Below, in pieces: positions 1-64,000 of a stretch of 64,000 nucleotides of DNA; position 1 is the stretch's first letter; each line of letters starts with the position of its first letter. The notes beneath the pieces are model-generated. The model was not told where the DNA came from and did no database searches. It saw only the letters and a program-made list of their open reading frames with translations. The stretch lies in contig ONJB01000012.1 in assembly GCA_900318015.1 (NCBI GenBank), positions 1 to 64,000 on the forward strand, written 5' to 3'. The stretch is from an uncultured Bacteroidales bacterium (GTDB lineage Bacteria > Bacteroidota > Bacteroidia > Bacteroidales > UBA932). A program made the position numbers and the translations under genes.

Positions 1-96
1 CTCCTTTGCATCGATCTCTACGAGACCGATGGTTCGTTATTGTTACGCTCCAAATCAACCATTTTGCAAATGCTTGATTTAGAGCGCCATAAATAG
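1..96 (+). CDS. C-terminal end of an unidentified CDS (cut by the window start)
   Basis: Frame 1 is open from the first base for 31 codons and stops with TAG at 94-96. The readable tail ends in LQMLDLERHK. A terminator-like hairpin follows about 70 bp downstream (164-198), which fits the end of a transcription unit entering from the left. The piece is too short to recognise a family, and an open frame of 31 codons can arise by chance, so this is only a likely partial gene. Confidence 0.35.
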   Translation, partial: LLCIDLYETDGSLLLRSKSTILQMLDLERHK

Positions 97-151
97 GAAG
101 GTCAAAAATAATTTGCCTTTTATTTGGATTTCAACTGGGAATTCGAATTTA

Positions 152-575
152 TCGGCATAACACAAACCCCGACGGTCTTGGAAGATCGCCGGGGTTTTGC
201 TTGCGTAGGGGTGAGGTTGGGAACCAACTATGTTCCAGTGTGCTGATTATTAATCAATTATGAAACCATCGGTTCCAAACCTGCCGTTTAAATGAAAGGT
301 TCGGAACGATGCATTTAATAATAAATTGATTGACAGATATTTGCGAAAGGTCTGGTTCCCAATCTCCTGTATCGTCCTGAAATTGGTTTACCTGGGTCTG
401 CGGAAAGTAGTGTTGTAACAAGTTGATAGCCATACGATTCAAAAACCTGTGTCCACAGACCAGCCGAAAAAAGATGAAGCCTGCGGATTACGAATCTGCA
501 ATGGTCATTCAATCAATGAATTATAAAGCCATTATCTGCAGACCCCAGTGAAAAGCACGAATAACACGGCCTTGG
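152..575 (+). repeat. Long intergenic repeat, copy 1
   Basis: About 425 bp that match 8552-8977 nearly base for base, by eye about 90% identity with few indels, starting at the terminator hairpin and running to the ATAACACGGC motif. A shorter, more diverged copy of its right half lies at 2809-3025. There are no transposase genes or clear terminal inverted repeats, so this is not an obvious insertion sequence. Confidence 0.85.
164..198 (+). terminator. Hairpin terminator, repeat-family type
   Basis: A 14-bp stem (AAACCCCG arm against CGGGGTTT, one mismatch) with a short loop is followed by a run of T. The same hairpin occurs at 5518-5551 and 8565-8599, each directly after an operon. Here it would end the gene entering from the left. 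Confidence 0.7.
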
Positions 576-595
576 CATTGCACGAACACTGAATC

Positions 596-657
596 GAAGC
601 GCCTTCGGAGCGCAGCGACTTCGCCTGCAGGCGAACGGCGGCTTCTGCCGCCGAGTA
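596..657. repeat. GC-rich palindromic block, copy 1
   Basis: Three consecutive small palindromes are visible: CGAAGCGCCTTCG, CGCCTGCAGGCG and a CGGCGG/CCGCCG hairpin. Almost the same block is at 3028-3090. It resembles clustered extragenic palindromes rather than coding DNA. Confidence 0.7.
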
Positions 658-730
658 CTTTAGGGGATTAATGAAAAAAGCACTAAATACATGTGCCAAG
701 GGTAGTCCTTGCTCTGCACCGACACTGAAC

Positions 731-870
731 CGAAGCACCTGGAGCGAAGCGATGGCGCCATCAGGCGCCCGGCCGGGCCGGGTATTTGACGACGAAGGCG
801 GCAAATACGGAAAGGCGAACAGGCCGCGGGGGTGTATGAGGGGGCAGAGCCCCCTGTATTAAGGTACGGG
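731..870. repeat. GC-rich block shared with the tRNA-Leu flank
   Basis: The block carries the motifs GCCATCAGGCGC, TTTGACGACGAAGG and GGCAAATACGGAAAGG, ending in a GGGGG-loop-CCCCC hairpin (839-854). The same order of motifs is found at 8996-9136, immediately next to the 3' end of tRNA-Leu. Confidence 0.7.
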
Positions 871-871
871 C

Positions 872-1037
872 AATGGGACAATTATCGAACCATTTTTGAT
901 GATTTTAGAGATGTGTATCTGCTTGGTATTCAGGCAGATGATAGATTAACTAAAGAAGCTTGGCTCTAAGATTTTTTGAGCACACAGTCTATCGCAGGTT
1001 TTGATAATATGCCGTGGAATTCGTATGTTTGTTAGAT
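872..1037 (+). repeat. Promoter-bearing repeat, copy A
   Basis: About 165 bp starting GTACGGGCAATGGGAC and ending in TATGTTTGTT. Copies B (3268-3440) and C (5627-5795) share the start ACAATTATCGAACC, a central TGTATCT...GGTATTCAGG segment and the terminal promoter. A fourth, partial copy at 1650-1731 lacks the promoter end. Confidence 0.85.
1000..1031 (+). promoter_or_regulatory. Bacteroidota-type promoter of the membrane-protein gene
   Basis: TTTG at 1000-1003 is followed by exactly 20 bp and TATGTTTG at 1024-1031, an exact fit to the Bacteroidota -33 TTTG / -7 TAnnTTTG consensus. The same pair with the same spacing occurs in the two other complete copies of the repeat. Transcription would begin near 1037, leaving a leader of about 50 nt. 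Confidence 0.75.
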
Positions 1038-1085
1038 CTATCCCGATAGGCCGGAGTATTACGAGTTATTTACTGTTTGCCCATT

Positions 1086-1559
1086 ATGAAGACACAACAA
1101 ACACTTCGAGATATCGTCAGCATCATGATCATTGCGCTTGGTATCTTCGTCATTGCCAATGGATTCATTTGGAACCTTTTGACCAACTATGTGGAAACAG
1201 TGTCTTTCAACTGGTCTTTCGATAAGTCTTTCTCATCATTGGGTCTCCTGGATGCCTTGTTCCTCCTATTCCAGTTAATCAGTCTTATAGCCTCTATCGC
1301 CATCAGCTTTTGCCGTTTGTTTCGGGTTCAATTCAAAGAGTACAAGACTGAAAGGGTTATCGCCACCGTTTACCTTTGTCTTGCATTTTTGAGTATTTAT
1401 CCTCTTTTATTGTTTACAGCCTTTACGGCCTGGACTTTTAATGCCGATGATTCTAAAAGGTATATCCTGGCGGTCTCGACAAGTGTCTATTTTCTGGATT
1501 TCTGTATTCTCTGGTTGTCTGTCCAGTCTGCCAAGTTGCTTGTAAGAACCCGTCGATAG
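1086..1559 (+). CDS. Four-helix integral membrane protein of unknown function
   Basis: The 157-residue protein starts at MKTQQTL and has four hydrophobic helices, at about residues 10-32, 50-75, 88-110 and 122-147. It has no enzymatic motif or signal peptide that I recognise, and the charged C-terminus (LLVRTRR) suggests a cytoplasmic tail. A TTG three codons upstream is a possible alternative start, but the ATG at 1086 is preferred. It stands alone behind promoter repeat copy A. Only the 3' half of the usual terminator hairpin is left after it (about 1570-1580). I do not recognise the family. Confidence 0.65.
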   Translation: MKTQQTLRDIVSIMIIALGIFVIANGFIWNLLTNYVETVSFNWSFDKSFSSLGLLDALFLLFQLISLIASIAISFCRLFRVQFKEYKTERVIATVYLCLAFLSIYPLLLFTAFTAWTFNADDSKRYILAVSTSVYFLDFCILWLSVQSAKLLVRTRR

Positions 1560-1566
1560 GTTTGAT

Positions 1567-1731
1567 TGATTGCCGGGGATTTGCATCGGAATTCTCACAG
1601 AAATCGACTTTTCTCAGAAATCTAAATCTCTGAAAATCAATTAGTTAAATGGTATCGTACGGGGTCGTTAACTTATATCTAACTATTTTGGATAACTTGT
1701 TGGAGATTTATCTAGTTGGTATCCAGTCGGT
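1567..1731. repeat. Degenerate terminator remnant plus partial promoter repeat
   Basis: Positions 1567-1671 match 5536-5641: the second half of the terminator, then TCTCACAGAAAT and CTCTGAAAATCAATTAGTTAAAT. The following 1650-1731 resembles the first half of the promoter repeat but has no TATGTTTG box. The unit appears truncated by the end of the opposite-strand gene at 1734. Confidence 0.6.
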
Positions 1732-1733
1732 TA

Positions 1734-2756
1734 CTATTCTATCTCGTGCATAGCGTCCCAATTGTCCGGCTTTTCGCCGTATTTTTGCACCAGGGGGAGA
1801 AAGCGTGCGTTTGCTTCCTTTTCGTCATCATAATAGGCCTCATACAAGCTGGTTGGAAAAACATAGAAGCCCTTGATTTCTTTATCCTTGAAACAATCTT
1901 TGATGAAATCGTAGGACCATTCGTTATTGTAGGTCATCGCAATCTTGAAGAGCCTTTCGACTCGATAATGGTTGGGAGCCCCACGCATGAGTTCATAATC
2001 CCGTATCTCTTCGAGCACTGGAATGAAAATGTCGTCCGGCCATTTCAAGACAGCGTCAAGTCCTTCTATAGTCCTGCTCCTTTTGTTTGACCAGGGATCA
2101 TAGAAATCATACTCCCGGAGTGCTTCAAGTATAAGCGGGATATCTTCTGGCTTCCGATAGGTCGCCAGAATATCCAGATCCTGCGATTCGCCATTGAGAT
2201 AGAACTCCCGAACCCGATCGTAGAGGCCTTCGGTTCCAGATAGCCGCAAAGCAGAACGATACTTGTCCAGATGCTCCATGCCGGCCCCGAAAACGGCAAG
2301 ACTGTCAATGGTGTGAATCTGCTCGGTGGTATAGAGTCCATCGTACTGCCAAATAGTACTAAGCATGAAATCTCCGACAGTCTTTTGCCATCCCTGATCA
2401 ACCCACCAGTACCAAAATAAATCCTTATCAGTCAACCTGTCCAAAAGGATGCTGTAACAGCGTTCGCTCTTCTTTTCGGCCAAAGAATAGAACGCAAATA
2501 CACGCTCGGCAGGATAAGTTGCATAACGGGCCAGGGAATCCAAATCCGAATCAGTAGACTCCCTTAATATCCGTTGTTGTCTTTGCCAACCTTGAGGAGC
2601 TTTCCCCCAGCCGCCGTAGGAAGTTCGATTAAAGATGTTGTTAGTGTCGATTTGGGGTATTGGTGGTGGCGGTGGGATATTGTCATTTACTTGCCCATGA
2701 CAAATGACGTTGACCAAGGGAAAGAGCAAAACCGCTGTTATGATACGACGAATCAT
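1734..2756 (-). CDS. Exported protein of unknown function, possibly HEAT-like
   Basis: The 340-residue protein begins with a signal peptide (hydrophobic residues about 6-18, cleavage near CHG-Q), then a proline-rich linker (PPPPPIPQ). The rest is helix-rich and acidic, with recurring patterns of aromatic and leucine residues (for example DLDILATYRKPEDIPLILEAL) that resemble HEAT-type helical repeats. I see no catalytic motif. It is the only minus-strand gene in the first 9 kb and stands alone. I do not recognise the family; the periplasmic location rests on the signal peptide alone. Confidence 0.6.
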   Translation of the reverse strand: MIRRIITAVLLFPLVNVICHGQVNDNIPPPPPIPQIDTNNIFNRTSYGGWGKAPQGWQRQQRILRESTDSDLDSLARYATYPAERVFAFYSLAEKKSERCYSILLDRLTDKDLFWYWWVDQGWQKTVGDFMLSTIWQYDGLYTTEQIHTIDSLAVFGAGMEHLDKYRSALRLSGTEGLYDRVREFYLNGESQDLDILATYRKPEDIPLILEALREYDFYDPWSNKRSRTIEGLDAVLKWPDDIFIPVLEEIRDYELMRGAPNHYRVERLFKIAMTYNNEWSYDFIKDCFKDKEIKGFYVFPTSLYEAYYDDEKEANARFLPLVQKYGEKPDNWDAMHEIE

Positions 2757-2808
2757 GCTAAATGAGAATGAAACACTCCAATTGCTTCAAATACCGTTCC
2801 GCCTTTGT

Positions 2809-3025
2809 CCTGAAATAGGTTTACCAGAGGTTTGTGGATGGTCGAATTGTAACTAACTGATAGCCAAACGATTCAAAAATGTATATCCGCAGACCTGCCA
2901 GAAAAAAGATGGGTCCGAGGATTGAATAATTGTAATATACAGTCAATCAATGAATTACAAAACAGTTACCCGCAGACCTCAGCGAGCCGCACGAAAAACA
3001 CGGCCCTGGCACTGCTCAAACGCTG
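2809..3025 (+). repeat. Long intergenic repeat, diverged partial copy 3
   Basis: Matches the right half of the repeats at 152-575 and 8552-8977 through shared strings such as GATTCAAAAA, GCAGACC and GTCAATCAATGAATTA in the same order. It is clearly more diverged, and the left half with the terminator is missing. Confidence 0.65.
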
Positions 3026-3027
3026 AA

Positions 3028-3090
3028 TCGAAGCACCTTCGGAGCGAAGCGACTTCGCCTGCAGGCGAACGGCGGCTTCTGCCGCCGAGT
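3028..3090. repeat. GC-rich palindromic block, copy 2
   Basis: Nearly identical to 596-657: CTTCGGAGCGAAG, CGCCTGCAGGCG and a CGGCGG/CCGCCG hairpin in the same order. Confidence 0.7.
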
Positions 3091-3230
3091 CCCCTCCCCG
3101 AGGGAGGGATTAAGACCTGCGGTCTTTCCTTTCTACTCGCCTCGGAAATCTGAACAAGTTCGATTTCTCTCGGCTCGGGCGAAAGGTTAGGGGAGGGGTA
3201 ACGGTGAACTGACGGAGTCCCCCCGCCCGT

Positions 3231-3273
3231 GTACGAAACCGCCCGGCCAGCGAGGCCGGGCAGGGTTTCGTAC
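3231..3273. repeat. Long inverted repeat
   Basis: GTACGAAACC (3231-3240) and GCCCGGCC (3241-3248) are followed by a 5-nt loop, then GGCCGGGC (3254-3261), a 2-nt bulge and GGTTTCGTAC (3264-3273). This is 18 bp of stem in 43 bp. It directly abuts the GGGCAATGGGAC start of promoter repeat copy B. Confidence 0.75.
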
Positions 3274-3440
3274 GGGCAATGGGACAATTATCGAACCAAT
3301 TTTGAGGTTTTTCTGGAATTGTATCTACTTGGAATTCAGGTAGATATGGTTTTATCTATGGGAACTGGACACAAAGAGTATTTGAATACACAATAGCCGA
3401 TAGGTTTGATATTGTACCGTAGAATTCGTATGTTTGTTTA
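3268..3440 (+). repeat. Promoter-bearing repeat, copy B
   Basis: Aligns with 872-1037 and 5627-5795: the same ACAATTATCGAACC start, TGTATCT...GGAATTCAGG centre and a strongly conserved final ~40 bp ending TATGTTTGTTT. It lies directly upstream of the MBL-fold/NifX/DUF1349 operon. Confidence 0.85.
3405..3436 (+). promoter_or_regulatory. Bacteroidota-type promoter of the MBL/NifX operon
   Basis: TTTG (3405-3408), a 20-bp spacer and TATGTTTG (3429-3436). The predicted start near 3442 gives a leader of about 55 nt to the ATG at 3496. Confidence 0.75.
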
Positions 3441-3495
3441 GACAAATCGGAATTGCCCGAATTGCTTTTCCAAATGGAGAAAAACAATTGACTGC

Positions 3496-4320
3496 ATGAT
3501 GAGTGGAACCATAAGTGTCCTGTCAGACAACCGTACTTCGGATCCGGACCGCTTCGGATGCGAGCATGGCCTGTCCGTGTTGGTGCGTACTCCGTCGGCT
3601 AATATCCTGATGGACACAGGAGCCTCCGGGCTTTTCGCGGTCAACGCCGCCCGGATGGGCATCGACCTTTCCGATGTGGACTATGTCTTCCTCTCCCACG
3701 GCCACTCCGACCATGTCGGCGGCCTGAAGACTTTCCTGGACCTGAACAGCAAGGCGATAATCATCGTTTCGCCCAAAGCAGTATCCGGCCGTTTTTATTC
3801 AGAAAGGGGCCGGCAGCATTCTATCTCCTGTGATTGGCCGCTGGCGCAGATGAGGGACCGGATGATATCTGTGACTGACACGATGACCCTTGCGGACGGG
3901 TTACACATTATTACCGATATTCCGCAAAGACACCCGCTTCCTTTGGGTAATCGGCTTCTTTCCGTCCGTTGGGAAGGTGGTTTGATCCCGGATGATTTCT
4001 CCCACGAGATGGCCATCTATGTGGATGGTCTGCTCTATACAGGCTGCGCTCACAACGGCTTGGAGAACATCTTGGAGGCCTGTCCATGGCCGGTGGGCAC
4101 CGTCATCGGCGGCTTCCACCTGTTGGACTCAAATGGCATGCATTCCTTTGAAGCCGAAGAGGAACTCACCGCGCTGGCAGAACGCCTGGTCGCCTGTTAT
4201 CCCCAGGTTTCTTTCCTGACCGGCCACTGCACAGGAAAAGAAGCCTTCCGTATCCTGCAGTCTGTCATGGGTTCAAGGCTGCAGCAGTTTGCCTGCGGCA
4301 TGCAAATTGACATGAAGTAA
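3496..4320 (+). CDS. Metallo-beta-lactamase-fold hydrolase (COG1237-like)
   Basis: The 274-residue cytoplasmic protein carries the metal-binding motif HGHSDH at residues 68-73 and further conserved pieces of the MBL fold (LMDTG at 38-42, TGCAH in the middle, LTGHCTG near the C-terminus). The layout, with a late GH(C/D)TG histidine, resembles the COG1237 group related to archaeal ribofuranosylaminobenzene-phosphate synthases, whose bacterial members have mostly unknown substrates. Two adjacent ATG codons begin the frame at 3496. It is first in an operon, 23 bp before a NifX-type gene, an association that suggests a role in metal or redox chemistry rather than antibiotic hydrolysis. The fold is sure; the substrate is unknown. 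Confidence 0.85.
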   Translation: MMSGTISVLSDNRTSDPDRFGCEHGLSVLVRTPSANILMDTGASGLFAVNAARMGIDLSDVDYVFLSHGHSDHVGGLKTFLDLNSKAIIIVSPKAVSGRFYSERGRQHSISCDWPLAQMRDRMISVTDTMTLADGLHIITDIPQRHPLPLGNRLLSVRWEGGLIPDDFSHEMAIYVDGLLYTGCAHNGLENILEACPWPVGTVIGGFHLLDSNGMHSFEAEEELTALAERLVACYPQVSFLTGHCTGKEAFRILQSVMGSRLQQFACGMQIDMK

Positions 4321-4343
4321 AATCAATCTAATAGATATTTCTT

Positions 4344-4718
4344 ATGCAGCTCTTACAGATAATCGCCGTCCCCACCTGCGAGGGAAAACTATGGCCCCAC
4401 TTCGGCAAGGCCCCTCAGGTCAGCATCTTTACCATCCAAGATGGCCAGGTCATTGACTCCGCAGTCCTGCAGGCCCCGGAGCATGAGCACGGTGCGATGC
4501 CCCGGTTCCTGGCAGCCCAGGGCTGCACGGATGTCCTGTGCGGCGGCCTCGGTGCCGGAGCCGTCATCCTGCTTGACGATCTGGGCATCAAGGTCCACGC
4601 CGGCGCCCCTGCCATCGAGGTCGAAGAAGTCCTGAAGATGTTCCTGGACGGATCCATCGTCTATGGCGACGGCAGCTGCCACCACGACGGCTGCGGCGGG
4701 CATCATCACGAGCACTGA
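4344..4718 (+). CDS. NifX/NifB-type iron-molybdenum cofactor-binding domain protein
   Basis: This is a single-domain protein of 124 residues of the dinitrogenase FeMo-cofactor biosynthesis family (PF02579). The family hallmarks are the opening AVPTCEGKLWPHFGKAP, the CGGLGAGA turn and the amphipathic C-terminal part of the domain. The tail GSCHHDGCGGHHHEH (about 110-124) packs two cysteines and many histidines and looks like an added metal-binding arm. Family members outside nitrogen fixers are small carriers for iron-sulfur or metal clusters. No nif genes are nearby, so nitrogen fixation is not implied. It sits between the MBL hydrolase and a DUF1349 lipoprotein in one operon. Confidence 0.85.
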   Translation: MQLLQIIAVPTCEGKLWPHFGKAPQVSIFTIQDGQVIDSAVLQAPEHEHGAMPRFLAAQGCTDVLCGGLGAGAVILLDDLGIKVHAGAPAIEVEEVLKMFLDGSIVYGDGSCHHDGCGGHHHEH

Positions 4719-4752
4719 TTGAGTTCGGGAAATCGGAATTTGTATCAAGTAT

Positions 4753-5490
4753 ATGACCAACATCACGAAACTCCTATGCCTTGGCTTCTGCCTTTGTGCA
4801 GTAGCTTGCGGAAACCCGTCGCAGAAAGCAACTGACGCTGAATTCGCTGACAGCGTGGCCGAATCTCTCGCCAATGGCGGGCAGATCAACCTGAACCAAC
4901 TCCAATGGACCAGGGAACCTGCCGCCTTCGAGATCAAGGACGGCGTCATCTCCATCACTACCGCCCCGCACACGGATCTCTGGCAGCGGACATACTATCA
5001 TTTCCGGAATGACAATGCTCCTGTATTGCAGATGAAGACCAAAGAGAGGTTTTTCAGCTTTGTGGTAAAGACTGATTTCACCCAAAGCCACCAGCGCTTC
5101 GACCAGTGTGGCATCGTGATGTACCTAGACAGCGACAACTGGCTCAAGGGCTCCGTGGAGTTCGAGAACGAGAAGTTCCAGCACCTGGGCAGCGTGGCAA
5201 CCAACAACGGCTACTCCGACTGGGCCACCACGGCTATATCTGCCGATGTTAAGACCATGTGGTACCGTCTCTCCCGCCGGGAGGATGACTTCTGTATTGA
5301 GTGTTCCAACGATGGATTCAACTTCAGCCAGATGCGCGTCTGCCACATGTATGCCGCAACAGACGAGATCAGCTTTGGCATTTATGCCTGCTCTCCGGAA
5401 GAATCCTCCTTCACGGCAGTGTTCACGGATATAAAGATTACGGAGTGTGCTTGGAAGGCCCACGACGGTCAGCAGCCGGATGAAGAATAG
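4753..5490 (+). CDS. DUF1349-type lipoprotein (concanavalin A-like fold)
   Basis: The 245-residue protein has a lipoprotein signal (LCAVACGNPS, lipid-bearing Cys near 19). The mature part resembles DUF1349, a lectin-like beta-sandwich domain: the WQRTYYHF segment, the 'DQCGIVMYLDSDNWLKGSVEFEN' region and the closing 'FGIYACSPEESSFTAVFTDIKI' region are typical of the family. DUF1349 proteins are widespread and lack a firm biochemical role; carbohydrate binding is a reasonable guess from the fold only. It is last in the three-gene operon (34-bp gap) and is followed by the hairpin terminator at 5518. Confidence 0.75.
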   Translation: MTNITKLLCLGFCLCAVACGNPSQKATDAEFADSVAESLANGGQINLNQLQWTREPAAFEIKDGVISITTAPHTDLWQRTYYHFRNDNAPVLQMKTKERFFSFVVKTDFTQSHQRFDQCGIVMYLDSDNWLKGSVEFENEKFQHLGSVATNNGYSDWATTAISADVKTMWYRLSRREDDFCIECSNDGFNFSQMRVCHMYAATDEISFGIYACSPEESSFTAVFTDIKITECAWKAHDGQQPDEE

Positions 5491-5517
5491 CGGTTAAACC
5501 ATAAATCGATATCAGAT

Positions 5518-5551
5518 AACCCCGACAGTCATGGATGATTGCCGGGGTTTT
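5518..5551 (+). terminator. Hairpin terminator after the MBL/NifX operon
   Basis: An AACCCCG arm pairs with a CGGGGTT arm across a GTCATGGATGATT loop region and is followed by TTT. It is the same hairpin as at 164-198 and 8565-8599. Confidence 0.75.
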
Positions 5552-5626
5552 GCATCGGAGTTCTCACAGAAATTGACTTTTCACAGAATTGTAAATCTCT
5601 GAAAATCAATTAGTTAAATAGCGTTG

Positions 5627-5795
5627 TACGTGATCGTTAACAATTATCGAACCAATTTTGACGATTTTTGTGAGGTGTATCTATTTGGTATTCAGGTTGA
5701 TAATAGGTTAACTAAAGAAACCTGCCTTTAAGATTATTTGAAACACAGTCTCTCGCCGGGTTTGCTATTGTGCCGTAGAATCCGTATGTTTGTTT
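5627..5795 (+). repeat. Promoter-bearing repeat, copy C
   Basis: Aligns with copies A (872-1037) and B (3268-3440). It is closer to copy A in the middle (GGTTAACTAAAGAA) and to copy B in the start (CGAACCAATTTTGA). It lies directly upstream of the TonB receptor/crcB operon. Confidence 0.85.
5761..5792 (+). promoter_or_regulatory. Bacteroidota-type promoter of the TonB receptor/crcB operon
   Basis: TTTG (5761-5764), a 20-bp spacer and TATGTTTG (5785-5792), identical in form to the promoters at 1000 and 3405. The leader to the ATG at 5827 is about 30 nt. Confidence 0.75.
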
Positions 5796-5826
5796 CTGAT
5801 TGAATGAACTCGATGGATAACATCAT

Positions 5827-8166
5827 ATGCGGTTGCTTTGGAACCCTATGCGTAGGATACTCATCTCTCTGATACTTCTTGCCCAGGCGCTGGTCGTCTT
5901 TTCCCAGAACGGGGTGAAAGGACGCGTGGTGGAAGTCGATGGGGGACCGGTGATTTATGCGGCCGTGGTGCTGGAGTCGGCCGGGAAGACGGTGGCGGGT
6001 GCCATGACGGGCGAGGAGGGATCTTTCCTGATTCGGGGTGCGTTCAATGGACAATACCTGTTGAAGATCAGTTCCATCGGTTTTAAAGACTTGACGCGGG
6101 AAATCGCATGCACCGGCAAGGGAATGGTGGATCTGGGTGATATCATCCTGGCCCAGGATGCAACGGTCTTGAACGAGGCGTTGGTTGTTGCCGGTGAGAC
6201 GCCCAAGAGTCTGAGCGTGGAAAAGACGCGCATCAATACCGCATCCAGCGCTGCGGCGACAACAGGGTCCGTGCTGGAGGTAATCCGCGAGGCTTCGGCA
6301 ATCAGTGTCGATGGCAGCGGCGGCATTTCCATCCGTGGCAATAGCAATGTTCTTATCTTGGTGGACGGGATTCCCACCACCCTCGGGGGCTTGGAGAGCA
6401 TCCCGGCAGCCAATGTACAAAGCATCGAAATCGTGACCAGCCCGGATGTCAAGTATGATTCCGAGGGTACCGGCGGCATTGTCAACATCATTTCAAAGAA
6501 GCAATCTGCCAATATGTTCAGCGCGATGGCTGCGTTTAATTATGGATTTAACGGGTTCATGAACGGGAATGTGGCGCTGAATTATAACAAAGGCCGATGG
6601 GGCGTGCGGTTCAACTACAACGGCAAATACGAGAAGGATAGGATTGAGAGCGAGTTGCATCGGCAGATTGTGACCACAGGAAGCCGGGTGGACCAACTGA
6701 TCCATGCGACCAAGCGGACTTCCGGCCAGAATGCCGGCATCAACCTCCAGTTCAAGGCTACGCCCAAGGATATCCTGACAGCCGATTTCAAGGTGGCGCT
6801 GCCCCGGATGAACAATTTCCAGGACTTCAACGGCACGCGCCAGACCGATATCACTTTCAACCGCGAGAACTTTGAAGGAGGATTGGGGTATAAGCATTTG
6901 TTCGACCCCGGCAAGAAGGAGTTGAACGTGAACGCTTCCGTCTCCAGCATCACCGGTCATCGACCATCCTACTATTATGAAGGCGGAAAAATGGTGCAGA
7001 AGTCCCAGTCCGGCGGCCATCCCCTGATTGCCGCCCTGCAAGCCGATTATCTGACCATGTGGGGCAAGGGCCGGTTCGAGTCGGGCGCGAAGATGACATA
7101 TCGGCAGAACAACATCGACCATAAGATGTATGAGTGGGACGATGCCACGCAGGACTGGGTGTTGTCCATGCCGCTCAGCAACGACCTGACTCATCGGGAG
7201 TACATCCCGGCGGCGTATGCGATGTATTCCGGCAAATTCTCCGAGGCACTGTCCTACAAGGCCGGTGTCCGCTTCGAATACAGTTATGTCACGCTGCACA
7301 GCGAGAAAGAAAAACTGGACGACCACAGCGACTGCTGGTTCCTGTCGCCCAGCCTGTCGCTGGATTGGCGTGTCGCCCCACGCTGGTCATTGAGCGCTGC
7401 ACTCGCCAGGCGCATCTCCCGGCCGACGTATCCGCAGTTGAACCCGTACATCAACCTGATCGACAGGCAGACTTACGAGATGGGCAACATGAAGTTGCAG
7501 CCGGAGAAGGCCAACAAATTGGACGCGGGGTATTCCTATACCGGCAAGTCTTTGACGGTGAGCGGCAACGCCTATGTGACTTACACCACGAACTTCATCA
7601 ATCAGGTGGCTTATCTGGACAACGACATCCTGGTGACGACCTACATCAATGCGGATTCCGATGTGAAGACCGGCATCGACCAGAACATCCGGTATTCGCC
7701 CGCCAGGTGGCTGACGCTGGATCTGGCCGGCAACACCTTCTATTCGGCTTCCCGTGGTTCCTTCAAGGGCGCCGACATCCGAAATCAAGGCTGGACCAAC
7801 AACAGCAACGTCGGCCTTGCCATCCGGCCTTTCAGCGGTTCGGAAATCCAAGTGCAGTACTTTGTGACAACACCACAGTATTTCCCTCAGTTCACTACCC
7901 GGACCATCCATTACGGCAACATCGGCATCAAACAGTCCTTCCTGAAGAATGCGCTTACGGTTTCCGCTTTACTGACGGATGTGTTCAACACCCGCCGCTG
8001 GGATGTGCATTCCGACAACCCGGTTTTCATCCTGGTGAACAACAGCAAGAACCTTAGTCGTATGTTCTGGCTTGGCATTAACTGGAACTTCCACTCCTTC
8101 AAAGCCGCGAAGGGTACACAAAAACAACAGGAGGAAGACAGGAGCATCCTCAGATTGGGAGATTAG
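5827..8166 (+). CDS. TonB-dependent outer-membrane receptor, non-SusC type
   Basis: The 779-residue protein has a signal peptide (cleavage near VVFSQ, about residue 27), an N-terminal carboxypeptidase-regulatory-like domain (about 28-115), a plug domain (about 120-225, with GISIRGNSNVLILVDG and GTGGIVNIISKK) and a long C-terminal beta-barrel of the outer-membrane beta-barrel family, with many aromatic girdle strands. It lacks the SusC-length barrel, has no SusD partner, and so is probably not a PUL glycan importer; siderophores, metals or peptides are more usual cargo. A second ATG at 5848 (MRRILI) could be the true start because the signal peptide works better from it. Only 3 bp separate its stop from crcB. 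Confidence 0.85.
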   Translation: MRLLWNPMRRILISLILLAQALVVFSQNGVKGRVVEVDGGPVIYAAVVLESAGKTVAGAMTGEEGSFLIRGAFNGQYLLKISSIGFKDLTREIACTGKGMVDLGDIILAQDATVLNEALVVAGETPKSLSVEKTRINTASSAAATTGSVLEVIREASAISVDGSGGISIRGNSNVLILVDGIPTTLGGLESIPAANVQSIEIVTSPDVKYDSEGTGGIVNIISKKQSANMFSAMAAFNYGFNGFMNGNVALNYNKGRWGVRFNYNGKYEKDRIESELHRQIVTTGSRVDQLIHATKRTSGQNAGINLQFKATPKDILTADFKVALPRMNNFQDFNGTRQTDITFNRENFEGGLGYKHLFDPGKKELNVNASVSSITGHRPSYYYEGGKMVQKSQSGGHPLIAALQADYLTMWGKGRFESGAKMTYRQNNIDHKMYEWDDATQDWVLSMPLSNDLTHREYIPAAYAMYSGKFSEALSYKAGVRFEYSYVTLHSEKEKLDDHSDCWFLSPSLSLDWRVAPRWSLSAALARRISRPTYPQLNPYINLIDRQTYEMGNMKLQPEKANKLDAGYSYTGKSLTVSGNAYVTYTTNFINQVAYLDNDILVTTYINADSDVKTGIDQNIRYSPARWLTLDLAGNTFYSASRGSFKGADIRNQGWTNNSNVGLAIRPFSGSEIQVQYFVTTPQYFPQFTTRTIHYGNIGIKQSFLKNALTVSALLTDVFNTRRWDVHSDNPVFILVNNSKNLSRMFWLGINWNFHSFKAAKGTQKQQEEDRSILRLGD

Positions 8167-8169
8167 ACG

Positions 8170-8541
8170 ATGGAACTTATCAAAACCATATTGGTGGTTG
8201 GCGCCGGCAGTTTTTTGGGCGGCGCAGGCCGTTACCTTGTATCGTGGGCGTTGAGAGGCATCAAGGGATTCCCTTGGGCAACGCTGGCTGTGAACCTGGC
8301 CGGATGCTTCTTGATCGGCCTTCTCTGGGGCGTCTTCAGTAAGAACGGTACCGAGGGAGGCAACTGGGCCTTATTCCTGACTGTGGGTTTCTGCGGTGGC
8401 TTTACGACCTTCTCGACTTTCTCGAAGGAGGCGCTGATGATGTTGCAGGGCGGGAACATTTGGGGTTTTGTCGGGTATGTAGCCTTCAGCGTGTTTGCCG
8501 GTATCGCCCTTGTCGCGTTGGGGTACTTCCTAGTTCGCTAG
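8170..8541 (+). CDS. crcB: Fluoride efflux channel CrcB/Fluc
   Basis: The 123-residue, four-helix membrane protein carries the family signature GFCGGFTTFSTF at 73-84 and the conserved Asn of AVNLAGCF near residue 42. Length and layout are standard for the dual-topology fluoride channels that export F- passively and protect cells from weakly acidic fluoride. It starts 3 bp after the TonB receptor stop, so the two are probably co-transcribed, an unusual pairing. A hairpin terminator follows at 8565. I see no fluoride riboswitch ahead of the operon. Confidence 0.95.
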   Translation: MELIKTILVVGAGSFLGGAGRYLVSWALRGIKGFPWATLAVNLAGCFLIGLLWGVFSKNGTEGGNWALFLTVGFCGGFTTFSTFSKEALMMLQGGNIWGFVGYVAFSVFAGIALVALGYFLVR

Positions 8542-8551
8542 TATTCGGCTT

Positions 8552-8977
8552 ATCGGCATAACACAAACCCCGACAGTCTTGGAAGATTGCCGGGGTTTTG
8601 CTTGCGTAGAGGGTGAGGTTGGGAACCAACTATGTTCCATGGTGCTGATTATTAGCCGATTATGAAACCATCGGTTCCAAACCTGCCGTTTAAATGAAAG
8701 GTTCGGAACGATGCATTTAATAATAAAATGATTGACAGATATTTGCGATTGGTTCGGTTCCCAACCTCCGGTATCGTCCTGAAATTGGTTGACCTGGGTC
8801 TGCGGAAAGTAGTATTGTAACAGGTTGATAGCCGTACGATTCAAAAACCTGTGTCCACAGACCTGCCGAAAAAAGATGGGGTCTGCGGATTACAAATCTG
8901 CAATTGTCAGTCAATCAATGAATTATAAAACCGTTATCTGCAGACCCCAGTGAAAAGCACGAATAACACGGCTTTGG
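8552..8977 (+). repeat. Long intergenic repeat, copy 2
   Basis: Matches 152-575 at a constant offset of about 8400 bp with few substitutions and one or two single-base indels. The two copies bracket the whole gene-sparse region in direct orientation. Confidence 0.85.
8565..8599 (+). terminator. Hairpin terminator after crcB
   Basis: AAACCCCG and CGGGGTTT arms pair around AGTCTTGGAAGATTG and are followed by T residues. It is located 24 bp after the crcB stop. Confidence 0.75.
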
Positions 8978-8995
8978 CACCGTACCGACCCTGAA

Positions 8996-9136
8996 TCGAA
9001 GCACCTTTCGGAGCGAAGCGACTGCGCCATCAGGCGCACGGCCGGCCCGGGTATTTGACGACGAAGGAGGCAAATACGGAAAGGGTTTAAGGCCGCGGGG
9101 GTGCTCGAGGGGGCTGCTCCCCTCGTTAGATAGAAG
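8996..9136. repeat. GC-rich block adjoining tRNA-Leu
   Basis: Shares the ordered motifs of 731-870 (GCCATCAGGCGCACGGCC, TTTGACGACGAAGG, GGCAAATACGGAAAGG, CGCGGGGGTG). A hairpin at 9106-9125 (CGAGGGG / CCCCTCG) lies 12 nt beyond the tRNA 3' end and could serve as its transcription stop. Confidence 0.65.
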
Positions 9137-9218
9137 TACGGGTGGGGGGACTCGAACCCCCACGGCTTGCGCCACCAGATCCTAAGTCTGGGTTGTCTAC
9201 CAATTCCAACACACCCGC
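9137..9218 (-). tRNA. tRNA-Leu (anticodon UAG)
   Basis: The reverse strand folds into a class II tRNA of 82 nt. Acceptor arms are GCGGGTG (5') and CACCCGT plus discriminator A. The anticodon stem-loop is CCAGA-CTTAGGA-TCTGG with UAG at 9182-9184. There is a variable arm (TGGCGCAAGCC region), and the T arm carries GGGGGTTCGAGTCCCCC. The first pair is G-U. CCA is not encoded. A TACCTTTG box lies just upstream at 9232-9239. Confidence 0.95.
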
Positions 9219-9231
9219 ATGGAAAGGAATG

Positions 9232-9239
9232 CAAAGGTA
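9232..9239 (-). promoter_or_regulatory. -7 box of tRNA-Leu
   Basis: TACCTTTG on the minus strand fits TAnnTTTG and ends 13 nt before the tRNA 5' end. It lies between prmA and the tRNA. Confidence 0.55.
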
Positions 9240-9240
9240 A

Positions 9241-10089
9241 TCAATTTTTCGCGAACTCCACGCAGGCCCATTCTTCGCGGAGGGTCTGGCCGACGAAGGT
9301 GAGGCCGAGGGAGGCGGCGCGGTCCTGCAAGGCGGGGATGTCGGCCTCGTAGAAGCCGGACATCAGCAGCCGGCCGCCGTGCCGCAAGGAGCGCACGTAG
9401 GTAGGCATGTCCTCCAGCAGGATGTTCCGGTGGATATTCGCCAAAATGACATCATAAGAGCCCATCTGGAGGAGGGAGGCGTCGCCGCAGGCGGTTTCCA
9501 CGCGGCGGGAGACGCGGTTCCAGCGGGCGTTGCCCCAGGCGGAGCGGGCGGCGACCGCGTCAATGTCGACCGCAAATACCTTCCGTGCGCCCATCTTGGC
9601 GGCGAGGATGCCCAGGATGGCGGTGCCGCAGCCCATGTCCAGGACCACGTGCCCCTTGATCAGGTCCTCGATTCCCAGCATCCGCTGCATCATCATGTAG
9701 GTCGTGTTGTGCGAGCCGGTGCCGAAGGCCATTTCCGGGTCGATCCAGATGTTGAACCGCGTGCGGGGGACGTTCTCGTTGAAGGAGGCCTTGATGGTGA
9801 CCTTCCCGTCCACGACGATGGGCTCGAAACGACTCTCCCATTCCTTGTTCCAGTTCTGGCCCTGGATGGGGACGGCCTCGAAGCCGACCACGTCGGGATA
9901 GCCGCTCAGGACGACCTTCAGGTCGCCCGGGCGGTATTCCGACAGGGGAATATAAGCTTTCAACAGTGGTTCCTCCGTCACGAAGGAGTCGTACGGCAGT
10001 TCGGCGAGCTCCGCCATCAGCATCTCGGCCGTCTCTTCGGAGAACGGCTCCAGGCGGACGGACACCTCGATATACTCGAAACTATTCAT
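9241..10089 (-). CDS. prmA: Ribosomal protein L11 methyltransferase
   Basis: The 282-residue class I SAM-dependent methyltransferase trimethylates ribosomal protein L11. An N-terminal substrate-recognition domain (about 1-95) is followed by the family signature PEMAFGTGSH at 118-127 and SAM motif I LDMGCGTAILGI at 149-160. The NIHRN segment, the PrmA version of the NPPF-type motif, appears in the second half. Its start codon overlaps the end of the AsmA-like gene by 8 bp, so the two are translationally coupled, and it ends right before tRNA-Leu. The family call is safe. Confidence 0.95.
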   Translation of the reverse strand: MNSFEYIEVSVRLEPFSEETAEMLMAELAELPYDSFVTEEPLLKAYIPLSEYRPGDLKVVLSGYPDVVGFEAVPIQGQNWNKEWESRFEPIVVDGKVTIKASFNENVPRTRFNIWIDPEMAFGTGSHNTTYMMMQRMLGIEDLIKGHVVLDMGCGTAILGILAAKMGARKVFAVDIDAVAARSAWGNARWNRVSRRVETACGDASLLQMGSYDVILANIHRNILLEDMPTYVRSLRHGGRLLMSGFYEADIPALQDRAASLGLTFVGQTLREEWACVEFAKN

Positions 10090-13000
10090 CTTCTTCTTTC
10101 TTTGCGACCGGTTTTTCTGGCGTGTCTGCCTCGGCCACCATCTTCAGCACTTCCTCCTTCAACGCTTCCTTGTCCATTTCCGAGGAGGCTTGTTCGAAAC
10201 GGCGGGTCATCAGGGCGACGGAATCCTGGACCGCGGCAGGGGCCGCCAGGGTGTCGGCATCGGGGGTATAGCCTGTCTGCGTCATCCGGTCCTGGATGTA
10301 GTGCTGCTCCTTGTTCTCGGCAATGACCTGGTCCACGCCCAGTTCGAAGACGTTATGGATGGAAGCCAGCAGGCTGTTCTGCACGGTATCCAGCTGCCGG
10401 CTGAAGTCGGGCACGGGGATGCGCCGGTACTTCGCCCGGCCCACCCCGTACTTGATATGGTCGAAGTCGTCGCCCCAGATGTTGATGCCGAACTTCACCA
10501 GCAGCGGCGACTTGATGGCCGACAGGTGATAATTGAACGACTCGTCCAGGTGCTGCAGCCCGCTCAAGGCCAGGGTGTACCGGTCGATGCCCATGACGAA
10601 AGGGAAGACCTCCATCACGTTGTCCCGGACCATGCCCGTCACGCCCATCTCGTTCACGTAGGCGCCGTTCTTGTTCCGGAACACCAGCATCCTGGCAATC
10701 CGCTTGAACTCGGGGGTGTCGCCGTCGATGGACAGGTCCTTGCCGGAAATCCGGAGGATCCCGTCGATGGACGGGAGCACGAGCTTCATGGCCGTGTCCA
10801 TTTCCGCCGTGGCGGCGAGCTCGCAGTTCAGGTCGCCCGCGAAGGAGCGCAGCATCGGCACCAGCGTATCGATCGCCGGGAACAGGGTGATGACCTTCTC
10901 CGCGGTGACGTCCACCAGGTTGAGGTCGAAACCGGTCTTGATGTCCCGCTTGCTCCGGGTGGCGTAGAAGCCCTCGAAATGGATTTCGCCCATGTTCGTG
11001 GCGGCGAGCGCATTGGTGATCTGGAGGGTGCGCTGCTTCATTTCCAGGTCGGCGGCGGCCCAGGAAACTTCCAGGCTGTCATACCGGATGTCGCTGGCTT
11101 CCACGCTGACCCGCGCATTCAGGTTGCCGGGGACGACGAGAAGGCGGGATGACGCGCTGTCCGGGAGTTCGACCCGCTCGATGGCCCGTTCGAGGGCTTC
11201 GTCGCTGGCGCGTTCCATCGAGGGCTCGGGGTCATATGACGCATAATAGGCGTATGCCCGCATGAGTTCGTTGGCGTCCAGGTGGTCGGAGGAGACCGTG
11301 GCGTCCAGCTCCATCGTGCCGCGCATCAGCAGGGAGCGGTGCAGATTCGAGAGCGTACCCTGGGCGGAAAGGTTGGATTCCCCGGCTTCGACGGTGATGT
11401 TTTTCAAGTCCACCTGATCGTTGGTGACCGCCCCGCGCAGGTCCAGCACCTGTGTCTGGAGCGGGAAGGCGGGCACGAGCAAGCGCGCCCGTTCCATCGA
11501 CACGTTGCCGGCGAAGTCCCAGTTGCGGTAATACTGCCGGACTGCGTCGGAAAGGTTAACGTGGATGTCCCGGCTGCGGAAATCGGACTGCATCCAGGCC
11601 GGGAAGGTGCGCCGGGGATGGCTCTGGCGGTATTTCGCCATCAGGGAGTCCCGCGGGACACCCGGCCAGACCCGTTGCAGGGAGTCCAGGAAGCGGTTCA
11701 GCCGGTTGGTGGTGCTTTCCGCCAGGAGGTGCTTGTTCGCGGTGATGTCGAACTTGAAGTTCCGCAGCAGGACGCCGTTGGCGCCGGTGCGGACCCGCAC
11801 GCCCGTGCTTTGGCTCGTGAGGTTCAGCTTCGGGGAGCGGAAGTCCTTGGTGGAAGGCGTGACGCGGAAGGTCTCCATGTTGTCCCGGAGGCCGATGGCG
11901 GTGCCTTCCTCATCCCGCATCGACAGGTTTGCGGCCTTGAGGACGCCCATCAGCGGGGTCAGCTCCTTGCCGCCGCGGAGGATGGCCGCGGAGTTCTGCG
12001 CCTGGATGTCGATGTCCTTGCCACGGACATAGGTTCCGCCCTTGTAGGTGGCGTCCAGGGTGTCCAGGACGGCGTTCAAGGCCAGGACGCGGGCGCCCCG
12101 GCGCATGTTGTCGTCGATGCGGTTGCCCTTCGTCTCCAGCGTGAGGTCCGCTTTCCGGATCCAGGCCTTGAGTTTGTCTTTCGAGTCGTCCACGGACAGG
12201 TCGCGGATGACCGCATTTCCCTTGATGTCGGCGTTTCCGATCTTGGCGAGGTTCAGCTGCGAAAGGTGCGCCTGCCCGTTCAAGGAGGCGGTGATGGAAC
12301 CGGTCCCGGTGATGCCCCGCTCGGCCGTGAAGGCCTTCGTGAGGGAGTCCACCCGGGCGCGGATCTTCCCGTTGATGGCAAAGAAAGGATCCTCGCCGGT
12401 CACGTCGGCCGCCGTGCCCTTCATGTCGATGCGGGCGCCCACGACGTCCAGGAGGACGCGGTTCAGGTCCAGGTCCAGTTTCAGTTCCTCGTCGGTGTTG
12501 GCATCGACATCCAGCGATACCTGGCCCCGGCGGCCGAATCCCTCGTAATCGACGAAGGCATCCGGAATCTGCAGGCGGGCGTTGATGCGCGGGAGCCGGC
12601 CCTTCGCCAGGACGCCGTCACAATGGGCGTCCAGGTCCAGCACCGCGTCGGTCTTCACTTTTCCCAGGGCGGGGAAGTTGACCTTGTATTCCTTCAGGAG
12701 GTCGCCCAGGGGGCATTTTTCGATGGTGGCCTCGGCCTGGATCTCCGTGCTGTCAGGGTGGAAGACTGCTTTGCCGCCACCCTTCAGGTCGATGGTGGCG
12801 ACTTTCAGCGTGAGGCGGTCCACCTGGGTCTCCAGGGCGCCGTCCGGCCGCTCCGGGAAGGACGCGTCGGCCTCCAGGTGCACCGGAATCCGCATCCGGC
12901 CGGAGGAGCGCAGGGAGAGGAAGGCCTTGGCATCCGCCGCGAGCGAAACGCGGCGGTCCTTGCCTTCCGCTTCCAGGCGGTCGAGACCCAGCGCGACCGT

Positions 13001-13714
13001 GTCCTTGGGCAGGCGTCCGTTCACGAAAAGGCTGTCCGCGACGAGCCGCATCCGGATGTCCGGGATGTTGTGCGTGTCCACTTTCCCGTCCATTTTCAAC
13101 TGCTTCATCCGGATCATGCCCAGGAGGGTATCCTGTTGGTTCGTGTATACGATGTAAGGCCGGCCGGTCAGGTGGACCTTGTGGAGGCGGATGGGCGGCA
13201 GGGGAGCGGAGGCGGTGGTGTCATTCGGGTCGCTCAACCGGAGGATGCCCCAGTTCGCGGCCGTACTGTCGTACCGGTGGGCAAAGATACGCGGCCGGTC
13301 CAGCTCCACGCGGCGGATGTCATAGCTGGTCTTCTTGAGGTAGTTGACGAGATTGAGCGACGCTTCCAGTTTCTGGAACGATGCCAGCGTGTCCATCTCC
13401 GGCGCCCGGCCCGCCTGCAGGAGCGGAAACCGTCCCTTTTCGACCAGGGAGGAATCATACCAGGCGTACCGTTCGTGCGGATACACGATCGCGCAGCTGT
13501 CCAGCGTGAAATTCAGGAAGGGAAAATCCTTGATGACGGAAGCGCGGACCCGCGAGAAGCGGAGCTCGCCGCCTTCCACATACTGCTCCGCGAACCGGTT
13601 CACGATGGGGGTCAGCACCTTGGGCCGGAGGATTACCTGCAGGGCCACCAGCAGGAGCAGCACCAGGCCCAGGAGGGCCAGCACGATATTCCGGATGATG
13701 CGGAGCGCTTTCAT
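10082..13714 (-). CDS. Very large AsmA-family envelope protein
   Basis: The 1210-residue protein begins at MKALRIIRN with one N-terminal membrane anchor (about residues 7-28) followed by a long periplasmic chain of beta-strand-rich repeats. The opening 'VLTPIVNRFAEQYVEGGELRFSRV' region and the recurring 'LDLDLNRVLLDVVGARIDMKG' type strands are typical of AsmA/TamB-like proteins, which form hydrophobic grooves that carry phospholipids between membranes. The carboxyl end is charged (VAKKEEDE). The start at 13714 is chosen over an upstream frame extension because the membrane anchor and a TATCTTTG box just ahead agree with it. It overlaps prmA by 8 bp. Lipid transport is inferred from the family. 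Confidence 0.8.
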   Translation of the reverse strand: MKALRIIRNIVLALLGLVLLLLVALQVILRPKVLTPIVNRFAEQYVEGGELRFSRVRASVIKDFPFLNFTLDSCAIVYPHERYAWYDSSLVEKGRFPLLQAGRAPEMDTLASFQKLEASLNLVNYLKKTSYDIRRVELDRPRIFAHRYDSTAANWGILRLSDPNDTTASAPLPPIRLHKVHLTGRPYIVYTNQQDTLLGMIRMKQLKMDGKVDTHNIPDIRMRLVADSLFVNGRLPKDTVALGLDRLEAEGKDRRVSLAADAKAFLSLRSSGRMRIPVHLEADASFPERPDGALETQVDRLTLKVATIDLKGGGKAVFHPDSTEIQAEATIEKCPLGDLLKEYKVNFPALGKVKTDAVLDLDAHCDGVLAKGRLPRINARLQIPDAFVDYEGFGRRGQVSLDVDANTDEELKLDLDLNRVLLDVVGARIDMKGTAADVTGEDPFFAINGKIRARVDSLTKAFTAERGITGTGSITASLNGQAHLSQLNLAKIGNADIKGNAVIRDLSVDDSKDKLKAWIRKADLTLETKGNRIDDNMRRGARVLALNAVLDTLDATYKGGTYVRGKDIDIQAQNSAAILRGGKELTPLMGVLKAANLSMRDEEGTAIGLRDNMETFRVTPSTKDFRSPKLNLTSQSTGVRVRTGANGVLLRNFKFDITANKHLLAESTTNRLNRFLDSLQRVWPGVPRDSLMAKYRQSHPRRTFPAWMQSDFRSRDIHVNLSDAVRQYYRNWDFAGNVSMERARLLVPAFPLQTQVLDLRGAVTNDQVDLKNITVEAGESNLSAQGTLSNLHRSLLMRGTMELDATVSSDHLDANELMRAYAYYASYDPEPSMERASDEALERAIERVELPDSASSRLLVVPGNLNARVSVEASDIRYDSLEVSWAAADLEMKQRTLQITNALAATNMGEIHFEGFYATRSKRDIKTGFDLNLVDVTAEKVITLFPAIDTLVPMLRSFAGDLNCELAATAEMDTAMKLVLPSIDGILRISGKDLSIDGDTPEFKRIARMLVFRNKNGAYVNEMGVTGMVRDNVMEVFPFVMGIDRYTLALSGLQHLDESFNYHLSAIKSPLLVKFGINIWGDDFDHIKYGVGRAKYRRIPVPDFSRQLDTVQNSLLASIHNVFELGVDQVIAENKEQHYIQDRMTQTGYTPDADTLAAPAAVQDSVALMTRRFEQASSEMDKEALKEEVLKMVAEADTPEKPVAKKEEDE

Positions 13715-13720
13715 GCTAAC

Positions 13721-13728
13721 AAAGATAG
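13721..13728 (-). promoter_or_regulatory. -7 box of the AsmA-like gene, inside a hairpin
   Basis: TATCTTTG ends only 6 nt before the ATG, implying a very short or absent leader. The box overlaps an inverted repeat (AGATAGTGAAA / TTTCACTATCT, 13723-13748) between this gene and the upstream acyltransferase gene, which may also terminate transcription from upstream. Confidence 0.5.
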
Positions 13729-13765
13729 TGAAAAAAGTTTCACTATCTTCGCCCAAGCGTCCCCG

Positions 13766-15055
13766 CTAGGCGAGAATGTGGTGGGAAACGCCGGCGAGCA
13801 GGCCGAGCGACCCGGCCCGGTCCAGGAAGAACTGCTCGAATTCCGCGCCGTAGATGTTCCGGGACAGATGCAGGAACAGCTTCCCGCCGAAGCCCGCGCA
13901 GGACACGGCGCCGCTGTTGCCGCGCTGGCGGCCCAGGATGAAGTCGAACTCGGTCAGGTACGGACGCATCTCGTCCGGCACCTGGACCTGGCCCAGGTTG
14001 GACAGGGTCTGGGAGCAGTATTTGTCTCCGTGGAGTCTGTTGATGATGTCGATGATGGGCTTCTTCACCACGAGCGGCAGGCAGCGGACGGCGAAACTTT
14101 CTTCCAACTCCACGTTGGCGGCGATCTTCGGCTCCAGGTTCTCCGGACGAAGCATCGTCTCCTTCTGCATCTTCACGAGCCGGACCAGCTGCTCCAGCGG
14201 CAGATAGCCGCTTTGGATATCCAGTCCGAGATTGACGTAGGAAGAGAAGTTCCGCACCGAGCGGCTGCCGTAGCGCGGCCGCAGATTCACCGGGACGCTG
14301 ACCTTTACAACGCTGCGCTTTTTCGGGTCGTCGTCGGCCCTGTACAGCTTCTGGAGGGCGTCCAGCATGAGCCCGGTCAGGAGGTCGGTCACGCTGCAGT
14401 CCATCCGGCGGCATACAGCCTTCACCCGGTCCATCGGCATCACGACGCGGATGTCGCGGAGACCCGATTTGGAGAGCCGGCGACCCTTGATGTGATAGGC
14501 GGGAACATTCTTTTCCAGTTCTCCCTTGCGGCCGGAGAAGACGGTCTTGAAACTGTCTTCCACTTCCGCGGCGTCGGGCGCCTCGGCGGGATTCAACACC
14601 AGGCCGGAGTAGGAAATGGACAGACCGTATTTCAACCGCAGGTATTCGCCTGCGAGGGTGAGCAGGAAGGTCTCGGAACCGGTTCCGTCGGCCAGGGCGT
14701 GGAAGACGTCCAGGAGGATGCGGCAGCCCTCGGCGCTCACCTTGTACATGAAACCGCCGTTGTCGCTGAAATGGAAGCGGCTGAGCGGCGCGGCGGGCGC
14801 GACTTCGGGATCCTTGTCCATCCGGTGGAGGTGCCACCAGAACGTCCCGGCGCGGAGTCCGCACCGGAAGGTGGGAATCCGTTCGGACGCCGTCACCAGC
14901 GCCTGCTGGAGGACAAGAGGATCCACGGTTTCGGTGAGCGTGACGCTCATCCGGTACAGGGAAGCATAATGCCTGCTCAGCGAGGCAGGGTAGATGTTCG
15001 CCGCATTGTCGATCCGCATCCGGGCGGGAATAGAAAGGGTGAAAGTCCGTTCCAT
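13766..15055 (-). CDS. Condensation-fold acyltransferase-like protein
   Basis: The 429-residue protein belongs to the chloramphenicol-acetyltransferase/condensation-domain superfamily, which includes alcohol acyltransferases, PapA-type and wax-ester enzymes. The active-site motif reads FHALADG at 118-124, matching HHxxxDG except that the first His is Phe; the catalytic second His and the Asp-Gly are kept. A second half with 'VSVPVNLRPRYGS' and 'TLSNLGQVQVP' fits the N- and C-lobe bridge of this fold. It has no carrier-protein or adenylation domain nearby, so a free-standing acyl-CoA-dependent O-acyltransferase is the better guess. The start at MERTFTL is preferred; an 18-codon extension would overlap the promoter. 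Substrate unknown. Confidence 0.7.
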   Translation of the reverse strand: MERTFTLSIPARMRIDNAANIYPASLSRHYASLYRMSVTLTETVDPLVLQQALVTASERIPTFRCGLRAGTFWWHLHRMDKDPEVAPAAPLSRFHFSDNGGFMYKVSAEGCRILLDVFHALADGTGSETFLLTLAGEYLRLKYGLSISYSGLVLNPAEAPDAAEVEDSFKTVFSGRKGELEKNVPAYHIKGRRLSKSGLRDIRVVMPMDRVKAVCRRMDCSVTDLLTGLMLDALQKLYRADDDPKKRSVVKVSVPVNLRPRYGSRSVRNFSSYVNLGLDIQSGYLPLEQLVRLVKMQKETMLRPENLEPKIAANVELEESFAVRCLPLVVKKPIIDIINRLHGDKYCSQTLSNLGQVQVPDEMRPYLTEFDFILGRQRGNSGAVSCAGFGGKLFLHLSRNIYGAEFEQFFLDRAGSLGLLAGVSHHILA

Positions 15056-15078
15056 CGTTGTCGCGATTGTTACGGAAA

Positions 15079-15086
15079 CAAAAGTA
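15079..15086 (-). promoter_or_regulatory. -7 box of the acyltransferase gene
   Basis: TACTTTTG on the minus strand fits TAnnTTTG and lies 23 nt before the chosen ATG. Confidence 0.5.
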
Positions 15087-15163
15087 CCGCCCCCGGAAGA
15101 GGGCGGCAAATAAAGGTGGTGAAAGCGGGGGAAATGTGATGAAATCCCCGTATGTGGGGCGAA

Positions 15164-16387
15164 CTAGCGTCCTCTCCGGAGCCGGCCGATGGCGTGCTCC
15201 AGGCTTTCGGAAGGCTCGATGATGTTGTAATCCTTCCAGAAATCGGGATCCTGGAATTCGGCGGCCTTCTCGATGAGGTAGTCCACGGAGCGGAATGCCT
15301 CGGCGCGCGCAATGGGCACGGCGGGCTCGCGGAGGTCGGTGACTACGAGTTCGTTGACCACGGCATAGGCGGTGGCGAACAACCGCTTTTTCCAGTCGCA
15401 GTTGAACCGCATCGTGGACCGGAAATACTCCAGCCGGCTCTGGCCGTCCTTGAGCCGGTAGCTGATGACGACGGAGAGTTCCTTCGGGGTCACGCGGAGC
15501 GTGAGCGGCTTCTTGATGATCATCTGCCGGGTGGCCTTGTCCACGTCGGACATGTCCATGGACATTTCGATGCGGGTGAAGGAGAGAAGATCCCGGTCGA
15601 TGTACAAGGTTCCGTGGAAGAGCGCCCAATCCACCGGGCGGGAGCCGGGACGGAAGTGGATGACGAACTGGATGCGGTCGCCGATGTAGGTGGGCATGCC
15701 CATCTCGAATTCGTACAGGGACAACTCCTCTTCATCGAAGAGGATCTCGGGATTCTTGACCACGTCGAAGGTAAGCGCCTGGGTGGGCCCGCCCTGCATC
15801 TTCACGCTCAGGGTGTCGGTCCGGCGCTGGCTCAGCAGGATGCGGCTCTTCTCCAGGGCGGCCCGGTCCCGGTAGATATTGCCGTCATAGCCCGTCTTGT
15901 ACAGCCGGGCGACGGCTTCGGAGACGAAGATGTAGCGGTTCCGCTTGCGGACGGTCTCCCGGTAGAAGCATTCCATCAGCTCGGGGTTCTTGCTGTAGTT
16001 GTCCGGGATCCGGCGGATGGCCTCTCCGAGGATTTCCCGCGGGTCGCCCATGACGATGGATGCTTCCGCCAGCGGCATGGATTCCGGCGTGAGGCGTATG
16101 CGGAGCGGAGCTCCGACGGCCTTCTGCCGGAGGGTCCGGTAGCCGAGGTACGAGAAGACGACTTCCGATACGGGCTGGTCCGATTTGATGGTGAAATCAC
16201 CGTCCGCGTTGGTGACGGTGGCGTAATGGCGGCCGGGCACGGAAACATGCACGGACTCCATGGGCCGTCCGCTCACCGCGTCCACGACGTTCCCCTGCAC
16301 CGAATAGCCCAGCCGGACAGTGTCCACCTGGCCGTACAGGGCCGCGGAACAGCAGACAAAGACAATCAATATCAGGAACTTACGCAT
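15164..16387 (-). CDS. Exported carboxypeptidase-regulatory-domain protein
   Basis: The 407-residue protein starts at MRKFLILIV with a signal peptide (cleavage near ALYGQ). Residues about 28-105 form a CarboxypepD_reg-like beta-sandwich ('VQGNVVDAVSGRPMESVHVSV', then 'FSYLGYRTL'), the domain that also precedes TonB receptors in this phylum. The remaining ~300 residues match a common Bacteroidota architecture of unknown function, with 'ECFYRETVRKRNRYIFVSEAV' and a long antiparallel beta region. It has no TonB plug or barrel. It is monocistronic with its own promoter at 16408-16437. An envelope location is clear; the role is not. Confidence 0.7.
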   Translation of the reverse strand: MRKFLILIVFVCCSAALYGQVDTVRLGYSVQGNVVDAVSGRPMESVHVSVPGRHYATVTNADGDFTIKSDQPVSEVVFSYLGYRTLRQKAVGAPLRIRLTPESMPLAEASIVMGDPREILGEAIRRIPDNYSKNPELMECFYRETVRKRNRYIFVSEAVARLYKTGYDGNIYRDRAALEKSRILLSQRRTDTLSVKMQGGPTQALTFDVVKNPEILFDEEELSLYEFEMGMPTYIGDRIQFVIHFRPGSRPVDWALFHGTLYIDRDLLSFTRIEMSMDMSDVDKATRQMIIKKPLTLRVTPKELSVVISYRLKDGQSRLEYFRSTMRFNCDWKKRLFATAYAVVNELVVTDLREPAVPIARAEAFRSVDYLIEKAAEFQDPDFWKDYNIIEPSESLEHAIGRLRRGR

Positions 16388-16407
16388 AGGATAAAGCATT
16401 TCTTATA

Positions 16408-16437
16408 CAAATATAGATATTCTCGGGAGAAAAACAA
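16408..16437 (-). promoter_or_regulatory. Promoter of the carboxypeptidase-regulatory-domain gene
   Basis: On the minus strand, TTG (16435-16437), a 19-bp gap and TATATTTG (16408-16415). The leader to the ATG at 16387 is about 15-20 nt. Confidence 0.6.
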
Positions 16438-16478
16438 TTTTTTCTGGCTTCCCCTTCCCGTTTTCCAAGGAGATTTCC

Positions 16479-16486
16479 TATATTTG
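16479..16486 (+). promoter_or_regulatory. -7 box of the AAA ATPase/sirtuin operon
   Basis: TATATTTG fits the consensus and lies 24 nt upstream of the ATG at 16511. It is divergent from the promoter at 16408. Confidence 0.55.
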
Positions 16487-16510
16487 TAACAAGATAGTTA
16501 CGTGAGGCCT

Positions 16511-17665
16511 ATGGACACTCCCTTCCCGTATGACAAATTCGTGACCGGTAAGAATTTCATCGGCCGGAAAGCCGAATGTACGGTCCTTTCGAACCTGATC
16601 GCCCAGCATGAGCACGTGGTTCTCTACGAGCCGCCCAAATCCGGGAAAACCTCCCTCGTCCAGCAGGCGATGTACTCGATGCGGTACGGCCAGCGGGCCT
16701 TCACCGTGGGCCAGTTCTCCGTCCTGAACATCCGCACCGTGGACGAGTTCCTCTCCCGCTACGGCTCCACCGTCATCCGGATGGTGGCGTCGGCTCCGAC
16801 GGAATACGCCCGCATCGTCCAGGACTATCTGGGCGGCACCCACTTTGTCTTCGACCCGGAAGCCTTTGCGGACACCGACCAGATCCTCTCCCGCAACTGG
16901 GACCTGGACGAGGAGGATGTGAAGGCCGTCCTGCGGCTGCCGTTCCGCCTGGCCGCGGACCGGGGCAATCCGCTGCTGCTGGTCATCGACGAGTTCCAGA
17001 ACGTGCTTGAGACCGAGGATGGAGACCGGATCCTCCGCCCCCTGGACGCCATCATCAAGGAAGCGGCCGAGCAGGGCCTCAAGGGCTTCTCCTTCATCTT
17101 CTGCGGATCCATGGTGAATGCCATGAAACAGATCTTCGAGACCAGCCGCCTGTTCCACCGCCACGTCACCCGGGTGCGGCTCTCCTCCGTGGACGAGCGC
17201 GAAATCGCGGACCACGTGGTGCGCGGTTTCCTGTCCGGCGGCAAGGTCCTGGACAAGGAACTCCTCATCGGCGCCTGCCGGCTGTTCAAGAACAACCTCT
17301 GGTACATCAACCACTTCGCATCCATCTGCGACTCCATGTCCAAGGGCTACATCATGGAACCGGTGCTGGTCGACGCCCTCGGCAGCCTCCTTTCGGTCCA
17401 TGAACCCCGCTTCCGGGCGATGGTCTGCGGCCTTACCACGCACCAGGTGAACCTCCTCCGGGCCACGGCCGAAGGCAATGTCCGCTTCAGCGCTTCGGAA
17501 GTCATCCGCAAGTACGGTCTCAACTCCTCGGCGAATGTCAAGCGCGTGAAGGACGCCCTGATGAAGAAGGAAATCCTCGTCTTCGACGACGAGGACCAGC
17601 CGGAGTTCCTGGACCCGCTGTTCGAATACTGGATCAAGAAGTATTACTTTGAACTTCCCGAATGA
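16511..17665 (+). CDS. AAA ATPase with C-terminal winged-helix-like region
   Basis: The 384-residue cytoplasmic protein belongs to the STAND-like/archaeal ATPase group common in Bacteroidales. It has Walker A PPKSGKTS at about 41-48, Walker B LLLVIDEFQ at 155-163, and a sensor-like FIFCGSM segment. The C-terminal ~90 residues (TTHQVNLLRA to LFEYWIKKYYF) look like a winged helix followed by the family's closing motif. Relatives are often annotated only as ATP-binding proteins, and their cellular role is not established. An in-frame GTG nine bases upstream is a weaker start. Its stop overlaps the start of the sirtuin gene by 4 bp (ATGA), so the two products are made together. Confidence 0.75.
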   Translation: MDTPFPYDKFVTGKNFIGRKAECTVLSNLIAQHEHVVLYEPPKSGKTSLVQQAMYSMRYGQRAFTVGQFSVLNIRTVDEFLSRYGSTVIRMVASAPTEYARIVQDYLGGTHFVFDPEAFADTDQILSRNWDLDEEDVKAVLRLPFRLAADRGNPLLLVIDEFQNVLETEDGDRILRPLDAIIKEAAEQGLKGFSFIFCGSMVNAMKQIFETSRLFHRHVTRVRLSSVDEREIADHVVRGFLSGGKVLDKELLIGACRLFKNNLWYINHFASICDSMSKGYIMEPVLVDALGSLLSVHEPRFRAMVCGLTTHQVNLLRATAEGNVRFSASEVIRKYGLNSSANVKRVKDALMKKEILVFDDEDQPEFLDPLFEYWIKKYYFELPE

Positions 17666-18369
17666 TGAAAAAGAAGATTGTCGTCCTGACCGGCGCCGGC
17701 GTCAGCGCCGAGAGCGGATTCGCCACCTTCCGCGATACCGGCGGGCTGTGGGAACAGTATGACGTGCAGGATGTCGCCTCCATCGAGGGGTGGTACCGGA
17801 ACCGGAAGCTGGTGCTGGACTTCTACAACCAGCGCCGGGAGCAATTGAAGGACGCGAAGCCCAATGCGGCGCACCTCGCCATCGCAGGCCTGGAAAAGGA
17901 CTATGACGTGGATGTCGTCACCCAGAACGTGGACAACCTCCACGAGCGTGCTGGCTCCACGCGGGTGCTCCACCTGCACGGGGAACTGACCAAGGTCCGC
18001 CCCGAGAACGGCCATTACGACCGCGACTACCGGACGGACCAGGTCATCGACATCGGCTATGACAAGGTCGTCCTGGGGGACACCGCGCCCAACGGGTCTC
18101 AGCTGCGCCCGCACATCGTCTTCTTCGGCGAGGCGGTCCCGAACATCGAGAAGGCCATCGATCTGGTGTCCCGGGCGGACATCCTCCTGATCGTGGGCAC
18201 CTCCCTCCAGGTGTATCCCGCCGCCGGCCTGTACCGTTACGCCCGGCCCGACATCCCCATCTACATCATCGACCCCAAGGACGTGCCCGTCCACGACCCC
18301 CGCGTCACCCTCATCCGCGACGTCGCCACGAAGGGAATGGAAAAATTCATCGGGATGCTTGCAGATTAG
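17662..18369 (+). CDS. cobB: NAD-dependent protein deacylase, CobB/SIRT5-like
   Basis: The 235-residue sirtuin removes acyl groups from lysines using NAD+. Visible motifs are GAGVSAESG (11-19), TQNVDNLHERAG (87-98), catalytic His106 in LHLHGE, and GTSLQVYPAAG near the end. Tyr55 and Arg58 in DFYNQRR correspond to the YxxR pair that reads succinyl/malonyl-lysine in CobB and SIRT5. The zinc ribbon is absent: no CxxC pair follows LHGE, where E. coli CobB and SIRT5 have cysteines, and the insert is short and acidic. It overlaps the AAA ATPase gene by 4 bp. Deacylase activity is inferred; loss of zinc cysteines is seen directly. Confidence 0.9.
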   Translation: MMKKKIVVLTGAGVSAESGFATFRDTGGLWEQYDVQDVASIEGWYRNRKLVLDFYNQRREQLKDAKPNAAHLAIAGLEKDYDVDVVTQNVDNLHERAGSTRVLHLHGELTKVRPENGHYDRDYRTDQVIDIGYDKVVLGDTAPNGSQLRPHIVFFGEAVPNIEKAIDLVSRADILLIVGTSLQVYPAAGLYRYARPDIPIYIIDPKDVPVHDPRVTLIRDVATKGMEKFIGMLAD

Positions 18370-18380
18370 CAAATTATTGC

Positions 18381-18388
18381 TACCTTTG
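18381..18388 (+). promoter_or_regulatory. -7 box of rpsU
   Basis: TACCTTTG fits TAnnTTTG, 31 nt ahead of the rpsU ATG. It lies directly after the sirtuin stop codon. Confidence 0.6.
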
Positions 18389-18404
18389 CAGTCCCAATGA
18401 AAAA

Positions 18405-18411
18405 AGGAGGT
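18405..18411 (+). promoter_or_regulatory. Strong Shine-Dalgarno site of rpsU
   Basis: AGGAGGT with 8 nt to the ATG is the only strong Shine-Dalgarno site I see in the window. In Bacteroidota most genes lack it because bS21, bS18 and bS6 mask the 16S anti-SD; a strong SD on rpsU fits autoregulation by bS21 level. The site sits inside an eight-codon frame (18397-18423, MKKGGVKA) whose stop overlaps the rpsU start. Confidence 0.8.
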
Positions 18412-18419
18412 GTAAAAGC

Positions 18420-18617
18420 ATGATCATTGTCCCGATTAAGGAAGGAGAAAACATCGAGAGAGCCCTGAAGAAATTCAAGCGCAAATTCGAAAAGACCGGT
18501 ACCGTTCGCGAGCTCCGCGCCCGTAAGAACTTCGAGAAGCCTTCCGTGAAGAATCGCATTGCTCATCAGAAGGCCGTGTACGTCCAGCAGTTTCGTTTTA
18601 TGTCCCGAAAAGGCTAG
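18420..18617 (+). CDS. rpsU: 30S ribosomal protein bS21
   Basis: The 65-residue basic protein has the standard bS21 opening (MIIVPIKEGENIERALK) and the KFKRKFEKTG core. It is a small-subunit protein which, in Bacteroidota, also helps hide the anti-Shine-Dalgarno end of 16S rRNA. Its 3' end overlaps the end of the convergent GH43 gene by 4 bp. Length and sequence are normal for the phylum. Confidence 0.97.
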   Translation: MIIVPIKEGENIERALKKFKRKFEKTGTVRELRARKNFEKPSVKNRIAHQKAVYVQQFRFMSRKG

Positions 18618-20692
18618 TAGTGGACGATCGTCACGACCACCTTGCCGGCCTCCTTGCCGCGGACGACCTTCATCCGGAGTTCGCCGGTGACGGTGGTGCC
18701 GTGGCCGAGTTCGGTCAGTTTTGCCTCGATGCCGGGCTCGCCCTCGCCGATGAGGTCCTTCTCCGTCAGGTCGCCGTCCCAGAGGACGGGACCGAAGGTG
18801 TGGTTGATCACCCAGTGGCCCGGGTCGATGCCCTCGAACACATATTCATCGACGCCTTCCTTGAGCATCACGCGTTTGGACATCGCGTTGCCGCCGTAGC
18901 CGAAATTGCCGTTGCCGCGCTTGTTGATCTCCACCTCGGCGCCCATGCCGTTCACGGCCTCGGTCTTCTCGCGGCAGTAATCCAGGCCGCAGTCGAAGGA
19001 TTCCACCTCGAAGAAATACTCGGGATCCACGTTGAGGCTGTGCATCTTGAAGAAGTTGGTGTCGTAGACGATGTAGCTGTTGTACAGTTTCTTCTTCTCG
19101 ATGCCGTAGCGGATGATGTAGCCGTCCGCGCCCGGGACCGGATCCCACAGGAGGGTGGCCTCACGCCGGTCTTCGGGGTTCCGGACCACCTTGACGTCCT
19201 TCACCACCGTGGACTTGCCCACGTCCGGATTGCCGAACACGCGGAGGTCCTTCATGCAGAACTTGGCGCCGTCATAGGTGCCCAGGTTCGTGACCTTGAC
19301 GTAGCGGGCGTTCATCGGTTTCGGAAGCTCGATATAGACATGACGGAACTCCTGCTTGTTGTCGGGCTTGTCCGCGACCTTGGTCCAGTGGACCTTGTCG
19401 GCTGAGACTTCCACGGTATAGCACTGGTAGTGCTCCGGCGGGGCTTGGGGGGCGCCGAAACCGCGTCCCTGGGGCGCTGTACCGCCGATGTGGTCGAAAT
19501 TGACCTGGATGGCGCGGATGTCCGCCACCTTCCCGAGGTCCACGCAGAAGAACTCGCCCGGATCGCCGGTCTCGGCGGCCCAGCAGGTCATGAAGTCCTC
19601 GTCCACGCCCTTGGCGGGGACATAGTTCTCGAAGGTCGAGGAGACTTCCACCTTCTTCTTGTTGGACAGGAGTTTCCAGCCGGTCCAGTTGTCGCCCACG
19701 GGGCCCTTCCGGGAACCCGGCCAGTACTGCGGCCAGTCGCCGAGGGCGGTCTCGGAATGCATCACACCATCCTTGTCCACGGCCGTCGGATAGATGGCGA
19801 GCTCGGAGCCGCGTCCGCCGCCGTAGTTGCCCGGGATCATGCAGATGGTCCAGAGCTGGCCGTTCTTGTCGTGGAAGGTGCTGCCGTGACCGGCGCCTAC
19901 CGCGAAGCCCGTCGTCTTGAAGGTCAGGGGGTTATGCTCTGAATAGGTGAACGGCCCGGTAGGGGAGTCGCTCACGTACACGCCGTGCGAGTAGGAGAGG
20001 AACTCCAGGCCGATGGCGGCATACTGGAGGTAGTACTTCCCGTTGTGCTTGGTCATCCAGGGACCCTCGATCCAGGGATATTCCTCCTCGAAGTAGTCGC
20101 GCCGGCCGTTGAAGATGGAATAGATCACATCTTCGTTCCGGCGGCTCTCGAATCCGTGCCTGCGGTGGTCCCCGAAGAACAGGACCTTGGGCCCGTCGAT
20201 CTCCTTGAAGGTGGTCTTGTCCAGTTCCACGACCTTGAACGGCATGATCTGGGACCAGCCATAGTAGAGGTACAGGTGTCCGTTGTCATAGAACATGTTC
20301 GCGTCGCCGTAGCGGTCGCTGTCCAGGGTGCCGACCTGGACCCATTCGCCCTTGCGCGGATCCACGGCCTTGAACACCCGCTTATTGTTCATCGAGCAGC
20401 CGTACAGGGTGCCGTCCATTTCCACCACAGAAACCACGCCGCCCGGATAGTTCGGGGCGTCCACATACGTCCAGTTCTTGAAGTCGGGGGAGTACCAGTA
20501 GCCCTTTCGGTGGGAGACGAACAGGAAATAGTCGTCCTGGTAGATGAGGACGACGGGTTCGCCGCCCCGGTAGGCCCTTTCCTGGCCGATGATGATGTCC
20601 AGCGGATTGCAGAAGGTGTTCCCCGGCTGGGCAAAGGCGCCGATGCCCAGGAGGAGCGCCGCGGCCGCGGCGAGGAGTCGTTTGGTTTTCAT
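18614..20692 (-). CDS. GH43-like glycosidase with discoidin (CBM32-like) and Fn3 domains
   Basis: The 692-residue exported enzyme starts at MKTKRLLAAAAALLL with a signal peptide ending near GAFAQ. The five-bladed propeller region (about 25-360) shows the GH43 landmarks: the first blade RGGEPVVLIYQDDYFLF, the pKa-modulator Asp in YGDANMFYDNG and the general-acid Glu in WIEGPW. In the first blade the expected catalytic-base Asp (usually ADP) is Glu (GEP). A discoidin/F5-8C domain (about 390-525) and an Fn3-like domain (about 535-630) follow. Family members cleave arabinose, xylose or galactose side chains of plant glycans. It is divergent from a second GH43 gene. Substrate not assigned. Confidence 0.8.
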   Translation of the reverse strand: MKTKRLLAAAAALLLGIGAFAQPGNTFCNPLDIIIGQERAYRGGEPVVLIYQDDYFLFVSHRKGYWYSPDFKNWTYVDAPNYPGGVVSVVEMDGTLYGCSMNNKRVFKAVDPRKGEWVQVGTLDSDRYGDANMFYDNGHLYLYYGWSQIMPFKVVELDKTTFKEIDGPKVLFFGDHRRHGFESRRNEDVIYSIFNGRRDYFEEEYPWIEGPWMTKHNGKYYLQYAAIGLEFLSYSHGVYVSDSPTGPFTYSEHNPLTFKTTGFAVGAGHGSTFHDKNGQLWTICMIPGNYGGGRGSELAIYPTAVDKDGVMHSETALGDWPQYWPGSRKGPVGDNWTGWKLLSNKKKVEVSSTFENYVPAKGVDEDFMTCWAAETGDPGEFFCVDLGKVADIRAIQVNFDHIGGTAPQGRGFGAPQAPPEHYQCYTVEVSADKVHWTKVADKPDNKQEFRHVYIELPKPMNARYVKVTNLGTYDGAKFCMKDLRVFGNPDVGKSTVVKDVKVVRNPEDRREATLLWDPVPGADGYIIRYGIEKKKLYNSYIVYDTNFFKMHSLNVDPEYFFEVESFDCGLDYCREKTEAVNGMGAEVEINKRGNGNFGYGGNAMSKRVMLKEGVDEYVFEGIDPGHWVINHTFGPVLWDGDLTEKDLIGEGEPGIEAKLTELGHGTTVTGELRMKVVRGKEAGKVVVTIVHY

Positions 20693-20764
20693 CAGATTGA
20701 CGGTTAATCGGTTATCGGATATAAATATCGGTAAAAAAAACGGAAAACCGTATGGATTTTTTCC

Positions 20765-20772
20765 TAAATTTG
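20765..20772 (+). promoter_or_regulatory. -7 box of the downstream GH43 gene
   Basis: TAAATTTG fits TAnnTTTG, 22 nt before the ATG at 20795, in the 102-bp AT-rich gap between two divergent GH43 genes. Confidence 0.55.
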
Positions 20773-20794
20773 TAAAAAATACATAAAGCCCGAT

Positions 20795-21925
20795 ATGAAA
20801 CGAATCCTTGTCACCCTGGCGGCCGCCCTCCTGGCCGTCTCCCTCTCCGCCCAGATCCTGCCCGGAGAGCAGGCTCCGCCCGCCAACCCGGGCCAGCGCA
20901 ATTTCGGCGGGATGCGTCCCGCCAACCAGAACCGGGACACCACCGGCATGGCCGCGATGATGCGGGCCCGCATGGCCGAGATGAACCGCATCCGCACCCT
21001 CTCCTTCGACGAACTGTCGATGAGCGACCCGTACATCTATCCCGATCCGGTCACGAAGACCTACTACCTGACCTCCTCCGGAGGCCGGATGTACAAGAGC
21101 AAGGACCTCAAGACCTGGGAAGGCCCCTACAACATCATCGACATCAAGGGGCTGTGGCTGGAAAGGGCCGGATTCGCCGCGGCGGCGGAAATCCACAAGA
21201 TTGGCGACTATTACTACTACGCCGGCACCTGGAGCGACCACAGCGACCTCATCCAGCAGGTCCCGCGCCGCTACAACGTCCCGCACAACCAGACCTATCT
21301 GCTCCGCTCCGACAAGCCGGAAGGACCGTACAAGTCCTTCGCCATCACGCCGGGCTATGACTACCAGCCCCGCGAATGGGACTGCATCGACGGCACCCTG
21401 TACGAGGAGGACGGCAAGGTCTACATGATCTTCGTCCACGAGTGGACCCAGATCATCGACGGTACCATGGACTACATCGAGCTGGCTCCGGACCTCTCCT
21501 ATACGAAGTCTCCGCATCCGGTCACGATGTTCCGCGCCAGCGAGCTGCCGTGCTGCGGCGAGATGAACGGCCTGGGCGAGGCGACCTTCGGCATGAAGAT
21601 GCCCGGCTGGGTGACCGACGGCCCGCAGATGTTCCGCACGCAGACGGGCAAACTGGGCATGCTCTGGTCCACCTGGGGCAAGGAACGCTACCTGCAGGCA
21701 GTATGCTATTCGGAGTCCGGGACCATCGCCGGTCCGTGGGTGCAGGAACCGGAGCCGTTCCTGGCGAACAACTCCGGTCACGGGATGCTTTTCCGTACGT
21801 TCGAGGGCAAGCTCGTCTATATCGTCCATCACGCAGAGGGCAACGGCCCCCGCAAGCCCCAGATGTGGAGCGTGGACGATTCCGGCGACAAGCTGGTCCT
21901 GCTGGACCGCTGGTATCCGGAATAG
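20795..21925 (+). CDS. GH43-family glycosidase
   Basis: The 376-residue protein has a signal peptide (MKRILVTLAAALLAVSLSAQ), a proline/asparagine/methionine-rich linker of about 50 residues, then one beta-propeller domain. The catalytic-base blade is MSDPYIYPDP, the second acidic site is CIDGTLYEEDGKVYMIF, and the site usually holding the general acid reads VTDGPQMF, with Asp where many GH43 enzymes have Glu. I believe TDGP occurs in a distinct GH43 clade, so this may be normal for it. It is monocistronic, divergent from the other GH43 gene and convergent with ettA. Substrate is probably an arabinose- or xylose-containing side chain. Confidence 0.75.
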   Translation: MKRILVTLAAALLAVSLSAQILPGEQAPPANPGQRNFGGMRPANQNRDTTGMAAMMRARMAEMNRIRTLSFDELSMSDPYIYPDPVTKTYYLTSSGGRMYKSKDLKTWEGPYNIIDIKGLWLERAGFAAAAEIHKIGDYYYYAGTWSDHSDLIQQVPRRYNVPHNQTYLLRSDKPEGPYKSFAITPGYDYQPREWDCIDGTLYEEDGKVYMIFVHEWTQIIDGTMDYIELAPDLSYTKSPHPVTMFRASELPCCGEMNGLGEATFGMKMPGWVTDGPQMFRTQTGKLGMLWSTWGKERYLQAVCYSESGTIAGPWVQEPEPFLANNSGHGMLFRTFEGKLVYIVHHAEGNGPRKPQMWSVDDSGDKLVLLDRWYPE

Positions 21926-21930
21926 GAGAG

Positions 21931-21951
21931 ATTCCCGGTCCAGCCGGGAAT
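21931..21951. terminator. Hairpin between convergent GH43 and ettA genes
   Basis: ATTCCCGG and CCGGGAAT form an 8-bp stem with a 5-nt loop, placed between the two stop codons. There is no clear T run, so termination is only likely. Confidence 0.45.
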
Positions 21952-21954
21952 GAC

Positions 21955-23631
21955 TTACTCCATCAATTTCTTGTATTTGAAGCGCTTGGGCTCCACATTG
22001 CCCAGGCGCATCTTTTTATTCTCCTCGTACTCGGAATAGTTGCCGTCGAAGAAGACGACCTGGGAGTCACCCTCGAAGGCGAGGATGTGAGTGGCGATGC
22101 GGTCCAGGAACCAACGGTCGTGGCTCACCACGACGGCGCAGCCGGCGAATCCGTCCAAACCTTCTTCCAGGGCGCGGATGGTGTTGACATCCACATCGTT
22201 GGTCGGTTCGTCCAGGAGGAGGACATTGCCTTCGTCCTTCAGGGTGAGGGCCAGGTGCAGGCGGTTCCGTTCGCCGCCGGAGAGGACGCCGCACAGCTTT
22301 TCCTGGTCAGCGCCGGAGAAATTGAAGCGGGACACCCAGGAGCGGGCGTTGATGTCGCGGTTCCCGAGCCGCACCCATTCGGAATTGCCGGCAATGGTCT
22401 CGTAAACGGTCTTGTCCGGGTCGATGGACTTGTGCTGCTGGTCCACGTAGGCGATCTTCACGGTCTCGCCGATCTCGATGGTGCCGCTGTCGGGCTGCTC
22501 GATGCCCATGATCAGGCGGAAGAGGGTGGTCTTGCCGGCGCCGTTCGGGCCGATGACGCCCACGATGCCGGCCGGCGGGAGTTCGAAGGTCAGGTGCTCG
22601 AACAGAACCTTGCCGTCGTAGGCCTTGGACACGTCGTTGAACCGGATGACCTTGTTGCCCAGGTGCGGTCCGTTGGGGATGTAGATCTCGAGGTTCGCCT
22701 CCTTCTGCTTGACATCGGCGGAAGCGAGTTTCTCGTAGGCGCCCAGACGGGCCTTCTGCTTGGCCTGGCGGGCCTTCGGGGCCATCCGGACCCATTCCAG
22801 CTCGCGCTCCAGCGTCTTCCGGCGCTTGGATTCCTGCTTTTCCTCCATCGCGAGGCGCTTCGTCTTCTGGTCCAGCCAGGAGGAGTAGTTGCCCTTCCAG
22901 GGAATGCCCTCACCGCGGTCCAGTTCCAGGATCCAGCCGGCGACGTTGTCCAGGAAGTAACGGTCGTGCGTGACAGCGATGACCGTGCCCTTGTACTGCT
23001 GCAAGTGCGCTTCCAGCCACTGGATGGATTCGGTGTCCAGGTGGTTCGTGGGCTCGTCCAGCAGGAGGACGTCCGGCTGCTGCAGGAGGAGGCGGCACAG
23101 CGCCACACGGCGCCTTTCGCCGCCGGAAAGCGTGCGGACCTTCGCGTCCGAGGGCGGGCACTGGAGGGCGTCCATCGCCCGTTCCAGCTTCGCGTCGATC
23201 TCCCAGCCGTCCAGGTGCTCGATGAGCTCGGTCAGTTCCCCCTGACGCTCGATGAGGCGGTTCATCTCGTCGTCGTCCATGGGCTCCATGAACTTCATCG
23301 AGATGTCGTTGTACTCCGCGAGGACGTCCATCACGTCCTGCACGCCCTCCTGGACCACCTCGATGACGGTCTTGTCCGGGTCCATCTCCGGCTCCTGCGC
23401 CAGGTATCCCACGGTGTATCCCGGGGCCCACACGACCTCACCCTTGAAGGATTTCTCCACGCCGGCGATGATCTTGAGGAGCGTCGACTTACCGGATCCG
23501 TTCAGGCCGATGATGCCGATTTTGGCGCCGTAGAAGAAGGACAGGTAGATGTCCTTGAGAATGACCTTGTTGTTGTGCGGGAGGACTTTTCCCACCCCGT
23601 TCATCGAGAAAATGATCTTTTCGTCAGCCAT
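21955..23631 (-). CDS. ettA: Energy-dependent translational throttle protein EttA (ABC-F)
   Basis: The 558-residue soluble protein has two ABC ATPase domains. The first has Walker A GLNGSGKST (about 42-50), an LSGGERRRVAL signature and DEPTNHLD; the second has GPNGAGKTT, LSGGERNRLHL and DEPTNDVD. The linker between them carries the EttA-type charged helix (PKARQAKQKARL). EttA binds the ribosomal E site and gates the first peptide bond according to the ATP/ADP level. The start at MADEKIIF (23631) gives the family length; the upstream frame extension is not credible. A TATCTTTG box lies at 23661-23668. Confidence 0.93.
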   Translation of the reverse strand: MADEKIIFSMNGVGKVLPHNNKVILKDIYLSFFYGAKIGIIGLNGSGKSTLLKIIAGVEKSFKGEVVWAPGYTVGYLAQEPEMDPDKTVIEVVQEGVQDVMDVLAEYNDISMKFMEPMDDDEMNRLIERQGELTELIEHLDGWEIDAKLERAMDALQCPPSDAKVRTLSGGERRRVALCRLLLQQPDVLLLDEPTNHLDTESIQWLEAHLQQYKGTVIAVTHDRYFLDNVAGWILELDRGEGIPWKGNYSSWLDQKTKRLAMEEKQESKRRKTLERELEWVRMAPKARQAKQKARLGAYEKLASADVKQKEANLEIYIPNGPHLGNKVIRFNDVSKAYDGKVLFEHLTFELPPAGIVGVIGPNGAGKTTLFRLIMGIEQPDSGTIEIGETVKIAYVDQQHKSIDPDKTVYETIAGNSEWVRLGNRDINARSWVSRFNFSGADQEKLCGVLSGGERNRLHLALTLKDEGNVLLLDEPTNDVDVNTIRALEEGLDGFAGCAVVVSHDRWFLDRIATHILAFEGDSQVVFFDGNYSEYEENKKMRLGNVEPKRFKYKKLME

Positions 23632-23660
23632 GGCTCTGTTTTTGCTGGTTGCTATCTCCA

Positions 23661-23668
23661 CAAAGATA
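23661..23668 (-). promoter_or_regulatory. -7 box of ettA
   Basis: TATCTTTG on the minus strand, 29 nt upstream of the ettA ATG, in the 49-bp gap shared with divergent creD. Confidence 0.55.
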
Positions 23669-23680
23669 AGGAAAATATTG

Positions 23681-24910
23681 ATGAAACTGAAAGATTCCCT
23701 TCCCCTGAAGATTGCCTTGATGGGCGTACTCGCGCTTTTGATGCTCATCCCGCTGGCGATGATCCAGAGCCAGATCCACGACCGGCAGGTGGCGGCCGAC
23801 ACCAGCCGGGACGAAGTCTCGGCCAGCTGGGGCCGTGCCCAGACCCTCACCGGTCCGGTCCTGCAGCTCACCTACGAATATAAGGTCGAGGACAAGGAGC
23901 AGAAAAACACCGTCAAGGAAGCGACAGAGGCTGTGTTCCCGCGGAAGTTGTCCTATGATATCGACTCCCGGACGCAGATACTCCATCGTTCCATCTATGA
24001 CATTATGGTCTATGGAGCTGATGTGGTTGTAACGGGCGATTTCGTCATTCCGGCAAGCTATGCGCAGGAAAAGATTACTGGACAGTGGGTGGAGATGGGA
24101 ATCAGCGACCTGCGGGGCATCGAAGGCTCGGTGGACATCACCCTGGGTGAAAAGGCATACGCCTTCCATTCCGGAGCTGGCCGGACCCTCTCCGAATCCA
24201 TAGACCTGGACCAAGCCCTGATGGATGGAGAGACGGCCGTTCCCTTCCGGCTGACCTATCGCGTGAAGGGCTCTTCTTCCCTGATGGTCAAGCCTTACGG
24301 GGAAACCACCGAGGTCCGGATGCACTCCAACTGCCCGGATCCTTCCTTCACCGGCGATTTCCTGCCCTCTGAACGGGAAGTGACGGACGAGGGCTTCACC
24401 GCCCGCTGGTCTGTCTCTGAGATCAACCGCGGCAATCCGGACGATACCTCCTTCGGGGTGAACATGCTCCAGGGCGTGACCCAGTACCAGCAGACCACCC
24501 GGTCCGCCAAATACGGTATCCTCGTGATCCTGCTGGTGTTCATCGCCGGCCTGGCGGTGGAACTGGTGGGCAAGAAGAAGATCGACCTGGTCCAATACCT
24601 GGTCATCGGCCTGTCCCTGGTGCTGTTCTATGCCCTCGTGCTGTCCTTCTCGGAATTCATGCGCTTCCCGGTGGCCTACGGCCTCGCGGCCCTGATGACG
24701 GTCGCGGCCCTCTTCGGCTACTTCCGCGGCATCCTGCGCGACAAGACGGCCTGGCTCCTCACCGCACTGGTCGCCGTGGCCTATCTGCTCAGCTACATCC
24801 TGCTCCAGATGCAGACCTACGCCCTCCTCGCCGGCACCCTCCTGCTCTTTGTCCTGCTCGTCGGCATCATGTATCTTACGACGAATCTGAACAAGCACTA
24901 CGAGGCCTGA
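23681..24910 (+). CDS. creD: CreD-family inner-membrane protein
   Basis: The 409-residue protein starts at MKLKDSLPLKI. One N-terminal transmembrane helix (about 10-30) leads into a periplasmic domain of about 240 residues, with the conserved opening EVSASWGRAQTLTGPVL and the middle FTGDFLPSER typical of CreD. At least five closely spaced helices (about 275-405) complete the protein. E. coli CreD is an inner-membrane protein tied to envelope integrity and beta-lactam response under CreBC. No creBC genes are visible here, so the regulation is not carried over. It is monocistronic, with a terminator at 24953. Confidence 0.9.
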   Translation: MKLKDSLPLKIALMGVLALLMLIPLAMIQSQIHDRQVAADTSRDEVSASWGRAQTLTGPVLQLTYEYKVEDKEQKNTVKEATEAVFPRKLSYDIDSRTQILHRSIYDIMVYGADVVVTGDFVIPASYAQEKITGQWVEMGISDLRGIEGSVDITLGEKAYAFHSGAGRTLSESIDLDQALMDGETAVPFRLTYRVKGSSSLMVKPYGETTEVRMHSNCPDPSFTGDFLPSEREVTDEGFTARWSVSEINRGNPDDTSFGVNMLQGVTQYQQTTRSAKYGILVILLVFIAGLAVELVGKKKIDLVQYLVIGLSLVLFYALVLSFSEFMRFPVAYGLAALMTVAALFGYFRGILRDKTAWLLTALVAVAYLLSYILLQMQTYALLAGTLLLFVLLVGIMYLTTNLNKHYEA

Positions 24911-24952
24911 ATTCTGTCTCGCTCAAGTCATTGACAGACAGCTCATTAAAAG

Positions 24953-24986
24953 AAACTCCCTGGTACAAATGCGCCAGGGAGTTTTT
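24953..24986 (+). terminator. Rho-independent terminator after creD
   Basis: AAACTCCCTGG pairs with CCAGGGAGTTT over an 11-bp stem and is followed by five T residues. Confidence 0.85.
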
Positions 24987-25024
24987 CGTAATTCGCTGTG
25001 AGGCAAGGAGTTGTCTGGGACGGC

Positions 25025-27400
25025 TTATTTCACCTGAATCTCCTGCACGGGCTCCTTCGGGAGCATCACGCGGTTCACGGGCCAGGACTGGGCCTTGGCG
25101 ACCTTGAAGGGGAGGGAGGCGCGGATGTCGGCGACGGAAGCGCCGAAGTGCGCGGTGTAGGCGCCCGCGGCGGTCTCCCACGCGCTGGTCTCCTCGTTGA
25201 AGGAAGCGAGGGTGTACGGATCCACGGTCAGGGTGAGCGTCTGGCTCTCGCCGGGCTTCAGTTCGCGGGTCTTGGCGAAGGCGCGGAGCTCGCAGGCGGG
25301 CTTGACGAGGCCGCCGTCCGGAGCGGTGACGTACAGTTGCACGGCTTCCTTACCTGCGAAGGAACCGGTGTTGGTCACGGTGACGGTGGCGGTGACGGTG
25401 CCGTCCTTGGCCACTTTCACGGCCGGCTTTGAATAGGTGAAGGCCGTGTAGGAGAGGCCGTAGCCGAACGGATAGGACACATTCTTGCCGACGGTGGCGA
25501 AGTAGCGGTACCCCACCCAGATTCCTTCCTTGTATTCGGTGAAGTCCACGTTGGGCTTTTTCACGCGGCCCATGCCGAACATGGCCAGGAGCTCGTTCGT
25601 GGACTCATCCTCTTCGTTCGAGGCGAACGGATTCATGGAACCGTCGCCCACATAGTCGAACGGGAAGTTGTAGGAGGACGGGATGTCGAAGTAGGCGACC
25701 GGGAAGGTCATCGGGAGTTTTCCTGAGGGATAGGAAGCGCCGCAGAGGACGTCGGCCACGGTGTATCCGCCTTCCTGACCGGGCGTCCAGGCAAGCAGCA
25801 CGGCATCCGGAAGGTTCTTCCAGGAAGCGGTTTCGATGACGCCGCCGATGTTCAGCACCACGACCACCGGCTTGCCGGCATAGTGGTAGGCGTCGCAGAT
25901 GTCCTGCAGGAGCTTGCGCTCGGCGCCGGTGAGCGTCCAGTCCCCGTCTTCGGCCCGGCGGTCGCCGCCTTCACCCGCGTTGCGGGAAATCGTGAGGATG
26001 GCGATGTCGGACTGGGGGACCGTCTTGTCGATGAAACCGCGGGAAACGTTCATCTCGGGGATGACGGGCTCGCCGAGCAGGACGGAAGAGGGAGAAGCGT
26101 TGTTCTGGAGTTCCGTCTTCTGTAGGGCGATGTACTGCTTGTACCAGTGCTCGATGCCCTCGTCGACCTCGAAGCCGTTGACCCGCAGGCCCTCGGCCAC
26201 GTTGCGGACATATTTCTTGTTCACGTTGCCGGAACCGGTGCCGCCGGCGATGAAGTCATAGGAGCCCACGCCGAAGAGGGCCACCTTCTTCACGCCCTTG
26301 AGGGGCAGGACGCCGTTGTTCTCCAGGAGGACCAGGCCTTCGGCGGCCGCCTTGCGGACGAGTTTCGCGTGGCTTTCCAGGTCCGGCTTGTCGGAGTACT
26401 TGTAACCTTGGAAACGCGGGGTCTTGACAATGTAGTTGAGCATGTTGCGGACGCACATGTCCACGTCTTCGATCTTGAGGGTGCCGTTCTGGACGCCGGC
26501 GACGATTTCGCCGATGAAGATGTCCATGCCCGGCTCCAGGAGGTCGTTGATGGCGCCGATCTGCTCGACGGTCTTGCGGGGGCCGGTCCAGTCGGTCATC
26601 ACGATGCCCTTGAAGCCCCATTCCTCGCGGAGAATGGTATACAGCAGGTCGCGGTTCGCCTGCGTGTAGGGACCGTTGATCCGGTTGTAGGAGGACATGA
26701 TGGTCCAGGGATCGGACTCCTTGACGGCGATCTCGAAGCCCTTGAGGTAGAGCTCGCGGAGGGCGCGCGGATTGATGCGGGCGTCATTCGCCATGCGGTT
26801 CGTCTCCTGGCTGTTGCCGGCGAAATGCTTGACGGAAACGCCCACGCCGTTGGACTGGATGCCGCGGGTGTAGGCGGCGGCCATCTTGCCGGTCAGGAGG
26901 GGATCCTCGGAGAAATACTCGAAATTACGGCCGCAGAGGGGGTTCCGGTGCAGGTTCATGCCCGGGGCCAGGAGGACATCCGCCCCGTATTCCTTCACTT
27001 CCTCGCCCATCGCGGTGGTGAGTTCCTCCACCAGCGGCGTGTTCCAGGTCGATGCCAGGGAGGTGCCCACCGGGAAGCCCGTGCAGTAGAACGTCTTGTC
27101 CGTGCCGGGACGGGTGGGGTTGATGCGGAGGCCGGCAGGACCGTCGGAGAGGACGGTCTGCGGGATGCCCAGGCGCGGGACGGCCCGGGTGGTGCCGGCG
27201 GCGCCGGAGACCAGGACCTCGTCGGATCCCGTCAGGCCGCCGACCATGCTGCCCCAGCCGGTGCCGACCAGCAGGGTGGCTTTCTCCTCCAGGGTCATCG
27301 CCTGCAGGACTTCGTCGATGTTGTTCTTGTTCAGTTTGGGCTGCGCCGAGGCCGCAAGGGCGGTGAGGGCGGCGGCCAGCAGAAGGGTGATTCTCTTCAT
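25025..27400 (-). CDS. GH3 beta-glycosidase with Fn3-like C-terminal domain
   Basis: The 791-residue exported enzyme has a signal peptide ending ALAASAQ. The N-terminal TIM-barrel-like domain has the KHFAGNSQETNR loop and the nucleophile Asp in VMTDWTG; the alpha/beta sandwich domain follows with LVLLENNGVLPL, and a C-terminal Fn3-like domain begins after YPFGYGLSYTAF. This is the layout of beta-glucosidase/beta-xylosidase GH3 enzymes that release single sugars from oligosaccharides in the periplasm. It is divergent from the CE2/GH95 pair, so it is likely co-regulated with them. Exact sugar specificity cannot be read from sequence alone. Confidence 0.9.
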   Translation of the reverse strand: MKRITLLLAAALTALAASAQPKLNKNNIDEVLQAMTLEEKATLLVGTGWGSMVGGLTGSDEVLVSGAAGTTRAVPRLGIPQTVLSDGPAGLRINPTRPGTDKTFYCTGFPVGTSLASTWNTPLVEELTTAMGEEVKEYGADVLLAPGMNLHRNPLCGRNFEYFSEDPLLTGKMAAAYTRGIQSNGVGVSVKHFAGNSQETNRMANDARINPRALRELYLKGFEIAVKESDPWTIMSSYNRINGPYTQANRDLLYTILREEWGFKGIVMTDWTGPRKTVEQIGAINDLLEPGMDIFIGEIVAGVQNGTLKIEDVDMCVRNMLNYIVKTPRFQGYKYSDKPDLESHAKLVRKAAAEGLVLLENNGVLPLKGVKKVALFGVGSYDFIAGGTGSGNVNKKYVRNVAEGLRVNGFEVDEGIEHWYKQYIALQKTELQNNASPSSVLLGEPVIPEMNVSRGFIDKTVPQSDIAILTISRNAGEGGDRRAEDGDWTLTGAERKLLQDICDAYHYAGKPVVVVLNIGGVIETASWKNLPDAVLLAWTPGQEGGYTVADVLCGASYPSGKLPMTFPVAYFDIPSSYNFPFDYVGDGSMNPFASNEEDESTNELLAMFGMGRVKKPNVDFTEYKEGIWVGYRYFATVGKNVSYPFGYGLSYTAFTYSKPAVKVAKDGTVTATVTVTNTGSFAGKEAVQLYVTAPDGGLVKPACELRAFAKTRELKPGESQTLTLTVDPYTLASFNEETSAWETAAGAYTAHFGASVADIRASLPFKVAKAQSWPVNRVMLPKEPVQEIQVK

Positions 27401-27427
27401 CGTGTTTGAATAATGGTTTTCCTGTCG

Positions 27428-27459
27428 TAAAAATACGAAAGAAACGCTGGATTTGCCAA
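27428..27459 (-). promoter_or_regulatory. Promoter of the GH3 gene
   Basis: On the minus strand, TTG (27457-27459), a 21-bp gap and TATTTTTA (27428-27435). The leader to the ATG at 27400 is about 20 nt. Confidence 0.5.
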
Positions 27460-27493
27460 CGCTCCGGCGATAATTGAACAAGTGCCGCCAAAA

Positions 27494-27525
27494 TTTGAAC
27501 ACTGCGCGAAAAATAACTATCTTTC
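27494..27525 (+). promoter_or_regulatory. Promoter of the CE2/GH95 operon, close to the start codon
   Basis: TTTG (27494-27497), a 20-bp gap and TATCTTTC (27518-27525). Only 4 nt separate the box from the ATG, so the mRNA would be leaderless or nearly so. Confidence 0.5.
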
Positions 27526-27529
27526 GGCT

Positions 27530-28618
27530 ATGAAACGGATTCTCATCGCACTGCTTCTCGCCGTAGCGGCCGTCCCGGCCGCCGCCCGCGAGCGGATTCC
27601 GGCCGCCGACAGCCGTATTACTTTTGTCGGACGTACCCTTGTTTCCGAAACCGGCGCTGTCTCCTTCGACTGGAGCGCCGTCGTGGCCCGCATCTCCTTC
27701 ACGGGCGGATACCTGGCCCTGGAGGCCGGAGACACGGGGAAGGATTATTTCAATGTCTGGATCGACCGGGAACCGTCCGCGGACCCCGACAAGGTCGTCG
27801 TCATCGACCGGGATACCACCGTCGTCCTGTTCCAGCAGAAAGAGCGCAAACCCCAGCCGCACCGGATAGTCATCCAGAAGCGGACGGAGGGCGAGCAGGG
27901 CCGGGCGACCATCCGCGCCTTCGTGGCCGAGGGAACCTTTCTCCAGGCCGACGGGGTGAAGGAACGCCTGATCGAGTTCATCGGTGACTCCTACACCTGC
28001 GGCTACGGCAGCGAGAACAGCGTCCGGGAGGATCCATTCCGTCCGGAGGACGAGAACCCTTCGAAGACCTACGCCGATATCCTGGGCCGCTACTTCGGGG
28101 CCGATGTCCTGCATATCTCCCACTCCGGCCAGGGCATTGACCGCAACTACGACGATGCCGGGCGTGGCTGGCACATGCCGCAGCGGTACCTGCAAACCTT
28201 CGACCTGGCTAAGGAACCTGCTTGGAGTTTCGCGGGAAAGAAGCCGTCCATCACCGTCATCTATCTGGGAACGAACGACTTTTCCACTGGCCGCCAGCCG
28301 GGATTCCCGGGGTTTAAGGCCGGTTATGACCGGCTGCTGCAGGCCGTGAAGTCGCATTATGGGGAAGGCCACCCGATTCTTTGTGTCGCACCCAAACACT
28401 CCCTCGACTATCAGGACTACATCCGTCGCGTCGTGGAAACCTGTGGCCTTCCGAATGTCTATTACGCTGCCCTGCCTGTCGAGATACACAACGACGATTC
28501 CGACCTGGGCGCCTCCTGGCACCCGAACTATACCGGTCACCTGAAGAAAGCCTATTCCCTCATCCCCGTCGTCTCCACGATCACCGGCTGGCCGATGGAA
28601 AACAAACCCGTCGAATGA
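27530..28618 (+). CDS. Exported SGNH esterase, CE2-like acetyl-xylan esterase
   Basis: The 362-residue protein begins at MKRILIALLLAVAAV with a signal peptide. A jelly-roll N-terminal domain (about 25-140) precedes an SGNH hydrolase domain, the two-domain plan of CE2 acetyl esterases. The nucleophile Ser154 lies in FIGDSYTCGYG; GTNDFS supplies the oxyanion Asn, and the catalytic His is in ASWHPNYTGH near the C-terminus. CE2 enzymes strip acetyl groups from xylan, mannan or gluco-oligosaccharides. Its stop overlaps the GH95 start by 4 bp (ATGA), so deacetylation and defucosylation enzymes are coupled. The upstream frame extension to 27482 is rejected because it precedes the signal peptide. Confidence 0.85.
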   Translation: MKRILIALLLAVAAVPAAARERIPAADSRITFVGRTLVSETGAVSFDWSAVVARISFTGGYLALEAGDTGKDYFNVWIDREPSADPDKVVVIDRDTTVVLFQQKERKPQPHRIVIQKRTEGEQGRATIRAFVAEGTFLQADGVKERLIEFIGDSYTCGYGSENSVREDPFRPEDENPSKTYADILGRYFGADVLHISHSGQGIDRNYDDAGRGWHMPQRYLQTFDLAKEPAWSFAGKKPSITVIYLGTNDFSTGRQPGFPGFKAGYDRLLQAVKSHYGEGHPILCVAPKHSLDYQDYIRRVVETCGLPNVYYAALPVEIHNDDSDLGASWHPNYTGHLKKAYSLIPVVSTITGWPMENKPVE

Positions 28619-30945
28619 TGAAGCGCATCCTTCCTTTTCTGCTCCTTGTGGCGTCCTGCACGGGTGCGCCGCAGCGGGATATGATCCTGCATTATGACCG
28701 GCCTGCCACCTTCTTCGAAGAGGCTCTCCCTGTGGGCAACGGCCGGTTGGGCGCCATGGTATACGGCGATCCCGTCCACGAACATCTTTCCCTCAATGAC
28801 ATCACTCTTTGGACCGGCGAGCCGGACAAGGGAACGGAGCATCCGGACCTCGTGACCCTAGGTCTGACCGGAGACGGGGCGGAGGCTCTGAAAGCCGTCC
28901 GCGAGGCCTTGGACAACGAGGATTATGCGGCTGCGGAGCGGCACCAGAGAGGCCTGCAAGGGCATTTCAGCGAGAGTTATATGCCGCTGGGAACGCTCCG
29001 GATCGACTATGATACCTGCGCCGTGTCGGCCTATGAGCGGAAGCTGGACCTGTCCCGGGCTGTCGCTACGACCTCGTATCTGCGGGACGGCGCCCTGTTC
29101 CGGAGCGAGGTTTTCGCCTCGGCGCCGGATTCGGTCATCGTCGTCCATATCGTCTCGGAGAAACCCCTGAACGCCCGGGTCTCCCTGGATACCCCTTTGC
29201 CGCACGAGCTGGCGGCATCGGCGGAGGGTTTGATGGTGGACGGCTATGCCGCCTGGCATACCTATCCGGGTTATTTCGACAGCCGCGGGGTCAGTCCGGA
29301 GAGATACCTGTATGACCCGGAGCGCGGTATCCATTTCCGCACGCGGTTGTATGCCGATGTTTCCGGCGGCAGCGTTTCTGCGGTGGACGGCGCCCTGGTG
29401 CTGGACGGCGTCCGGGAAGCCACGCTTTATGTGGTCAATGCCACGAGTTTCAACGGCTTCGACAAGGATCCGGTGAAGGAAGGGAAGCCGTACAAGGCCT
29501 TGGCCGATGCGAACCTTGCGAATGCTCGCAATGCCGGTTTCGCCCGTTTGCAGGCCCGGCACGAGACCGATTTCAAGGGCTATTTTGACCGCGTTTCCAT
29601 CGACCTGGGCGCGACTCCGGACTCTGTCCGCGTCCTACCCACCGACATTCAGCTCAAGCGTTACACGGATTTCGGAGAAGCGAATCCCGAACTGGAAGCG
29701 CTGTACTATCAGTATGGCCGGTATCTTCTGATTTCCTCTTCCCGGACGGAAGGCGTCCCAGCGAACCTGCAAGGACTTTGGAACGAAAGCATGGACCCGC
29801 CGTGGAGCTGCAACTATACGATCAACATCAACCTGGAGGAAAATTACTGGCCTGCCGAGGCAGCAGGCCTGGGTGACATGCACAACGTCCTGCGCACGTT
29901 CATCCATAACCTGAGCAAGAACGGCGCACCCGTTGCAAGCCGCCTATATGGTGCCACGCGCGGCTGGAACGCCGGTCACAACTCCGACATCTGGGCCATG
30001 GCCACGCCCGTGGGCCTGGGCACCGGCTCCCCGTCCTGGGCCAACTGGACCATGGGCGGCGCCTGGCTGTCCACCCATTTGTGGGAGCACTACCTCTATA
30101 CCCGCGACCGGGCCGCCCTGGAGGCTGACTATCCGGTTCTGAAGGGGGCCGCGGAATTCTGCATGGACTGGCTCGTGGAGAAGAACGGTGAACTGGTTAC
30201 TTCGCCCGGCACTTCGCCGGAGAACATCTACATCACGCCGGACGGTTTCCGGGGCGCCACGCTGTACGGCGCCACGGCGGATCTCGCCATCATCCGTGAA
30301 TGCCTCACGGATGCGGTGGCCGCCGCCCGCGAACTGGCCGTGGACGAGGAATTCGTCGCCGAGGCTTCCGACGTGCTTTCCCGCCTGCATCCCTACCAGG
30401 TCGGCGCGGCCGGAAACCTGCAGGAATGGTACTACGACTGGCGCGACTGGGAGCCCCAGCACCGCCATCAGTCGCATTTGATCGGCGCCTATCCCGGCCA
30501 CCAGTATGTGACCGGTCCCATCGCCGAGGCTGCGCTGAAAACCCTGGAAATCAAAGGCTTCAAGACCACCGGCTGGAGCTGCGGCTGGCGTGTGAACCTT
30601 TACGCCCGGCTCCGCGACGGCGAGAGCGCCTACAAGATGTACCGGCGCCTGCTCCGCTACGTGAGTCCCGACAACTTCCGGGGCCCGGATTACCGAAGCG
30701 GTGGCGGCACCTACCCGAACCTCTTCGACGCGCACTCTCCCTTCCAGATCGACGGGAACTTCGGCGGTTGCGCCGGTGTGATGGAAATGCTCCTGTACAG
30801 CGGTCCGGACGGTACTCTCCAGCCGCTACCGGCCCTCCCTGTCGCCTGGCCCACCGGCTTCATCAAGGGCCTCCGCACCCGCAAGGGCACGACCGTGGAC
30901 CTCGTCTGGAAAGACGGGGAGGTGGTTTCGTTCAAGGTACGCTGA
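28615..30945 (+). CDS. GH95 alpha-L-fucosidase / alpha-L-galactosidase lipoprotein
   Basis: The 776-residue protein has a lipoprotein signal (LLLVASCTG, Cys near 15). The N-terminal beta-sandwich opens with the GH95 motif EALPVGNGRLGAMVYG. The (alpha/alpha)6 barrel carries the catalytic parts: NYTININ with the two Asn that act with Asp as base, the general-acid Glu in TSPGTSPENIY, and the activating Asp in FQIDGNFGG. GH95 enzymes are inverting and remove terminal alpha-1,2-fucose, or L-galactose in some plant-glycan enzymes, as on xyloglucan side chains. It is translationally coupled to the CE2 esterase and convergent with the HTCS regulator. Confidence 0.92.
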   Translation: MMKRILPFLLLVASCTGAPQRDMILHYDRPATFFEEALPVGNGRLGAMVYGDPVHEHLSLNDITLWTGEPDKGTEHPDLVTLGLTGDGAEALKAVREALDNEDYAAAERHQRGLQGHFSESYMPLGTLRIDYDTCAVSAYERKLDLSRAVATTSYLRDGALFRSEVFASAPDSVIVVHIVSEKPLNARVSLDTPLPHELAASAEGLMVDGYAAWHTYPGYFDSRGVSPERYLYDPERGIHFRTRLYADVSGGSVSAVDGALVLDGVREATLYVVNATSFNGFDKDPVKEGKPYKALADANLANARNAGFARLQARHETDFKGYFDRVSIDLGATPDSVRVLPTDIQLKRYTDFGEANPELEALYYQYGRYLLISSSRTEGVPANLQGLWNESMDPPWSCNYTININLEENYWPAEAAGLGDMHNVLRTFIHNLSKNGAPVASRLYGATRGWNAGHNSDIWAMATPVGLGTGSPSWANWTMGGAWLSTHLWEHYLYTRDRAALEADYPVLKGAAEFCMDWLVEKNGELVTSPGTSPENIYITPDGFRGATLYGATADLAIIRECLTDAVAAARELAVDEEFVAEASDVLSRLHPYQVGAAGNLQEWYYDWRDWEPQHRHQSHLIGAYPGHQYVTGPIAEAALKTLEIKGFKTTGWSCGWRVNLYARLRDGESAYKMYRRLLRYVSPDNFRGPDYRSGGGTYPNLFDAHSPFQIDGNFGGCAGVMEMLLYSGPDGTLQPLPALPVAWPTGFIKGLRTRKGTTVDLVWKDGEVVSFKVR

Positions 30946-30956
30946 TTGATTCGCCC

Positions 30957-33900
30957 TTATCCCACGTACTCCGACGGCGGGACGCCAAACTGCTTCTTGA
31001 AGGAAGTGGAGAAGTGGGAGAGGGTGTTGAAACCAGTCATGTAGGCGATTTCAGACATGTTGTTCTTGCCTTCCTTGAGGAGGTCGGCGGCGCGGTTGAG
31101 CTTGTAGCGCTTGAAGAACACGCTCGGATTTTCGCCGGTCAGACCTTTCACCTTGTAGTAGAACTTGGTGCGGGAGATCTTCATCATCTCCGTGATGCGG
31201 GTGATGTCCAGGTCCACGTTGGCCAGTTCCTTTTCCATCAGTTCGTACAGCTCCTTCATGAAAGCGGCGTCGCGCGGAGAGAGGGCTTCGGGTTCAATGT
31301 CCTCCGTTGTCGTGATGGAACCCAGTTGCTTGTGCAACTTCGCGCGGTTGTCCAGCAGGGACTTCACGAGGGCCAGCAGATAGGCGGGCTGGAAGGGCTT
31401 TGTAACGTAGGCGTCGGCCCCTTCGCGGAGGCCCTGGACCTGGTTCTCCACGGCGACCTTCGCCGTGACCAGCACCACAGGGATGTGGCTCAGCTGCAGG
31501 TCCGCCTTGATGGCCTTGCACAACTCGTAGCCACTCATGCCAGGCATCACGACGTCGGAGATTACCAGATCGGGAATCTCATCCTCCATGCCCTTCAAGG
31601 CGGAAGCACCGTCGAAGTACACGGATACGTTGTAGTACGGGCTTAGGAGCACCTTCACATAGTTGGCAATGTCGATGTCGTCGTCCACGACGGCGATCCG
31701 CTTGCGGTCGGCCTCGTCCGTTGCCGGGGCAGGCGCCTCGTCCGCGACCGGGGCGGGGATGTCATACACCGGCTTGATTTCCGTGCGCTCGTCTTCGGTG
31801 TAGGAGGATGCGCTCACGGGGAGTACGAGACTGAAAATGGCGCCGCCTTCCTCCCGGTTCGCCGCCTTGATATAGCCATGATGCAGGCCAGCCAGGACGC
31901 GCGCATAGAAAAGGCCGATGCCGGATCCGTGCGTATCTCCCTGGTTGTCAGCCTGGTAGAACCGTTCGAAAATCTTCTCCTGCTCGCCCTCCGGAATACC
32001 GCGTCCCGTGTCCGCGACCGTGATGAGGGCGTACTGGGTGTCGGTGTCGGCCTTTGTGAGCGGGAAGGCGGCAGCCGCGTCATCCCGGGGGATGACGTCG
32101 AAAGAGAGGGTTACACGCCCGCCCGTAGGTGTGAACTTCATCGCGTTGGACAGGAGGTTCATGACGATCTTCTGTACCTTGTCCACATCAGCCCACATCG
32201 GGAAGGAATCCTCCAGCCCGTGGGTCTGGAGCTCGATGCCCTTGGCACCGGCGTTGAAGCGGAACAGGTCCGCGATGCCCTGGAGCGGGGCGACGATGTC
32301 TCCATGCGCAGCCCGCAGCTGGAGTTTCTTGTCCCCGATGCGGTTGAAGTCCAGGAGTTGGTTCACCAGCGAGAGCATCCAGGTGGCATTGCGCTGGATG
32401 ATGCCCACCAGCTGGCGGTCCTGGCCCTTGATGCCGTCCGATTCCGCCAGTTGGGAGACCGGTCCCGCAATCATCGTGAGCGGAGTACGGAACTCGTGCG
32501 CCACGTTGGAGAAGTAGTTCATCTGGATCTTGCTCAGCCGCTTTTCCTGCTCCTTTTCCTTCTCCACGCGTTCGCGTTCGCGGCGTACCTCGTGGATGCG
32601 CCGCGCCGCTTCCTTCCGGATGCGGCTGATCCGGCGGTACAGCAGCCAGATGGCCGCCAGCACCAGCAGGCCGGCGAGAATGAACAGCAGGATGGCCCAC
32701 CAGGTCTGATACCAGGGCGGAAGAACCCGGACATTCAGGTATTTTTCAGTTTCGACGATACTCTGGTTGTTGTTGGTGATGCGGACCCGGAACTTGTAGC
32801 GGCCCGCCGGCACGTTCGAATAATAGGCATCGTGGTCATTCCCGGCATCGACCCAGTCGGGGTCGTAGCCTTCCATCATGTAATAATAGTGCGTCCTTTC
32901 CAGTCCGCTGAAATCCAGCGCAGCGAAGGAGATGCTGAAGGCGTTCTGGTCGTCGCGGATGACGATGTCCGGATCGTCCCGGAGTTCCCGCCCGATGGCG
33001 GCGCCCTTGCCGGGCTCCACCAGGACGTTGTGGATCTTCAGATCCTCGAAAACCAACGGGACTGAACGCTTCTGAGGGACGTCCAGGGGGTTGAACCAGG
33101 TGAGGCCGTGGGTGCCGCCGAACACCAGCGTCCCGTCCGGCAGGACGCAGGACGCCCTTTCGGAGAACTGGTCTCCGCCGATGCCATCTTCCTTGAAGTA
33201 ATTGACGAACCGGCCGACGGTGCGGTCGAACTTGCCGAGTCCGTTCATCGTGGACACCCAGATGTTGCCCTGGCGGTCCTCCTCGATGGAGCAGATGTCC
33301 AAGCAAGGGACTCCGTCCACCGGCTCGGTGACGGCTCCCCGCTTGGAGTGCCGGAGCAGGCCGTTCGCCGTGGTTCCCGCCCAGAACTCGCCGGCACTGT
33401 CCTTGAGGAGGCAGGTGGCCCGGAGGGCGGTGTGGCGGGCGCAGGCCGCCTTTTCCTCTTCGGTCATGGGCAGTTCGGTCACTTCGTCCGTAAAGGTGTC
33501 GACACTGACCAGCATGCGGTTGAGGCCGGCGACGACGAGCCCGCTTTCTTCCGTCATTTCCAGGTCGGTCACATAGGGAGTCTCGGCATCATTCCAGAGT
33601 GTGACGGGGGTCGTCTGACGAGTCGACTTGTCGTATCGAATCAGGTTGTTGCTCATGCCGCCCAGCCAGATGCGACCCTGTTTGTCCTCGGCGATGGCGC
33701 TTGCATTCGCTACGAAGAGGTTGTCCAGGACTTGGAACCGGTTTCCATCGTAACGGCACCGTACCACCCAGTATTTCCCCTGGAAAAACAGCCACAGGTC
33801 ACCTGCGGAATCACAGAATACCTTCGTGCAGCGGTGGTAGCCTACATTGGTATCCGGAAGCAGGGAATCTACGTTCACGCTACGCAGGTCCTTCTTGCGC

Positions 33901-35012
33901 AGGTCGTACAGCCACAGGTTGTCACGCAGGGTTGCGATCCAAAGCCGCTGCTCCTGGTCCAGACACAGGGAAGTGACTGTCTTCCGATCAAAGGCCGATG
34001 TCAGGAACTTGTTGCTGTTGAACTGGTTCCTGTATAGGTATGAGACGGTGTATCCCTGGTCGGTCGTTCCGAACCACAGGTTGTGCCCGCTGTCCCGGAA
34101 AATGGTGCGGATTTCGGTGTCGGGCAGTTCGAAGGGGAAGCCGGCATCGTCCTGGAAAAGGACGCGCTCGGTCGTCCGGTAATAGTAGAACATGCCCTTG
34201 CCGATGACGTTCAGCAGGATGGACCGGTCGTCGACGTTGTAGATGATGTCCACGTCGCCTTGCATTAGCCGGGGTTCGTTCCGGATGGCGTCGGGCAGTT
34301 CTTTCCAGGTACGGGCACGGGTGTCGAAGATGCTCATCCGTCCCATGCCGGACATCCAGAGTTCTCCGTTTCCTGCTTCGCACAGGTGATAGACCGTGTG
34401 GGAAGTGGGGTAGGAGGCGACGAGGGAGAAATCGTCGGTGTCGTAGCAGTTCAGGACCGTTCCGTTTTCGGAGACGACCCACAGGAGGTTTCCGTCCTGG
34501 ACCGAGTAGGGGAAACTGAAGGCGTCGAAGTCCCGGATGGCCGGCCGGAACCGGTCCGCTTCCGCGTCATACTGGTAGAGGATGGCGGAGTTGCTCATCA
34601 GCAGCTTTCCATCCCGGGTTTCCCAGAGGTGGTTCGCGTTCGGTCGTCCGGGGGCGGGCACGTGCCGGAACTGCCCCTCGGGCGTCAGGCGGGCGACCCC
34701 GCCGTTCGTCGCGGCCCAGATCGTTCCGTTCGAGCTGCGGTAGACGTCGTTCACCTGGTTGTCGGGGAGGCCCAGCGTGTCGTCCGCGCTGAAATATTGG
34801 TGATACTCGTGGACGCTGTACCGGTTGAGACCGCGGGAGGTGGCGATCCAGACGTGACCATCGTTATCCTCGGCGAAGGCGTTCACCCGCTGATTGGACA
34901 GCCGGTCGGAAACGATGACGTTCCCGGACGGCTGGGAAACGGGCGGTGCACCGCGTCGGCAGCCCATGAGGGCGGTCAGGAGAATAAGGAAGGTCAGAAG
35001 CTTGTATTTCAT
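30957..35012 (-). CDS. Hybrid two-component system sensor/regulator (HTCS)
   Basis: The 1351-residue single-chain regulator has a lipobox-like or signal segment (LTALMGCRRG), a long periplasmic double propeller of reg_prop repeats (about 30-690), a Y_Y_Y domain (about 690-765) and one transmembrane helix (773-793). These are followed by a HisKA domain with phospho-His near 839 (NVAHEFRTPL), an HATPase domain (about 940-1065 with DTGRGIPEGE and GSGIGLFYAR), a receiver domain (about 1106-1225, phospho-Asp near 1153 in VISDVVMPGMSG) and an AraC helix-turn-helix (about 1260-1351). HTCS proteins sense oligosaccharides in the periplasm and switch on nearby PULs. All signalling residues are intact. 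It most likely controls the SusC/D operons to its right. Confidence 0.95.
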   Translation of the reverse strand: MKYKLLTFLILLTALMGCRRGAPPVSQPSGNVIVSDRLSNQRVNAFAEDNDGHVWIATSRGLNRYSVHEYHQYFSADDTLGLPDNQVNDVYRSSNGTIWAATNGGVARLTPEGQFRHVPAPGRPNANHLWETRDGKLLMSNSAILYQYDAEADRFRPAIRDFDAFSFPYSVQDGNLLWVVSENGTVLNCYDTDDFSLVASYPTSHTVYHLCEAGNGELWMSGMGRMSIFDTRARTWKELPDAIRNEPRLMQGDVDIIYNVDDRSILLNVIGKGMFYYYRTTERVLFQDDAGFPFELPDTEIRTIFRDSGHNLWFGTTDQGYTVSYLYRNQFNSNKFLTSAFDRKTVTSLCLDQEQRLWIATLRDNLWLYDLRKKDLRSVNVDSLLPDTNVGYHRCTKVFCDSAGDLWLFFQGKYWVVRCRYDGNRFQVLDNLFVANASAIAEDKQGRIWLGGMSNNLIRYDKSTRQTTPVTLWNDAETPYVTDLEMTEESGLVVAGLNRMLVSVDTFTDEVTELPMTEEEKAACARHTALRATCLLKDSAGEFWAGTTANGLLRHSKRGAVTEPVDGVPCLDICSIEEDRQGNIWVSTMNGLGKFDRTVGRFVNYFKEDGIGGDQFSERASCVLPDGTLVFGGTHGLTWFNPLDVPQKRSVPLVFEDLKIHNVLVEPGKGAAIGRELRDDPDIVIRDDQNAFSISFAALDFSGLERTHYYYMMEGYDPDWVDAGNDHDAYYSNVPAGRYKFRVRITNNNQSIVETEKYLNVRVLPPWYQTWWAILLFILAGLLVLAAIWLLYRRISRIRKEAARRIHEVRRERERVEKEKEQEKRLSKIQMNYFSNVAHEFRTPLTMIAGPVSQLAESDGIKGQDRQLVGIIQRNATWMLSLVNQLLDFNRIGDKKLQLRAAHGDIVAPLQGIADLFRFNAGAKGIELQTHGLEDSFPMWADVDKVQKIVMNLLSNAMKFTPTGGRVTLSFDVIPRDDAAAAFPLTKADTDTQYALITVADTGRGIPEGEQEKIFERFYQADNQGDTHGSGIGLFYARVLAGLHHGYIKAANREEGGAIFSLVLPVSASSYTEDERTEIKPVYDIPAPVADEAPAPATDEADRKRIAVVDDDIDIANYVKVLLSPYYNVSVYFDGASALKGMEDEIPDLVISDVVMPGMSGYELCKAIKADLQLSHIPVVLVTAKVAVENQVQGLREGADAYVTKPFQPAYLLALVKSLLDNRAKLHKQLGSITTTEDIEPEALSPRDAAFMKELYELMEKELANVDLDITRITEMMKISRTKFYYKVKGLTGENPSVFFKRYKLNRAADLLKEGKNNMSEIAYMTGFNTLSHFSTSFKKQFGVPPSEYVG

Positions 35013-35037
35013 AGGGGTTGGTCCGTTTTAGCGTTTG

Positions 35038-35045
35038 TAAAGATA
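35038..35045 (-). promoter_or_regulatory. Possible -7 box of the HTCS gene
   Basis: TATCTTTA on the minus strand, about 25 nt before the ATG. No TTG at proper spacing, so support is weak. Confidence 0.4.
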
Positions 35046-35181
35046 GTGATTTTTGAACAAATAGAAAGAAGTTTGAACAAATGCGCGCGATAGGACGTTC
35101 GAATGCGAAAAGAAATGAAAAAGACAAAAAAAGATTGTGCGTCATAATGCGGAACTTTGCATTGGACGAAAACCGTTTGTT

Positions 35182-36636
35182 ATGACACTGAAACCCTACC
35201 TCGCCTTTTTGCTCGCCGCTGCGCTGGCCGTCTCCTGCGGACAGCCGTCCCGGCGGCGCGTCGAGTGCCTCGGCGTCCTGGAGACTTCCGCGAAGCTGAC
35301 GACCGTCCAGACGACGTCCGGCCCTGTCGCCGGCTACGTCGACGACGGCGTTTTCATCTACAAGGGAATCCCCTATGGGAAAGCCGACCGTTTCCTCCCT
35401 CCGACGGACCCCGATCCCTGGAAGGAAGTCCGCCCCAGCCGGGCCTACGGTCCGGTGGCGCCCCATCCGGAGCGCACGGGCTGGCTGGATGACAACCAGG
35501 CCTTCGCCATGCATTGGGACGACGGGTATCCCGGCGAGGACTGCCTCCGCGTTAACGTGTGGACTTCCAGCATCAAGACTGGCGCCAAGCTGCCCGTGAT
35601 GGTGTGGCTGCACGGCGGCGGATTCAGCGAAGGGTCCTCCCAGGAGCAGATTGGCTATGACGGGACCAATCTCGCCCGCGACCACGGGGTCGTGGCGGTT
35701 TCTTTGAACCATCGGCTCAATGCTCTGGGCTATCTGGACCTCAGCGCTTTCGGCGCCAAGTATGCCGCCAGCGGAAACGTAGGCATGCTGGACATCGTGA
35801 AAGCCCTGGAATGGGTCCGGGACAACATCGCCGCTTTCGGTGGAGACCCGGGCAACGTAACGATTTTCGGCCAAAGCGGCGGCGGCGGCAAGGTGACCAC
35901 CGTGATGGCCATGCCGGCGGCGAAGGGCCTGTTCCACAAGGCCATCGTCCAGAGCGGTTCCATCTTCAACCTGATGACCCCCCAGTATTCCCGCCGGATC
36001 GGCGCCGCCACGGTCGCGAACCTGGGCATCACCCCTTCCCGGCTGGAGGAACTGGACACGGTTCCGTATGAGAAGCTTCTGGCCGCGTACCGCAAGGCGG
36101 TCCAACAGGTGACCGAGGAAGCCCGCCAGGACGGCAACTTCCCGACCAACTTCCTGGATATGATCATTTATGGACAGCTTCCCGTCGTGGACGGCGAAGT
36201 CATTCCTTTCCAGCCCTCTTCGCCGGAGGCCCTCGCCCTTTCCAAGGACGTTCCGACCATCATCGGCACGGTATACAACGAGTTTACGCCCGACAGCGAG
36301 GATCCCATATTCCGGCCGCTGGCCCTCCAGCAGGCGCAAGACCGGACTGCTTCCGGCTGTGCCCCCGTCTATCTGTACCTCTTCACCTGGAAAACTCCGG
36401 TGCTGGACGGTGTCCTAGGCAGCACCCACTGCCTGGAAATCCCGTTCGTTTTCGACAACGTCCTCCTTCATCGCACGTTCACGGGCGGGGGAGCGGACGC
36501 CGTGGAACTGGGACACCGCATGAGCCGTGCCTGGACCCAGTTCGCCAAGACGGGCGTCCCTTCGGCGGAAGGCCTTCCTGAATGGAAAGCCTATCCGGCC
36601 AACATGGTCTTCGATATCGTTTCTAAGATTCAATAG
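35182..36636 (+). CDS. Type B carboxylesterase lipoprotein with shortened middle
   Basis: The 484-residue alpha/beta hydrolase of the carboxylesterase B family has a lipoprotein signal (AALAVSCGQPS). Landmarks are EDCLRVNVWT, the oxyanion segment WLHGGGFSEGS, the nucleophile Ser in FGQSGGGGKV, and the catalytic His in LGSTHCLEIPFVFDN. The acid may be the Glu of VYNEF. Between VYNEFTPDS and DPIFRPLAL the chain is shorter than I expect for the family, which normally has about 50-80 more residues there. Such esterases in PULs remove acyl groups from hemicellulose. It heads the plus-strand PUL operon, 37 bp before susC, and opposes the HTCS gene. Confidence 0.8.
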   Translation: MTLKPYLAFLLAAALAVSCGQPSRRRVECLGVLETSAKLTTVQTTSGPVAGYVDDGVFIYKGIPYGKADRFLPPTDPDPWKEVRPSRAYGPVAPHPERTGWLDDNQAFAMHWDDGYPGEDCLRVNVWTSSIKTGAKLPVMVWLHGGGFSEGSSQEQIGYDGTNLARDHGVVAVSLNHRLNALGYLDLSAFGAKYAASGNVGMLDIVKALEWVRDNIAAFGGDPGNVTIFGQSGGGGKVTTVMAMPAAKGLFHKAIVQSGSIFNLMTPQYSRRIGAATVANLGITPSRLEELDTVPYEKLLAAYRKAVQQVTEEARQDGNFPTNFLDMIIYGQLPVVDGEVIPFQPSSPEALALSKDVPTIIGTVYNEFTPDSEDPIFRPLALQQAQDRTASGCAPVYLYLFTWKTPVLDGVLGSTHCLEIPFVFDNVLLHRTFTGGGADAVELGHRMSRAWTQFAKTGVPSAEGLPEWKAYPANMVFDIVSKIQ

Positions 36637-36673
36637 TCCTATATATTTAATCAAACCAATAAAAACCGATCAC

Positions 36674-39600
36674 ATGAGAAAATCTCTGTTCAGGAAGTTG
36701 ACGGTCTTTGCACTGTCACTCCTCATGGGATGGTCGCTCGCCGCGCAGCAGCGGGTGACTGTCTCCGGTGTCGTTGTGGACGACCAGAACGAGCCGATGA
36801 TCGCCGCCGGTGTTGTCCAGAAGGGCACCACCAACGGCACCATCACCGATCTGGACGGCAGCTTCACCCTCTCGGTTCCGGCCGGGGCGGTCATTGAATT
36901 CTCCTCCGTGGGTTACATCACCCAGGAATTCGTGGCCACCAAGACGGAAACCATCCACATCAAGATGCTTACCGACACCCAGATGATCGAAGAGACCGTC
37001 GTCGTGGGTTACGGCGTGCAGAAGAAATCCGACGTCACGGGCGCCATCTCGCAGGTGAAGTCCGAGGACATCCAGAACCGTACCATCACCTCGCCGGAAC
37101 AGGCCCTCGGCGGCAAGACCGCCGGTGTGCAGACCTTCGCATCTTCGGCCCGTCCGGGCGCGACCCCGGCCATCCGTGTGCGTGGTATCTCCTCCAACAA
37201 TGACGCCAACCCGCTGTATGTGGTGGACGGCCGTATCACCAACTCCATCGCCGGCATCGACCCCAACGATATCGAATCCATGGAAGTGCTGAAGGACGGT
37301 GCCTCCGCCGCCATCTACGGCGCCGAGGCCGGTAACGGCGTGGTCATGATCACCACCCGCAAGGGCAGGGGCGACGGCAAGATCAGCTACAGCTACCAGC
37401 TCTCTTCCCAGAGCCTGGGCAAGACCCCTCAGGTGATGAACTCCGAGGAATTCATCCAGTTCTACATGGAGAAGGGCAACGTCTCCCTGAAGGACGTCTA
37501 CTCCAAGTGGGACCAGAAGACCAACACCAACTGGCTCAAGGAATCCTATGAGAATTCCCTGATGCACCACCACAACCTCACCTTCAGCGCCGGCAACGAC
37601 CGCGGAAACCTCTACATCTCCGGTTCCTACCTGTCCAACGACGGTATGTTCAAGGGCAAGGCCGACGTGTACGACCGTATCACCGGCATGGTGAACGGCT
37701 CGTGGAAATTCAAGCCCTGGCTGGAAGTGACCACCAACAACCAGGTGGAATACTACAAGGCCCGAAGCGTTTCCGAAGGTTCCGACTACGGCTCCGCCGT
37801 ACTCGCAGCCCTGCAGCTGGACCCGATGACTCCCGCCTACTACACCCCGGACAACCTGCCTGTGTTCATGCAGGACTATCTGGCCGACGGCAAGGTACTC
37901 CTCCGGGACGAGAACGGCAACTACTACGGCATCTCCCAGTTCAACGTCTCCGAGAACGTGCATCCGCTGGTGCAGCGCGACCGTTCCTACTCCATCTCTA
38001 AGGGCTTCAACATCAACGGCGCCACCGCCATCAACTTCAAGCCCTTCCGGGATATCACCCTGACTTCCCGTCTGGGTTACCGCCTGAGCGCCGGCGACAG
38101 CTACGGCTACAGCCATGACTATTATTACAACGAGGGCTACGCTAAGCAGTATTACATGTCCGTGAGCGCCAGCGCCAACAACTCCATCTACTACCAGTGG
38201 GAGAACTTCGCCAACTGGATGCACCAGTTCGGTAAGCACAACCTGAGCGCCATGGCTGGTGTCTCCTTCTCGCAGAGCCGCAGTTACAGCGCTTCCTCCG
38301 GTGTCAGCGGTTCCGACGCCAACGGTGTCGTCGACTTCGGCCTCAAGCGGGACGACCCGCTGTTCTACTACATCAGCCAGGCTACTCCGACCGCTACCAA
38401 GAGTGTGGGCGGCGGCGTGGAGAACTACAGCTACAAGTATTCCTATTTCGGCCGTCTCGGCTGGAGCTACCTGAACAAGTACAACGTGCAGGTCACCCTC
38501 CGTGCCGACGCTGCCGACCTCTCCGTTCTTCCCAAGCCCATGCGCTGGGGCTTCTTCCCGTCCGTTTCCGCCGGTTGGACCTTCTCCGAAGAGCCCTTCT
38601 TCATGGGTCTCCGTCAGGTGGTCCCCTTCGCCAAGCTCCGTCTGAGCTGGGGCCAGAACGGTTCCATCGCCGGTCTGGGCGGCTACTCCTACGCCAACGA
38701 CATCGCCAGCACGGGCCAGTACCCGACCGGCATGCAGAATGCCGACGGCTCCTGGCAGTACATCATCGGCTACGCTCCCACCATGGCCGGCAACCAGGAA
38801 CTGAAGTGGGAGACCTCCGAGCAGTTCAACGTGGGTCTGGACTTGCGCTTCCTGCGCGACCGCCTTTCCGTGAACCTGGACTGGTTCGACAAGCGGACCA
38901 AGGACCTCATCGTGACCGGCATCACCACCTCCACGATCGTGGGCGTGGGCGCCTCCCCGATGAACGCGGGTAACGTGGACAACAAGGGTGTCGAGGTGGA
39001 AGTCCGCTGGAAGGATCAGATCGGCGACTTCTTCTACAGCGTCGCCGGCAACTTCTCCACCCTGAAGAACAGGGTGACCTACCTGCACCCCACTCTGAAG
39101 GACGGTCTGTCAGGTGTCGGTGTGCGTAACTACGGTACCGTAACCCGTTTCGAGAAGGGCTATCCCGCCTGGCACCTGTACGGCTATGAATTCGCCGGCA
39201 TCGAAAGCACCACCGGCGAGGCCCTCTTCAACCACTACGACGAGGACGGCAACCTGGCCGGTACCACCACCGCTCCCGCCGACTCCGACAAGCGTCACCT
39301 GGGTTCCGGTATCCCCACCTACAACTACGGTCTCACCCTGAACGCCGGTTGGAAGGGCATTGACTTCACCCTCTTCCTCACCGGTGCCGGCGGCAACCAG
39401 ATCCTCAATGCCCTCAACAACATTGACTACACCTCCAACCGCCTTACCTACCTGACCGCCGATCGTTGGACGCCGACCCACACCAACGGTACCATGCCGG
39501 CTGCCAACGCCTCCAACTACGCTCTGTTCCTCACCTCCAGTGGTGTGGTGATGGATGCCAGCTACATGAAGATCAAGCAGATCCAGCTGGGTTACAACTT

Positions 39601-39793
39601 CCCGCAGCAGCTTCTGAAGAAGATCTTCATCGACCAGTTCCGCATCTATGCCTCCATGGACGACTGGTTCACCTTCACCAAGTACCCGGGCTTCGATCCC
39701 GAAATCATCGGACAAGGCGCCTCGATGGGTGTGGACAAGGGTAACTATCCCACCTCCAAGAAGGTTGTCTTCGGTGTCAACATCACATTCTAA
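36674..39793 (+). CDS. susC: SusC-family TonB-dependent glycan importer (PUL 1)
   Basis: The 1039-residue outer-membrane transporter has a signal peptide ending WSLAAQ, a CarboxypepD_reg-like domain (about 28-105) and the SusC box VVVGYGVQKKSDVTGAIS. A plug follows with 'IRVRGISSNNDANPLYVVDG' and 'VLKDGASAAIYGAEAGNGVVMI', then a 22-strand barrel ending in aromatic F (VVFGVNITF). SusC forms the barrel under a SusD lid and imports oligosaccharides with TonB energy. It is followed 12 bp later by its susD partner. The gene body is codon-uniform and GC-rich with a long antisense shadow frame. The target glycan cannot be read from it. Confidence 0.96.
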   Translation: MRKSLFRKLTVFALSLLMGWSLAAQQRVTVSGVVVDDQNEPMIAAGVVQKGTTNGTITDLDGSFTLSVPAGAVIEFSSVGYITQEFVATKTETIHIKMLTDTQMIEETVVVGYGVQKKSDVTGAISQVKSEDIQNRTITSPEQALGGKTAGVQTFASSARPGATPAIRVRGISSNNDANPLYVVDGRITNSIAGIDPNDIESMEVLKDGASAAIYGAEAGNGVVMITTRKGRGDGKISYSYQLSSQSLGKTPQVMNSEEFIQFYMEKGNVSLKDVYSKWDQKTNTNWLKESYENSLMHHHNLTFSAGNDRGNLYISGSYLSNDGMFKGKADVYDRITGMVNGSWKFKPWLEVTTNNQVEYYKARSVSEGSDYGSAVLAALQLDPMTPAYYTPDNLPVFMQDYLADGKVLLRDENGNYYGISQFNVSENVHPLVQRDRSYSISKGFNINGATAINFKPFRDITLTSRLGYRLSAGDSYGYSHDYYYNEGYAKQYYMSVSASANNSIYYQWENFANWMHQFGKHNLSAMAGVSFSQSRSYSASSGVSGSDANGVVDFGLKRDDPLFYYISQATPTATKSVGGGVENYSYKYSYFGRLGWSYLNKYNVQVTLRADAADLSVLPKPMRWGFFPSVSAGWTFSEEPFFMGLRQVVPFAKLRLSWGQNGSIAGLGGYSYANDIASTGQYPTGMQNADGSWQYIIGYAPTMAGNQELKWETSEQFNVGLDLRFLRDRLSVNLDWFDKRTKDLIVTGITTSTIVGVGASPMNAGNVDNKGVEVEVRWKDQIGDFFYSVAGNFSTLKNRVTYLHPTLKDGLSGVGVRNYGTVTRFEKGYPAWHLYGYEFAGIESTTGEALFNHYDEDGNLAGTTTAPADSDKRHLGSGIPTYNYGLTLNAGWKGIDFTLFLTGAGGNQILNALNNIDYTSNRLTYLTADRWTPTHTNGTMPAANASNYALFLTSSGVVMDASYMKIKQIQLGYNFPQQLLKKIFIDQFRIYASMDDWFTFTKYPGFDPEIIGQGASMGVDKGNYPTSKKVVFGVNITF

Positions 39794-39805
39794 TCGGATT
39801 GCCCC

Positions 39806-41371
39806 ATGAAAACAAGATATTTCATCCTGACCGTCCTCGCCGCCCTGGCTCTTTCTTCCTGCGACAAATTGCTGGATGTGCCTCGTAAGGGCGTCATCGA
39901 CTACGATACCTACTACAAGACCGACGACGAGATTGAATCGGCCGGCATCACCATGTACAGCGACGTCCGTGGCTGGTACTACAATGTGATGCTGGTGAAG
40001 AACATCATCTCCGACGACTACTTCGCCGGCGGCGCCGCCCACGGCGACAACGTGGACATGGACGCCCTGGGCGAATTCGGCTTCAACTCCGAAACCGGCC
40101 AGATCGAAGGCTCCTTCACCGGTTACTACGGCCTGATCTACCACGCCAACGTGATTATCGGCCACATCGATCCCGCCCAGAGCAAGGCGGCCGCCCAGGC
40201 GGTGGCCGAGGCGCATCTGTTCCGCGCCTGGGCCTACTTCGAGCTCACCACCCTGTGGGGCAACCCGCCGATCGTGGACCACGAACTGGTCCCGTCCGAG
40301 TACAAGCAGCCCAACGGTTCCACCGAGGATCTGTGGAAGCTCATCGAGGACGACCTCACCTATGCCGTCAATTCCGGCGCCCTGGCCCGGAAGACTTCCC
40401 TGAACGACGCCACCACCTGGCGCGTGACCAAGGAATTCGGCCAGGCCCTCCTGGGCAAGGCCTATCTGTGGATGGCTTGGGAACTGAACGACAAGTCCTA
40501 CTATAGGAAGTCTGCCGACATGCTGGCCAATGTCATCAACTCGGGCCTGTACGACCTTTGGACCGCCGGCCCTTACGGTGACATGCGCCACGCCGCCTAC
40601 AAGATGAACTGCGAAGACCTGTTCGAGAGCATCCGCGTGAACGACCTGGACAACCAGTTCGACAACTTCGACTTCTACGGTGCCATGGTGAGCTGGCGCA
40701 GCTCCGGTTCCGAGATGACCATCCCGGCCGATGTGTGCTGCACCGGCGGCTGGGGCTTCATGGTCCCGACCGAGGATCTGCTGGCCACGTTCGAGCGCTA
40801 CGAGGGCAAGGACAGCTACCGTCGTACCCAGACCCTGAAGACTTATGACGAGCTCAAGGCCATGGGTGTGGTCTGGAACATGCCTACCCTCTCCACCGGC
40901 ATCTTCAACTGGAAGGGCCGCTTCATGGCCGACGAAATCGCCTACTACGCCATGGTGAACACCAAGAACCCGCTGTGGATGCGTTTCGCCGAGGTGCTCC
41001 TGCTGGGTGCCGAAGCCAGCTTCCAGGCCGGTGATTCCGCCACCGCCCTGCAGTATGTGAATCGCGTGCGCACCCGCGCCCAGCTCGCTCCGCTCGCTTC
41101 CGTCGACCTGGAGACCATCAAGACCGAAAAGCGTCTGGAACTCTGCGGCGAAGGCCAGCGTTTCCAGGACCTCCTCCGCTGGGGTGATGCCGAAGCCCGT
41201 CTGAAGGACATGGGCAACACCTATCCCAAGATGGATCCCAACGGCGCTGTGACTTACGTCCCCACCGGCCGTAGCGTCTATGGCTTCAAGAAGGGTAAGC
41301 ACGAGCATCTCCCTTATCCTTTCACGGAGACCATGCTGAATGAAAACGTCATTCAGAATCCCGGTTATTGA
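39806..41371 (+). CDS. susD: SusD/RagB-family surface glycan-binding lipoprotein (PUL 1)
   Basis: The 521-residue protein has the lipobox LALSSCDKLL and the SusD opening 'LDVPRKGVIDYDTYYKTDDE'. The TPR-like helical core shows AEAHLFRAWAYFELTTLWGNPP, and the C-terminal SusD signature region has RFAEVLLLGAEASFQAGD and RRLELCGEGQRFQDLLRWG-like text. It forms the hinged lid on the SusC barrel at the cell surface and binds the incoming oligosaccharide. It sits between susC and a repeat-bearing lipoprotein in one operon. Confidence 0.95.
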   Translation: MKTRYFILTVLAALALSSCDKLLDVPRKGVIDYDTYYKTDDEIESAGITMYSDVRGWYYNVMLVKNIISDDYFAGGAAHGDNVDMDALGEFGFNSETGQIEGSFTGYYGLIYHANVIIGHIDPAQSKAAAQAVAEAHLFRAWAYFELTTLWGNPPIVDHELVPSEYKQPNGSTEDLWKLIEDDLTYAVNSGALARKTSLNDATTWRVTKEFGQALLGKAYLWMAWELNDKSYYRKSADMLANVINSGLYDLWTAGPYGDMRHAAYKMNCEDLFESIRVNDLDNQFDNFDFYGAMVSWRSSGSEMTIPADVCCTGGWGFMVPTEDLLATFERYEGKDSYRRTQTLKTYDELKAMGVVWNMPTLSTGIFNWKGRFMADEIAYYAMVNTKNPLWMRFAEVLLLGAEASFQAGDSATALQYVNRVRTRAQLAPLASVDLETIKTEKRLELCGEGQRFQDLLRWGDAEARLKDMGNTYPKMDPNGAVTYVPTGRSVYGFKKGKHEHLPYPFTETMLNENVIQNPGY

Positions 41372-41391
41372 TTCTAAAAAGGAATTGAGCC

Positions 41392-43059
41392 ATGAAAAGA
41401 ACAATCATATTTGCCATGATGACGGCCGCCCTGGCCCTCGTCTCCTGCACCAAAACCGAGCTTGCTCCGCTGAAGGGAACCTTCCCGCCGGCGACCGAGC
41501 CCGTGCTCACCACGCTCGCGTCTTCCACTTTCGAGAAGACGGACGCCAACCGTCTGTTCACGGTCTCCTTCTCGGGTGAAGGCGGTGCCGCCGTCAAGAC
41601 CACCCTGGTGGGTGCCCGCAACCAGTACTACCTGGAGCCTGGCGTCTATGGCCCGGGCGAGAAGAACCTCTGCTTCCTGGTAAACGGTGCCACCACCGTA
41701 AACGGCCAGGCTATCGTGGACGGCCAGATCTCCGTCAAGAAGGACGGTGACACCTACCGTTTCATCTTCGTCCTCTTCGACGGCTCCGGCAACGCCTACC
41801 GCGCCCAGTGGCAGGGCGAACTGGTCTACGAACCCGATCCGGAACCGGTGAAGCTCACCGAGCTGCTGATCGCCCAGGCGAATTCCAACGGCACGGTCAC
41901 CGTGAAGCTGGGCTCCGCGGGGATGGGCATCGACATGATGGGTACGCCTACGGGCGACGGTTGCGCCCTGACGGCCGACCTGTACAGTGCGGACGGTTAC
42001 CTCCACGAAGGCGTCTACACCGCCGCCACCGGTGACACCGTCGGCGAGTGGCAGTACTCTCCCGGCTACGAATACGACCTGAGCGAATGGGGCATGGGCA
42101 TCATGCACTGGGGTACCTGCTGGTGGAACAACGGCGTGGCCACCCACATCACTTCCGGTGATATCACCGTCGAAAAGAAGGGCGCCAAGTGGGTCATCAC
42201 CTGGGGCAGCGAAGCCACCTATCCCAACTGGGCCGTGTTCGAGGGCGCCATCGAGGCCCTGACCCCGTCCGCCGCTCCTGCTGCGGACTATACCTATGCC
42301 GATACGCCCGCTCCCGGCGCCATGGATTCTTCCTGGCAGACCCATGATGACGTCACTACTCACTACGTGACGGTCTTCAACAAAGCGGGAGAGGAAGTTG
42401 CCTATTTCCAGCTTGTCCTGGCAAACGGTACCACGAACCTGTCCGGTGAATATCCCGTTATGGAGTATGCCCACGAAGATCACACCGCCGGTAACGGCTA
42501 CGATGCCGGCGAATGGGGACAGGGTGGCTGCCGTTACTACAAGGATGGCACGCTGGTAATGATCAACCCCGGCGAGAAAGTCACTGTTGCTGATCTTGGC
42601 AACGGCATCTATGAATTCTCCGGTGAAGGCTTTGACTTTGTCGCGGGTGAACCTGGCGGCCAGGGCGGTGATGCGACGGCCGATTATGTCATCGCGGACA
42701 CTGCCACTCCCGGTGCCATGGATTCTTCCTGGCAGACGCATGACGATGTGACCACGCACAATCTGACCCTTACCAATGGTGCAGGTGAAGCCGTGGCCTA
42801 CTTCCAGCTTGTCCTGGCCAACGGTACTACCGATTTGTCTGGTGAATATCCCGTTGTGGAATATGCCCACGAGGATCATACGGCCGGCAACGGTTACGAT
42901 GCCGGTGAGTGGGGGCAGGGTGGCTGCCGTTACTACAAGGATGGTTCCCTGGTGATGATCAACCCCGGCGAGAAAGTCACCATTACGGCGCTGGCCGACG
43001 GTGTCTATAAGATTACCGGTGAAGGTTTTGAATTTGTAGGCCAGGTGTCTGCCGAGTAA
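41392..43059 (+). CDS. SusE/F-position surface lipoprotein with tandem 132-residue repeats
   Basis: The 555-residue lipoprotein (LALVSCTKTE) follows susD where SusE/SusF-like glycan-binding proteins usually lie. I recognise no named domain. The C-terminal half is a tandem repeat: about 42295-42660 and 42690-43050 align at a 396-bp offset with long identical stretches, giving two ~132-residue units that share GAMDSSWQTHDDVTTH, AYFQLVLANGTT and GEWGQGGCRYYKDG. A more distant related unit (about 155-300) has YDLSEWGMGIMHWGTCWW. Clustered Trp, Tyr and Asp suggest glycan binding. The stop shares one base with the next start. Confidence 0.8.
   Translation: MKRTIIFAMMTAALALVSCTKTELAPLKGTFPPATEPVLTTLASSTFEKTDANRLFTVSFSGEGGAAVKTTLVGARNQYYLEPGVYGPGEKNLCFLVNGATTVNGQAIVDGQISVKKDGDTYRFIFVLFDGSGNAYRAQWQGELVYEPDPEPVKLTELLIAQANSNGTVTVKLGSAGMGIDMMGTPTGDGCALTADLYSADGYLHEGVYTAATGDTVGEWQYSPGYEYDLSEWGMGIMHWGTCWWNNGVATHITSGDITVEKKGAKWVITWGSEATYPNWAVFEGAIEALTPSAAPAADYTYADTPAPGAMDSSWQTHDDVTTHYVTVFNKAGEEVAYFQLVLANGTTNLSGEYPVMEYAHEDHTAGNGYDAGEWGQGGCRYYKDGTLVMINPGEKVTVADLGNGIYEFSGEGFDFVAGEPGGQGGDATADYVIADTATPGAMDSSWQTHDDVTTHNLTLTNGAGEAVAYFQLVLANGTTDLSGEYPVVEYAHEDHTAGNGYDAGEWGQGGCRYYKDGSLVMINPGEKVTITALADGVYKITGEGFEFVGQVSAE
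42295..43050 (+). repeat. Tandem intragenic repeat of 396 bp, two copies
   Basis: Two direct copies offset by 396 bp encode the last two modules of the SusE-position lipoprotein. DNA identity is high, about 80% or more by eye, pointing to a fairly recent duplication. Confidence 0.85.
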
Positions 43060-43892
43060 TGAAACGCTATTTATTCATTATTGCCGCGGCACTGGGGGCT
43101 CTGACCCTCGGTGCCTGCGGCGAAAAAGAAACCCCGGAGGAGCAGGAACCGCAGAATCTGTTGGACCTGCTCTATCCCAACGGTCAGGAAAAGAAGGATT
43201 TCGAGATTCAGAGCAAGGCTATGAAGCAGACCATGAAGTACAGTGTCTGGCTTCCGCCCAAGTTCGACGCCAACAAGGAATATCCCTTCCTTTACCTGCT
43301 GCACGGGGCGGGGGACGACAACAATTCCTGGTTGTCCAACACGACGCAGTACGGCATGACGCACGGGGGCAATGCCGCGGAAATCGCCGCCAAATATGTG
43401 AAGACCGGCGGTACGCCCATGATCATCGTGATGCCGGACGCCCAGATGACCTTCTACATGGGGGACTACGAGACCTACATGTACGAGGAGTTGATGCCCA
43501 AGGTGGAGTCCGACTACAAGTTCAGCGGCAAGCGGGCCGTGGCCGGCCTTTCCATGGGCGGATTCGGCACGCTCTACCACGCGCTGAAGTATCCCACGAA
43601 ATATACCTATGCCTACTCCATGAGCCCGGCTTCCTCCTACGACCTGTTCGCTTGGCTGGTGGACAGCCAGTCTTCCAAGTCCGTGTTCCCTTCTTTCACG
43701 ATCGAAGTGGGGAATCAGGACACGACCGTGGGAACCGATAAGGAGGACAACGAGGCCAAGCGCAGCGCCGACTACATGACCTCCCAGGGTCTCGAGGTGG
43801 AATACGTCGCCCGTGATGGCGGACATACCTGGGATTTCTGGCGCGCATGCCTTCCCAAGGCGCTCAAGAAGGCTGGGGAATCTTTCCAGTAA
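43059..43892 (+). CDS. CE1-family esterase lipoprotein, single domain
   Basis: The 277-residue protein has the lipobox LTLGACGEKE and one esterase-D/feruloyl esterase-type alpha/beta hydrolase domain. The nucleophile Ser lies in VAGLSMGGFGT, the oxyanion strand is LYLLHGAGDDNNSW, and the catalytic His is in DGGHTWDFWRA. The central acid is likely the Asp of GNQDT. CE1 members cleave ferulate or acetate from arabinoxylan. Unlike the three other CE1 proteins here it lacks an N-terminal Ig-like domain. Its ATG overlaps the stop of the upstream lipoprotein by 1 bp. Confidence 0.88.
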   Translation: MKRYLFIIAAALGALTLGACGEKETPEEQEPQNLLDLLYPNGQEKKDFEIQSKAMKQTMKYSVWLPPKFDANKEYPFLYLLHGAGDDNNSWLSNTTQYGMTHGGNAAEIAAKYVKTGGTPMIIVMPDAQMTFYMGDYETYMYEELMPKVESDYKFSGKRAVAGLSMGGFGTLYHALKYPTKYTYAYSMSPASSYDLFAWLVDSQSSKSVFPSFTIEVGNQDTTVGTDKEDNEAKRSADYMTSQGLEVEYVARDGGHTWDFWRACLPKALKKAGESFQ

Positions 43893-43933
43893 CTTTTCAA
43901 GACACAAACGAATCAAGACACGAACAAACCGAT

Positions 43934-44971
43934 ATGAAACGAATCCTTTCCATCCTTGCCCTTTCCCTGGCCATGACTTCCCTGCATGCCCAGGAGTTGG
44001 CGAACTTCAACTTCGGAGGCCGCCAGCGTCCCGTGATTTCCCCGGAAATCCAGAAAGACAGCGTCACCTTCCGCTTGAAGGCCGACTATGCCACCATCGT
44101 CAAGCTCAGCGGTTCCTGGATGCCCAACCCCTATGGCGGCACCATCGACATGCAGCGTGGCGAAAACAACGTGTGGGAAGTGAAGATTCCGCTCCCGGAG
44201 CCGGAAATCTACACCTACAACTTTGTCGTGGACGGCGTGGCGGTGAACGACCCGCAGAACGTGTACGTCCAGCGTGACGGCACCCGCTTCCTCCCGATGC
44301 TCATCGTCCCTGGCGAGCGTACCGAGAACTACAACGAGGCTACCCAGCACGGCACCGTGAGCCATCCCTGGTATCACAGCAACGTCCTCGGCATGGACCG
44401 CCGTCTGACGGTGTACACCCCGTACGGCTACGAGAACAACCCTAAAAAGAAGTATCCGGTCCTCTACCTCCTGCACGGTGCCGGTGGTGACGAGGAAGCC
44501 TGGATCTCCATGGGCCGTACAGCCCAGATCCTGGACAACCTCATCGAGAAGGGCCTGGCCGAGCCGATGATCGTCGTCATGCCGAACGGCAACGCCAACC
44601 AGGCGGCCGCCCGCACCCTCGGCATCCCCGAGAAGCAGATGCAGATGCGCTGGGACCGCGAGGCCCTCGCCCAGATGCCCGAGGCCGAGCGCAACAAGCT
44701 CATGAACGGTTATGTGATCAGCCTCTGCGAGGAGATCGTCCCGTTCATCGAGAAGAACTTCCGCGCCATTGCGAAGCCGGCTTCCCGCGCGATTGCCGGT
44801 CTGTCCATGGGCGGCGGCCACACCATCACCGCCTCCAACATGTATCCGGAGATGTTCGACTACATCTGCCCCCTGTCCGCCGCCGGTTCCGCCACGCCTG
44901 AGCAGGTCGCTACCCTCAAGAAGGCCGGCGTGAAGCTCTACACGTCTGGGCCAACTGGCGCCTGTACCTGA
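43934..44971 (+). pseudogene. CE1-family esterase with internal deletion and frameshifted tail
   Basis: The reading frame gives 345 residues: a signal peptide (SLHAQ), an N-terminal Ig-like/CBM48-like domain (about 30-125) and a CE1 hydrolase domain with Ser291 in [10 protein letters not shown]. After KAGVKLY (336) it ends in the foreign tail TSGPTGACT. The correct family C-terminus is still present in another frame: codons from 44941 read [13 protein letters not shown] and so on, to a TAG at 45000, matching the end of the paralogue at 57142-58293. About 112 bp coding for ~37 residues are missing at 44940/44941, so the acid region is lost and the catalytic His is out of frame. It is likely inactive, unless the deletion is an assembly error. 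Confidence 0.85.
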
Positions 44972-45029
44972 ACACCTTCGTCCAGAAGCTGTTCAAGTAG
45001 TCCGGCTTCAGAACGGTGCTCATTTCATC

Positions 45030-45066
45030 GAGGCCGACCGCGCGGGTGGCCGGCCTCTTTCCTTTT
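45030..45066 (+). terminator. Terminator after the CE1 pseudogene
   Basis: GAGGCCG pairs with CGGCCTC around a GC-rich loop and is followed by TTTCCTTTT. It separates the SusC/D operon from the GH3/CE1 unit. Confidence 0.65.
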
Positions 45067-45079
45067 CCGGGAATGTTTG

Positions 45080-45087
45080 TATCTTTG
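45080..45087 (+). promoter_or_regulatory. -7 box of the GH3/CE1 unit
   Basis: TATCTTTG fits the consensus, ahead of ATG codons at 45097 and 45112. The transcript would start near 45093, which favours 45112 as the start codon. Confidence 0.55.
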
Positions 45088-45111
45088 TAACGGACCATGG
45101 ATCATTTCTTT

Positions 45112-48536
<3,425 letters not shown>

Positions 48537-48559
48537 CTGACTGATTGAACGTTAAATGC

Positions 48560-48589
48560 AGAGAGGTGCACCGCGCGGTGCACCTCTCT
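48560..48589. terminator. Bidirectional terminator between the two PUL arms
   Basis: A perfect 13-bp inverted repeat, AGAGAGGTGCACC / GGTGCACCTCTCT, with a GCGC loop, lies between convergent operons. Confidence 0.8.
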
Positions 48590-48616
48590 GTGTTTAATTG
48601 TTTGGCTGTCAGCTTT

Positions 48617-49891
48617 TTACATCTGCTTCACCAGCCAGTCCATCGGACTGCCTTCTGAGTAGTCATCCAGGAGGGGGACCCAGGAGAAGTGGGCCATCAT
48701 CGGGGAGACGCCCCAGCGGACGAGGTCTTCGTCGCTGTAGATGAGCATCTGGTCATCCTGAGCGCCCAGGCGCTTGCGGGCCTCGGTGTAGGCGTAGGTG
48801 CTCGCCACCTTGCAGGTGCGGTCGGTCTCGGCGTGGACGAAGAACATAGGGAGCTTCACAAAGGCGTCGATGTCCATCGGAGCGAGCGCCATGTCGGTGC
48901 CGTTCCACTTGTAGACGCATTCGCCGCGCCAGACTTTCTCCACGTCGTCGGCATACTGGCCGGGATACTTCTCCTCGACCTGGTGGATCGGGACGATCGG
49001 GTCCATGGCGCAGCAGGGGATGGCCGCCTTGAAGCGGTCCGCGAACTGCATCATGAAGCGCATCGTGCAGCCGCCGCCGCTGGAGGCGCCGGCGCAGAAG
49101 AGCTTGCTGCCGTCCACCTTCCCCTCGGCGATCAACTGGTCGATGAAGGCCATCTGGAGGGCGTTGTTGCGGTCGATGAGCTCGATCTTTTCAGGGAACA
49201 GCGAGGCGCTGTAGGAATAGTTCGGATTCGCGAGGGCGAACACGAGCGTGGCGCAGGGAACGCCTTCCGTAGGCAGGGAAACGAGGCAGCGGTTGGCCGT
49301 CGCCACCGTCATCAGGTCCTTGTCATACTCGCCGCCGCCGATCTGCCAGACGAGCAGGGGAGCGTTCGGAATGACTTTTCCGTTGGCGTCCTTCGGCAGG
49401 TGCAGCATGTACTCGCGAGTCAGACCGCCGAAGGTGAAGGTACCGGTCTCGCAGTCGTCCAGGACGGCGATGTGCTCGCCTGTGACCTGGGCGGCGGTGA
49501 CATTAAGGGCGGAGTCCACGGCGCAGTGCAGCTCCCACGGAATGCGCTTGAACCAACCTTCCGATTTGCCGGCCTTGTTGAAGGGCTTGGCCTCGATGCG
49601 GAGGACGTTCTTATTGACAGTAAGGACGATGCCGTCGTCTTCGTATTCGGTCGGCGCCTGGCCGGTAGCCGCGTCGATGAAAGCGGCCGGAACATTGTTC
49701 ACGAGGTCGAAATCCTCCGCCTTCAATCCCTTCAGGGAACGGGGATTGGAAACGGTAATCTCGATGGCGTCCGCCTCCAGGCCGTAGTCGCCCACGACGG
49801 AGCACAGTTCGACCTTCTCCACCTGGGCAGAAGGCCTGGGGCCGCACGCTGCGGCGAGCAGGGCGGCCCCAAGGATCATAGTTCTGCGCAT
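48617..49891 (-). CDS. Exported alpha/beta hydrolase, PHB-depolymerase/feruloyl-esterase-like
   Basis: The 424-residue lipoprotein (AALLAAACGPRPS) has an N-terminal beta-rich domain (about 25-150) ahead of an alpha/beta hydrolase domain. The nucleophile Ser is in CAGASSGGGCTMRF, the GxSSGG form used by polyhydroxybutyrate-depolymerase-like and some feruloyl esterases. The acid is probably in FFVHAETDRT and the His in MMAHFSWVPL. In this neighbourhood a role on plant cell-wall esters is more likely than on PHB. It is the last gene of the minus-strand operon, 5 bp after the GH3 gene. Confidence 0.75.
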   Translation of the reverse strand: MRRTMILGAALLAAACGPRPSAQVEKVELCSVVGDYGLEADAIEITVSNPRSLKGLKAEDFDLVNNVPAAFIDAATGQAPTEYEDDGIVLTVNKNVLRIEAKPFNKAGKSEGWFKRIPWELHCAVDSALNVTAAQVTGEHIAVLDDCETGTFTFGGLTREYMLHLPKDANGKVIPNAPLLVWQIGGGEYDKDLMTVATANRCLVSLPTEGVPCATLVFALANPNYSYSASLFPEKIELIDRNNALQMAFIDQLIAEGKVDGSKLFCAGASSGGGCTMRFMMQFADRFKAAIPCCAMDPIVPIHQVEEKYPGQYADDVEKVWRGECVYKWNGTDMALAPMDIDAFVKLPMFFVHAETDRTCKVASTYAYTEARKRLGAQDDQMLIYSDEDLVRWGVSPMMAHFSWVPLLDDYSEGSPMDWLVKQM

Positions 49892-49896
49892 GACGC

Positions 49897-52152
49897 TTAG
49901 ATGGTAACTTCAGCCTGCTGGCGGATGTCGTCGGAAGCGGCGCCGAGCAGGAGGACGAGCTTGCCGTGCTCCAGGTCCCAGGCGTTCTTGTCGACGTTCC
50001 AGTAGCGGAGGTCCTTCACGGGAATCTCGAGGGTGACGGTCTTGGTCTCACCGGCGGCGAGGGTCACACGGTCGAAGGCCTTGAGTTCCTTCACCGGCCA
50101 CTCGACCGTGGCTTCCGGACGGGCGACGTACAGCTGGACAACCTCGTCGGCGGTCATGCCGCCCTTGTTGGTGAGGTTGAAGGTCACCTTCACGACGTCC
50201 TTCTTGGCGGAAGCCTTGACGGAGCCGTACTCGAAGTCAACATAGGAGAGGCCGTGGCCGAAGGCGTACATCGGCTTCACGTTCTTGGTGTCGAACCAGC
50301 GGTAGCCCACGAGGGAGCCTTCCGTGTACTTGGACACGGGCTTCGGCATCTTGGCCATCATTTCCTGGATTTCCTCCCGGGACATCCGGGTGCGGTCCTG
50401 GCGGTACATGAGGGTGAAGAGGTCACCGCCCTGGGTCTTGTCGGGGAAGTTGCCCAGCGCATAGGCCGGGGAATCCTCGAGCTTGGCCGGGAAGGTGAAA
50501 GGAAGCTTGCCGGACGGGGCGATGTCGCCGAAGAGGACCTCGGCGAGGGCGGTGCCGCCTTCGGTTCCGTTCCACCAGCCCTGGACGATGGCCGGGGAGA
50601 CGGGCTCGAGCTGACGGAGGTCGGTGGGACCACCGGAGATAAGGACGGTCACGAGATTCGGGTTGGCCTCATAGAGGGCGGCGACGACCTCGTTCTGGCC
50701 GACGGGCAGGTCGATGTTCTGACGGTCGGAGCCTTCGGTTTCGATGCTCTTGTTGGTGCCGCCGAAGAAGATCACCAGGTCGGCGTCCTTGGCGAGGGCG
50801 ACAGCCTCCGCGCAGAGCTCGGGATCGGCAGCCTCGTCGATGGCAGCGGCCTCCAGCGGGTTCGGCGTAGCCGGGGCCGGTCCCCAGCGGCGGCCCGGGA
50901 AGTTCTTGTAACCAGGGGCGTAGGTCACCTGGACATCGGCACCGGCACGCTTGCAGATGCCTTCGAGCGGGGTGACTTCATAGAGGGCTTTGACACCGGC
51001 GCCCATACCGCCGCTCTGGGTCTTCAGGACAGCGTTCTGGCCGATGACAGCAATCTTCTTCACGCTCTTCGCAATCGGGAGCACACCACCCTGGTTCTTG
51101 AGGAGGACGATGGATTTCTCGGCGACCTGCTTGGCGATCTGCTGGCACTCCGGCTGGGAGGTCATCTTGGTGTTGGCGACGTCGTCCGGGATGGCCTCGA
51201 CGGCGTAGCGGACACGGAGGATCTGCTTGACCTTCTCATTGACCATCTCCTCGGTGAGCTTGCCCACCTTGATGGAGTCGATGACCGGCTGGCCCAGGTA
51301 GTTGGAGCCCGTCATCTGGACGTTCAGGCCGTGGAGCATGGCGCCCATGGTGCTGTGCGTGCCGCCCCAGTCGGAGACGGTGAAGCCCTTGAATCCCCAC
51401 TCGCCGCGGAGGATTTCGTTCAGCAGGTGCTCGTTCTCGGAGCAGTAGTCGCCGTTCACCTTGTTGTAGGCCGGCATCACGCTCATGGCGCCGCCTTCGA
51501 CGACCGCGCTCTCGAACGGCTTGAGGTAGATCTCGCGGAGGGTGCGCTCATCGATCTGGGCGTCCACGCTGCCGCGGTTGGTCTCCTGGTTGTTCACGGC
51601 GAAGTGCTTGATGCACACCGCGGTGCCCTTGTCCTGCACACCGAGGGTGTACTGCAGGGAGAGGGCAGCGGAGAGGATCGGATCCTCGGACAGGTACTCA
51701 TAGGTACGGCCGCCCACAGGCAGGCGCTGGATGTTCACGGCCGGGCCGAGGATCACGTCCTTGCCGCGGAGACGGGCTTCCGTGCCCATGCCGGTGCCGT
51801 ACAGGTAGGCCATTTCCTTGGACCAGGTGGCCGCGAGGGCGGATCCGGTCGGGAAATAGGTGGCGGAGTCGAGGGTCCAGCCAGCGGACTGGAAGCCGTT
51901 CGGGACGCCTTCCTCGCGGATGCCGAAGGGACCGTCGGCATAGTGCATGTCGGCGATGCCGAGGCGCTCCACACCGGCCGAAGACATGTTGGTCTTCGAG
52001 TGCAGCATGTTCACCTTCTCTTCCAGGGTCATCTGAGCGATGATCTTGTCGATTTCCTTGTCATGGGCGGTAAGCTTGTCCTGCGGGTTGCGGCTTGTGG
52101 AGCACGAGACCGCCAGGAGTGCCGGGACAAGAAAAAGCAATACTTTTCTCAT
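49897..52152 (-). CDS. GH3 beta-glycosidase lipoprotein
   Basis: The 751-residue protein has the lipobox LLAVSCSTSR. The GH3 barrel shows YADGPFGIREEG, the VCIKHFAVNNQETNRG loop and the nucleophile Asp in TVSDWGGTHS. The sandwich domain has SIVLLKNQGGVLPI and the acid-base loop region with GSDRQNIDLP. A C-terminal Fn3-like domain starts after YAFGHGLSYVDF. It is outer-membrane anchored by prediction and lies between susD and the alpha/beta hydrolase, so it probably trims oligosaccharides imported by SusC/D 2. Confidence 0.9.
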   Translation of the reverse strand: MRKVLLFLVPALLAVSCSTSRNPQDKLTAHDKEIDKIIAQMTLEEKVNMLHSKTNMSSAGVERLGIADMHYADGPFGIREEGVPNGFQSAGWTLDSATYFPTGSALAATWSKEMAYLYGTGMGTEARLRGKDVILGPAVNIQRLPVGGRTYEYLSEDPILSAALSLQYTLGVQDKGTAVCIKHFAVNNQETNRGSVDAQIDERTLREIYLKPFESAVVEGGAMSVMPAYNKVNGDYCSENEHLLNEILRGEWGFKGFTVSDWGGTHSTMGAMLHGLNVQMTGSNYLGQPVIDSIKVGKLTEEMVNEKVKQILRVRYAVEAIPDDVANTKMTSQPECQQIAKQVAEKSIVLLKNQGGVLPIAKSVKKIAVIGQNAVLKTQSGGMGAGVKALYEVTPLEGICKRAGADVQVTYAPGYKNFPGRRWGPAPATPNPLEAAAIDEAADPELCAEAVALAKDADLVIFFGGTNKSIETEGSDRQNIDLPVGQNEVVAALYEANPNLVTVLISGGPTDLRQLEPVSPAIVQGWWNGTEGGTALAEVLFGDIAPSGKLPFTFPAKLEDSPAYALGNFPDKTQGGDLFTLMYRQDRTRMSREEIQEMMAKMPKPVSKYTEGSLVGYRWFDTKNVKPMYAFGHGLSYVDFEYGSVKASAKKDVVKVTFNLTNKGGMTADEVVQLYVARPEATVEWPVKELKAFDRVTLAAGETKTVTLEIPVKDLRYWNVDKNAWDLEHGKLVLLLGAASDDIRQQAEVTI

Positions 52153-52180
52153 ATGAAAAACGGCTAATGGGTTTTCAGGA

Positions 52181-54052
52181 TTACTTCCAGCCTTCGTTCT
52201 GGTACAGGCCGTCGGAACCGGTGTTCAGGTCGATGTAGGTCTGCGGGATGGGCCACAGGTTGAACTTGATCTCACCGGTGTCCTCCGCCCAGCGGCGGGT
52301 GTTGGGATAGAGCTCGGAAGCGGGGGCGCTGGTACGGGCGGAATACATGCCGTGGTCGTAGATGCGCTTCTTCCACTCGGCGGGCTTCATCCGCAGGAAG
52401 GTCGCCCAACGGAACTCCTCGTACAGAAGCTCGCGGCCGCGTTCGTCCAGGATGGTGTCGATGTCCACCGTGGAGAACGGGTTGGCCTCGGCGCGGGCAC
52501 GGACCGCGTTGACGGCTGCGGTCGCACCGGCGACGTCACCGCCGCGAAGCTTGGCCTCGGCCAGGAGGAAATAGACCTCCGCGGTACGGGCGGCGTACTT
52601 GGAACGGTAGAAGTTGATGAACTTGCCGAACCAGGAGAAGCCAGGATCGTTGGGATCGTAATCCCAGGTGTCGAAAGGAGTCTCCTTGTACCAGATCGGG
52701 AAAAAGATACCGGAGAGTTCCGGCGTGTCGCGCTTGATGTGGTTCCATCCGACCTTCTGCTCGTACAGGGGGTGCTTGTCGTCGCAGCACATGAACTCGG
52801 TGATCACGGAAACGTCCTCGAGGTAACGGAGGTCCTTGCCCAGGGAGTTGTTGTTGTGCGCATTGTCCCACTGGGTGTAGGAGGCGTACCAGGTAGGAGT
52901 GACCTGGGCCCAGCCGGTACCACCGTGGCTGGCGGGGCTCATCGCACCGCCGTACTTGGCGGAGAAGGCCTTCCAGGGACCGTCGGCAGCGCCTGCAGCC
53001 TTGTATTCGGTCGCCCACTCGTAGTCCTGCAGGGCAGGGGTCAGGCCGAGGGTGTTGCAGCGACGGCCGCCGGGAGTCGGGTTGAAGAAGTCACCGCCGT
53101 TCGCGGCGAAAGTCGCATAGTCGGGAGCGGAAACCATGATCCAGATCGCCTCGGTATTCTGGGCGCTGACGATGTTCTGGGCCACGAAGAGGTCGGTGAT
53201 GACGTTACCCTTGGCGTTCTCGTTGGGAATGCCGTAGTGGGAACCGGTCGCGCCGATGTTGCGGACGCCGAAGCGCTTGGTCATCATTGGATGGTGGTCG
53301 ATCACTTCCTGGGCGTACTTGGCGGCGTTGGTATAGTCGGCCTTGTCGTCGTTGTTCTCCACGCCACGGGCGATGAGGGCCTCGGCGAGGTACATGCCGG
53401 CGGCACCCTTTCCGGCGCGGCCGTATTCAGCGGAGATATTCCAGGGCAGGGCGGCATAGGCGGCCGTGAGGTCTTCGATGGCCACATTGTAGGTTTCCAG
53501 GCGGGAAGCGCGGTCGTAGGCGTAGTTCGGGGTCTCGCCATACTCCAGCACGAGCGGAACGCCGCCGAAGAGTTCGGCCAGACGCAGGTAGGACAGGCCG
53601 CGCAGGAACTTGGCCTCACCCGTCACGCGGGCCTTGGCATCGTCGCTGGGCCAGTCGACCTCGTCCATCTTGAGGAGGGCAAGGTTCGCGTAGGAGACCA
53701 CCTTGTAGAACTTGTCCCAAAGGCTCTTGGGAAGGGAGGAGGTGGCGGACCAGGCGGCGGTGAAGTTGCTCATGTGCTGGTTGGCGCCGAGCTGGTACTT
53801 GTTGTCCACCATGTCCGTACCGGTGAAGGTGTTGTAGCAGAGGCCCTGGCCCATGGAGCCCGGGAAGTAGAGTTCCTCGAACTCGAAGTAGCCGGTCAGG
53901 AGCGTATTGACCACCTGGTCGGAGGTGTTGTAGGCGTTGGCGATGGTGAGCTGGGCCTTCGGCTTCTCTTCGAGGAAGGCATTGTCAGGTTCGCAGGAAA
54001 CAGCGGCCATGCAGCCCAGAACGGCACCGATGATATATTTGTATGCTTTCAT
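52181..54052 (-). CDS. susD: SusD/RagB-family surface glycan-binding lipoprotein (PUL 2)
   Basis: The 623-residue protein has the lipobox AAVSCEPDNA. The SusD-type N-terminus (FLEEKPKAQLTIANAYNTSDQ), the helical TPR core with AKFLRGLSYLRLAELFGGVPLVLEYG, and the C-terminal RAEANPFSTVDIDTILDERGRELLYEEFRW region are all visible. It is about 100 residues longer than the PUL 1 SusD, mainly in the ligand-binding loops, so it probably has a different or larger glycan. It is 30 bp downstream of its susC partner. Confidence 0.95.
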   Translation of the reverse strand: MKAYKYIIGAVLGCMAAVSCEPDNAFLEEKPKAQLTIANAYNTSDQVVNTLLTGYFEFEELYFPGSMGQGLCYNTFTGTDMVDNKYQLGANQHMSNFTAAWSATSSLPKSLWDKFYKVVSYANLALLKMDEVDWPSDDAKARVTGEAKFLRGLSYLRLAELFGGVPLVLEYGETPNYAYDRASRLETYNVAIEDLTAAYAALPWNISAEYGRAGKGAAGMYLAEALIARGVENNDDKADYTNAAKYAQEVIDHHPMMTKRFGVRNIGATGSHYGIPNENAKGNVITDLFVAQNIVSAQNTEAIWIMVSAPDYATFAANGGDFFNPTPGGRRCNTLGLTPALQDYEWATEYKAAGAADGPWKAFSAKYGGAMSPASHGGTGWAQVTPTWYASYTQWDNAHNNNSLGKDLRYLEDVSVITEFMCCDDKHPLYEQKVGWNHIKRDTPELSGIFFPIWYKETPFDTWDYDPNDPGFSWFGKFINFYRSKYAARTAEVYFLLAEAKLRGGDVAGATAAVNAVRARAEANPFSTVDIDTILDERGRELLYEEFRWATFLRMKPAEWKKRIYDHGMYSARTSAPASELYPNTRRWAEDTGEIKFNLWPIPQTYIDLNTGSDGLYQNEGWK

Positions 54053-54082
54053 GATATCTTGTGCGATTGATCGTTGATGGGA

Positions 54083-57000
54083 CTAAAGGGTAACGTTGAC
54101 ACCCAGGGTGACGGCACGCGGGATACCGATTCCGTAACCGCTGCGGTTTTCAGGGTCACTCATCTTCCAGAAAGGAGCGAAGTAGAAGAGGTTACGGCCG
54201 CTCAGGGTGACGCGGGCGTTCTTCAGGCCGATCTTCTGCGCGATCTTGCCCATGTTGTAGGACAGGGAGAGGTCCTGCAGGCGGACGTGGCCGAAGGAGT
54301 TGTACACCTGGTACTTGGAGTCGCTGTAGTTCGGCTTCGGATAGGTGTTGTTGGGCTCCTGCTTGGTCCAGAACGGGATGTCGAAGGCGGAGCAGGCCGC
54401 CGTGGTGTCGTAGGTGCTGTAGGCGAAGGTGTTGTTCGCGAGGCCGAATCCGCCGCCGCCGAAGATGCCCTGGACGAGCATGTAGAACTGCCAGTTGCCG
54501 TAGCGGAGGGTGTTGGACCAGGACAGGCGGAAGTTCTCGTCGCCATAGCCCAGGATCTGCCGGTCGTCCGGGGACGGGTTGTTGGTCTGCTGGCCGTCGA
54601 GGGTGAAGAAGATCGGCTGGCCGGCATAGTCGCCGTCCTGGAAGATGCCTTCCGTCTTGTAGCCGAAGATGGTGTTGATCGGCTTGCCGATGAACAGGCT
54701 GCTGGTGATATCGTCCTGACCGTCACCGTAGAGTTCGACGATCTTGTTGCGGTTCAGGGTGAACACGAAGTCGGAGTTCCAGGTCAGGCTCTTGGTCTTG
54801 ACGGGGACGGTGTTGAAGTTGATTTCGACACCCTTGTTGTCCACGCGGCCCATGGTGGCCTTCTGGGAGGTGATACCGGCCGTCATCACGGGGATGTTGC
54901 GCTCGAAGATCTGGTCGGTGGTCTTGGAGGCGTAGGCGTTGACGTCCACATGGAGACGACCCTTCACGAAGTCGGCCTCGAAGCCGCCGTTCCAGGAAGT
55001 GGTGGTCTGCCAGGCCAGGGTCGGGTTGCCCAGGGTGGCGAGCTTCTGACCCCAGTGGGTGGTACCGCCATAGTAGTTCGGAATCTGGCCGCCCTTCGCC
55101 ACGGCGATGGTGGACAGGGTACCGTACGGAGACAGGGTCTGGGCACCGTTCTTACCCCAGGAGAGCTTGAGCTTGAGGAAGTCCAGCCACTTGATGCCCT
55201 TCATGAATTCCTCGTTGGTCGCCGTCCAGGCGACACCGAAGGCCGGGAAGTTACCCCACTTGTGCTCGGCGCCGAACACGGAGGAACCGTCGCGGCGGAG
55301 GGAGGCGTTGAAATGATAGGTATCCCGGAAGGAGTAGATGATACGTCCCAGGTAACCCACGTCCGTGTGGAGGACATAGGACGGGTTGTTCACCACCTTG
55401 GTATCCGCGTTGCCCAGGCCGTACCAGCCGGTGAGCGTGTTGCCGGCTTCCGTGAAGCCCTGGCCGGAGATGCTCTCGCCGGTGGATTCCGCGCTGTCGC
55501 GGGTGTATACCAGGGAGGCGTTCAGGTAATGCTCGCCGAAGGAACGGGTGTAGGAGAGGATGGCGTCCATCACCCAGTTCTCGCTCAGGGAATTGCTGAT
55601 GGAACCGCTGGCGGTCGCGAGGTTGTAGTACTCCGCGGTCTGGCCCTTGCCTTCCAGGTCATTGGAGAGGAGGGCGACGGTGTTGTTCTCGTGCGTGAAG
55701 CTGTAGTTCTTGGACTGCACCTTGGTGTAGGAGGCGTTCATCTTGAAGTTGAGGCCCTGCACCCAGGGGATGTTGATGCTCACGTAACCGCCGAGGTTCA
55801 AGTTGAAGCGGCGGTTGTCCTTTTCGCGGCCGACGGTCCACAGCGGGTTCACGGAGGAGGCGTTCACGCCTTCCACATAGTAACGGAGGGTCTTCCCGTC
55901 CGGGAGATAGGGCTCCATGTACGGGGAGTTCTTGTAGGAGAGGGAGGCAGCGACGGAATCATCGAAGGAGTTCGTATAGGCCATGTTGGTACCGACTTCG
56001 ATGTTCTTGGTGACCTTGGAGGTGAGGTTCATGGACACGTTGTTGCGCGTGAACTCGTTGCCGACGGTCATACCCTTCTGCTGGGAACGGCCGAGAGCGA
56101 CATAGTAGTTGGAGTTCTGCGTACGGCCGCTGAAGTTCAGGTTGTAGTTCTGGGTGTAACCGACGCGGGTGGCCAGGTCGTACCAGTCCGTGGTCTTGCC
56201 GGCCTCGTAGTTGGCCTTCTCGAGGAAGGACATCCAGGAGGTGTTGGTCAGGTCGTCCGAACCCTTGCGGGCGTTGGAGAACTTGATGTAGTTCTCCGGA
56301 GAGAGGAATTTCTGCCGGTAGGAACGGGTGGAGAACTGCTGGGAAGTGCTGAAGTTGATAACCGGCTTTCCTTCCTGGCCCTTCTTGAGGGTGATCATGA
56401 TCACGCCGTTGGCGGCCTTGGAACCGTAGGCGGCGAGGGAGGTGGCATCCTTCAGGACGCTGATGGATTCGATGGAGTTTTGGTCGATGTCTTCCAGGTT
56501 GCCGGTGAAGATGACGCCGTTCACGACCAGCAGCGGAGAGGAGCTGGTGGAATTGATGGAACGACGGCCGCGCACGCGGATGCTGGCGTTGCCGCCGACA
56601 TTGGCGGACTCGGCGCCCATCACGACACCGGAGAGACGGCCGCGCATCATGTCGGCCACGTTGCTGAGGCCCAGGTTGGCAACCGGAGCGTCTCCGTCGG
56701 TCTTCATGACGTCCACGGAGCCGGTGAAGTTCTTCGCACGGGTGGTACCGTAACCGATGACCACGACGTCATCCAGGATCTGGGTATCCAGTTCCATCTT
56801 GACGGTGATGTTGGTCCTGTCACCGACGGTGACTTCCACATCCTTGTAGCCGATGCTGGTGACGACCAGCACGTCGCTGGGGGCGCAGTTGATTTCGAAG
56901 GCACCATCGATGTCGGTGGCGACACCCGTGGTAGTGCCCTTGATCATGACGGCGGCGCCGATGACGCCTTGGTCAGTCTCGTCGAGGACGACGCCCTTGA

Positions 57001-57091
57001 CGGTCTTGTTCTGGGCGGACAGCAGGGACGCGCCGAGGATGACTCCCCAGAGCGTCAGCAGCAACCGCTTAGGCAAGTTGTTGATTCTCAT
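54083..57091 (-). CDS. susC: SusC-family TonB-dependent glycan importer (PUL 2)
   Basis: The 1002-residue transporter starts at MRINNLPKRLLL with a signal peptide ending SLLSAQ. It has a CarboxypepD_reg domain (about 28-105), the SusC box VVVIGYGTTRAKNFTGS and a plug with 'IRVRGRRSINSTSSSPLLVVNG' and 'VLKDATSLAAYGSKAANGVIMI'. A 22-strand barrel follows, ending in GVNVTL. It is distinct from the PUL 1 SusC. It lies 50 bp downstream of a CE1 esterase on the same strand and directly before its susD. Confidence 0.96.
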   Translation of the reverse strand: MRINNLPKRLLLTLWGVILGASLLSAQNKTVKGVVLDETDQGVIGAAVMIKGTTTGVATDIDGAFEINCAPSDVLVVTSIGYKDVEVTVGDRTNITVKMELDTQILDDVVVIGYGTTRAKNFTGSVDVMKTDGDAPVANLGLSNVADMMRGRLSGVVMGAESANVGGNASIRVRGRRSINSTSSSPLLVVNGVIFTGNLEDIDQNSIESISVLKDATSLAAYGSKAANGVIMITLKKGQEGKPVINFSTSQQFSTRSYRQKFLSPENYIKFSNARKGSDDLTNTSWMSFLEKANYEAGKTTDWYDLATRVGYTQNYNLNFSGRTQNSNYYVALGRSQQKGMTVGNEFTRNNVSMNLTSKVTKNIEVGTNMAYTNSFDDSVAASLSYKNSPYMEPYLPDGKTLRYYVEGVNASSVNPLWTVGREKDNRRFNLNLGGYVSINIPWVQGLNFKMNASYTKVQSKNYSFTHENNTVALLSNDLEGKGQTAEYYNLATASGSISNSLSENWVMDAILSYTRSFGEHYLNASLVYTRDSAESTGESISGQGFTEAGNTLTGWYGLGNADTKVVNNPSYVLHTDVGYLGRIIYSFRDTYHFNASLRRDGSSVFGAEHKWGNFPAFGVAWTATNEEFMKGIKWLDFLKLKLSWGKNGAQTLSPYGTLSTIAVAKGGQIPNYYGGTTHWGQKLATLGNPTLAWQTTTSWNGGFEADFVKGRLHVDVNAYASKTTDQIFERNIPVMTAGITSQKATMGRVDNKGVEINFNTVPVKTKSLTWNSDFVFTLNRNKIVELYGDGQDDITSSLFIGKPINTIFGYKTEGIFQDGDYAGQPIFFTLDGQQTNNPSPDDRQILGYGDENFRLSWSNTLRYGNWQFYMLVQGIFGGGGFGLANNTFAYSTYDTTAACSAFDIPFWTKQEPNNTYPKPNYSDSKYQVYNSFGHVRLQDLSLSYNMGKIAQKIGLKNARVTLSGRNLFYFAPFWKMSDPENRSGYGIGIPRAVTLGVNVTL

Positions 57092-57141
57092 TTCGTTGTT
57101 GGTTAGTAAGGTTAATAAGGTATAGTTGGATTCAGTTTCGG

Positions 57142-58305
<1,164 letters not shown>

Positions 58306-58319
58306 TTATTAGTCCGCGA

Positions 58320-58327
58320 CAAAGGTA
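58320..58327 (-). promoter_or_regulatory. -7 box of the minus-strand PUL operon
   Basis: TACCTTTG on the minus strand, 26 nt before the CE1 ATG. No clear TTG at -33 is visible. Confidence 0.45.
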
Positions 58328-58410
58328 CGGATTCACTTCCACTGGCTTTGCTTCCTATGTTTAAATTGTTGTACGATTGTTCAAACCTGCCTGAACAGGT
58401 GTTAAAAGCG

Positions 58411-60708
58411 CTACCGAATGCCGTACAGATAGCCCAGGAGGGCCATCTTGCCCCGCATGGTCTCGCGTGGGGTGAACTCGCCGTTCACCCAGAAGTAGCG
58501 CTGGTTGAAGAAGGATTCCTGGCGGGGCCAGCCGCCGGTGTTCCAATCGGGATAGCACAGTTTCAGGATGATCTGGGCGTCGCCGCCGTTGCCGGGCGAC
58601 CAGGTCTCCGTGCCGTTGAACGGCGTCTGACCGGGGTGGGTGCCAGGCTCGCCGTCATTTCGGCCGGTGGTATAGCAGTCGGTGATGTGGCGCGCGCCGA
58701 GGCCGGTCATTTCCACGATGTTCGCCGGATTGCGGCCGAGGCCCCAGCCGGCTTCGTCGTACATCGCCTGCTCCAGTTCTTTCTTCTGTGCGGGATCCTG
58801 CGTGATGGCGTGGGCCAGCATCACCAGCTGCAGGTTCTCGGACACCTGCCAGCGGGGATCGTCGGCGCTGCGGCGGGAAGGACGGATGAGCCGGGGCTCC
58901 ATATTCTTCTTATAGGCCTGGGCGATGACGCTCTGGGCCATGTTCTCACAGAGCTCCGGATAGTGCCTTTCGTGCGGGCACGTCAGGTAGGCGGCCGTTC
59001 CCCAGACCTGCCACCAGGCGCTCCGGCCGGTGCCGATGACGGGGGAGTCCGGTCCCTTCACGGTGCTTTCTTCCGCCAGGATGTCCTCCCATTCCCGCTC
59101 GCCGGTGAGATTGTACAGGTATGCGGCGGCCAGTTGCTTGAAGTCGCGGCCGCGCATGGACCCGTCCCCGATGCCCTGGACGTCGTCCAACTGGAGATTC
59201 TCCTGCTTGGAGGCGAAGCGGAAGGCCTTGATCGCCTCGTCCGTGTAATACTTCTGCAGCTGCATGTTCCCGCCGATGCGGAAGGCTTCGCCGAGCATCG
59301 CGCAGTTCGCGGCATTGGCCCAGGCGGCCATTGTCGTGCAGCCGGCCTGGAACATGACCGTCCAGTCCTTGTCGGGGTTCGTGACGCCTTGCGAATAGGC
59401 CTCGCCGTCCCGGATGGACAGGAAGAAGTCCACTTCGTTCCGGGCCTCGTCCACGATGTCGGGGATCCCGTTGCCGCTTTCCCGGATGCCCAGGTCATCC
59501 TCCGAGAGGCGTCCGCCGGTGAGGATGTAGGGGAGGAGCAGGTCATAGATGTTGCTCACGTGCGCCAGGTGGCGGTCCCAGTCGAAGGCGTCGGAATGGC
59601 CGCCGACGACATTCATGTTGACCGGATTTCCAGGGAGCCGGTGCGCCCAGAAGGAGGATTCTTCCCGGGCCTTGAAATGCGGCTCGTCCCAGACGTCGCC
59701 GCGGTTTTTCCGCCAGTCGGGATGCCAGGGATGGAGGTCCGTCTTGTAGACCACGAACCCTTCCGGGTCCACCCCGGGCGTGAACTGCGGCTGGCGGGGG
59801 ACCGGCCAGACATGGGCCGGATCGGCGGGTTCCTGCAGACGCATGTAATAGTAGCCGCGGACGGAGTAGCGGTAAGGCTGGAAGTAGATGTCGTCCCGGA
59901 TCTGGAACTCCATGCTGCGGCCGACGTCTTCCACGACCAGGCAGTAGCGGCCGGGTTCGGAGCCGGTGAAGTCGATGTTCCAGACGTCGGAGCCGGTCAG
60001 GTTCTTCCGTCCGGCTTCGTTCACGCTGTCGGAAGCCGGTTTCCAGAACGTGACCTTGCCGGCTTTCACGGCATGCCAGGTGTCCAGGTTGAGCAGCCAC
60101 ACGGCCTTGCCTTCATAGGCGCTGTAATCCCGTGCACCGCCGTCGCCGAGCCACATGTACAGGTCGGCCGCCATGCGCTCTTCCCGGGTGGAATAACCGA
60201 GGATGTTCACATGCACGGCTTCGGACTGACGGGTCCAGTAATAGTATTGGATCTTGGCGGAGGTGATGTCGGAGCCGCTCGCGGCCGGGATGTGGACCGT
60301 GTAGATGCATCCTTCCTTCATCGGCTTGGGAAGACGGAGGTACAGCCAGTGGTCGAGTTCGGCCGTGAGGGTGTGGTCCCAGTGCATGGGCTTGGACTTG
60401 CGGCAGGGTGTGACTGCGACCGTCCCGAAGTCGGGATCGTCCTCCGAGGTGACGGTCCAGCCGGTCGCGGACGGGTCCAGCCGCGGGTGGAACACCACGA
60501 GGGTGTCGTCCCCGTCGACGAACGTGTGCCCGAGGAAGGCGCTGGGGCCGGTTCCGTTGTCCCGATATCGGACGTCGCCGTCCTGGAACTGGACGACGAG
60601 GGTTTCCTTGTCGATGGCCTGGAGGCCTTTGAACCGGGTGGCATGCGCCTTTCCACCAGAAAGGAGGGCCGCCGCAAGGACGGCGCAGAACAGGGTGATT
60701 CGTTTCAT
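58411..60708 (-). CDS. GH9 endoglucanase-like enzyme
   Basis: The 765-residue exported enzyme starts at MKRITLFCAVLAAALL. N-terminal beta-rich segments, including an Ig-like CelD_N-type domain (about 165-275), precede the GH9 (alpha/alpha)6 barrel. The catalytic Asp pair is Asp373/Asp376 in GGHSDAFDWD, the counterpart of the usual DAGD, and the general-acid Glu is in the C-terminal VNGEFTPRET. GH9 enzymes hydrolyse internal beta-1,4 bonds of cellulose, mixed-linkage glucan or xyloglucan. It is the only endo-acting backbone enzyme I see in the window, so it hints that one target has a beta-glucan backbone. It diverges from the oxidoreductase operon. Confidence 0.9.
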   Translation of the reverse strand: MKRITLFCAVLAAALLSGGKAHATRFKGLQAIDKETLVVQFQDGDVRYRDNGTGPSAFLGHTFVDGDDTLVVFHPRLDPSATGWTVTSEDDPDFGTVAVTPCRKSKPMHWDHTLTAELDHWLYLRLPKPMKEGCIYTVHIPAASGSDITSAKIQYYYWTRQSEAVHVNILGYSTREERMAADLYMWLGDGGARDYSAYEGKAVWLLNLDTWHAVKAGKVTFWKPASDSVNEAGRKNLTGSDVWNIDFTGSEPGRYCLVVEDVGRSMEFQIRDDIYFQPYRYSVRGYYYMRLQEPADPAHVWPVPRQPQFTPGVDPEGFVVYKTDLHPWHPDWRKNRGDVWDEPHFKAREESSFWAHRLPGNPVNMNVVGGHSDAFDWDRHLAHVSNIYDLLLPYILTGGRLSEDDLGIRESGNGIPDIVDEARNEVDFFLSIRDGEAYSQGVTNPDKDWTVMFQAGCTTMAAWANAANCAMLGEAFRIGGNMQLQKYYTDEAIKAFRFASKQENLQLDDVQGIGDGSMRGRDFKQLAAAYLYNLTGEREWEDILAEESTVKGPDSPVIGTGRSAWWQVWGTAAYLTCPHERHYPELCENMAQSVIAQAYKKNMEPRLIRPSRRSADDPRWQVSENLQLVMLAHAITQDPAQKKELEQAMYDEAGWGLGRNPANIVEMTGLGARHITDCYTTGRNDGEPGTHPGQTPFNGTETWSPGNGGDAQIILKLCYPDWNTGGWPRQESFFNQRYFWVNGEFTPRETMRGKMALLGYLYGIR

Positions 60709-60728
60709 ATCCTGAACAATTGAGGATG

Positions 60729-60736
60729 TTAAGATA
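60729..60736 (-). promoter_or_regulatory. -7 box of the GH9 gene
   Basis: TATCTTAA on the minus strand with a TTG 20 nt upstream. It lies in the 165-bp divergent promoter region shared with the oxidoreductase gene. Confidence 0.45.
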
Positions 60737-60808
60737 GTCTTTTTCAATAGGATATGCAAGGGTGGCAGGGATTTTTGAATAAAAGCGGCCAATCCCGCGT
60801 TTTTTTAT

Positions 60809-60816
60809 TATATTTG
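60809..60816 (+). promoter_or_regulatory. -7 box of the Gfo/DUF1080 operon
   Basis: TATATTTG fits TAnnTTTG. The start near 60822 gives a leader of about 50 nt to the ATG at 60874. Confidence 0.55.
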
Positions 60817-60873
60817 TACAATTAACCACTCGTTCGTGAAAAAACGACACAATCACTAATAGCTAACCCAATT

Positions 60874-62346
60874 ATGGCAGACATTTCAAGAAGATCTTTC
60901 CTGAAGACAGGAACGGCGGCGGCCCTCGGGCTTTCCATGATTCCCGGCAAAGTTTTCGCCGACAGTGAAAAACGGGCTCCGGCCCCGCTGAACCGCAAAC
61001 TCAAGATCCTCGGCGTCGGTATCGGCGGCCGTGGCGCCAGCGTCCTCCGCGGCCTGGAGACCGAAGAAATCATCGGCCTCTGCGACGTGGACTGGAAGTA
61101 TGCCGCGCACATCTTCGAGCGCTATCCGAACGCCAAGCGCTACAAGGACTGGCGCGTGATGTTCGACGAGATGCTCGATGAGGCCGATGCCGTGATGGTC
61201 GCCACCGCGGACCACACGCACGCCATCATCGCCGCGAACGCGATCATGGCCGGCAAGCACGTCTACTGCGAGAAGCCGCTTACCCGTACCGTGTATGAGT
61301 CCCGTCTCCTCACCAAGCTGGCCGCGAAGTACCGCGTGGCTACCCAGATGGGTAACCAGGGCGCTTCCGGCGAAGGCGTCCGCAAGATCTGCGACTGGAT
61401 CTGGAACGGCGAGATCGGCGAGGTCACCCGCGTCGAGGCCTTCACGGACCGTCCCATCTGGCCCCAGGGCCTGGAGCGTCCCGCCAAGGCGGAGAAGGTC
61501 CCCAAGACCCTCGACTGGGATCTCTTCCTGGGACCGGCCCCGTATCGTCCGTACCATTCCATCTATACTCCGTGGAATTTCCGCGGCTGGTGGGACTTCG
61601 GCACCGGCGCCCTCGGCGACATGGCCTGCCACATCCTCCATCCCGTGTTCAAGGCCCTGAAGCTCGGCTATCCGACCAAGGTGCAGGGCAGTTCCACCGC
61701 CCTCCTCACCGAGTCCTGCCCGCAGGCCGAGAAGGTCCGTTTCGTGTTCCCCGCCCGTGACAACATGCCCAAGGTGGCGATGCCCGAGGTGGTCGTGACC
61801 TGGACCGACGGCGGCATTCTGCCGGACCGTCCGGAAGGCCTGCCCGCCGGCAAGAACCTGAACGATTCCGGCGGCGCCGTCATCTTCTACGGCACGAAGG
61901 ACACCCTGATCTGCGGCTGCTACGGCGTGAATCCCTATCTGCTCTCCGGCCGCAATCCCGAGGTCCCGAAGATCCACCGCGAGATCAAGCTCGACCACCA
62001 GCAGGACTGGGTCCGCGCCTGCAAGGAAGATCCGGATTACCGCACCCCGAGCGCGTCCGACTTCGCCGAGGCCGGCCCGTTCAACGAGATGGTGGCGATG
62101 GGTGTCGTCGCCGTTCGCCTGCAGGGCCTGAACCAGGAACTGGAGTGGGACGGCGAGAACATGCGCTTCACCAACATCCCGGCCGGCGCGACCATCAAGA
62201 CGATGATCCACGACGGCTTCTCCATCACGGACGGCCATCCTACGTTCGAGAACGTGTATACCGATCCGGTGGATGCGAACCAGTTCGCCCGCGAGCTCAT
62301 CAAGCCCGTCTTCCGCGAGGGCTGGAAGCTCCCTGAAATGCCTTAA
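60874..62346 (+). CDS. Tat-exported Gfo/Idh/MocA-family oxidoreductase
   Basis: The 490-residue protein begins with a twin-arginine signal (SRRSFLKTG, then a hydrophobic stretch to KVFA). The Rossmann domain has GVGIGGRGAS (about 48-57) and the family motif YCEKPLTRT; the C-terminal alpha/beta domain carries the WWDFGTGALGDMACH loop typical of exported Bacteroidota members. Such enzymes use tightly held NAD(H) to oxidise or reduce sugar hydroxyls; Tat export allows the cofactor to be loaded before transport. It is followed 22 bp later by a DUF1080 gene, which suggests it makes 3-keto-glycosides for that enzyme. The role is inferred from family and neighbours. Confidence 0.9.
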   Translation: MADISRRSFLKTGTAAALGLSMIPGKVFADSEKRAPAPLNRKLKILGVGIGGRGASVLRGLETEEIIGLCDVDWKYAAHIFERYPNAKRYKDWRVMFDEMLDEADAVMVATADHTHAIIAANAIMAGKHVYCEKPLTRTVYESRLLTKLAAKYRVATQMGNQGASGEGVRKICDWIWNGEIGEVTRVEAFTDRPIWPQGLERPAKAEKVPKTLDWDLFLGPAPYRPYHSIYTPWNFRGWWDFGTGALGDMACHILHPVFKALKLGYPTKVQGSSTALLTESCPQAEKVRFVFPARDNMPKVAMPEVVVTWTDGGILPDRPEGLPAGKNLNDSGGAVIFYGTKDTLICGCYGVNPYLLSGRNPEVPKIHREIKLDHQQDWVRACKEDPDYRTPSASDFAEAGPFNEMVAMGVVAVRLQGLNQELEWDGENMRFTNIPAGATIKTMIHDGFSITDGHPTFENVYTDPVDANQFARELIKPVFREGWKLPEMP

Positions 62347-62368
62347 AACCTTAAAAACCCATAACCCC

Positions 62369-63220
62369 ATGAAAAAGATTCTTATGCTTGCAGCAGCTGC
62401 TGCGCTGATGGTCACCGCCGTTTCCTGCGGCAACCAGGGAAAGAAGAAGGCGGCTGAGCCCACCGTTCCCGAATACACGGTCGTCGACGCCCCCGAGGTG
62501 GACCTGGACGATTTCAAGGTCGATGACGAAGGTTATATCGTCCTGTTCGACGGCACCTCCACGAAGGGATGGCGCGGTTACGGCAAGAAGGAACTTCCGG
62601 CCCGCTGGACCATCGACGACGGCTGCCTGAAGTTCTCCGGCACCGGTTCCGGCGAAGGCCAGACCGGCGAGGGCGGCGACATCATCTTCGCCCACGAGTT
62701 CAAGAATTTCACCCTCGAGCTCGAATGGAAGGTCTCCAAGGGTGGAAACTCCGGTATCTTCTACCTCGCGAAGGAAGTCACCACCAAGGATGAGAACGGC
62801 AACGAGCGCTACGAACCCATCTACATCTCCGCTCCGGAGTACCAGGTGCTGGACAACGCGAACCATCCGGACGCCCTCCTCGGCGTGGACGGCAACCGCC
62901 AGTCCGCCTCCCTGTATGACATGATCCCGGCCGTTCCGCAGAACCAGAACCCTTACGGCGAGTGGAACAAGACCAAGATCCTCGTGTACAAGGGCACCGT
63001 CGTGCACTTCCAGAATGACGTGAAGGTCCTCGAATACCACCTGTGGACCCAGCAGTGGACCGACATGCTGCAGGCCTCCAAGTTCAGCGAGAAGGACTGG
63101 CCCCTGGCCTTCGAGCTCCTGAACAACTGCGGCGGCGACGACCACGAGGGTTACATCGGCATGCAGGACCACGGTGACGACGTCTGGTACCGCAACATCC
63201 GCATCAAGGAGATGGACTAG
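62369..63220 (+). CDS. DUF1080 lipoprotein, 3-keto-glycoside lyase/hydratase family
   Basis: The 283-residue protein has the lipobox VTAVSCGNQG and a single PF06439 beta-sandwich domain. The family opening IVLFDGTSTKGWRGYG is at about 60-75; the core has GGNSGIFYLA and ISAPEYQVLDN, and the end DVWYRNIRIKEMD is characteristic. The family is now described as acting on 3-keto-glucosides by 1,2-elimination and hydration, splitting glycosidic bonds after C3 oxidation. It sits between an exported oxidoreductase and an isomerase-like protein in one operon, just what such a pathway needs. The start at 62369 is fixed by the signal peptide. Confidence 0.9.
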   Translation: MKKILMLAAAAALMVTAVSCGNQGKKKAAEPTVPEYTVVDAPEVDLDDFKVDDEGYIVLFDGTSTKGWRGYGKKELPARWTIDDGCLKFSGTGSGEGQTGEGGDIIFAHEFKNFTLELEWKVSKGGNSGIFYLAKEVTTKDENGNERYEPIYISAPEYQVLDNANHPDALLGVDGNRQSASLYDMIPAVPQNQNPYGEWNKTKILVYKGTVVHFQNDVKVLEYHLWTQQWTDMLQASKFSEKDWPLAFELLNNCGGDDHEGYIGMQDHGDDVWYRNIRIKEMD

Positions 63221-63224
63221 CCCT

Positions 63225-64000
63225 ATGAAGGTAAGTTTCATCCTCCTGTCTCTTCTCGCCGTGGCTGGCGTGACCGCCTGCGGACCTAAGGAGCAGGCTC
63301 CCGTGAAGAAGGATATGTGCATCCAGATGTATTCTGCGCGCAGCCTCATCACGCCGGAGAACTATCCCGACATCCTGAAGGAAATGGCCGCCATGGGCTA
63401 CACGGCCGTGGAAGCCGCCAATTACAACGGCAACGAAGGCCTCCTCTACGGCGACGCCCCTGAAACCTTCAAGGAGAAGGTGGAGGGTGCCGGCATGAAG
63501 GTCCTCTCCTCCCATGTTTCCCGCGGCCTTTCCCGCGAGGAACTGGACAACCACGACCTCACTGCCGCCCTCGCCTGGTGGGACAAGTGCATCGACGTGC
63601 ACAAGCGCGCCGGCATGAAGTACATCGTTACGCCCGCCATCGGCGGCCAGCGCGATCTCAAGGACCTGCAGGTCTACTGCGACTACCTGAACGAGGTGGG
63701 CCGCCGCTGCCAGGCCGCCGGCATCCAGTACGGCTACCACAACCACGCCTACGAGTTCGAGAAGGTCGAAGGCGAGGTCATGTACGACTACATGCTCCAG
63801 CACACGGATCCTGCCCTGGTGTTCTTCCAGATGGACGTGTACTGGGCGATCATCGGCAAGGCCTCCCCGGTGGACTACTTCAAGCGCTATCCCGGCCGCT
63901 TCACCATGCTCCACATCAAGGACGAGTGGGAAGTGGGCCAGAGCGGCATGGTCGGTTTCGACGCCATCTTCAAGAACGCGGAACTCGCGGGCCTGAAGGA
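63225..64000 (+). CDS. Exported sugar isomerase/epimerase-like TIM barrel (cut by window end)
   Basis: At least 258 residues are visible and the frame runs out of the window. A lipoprotein signal (VAGVTACGPKEQ) leads into an AP-endonuclease-2/xylose-isomerase-like TIM barrel (PF01261). Metal-site candidates are visible in YGYHNHAYEF and FFQMDVYW, followed by MLHIKDEWE. Cytosolic relatives (IolE, hydroxypyruvate isomerase types) act on keto sugars and keto-inositols; here the export signal places it with the two upstream proteins. It starts 4 bp after the DUF1080 stop. A role in converting the keto-sugar product is inference. Confidence 0.85.
   Translation, partial: MKVSFILLSLLAVAGVTACGPKEQAPVKKDMCIQMYSARSLITPENYPDILKEMAAMGYTAVEAANYNGNEGLLYGDAPETFKEKVEGAGMKVLSSHVSRGLSREELDNHDLTAALAWWDKCIDVHKRAGMKYIVTPAIGGQRDLKDLQVYCDYLNEVGRRCQAAGIQYGYHNHAYEFEKVEGEVMYDYMLQHTDPALVFFQMDVYWAIIGKASPVDYFKRYPGRFTMLHIKDEWEVGQSGMVGFDAIFKNAELAGLK

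Follow-up and report, generated by a model that had tools for sequence, protein, structure and literature searches.

Why should one promoter-bearing repeat stand in front of three unrelated operons? The question is raised by a window of 64,000 nucleotides (the whole stretch of DNA that we analysed) from an uncultured Bacteroidales bacterium, in which the initial annotation had described TTTG-20-bp repeats at 872-1037, 3268-3440 and 5627-5795, each 30-60 bp ahead of a first ATG, and had proposed either a shared operator that makes a small regulon or a mobile promoter repeat that has been domesticated. The copies and their placement proved to be real, with repeat starts at 864, 3270 and 5626 and ORF starts at 1086, 3496 and 5827.

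Structure of the repeats and their promoter

BLAST within the window aligned 864-1033 with both 5640-5794 (83% identity over 156 nt, E 3e-42) and 3270-3438 (76% over 174, E 4e-28), and 3284-3439 with 5640-5795 (76% over 157, E 2e-26). Each repeat unit runs from GTAC through a site of approx. 70 nt and a linker, which is also conserved among the copies, to a promoter, with 65-66 nt between the site and the TTTG box (Table 1). The element at 1650-1731, earlier read as a promoter-less partial copy and as evidence of decay, is in fact a full-length site (site D), with the stop of a convergent 340-aa gene 7 nt beyond it. Two further sites were found elsewhere in the same genome, at C33:142-211 and C33:1172-1241, the six copies being confined to two contigs. 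Besides tRNA-Leu, no known RNA family was detected in the window. Seven peptides of the coding-like arm matched no Pfam family above the cut-off, and a protein-profile search of 151 same-genus genomes gave no recognizable parent gene for it, the open frames with matches at E≤1e-4 being no longer than 285 aa.

Table 1. Positions of sites, promoters, putative cassettes and associated features within the window
Feature	Position	Strand	Description
Site A	864..933	+	70 nt; tRNA-Leu-like part (3′ end, reverse complement) 864-891; conserved outer arm 892-933
Site D	1657..1726	+	70 nt; model match 1-70; earlier taken as a decayed copy
Site B	3270..3339	+	70 nt
Site C	5626..5695	+	70 nt; GTTAAC type core
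Promoter of cassette 4	1000..1031	+	TTTG-N20-TATGTTTG
Promoter of cassette 2	3405..3436	+	
Promoter of cassette 1	5761..5792	+	
Putative cassette 1 (tRNA-Leu to site C)	5626..9135	-	TonB-dependent receptor 5827-8166, CrcB 8170-8541, promoter, site C; boundaries inferred from cassettes elsewhere
Putative cassette 2	3270..5625	-	MBL-fold 3496-4320, NifX-like 4344-4718, DUF1349 4753-5490, promoter, site B
Putative cassette 3	1657..3269	-	340-aa protein 1734-2756 (-), no Pfam family; site D
Putative cassette 4	864..1656	-	157-aa protein 1086-1559, no Pfam family; promoter; site A
Terminator-like hairpin at cassette 3 start	3231..3273	-	Fold -21.8 kcal/mol (DNA parameters requested, their loading unconfirmed); base includes GTAC of site B
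Hairpin just past the tRNA-Leu 3′ end	9106..9125	-	Folded at its identical copy beside C33:1241
tRNA-Leu	9136..9218	-	Anticodon TAG from sequence, positions 35-37; 3′ end faces the array; presumed primary attachment site

Promoters of the Bacteroidota type carry a -33 TTTG and a -7 TAnnTTTG box approx. 20 nt apart. The window holds exactly three occurrences of TTTG-N20-TATGTTTG, all of them exact matches to this consensus, against 0.00 expected from 100 dinucleotide shuffles. Both boxes are also kept in the tails of four related loci (L156, L207, L200 and L183), and the spacer between them has diverged. Judged from its sequence, the predicted promoter is a genuine but optional companion of the sites, since among 97 distinct sites collected from 58 contigs of 46 related genomes the tail (E≤1e-5) adjoins only nine.

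These figures bear directly on the proposal of a shared operator, in which one regulator would bind the approx. 100 bp upstream and the three operons would form a small regulon. Three copies ahead of gene starts with perfect promoter spacing, and the retention of both boxes in relatives, are what such an operator would produce, but its tail is missing from most sites, and the 70-nt part resembles tRNA-Leu at one end and has neighbours in common with tRNA-Leu. Moreover, the first long ORF edge past the right end of the site is a convergent stop in 58/97 and a gene start in only 20/97 (none within 400 nt in 19/97), so that copies in relatives lie mostly away from gene starts, an arrangement that the initial annotation had itself named as telling against its reading. 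Nor is a small regulon borne out in the genome of the window, where only four strong matches to the tail exist, none of them outside the two contigs that bear sites (C21 and C33), and one of these contigs carries a tail (C33:3930-3991) without a complete site beside it. We therefore regard the operator as very improbable and interpret the conserved stretch of approx. 100 bp as a tRNA-Leu-related, attachment-like site. The suggestion of a domesticated mobile promoter holds in part: the repeat does show mobile behaviour, and some of its copies, though not all, bring along a conserved promoter in front of unrelated genes.

Relationship of the sites to tRNA-Leu

The first approx. 28 nt of the site resemble the reverse complement of the 3′ end of tRNA-Leu, with a 5-nt insertion in the T-loop; in one printed example, the alignment of the site consensus with the tRNA has 22/26 paired bases and one 5-nt gap. 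Scores of the consensus against 23 tRNA-Leu ranged from 12 to 28 (median 23), and the top score among 2000 shuffles against the tRNA-Leu of the window was 19. The window's own tRNA-Leu aligns weakly (15; shuffled mean 10.7), and two other tRNAs on array loci scored 12 and 14. Common to the sites, and absent from the tRNA, are an arm of 42 nt and an altered T-loop (AATTA).

Of the 23 genomes for which both were available, 15 have sites whose GTAC or GTGC ending matches the host tRNA without exception (manual count), as in 6/6 sites of G000. This base differs from the host tRNA in G013, G180 and part of G161, and the other exceptions have a degenerate start. The GAAGGGAC end that is typical of most tRNA-Leu is found in only 5/97 sites, fewer than would be expected if every insertion passed through the tRNA T-loop, and in 22/97 sites GGGAC is replaced by GTTAAC, the tRNA likeness of these lying mainly at GTRCGGG.

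All 32 sites that share a locus with tRNA-Leu (the count covers loci carrying this gene, the other 65/97 sites having none on the same locus) are found past the 3′ end of the gene, on the opposite strand and in one orientation. A MITE-like non-autonomous transposon, inserting in many places with or without the promoter, would explain a short repeat of fixed length with sharp ends in many species of the genus. It would not, however, be expected to place its six own-genome copies on just two contigs or to lie beyond tRNA-Leu one way in 32/32 cases, and we consider it the least probable of the explanations weighed here.

Recurrence of cassettes in related genomes

The related genomes carry the sites in arrays, spaced 0.5-3.6 kb apart (median gap 1282 nt, n=39), and on all 24 contigs with more than one site these lie on one strand. 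Sites are close to contig ends on 36/58 contigs, against 12.8 expected. The fold upstream of the site has z < -2 at 63% of the 97 sites, an antisense stop lies within 20 nt of the site in 39/97, and the spacing from stop to site recurs within each gene family. Among the cargo tested are Fic, MNT/HEPN, AbiEii and ParDE proteins. Carriage on other replicons was not detected, as 864-1040 of the window had no match in 72,556 plasmid records at E≤1e-5 and no stretch was found in viral_contigs with two exact patterns, which miss diverged copies.

The DNA between sites, consisting of one or more genes with a site at one end and often a terminator-like hairpin at the other, recurs elsewhere in the arrays of other species, and in many cases its border coincides exactly with the GYAC end of the site. 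In Fic369 cassettes from three genomes, for example, homology starts at the GCAC of the site before the cassette and stops at the cassette's own GCAC, past which the sequences are unrelated, and segments made up of a DUF6169 gene plus site are near-identical in three genomes but differ in the final site bases (GTCCCTTCACCCGCAC, GTCCCGTTGCCCGCAC and GTCCCATTGCCCGCAC), the first of these being the common tRNA-Leu end. The gene set of cassette 2 likewise recurs between two sites in L140.

Cassettes also switch position, in that DNA lying right after tRNA-Leu in one species recurs, from its first bases, after a site in another. The 250 nt that follow tRNA-Leu in G117 match, from nt 1-3, post-site DNA in six genomes (86-93%); and tRNA-against-site comparison gave 99.2% over 250 for G102 with L202, and 99.4% over 169/169 and 100% over 92/92 for G036 with G161. 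In the genome of the window, the 47 nt from the end of tRNA-Leu recur without a mismatch beside the site at C33:1241. Content and position thus vary between relatives with exact borders, as in genomic islands, although not in every case: of 23 tRNA-against-site matches of at least 100 nt, 13 have their start within the first 3 nt of both partners, and the other ten, among them the window's own (nt 11/14), start further in.

Those ten matches would suit a process of ordinary accretion, in which tandem tRNA islands leave the sites as fossil attR, lose their integrases and end as dead arrays reshuffled by homologous recombination. Precedents exist in the tandem tmRNA-end repeats with many integrase-less islands at ssrA of Dehalococcoides (PMC3146451) and in additive islands that insert cassettes at tRNA genes (PMC7771536, PMC10872708), as far as the available portions of these papers describe them, and an element with a recombinase gene lies at this same tRNA-Leu in RGIG4875. 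Accretion does not readily explain, however, why 13/23 long matches start at the GYAC border, why the same small cassettes recur with the site attached and a similar stop spacing, or why the sites share the arm and AATTA T-loop, unlike simple copies of a tRNA end; the 99% identity of some stretches between genomes also points to recent movement. We consider it unlikely, though it is the rival to be taken most seriously.

Given the switching of position and the co-oriented arrays beyond tRNA-Leu, the copies look like the borders of site-specifically exchanged cassettes, and we think it probable that the repeats are attachment-like, tRNA-Leu-related sites bounding cassettes that are exchanged through a recombinase acting in trans. 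Such an enzyme, most likely of the tyrosine type, would join cassettes at tRNA-Leu or at an existing site, with strand exchange inside the T-arm-like block; transcription of the tRNA would stop at the hairpin of the incoming cassette, whose far end would be marked by the site. Cargo appears to be arranged in two modes. In one, the genes end at the site, as many toxin-antitoxin, Fic and Bro-N-like genes do; in the other, they start at a site-side promoter and read back towards the tRNA, as in three cassettes of the window. The shared promoter would accordingly be a cassette-borne expression module and not the signal of a regulon.

Comparison with known systems and search for a recombinase

In sedentary chromosomal integrons, cassettes made up of a gene and a site form a single co-oriented array that includes toxin-antitoxin genes, and the present arrays share these features. 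A true IntI/attC integron whose integrase had been missed would also account for cassettes of one or two genes that carry their site 3′ of the coding part, as found here with the antisense stops close to 39/97 sites; other sites, including three in the window, have a gene start. Unlike such integrons, the arrays are anchored at a tRNA gene and have tRNA-like sites; no IntI (TIGR02249) was found above the cut-off in 25 same-genus genomes; the first 50 nt of the site fold no better than shuffles (mean z +0.74); and folds of 21 copies, compared by eye, have no attC-like stem in common. An attC inverted-repeat reading of site C (GTTAAC...GGTTAAC) was also rejected, as it is absent from the other copies. 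A missed integron is accordingly highly improbable, rating just below the operator.

The integron tests (IntI and attC fold) fail, and the closest precedents are tandem tRNA/tmRNA islands, which are also what our literature search returned; no earlier description from Bacteroidales or Bacteroidetes was found in the literature searched, which took in few subscription papers. In the available text of PMC3146451, the ssrA islands of Dehalococcoides lie in tandem beyond one tmRNA gene, where 28 direct repeats of the 3′ end of this RNA were aligned, insertion was assigned to the T-loop and a conserved motif adjoins the repeat; they fall in the size range of phage genomes, many have serine recombinases and 15 are without an integration module. 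As far as that text goes, our arrays resemble them in having tandem units past one RNA gene, repeats of its 3′ end with a conserved stretch alongside, a probable insertion point in the T-loop region and integrase-less members, but differ in the close spacing of sites, in having no array recombinase bar one element, and in the 5-nt T-loop insertion, the 42-nt arm and the family-specific stop-to-site distances. In additive flexible genomic islands, cassettes are added at a tRNA with repeats described, in the parts of PMC10872708, PMC7771536 and PMC5217437 that were available, as its last 20 nt or a part of it. Cassettes at a tRNA with partial tRNA repeats are likewise seen here, but, against those parts, with a modified T-loop, several core types, a spread over dozens of genomes of one genus, frequent terminator-like hairpins at cassette starts and sometimes a common promoter. 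Tycheposons, described in the accessible text of PMC10872708 as 4-200 kb with a tyrosine recombinase, are similar as cargo islands anchored at tRNA and different in that our cassettes measure approx. 1 kb and lack such a recombinase.

A more specific model, which we offer tentatively and hold to be somewhat less than an even chance, is a superintegron-like capture platform built from a tRNA, in which a recombinase acting only in trans on short, specialized tRNA-Leu-like sites would let one genus gather and reorder one-gene cassettes, each with its own tRNA terminator and some with a promoter next to the site, the whole being kept by toxin-antitoxin and Fic cargo. If the reading of the repeats as cassette borders is right, a Bacteroidales genus from ruminant metagenomes has a chromosomal array that acts like a sedentary integron, with a tRNA-end origin and no visible integrase, and offers a ready catalogue of small mobile units, many with toxin-antitoxin or Fic genes. 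It would also correct an easy misreading, in that a promoter conserved together with its upstream DNA before unrelated operons need not signal a regulon and can instead be a passenger next to an attachment site.

The testable question that follows is which recombinase moves the cassettes. Over all 41 genomes searched, TIGR02249 exceeded the cut-off in one, which belongs to another family. PF00589 matches in eight genomes were in no case array-linked, lying on other contigs or far off (98.7 kb away on the contig of the window and approx. 255 kb from the site in G036:C1). Neither excised nor circular forms of the cassettes were observed. Within 876 kb of partly redundant array DNA we found two integrase-like ORFs, and no element in the array loci encodes an integrase, except for an ORF in L108, approx. 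12 kb from a degenerate site, and the element in RGIG4875, where a segment with the recombinase gene lies between this same tRNA-Leu and the array and is closed by a copy of the tRNA-Leu end. As integrase-less members are known in such arrays (PMC3146451, in its available text), a missing integrase lowers the probability of island membership but does not exclude it. For a possible hijacking of XerC/D, a guessed dif pattern was matched in one of 12 genomes. Matches to the RGIG4875 integrase (E≤1e-10) are present in 14/22 genomes, the best full-length one having 47% identity, but this integrase was rejected as the general enzyme, as no tRNA-Leu end or site was seen near it in the six loci examined.

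Anatomy and distribution of the block

The three repeats, for which the initial annotation had suggested either the shared operator of a small regulon or a domesticated mobile promoter repeat, are real and well above chance, and TTTG-N20-TATGTTTG is present in each of them (three matches in the window, none expected). Alignment with relatives resolves each repeat into an attachment-like block of ~70 nt, a linker and a promoter, the TTTG of which is located 65-66 nt past the block; a fourth complete block lacks the promoter. The window starts at the first base of its 100,942-base contig, and the genome comprises 3.2 Mb in 106 contigs.

The right half of the block, its outer arm, displays a codon-like pattern of variation with the frame NYRT[IN]F[DE]D[FL]xxVYL[FL]G[LIV]Q. 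Over 68 distinct copies this frame contains one stop, whereas the alternative frames contain 34 and 98, and its third positions are the most variable (permutation p 0.0016, for copies that are not independent); we looked for its start codon and parent gene and found neither.

A search model based on sequence only, built from 20 of the 21 copies known at that stage, was run at E<=0.01 and gave matches in 16 of the 55 genomes from the same genus. Outside the family, 4 of 36 genomes gave weak matches (4e-5 to 0.008); on inspection three of these resemble chance and the fourth, locus L085 in genome G049, has a 16-base run in common with the block. A protein profile of the block's reading frame had hits at a loose E<=0.5 in 56 of the 151 same-genus genomes searched, and in 31 of these the hits were at E<=1e-4. 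An exact-pattern search of a one-genome-per-species collection (84,980 species per its description) gave 45 stretches, every record being titled Bacteroidales or Bacteroidia, and the titles that name a source refer to ruminants (rumen, reticulum, omasum, abomasum; red deer). The census at E<=1e-3, with duplicates removed, comprised 97 blocks on 58 contigs from 46 genomes. All blocks face the same way in each of the 24 multi-block contigs, with block-to-block gaps of 502 to 3615 nt (median 1282, n=39, fetched stretches <=20 kb). In 36 of the 58 contigs a block lies <=1.5 kb from a contig end, where random placement would give 12.8; repeated arrays that break assembly would produce such an excess.

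Relation to tRNA-Leu and probable exchange with exact borders

On alignment, the start of the block resembles the reverse complement of the tRNA-Leu 3' end, which reads GTGCGGG-TGAA-GGGAC-TCGAACC in most tRNAs, the commonest block type being GTGCGGG-CAAT-GGGAC-AATTA-TCGAACC. The block consensus aligned with 23 tRNA-Leu at scores of 12 to 28 (median 23), and 2000 shuffled consensus sequences reached a top score of 19 with the window tRNA-Leu, which is itself diverged and scores 15. Where a block and tRNA-Leu occur on one locus, the block is past the tRNA 3' end on the opposite strand (32 of 32); the remaining 65 of the 97 blocks are from fetched loci without tRNA-Leu. In many loci prmA (by Pfam) and a long ORF without a Pfam hit adjoin the tRNA-Leu.

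Some observations count against reading the blocks as sites of cassette exchange with tRNA-Leu. The GAAGGGAC end typical of most tRNA-Leu is present on only 5 of 97 blocks, and GTTAAC replaces GGGAC in 22 of 97. In 15 of the 23 genomes with both available, every block agrees with the host tRNA in its GTAC/GTGC ending (counted by hand). Genomes G013 and G180 disagree, as do two GTAC blocks in G161, where the tRNA has GTGC, and the start is degenerate in the other exceptions; some of the disagreements could be due to mixed bins. Junctions are also found within genes in locus L100 and, by eye, in L059 and L231, and these may be secondary sites. At L231 ~11150-11205 and L059 ~9570-9800 a PIN-like and an MNT-like gene, each truncated, appear by eye to be fused directly to a site.

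Fic369 cassettes from three genomes are homologous between two borders, the preceding block's GCAC and the cassette's own GCAC; past the latter, the DNA is unrelated. When the <=250 nt following each of 24 tRNA-Leu and 97 blocks were compared, 86 of 182 matching pairs began at nt <=3 in both, as did 31 of the 63 matches between a tRNA flank and a block flank; of the 23 tRNA-block matches >=100 nt, 13 began there and 10 further in. The clearest examples are the tRNA flanks of G117 with blocks in six genomes (86-93% over ~250), G102 with RGIG4871 (99.2% of 250), G036 with two G161 blocks (99.4% of 169; 100% of 92) and G004 with G157 (91.5% of 106). The window's own match begins further in (nt 11/14), and such inner starts show that other repeats are also in common.

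DUF6169 gene-plus-block segments are almost identical in three genomes, preceded by different DNA in each, although the last bases of the block differ, one version being the common tRNA-Leu end. Similarly, 16 of 26 between-genome block pairs with right halves >=95% identical differ in the left 13 nt. We read both differences as exchange that would take place inside the T-arm-like block.

L058 (15897-17802) and L100 (680-2585), from the species-level genomes G004 and G061, have in common a 1.9-kb stretch of 99.4% identity that carries a 589-aa ORF; in one of these loci the stretch is joined to the site directly behind TTATCGAA. Within the window, a two-piece direct repeat (149-853 and 8550-9122; 91% and 85% identity) is common to the DNA adjoining tRNA-Leu and that past the first block, and represents two cassettes whose start regions are alike. 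The window also contains an inverted repeat of ~820 nt (44053-44875 vs 57388-58174, 74% identity), to which the stretch 47613-48209 is a further, related copy.

Recombinase and precedents

No recombinase linked to block arrays was found in the array loci and genomes searched. In RGIG4875, tRNA-Leu is separated from the cassettes by a 6.5-kb segment (L231 4044-10567) that terminates in a copy of the tRNA-Leu end and encodes a 457-aa integrase-like protein, with Phage_int_SAM_5 above the Pfam cut-off and PF00589 slightly below; this segment indicates that the tRNA-Leu end serves as a target. Of 22 other genomes, 14 contain some match to the protein (best full-length match 47% identity), and none of the matches in six fetched loci is next to a tRNA-Leu end. 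Because no recombinase is linked to the arrays, and the relatives of the RGIG4875 protein are distant and, in the six loci, not at tRNA-Leu ends, the recombinase would presumably act in trans.

The nearest precedents are the tandem islands at ssrA in Dehalococcoides (PMC3146451) and additive islands at tRNA genes (PMC10872708, PMC7771536, PMC5217437). The block arrays look like a variant of this kind in which the sites are specialised, the cassettes are small and the arrays contain no integrase. A block array functions like an integron array, yet tests of integron membership do not place it there.

Cassette cargo, putative terminators and the promoter tail

The same gene families recur at blocks of different genomes, with a stop-to-block distance specific to each family.

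Blocks and cassette cargo, with window coordinates and the distance between gene stop and block
Feature	Coordinates	Strand	Stop to block
Blocks with linker and promoter	864-933, 3270-3339, 5626-5695
Block without promoter	1657-1726
Block outer arm (right half)	892-933, 1685-1726, 3298-3339, 5654-5695	+
369-aa Fic protein			usually 8 nt (5 in locus L194)
Bro-N-like protein (slightly below Pfam cut-off)			2 nt
DUF6169 protein			1 nt
HTH-nucleotidyltransferase/HepT pair (several genomes)			8 nt
MNT/HEPN pair			10 nt
Further cargo: AbiEii, ParDE, MazE-like antitoxin
Window cargo: 157-aa and 340-aa proteins (no Pfam family)
Window cargo: MBL/NifX/DUF1349 set
Window cargo: TonB receptor and CrcB

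Past their right ends, 58 of the 97 blocks meet a convergent stop as the first edge of a long ORF, 20 meet a gene start, and 19 meet neither within 400 nt. The DUF1349 gene (window 4753-5490) has 81% protein identity with its counterpart at L058 13735-14469, and its orientation relative to the sites is opposite in the window's genome vs G004.

Strong folding is seen in the 50 nt preceding the block (mean z -2.69 relative to 30 letter shuffles per sequence, with 63% of values under -2) and is absent from the block's own first 50 nt (mean z +0.74). In tRNA orientation this places a hairpin directly after the tRNA end, and each incoming cassette may thus supply a terminator for the tRNA.

The promoter tail adjoins 9 of the 97 blocks at E<=1e-5 (three in the window, two in locus L140 and one each in L156, L207, L200 and L183), and the genes behind these tails are mostly unrelated. 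The tail is broken in L198 and weak in L062, and the window's genome has one more without a complete block. Its two boxes are constant and the spacer between them varies (CCGTGGAATTC vs CATAAAATGA), which supports its predicted function as a promoter.
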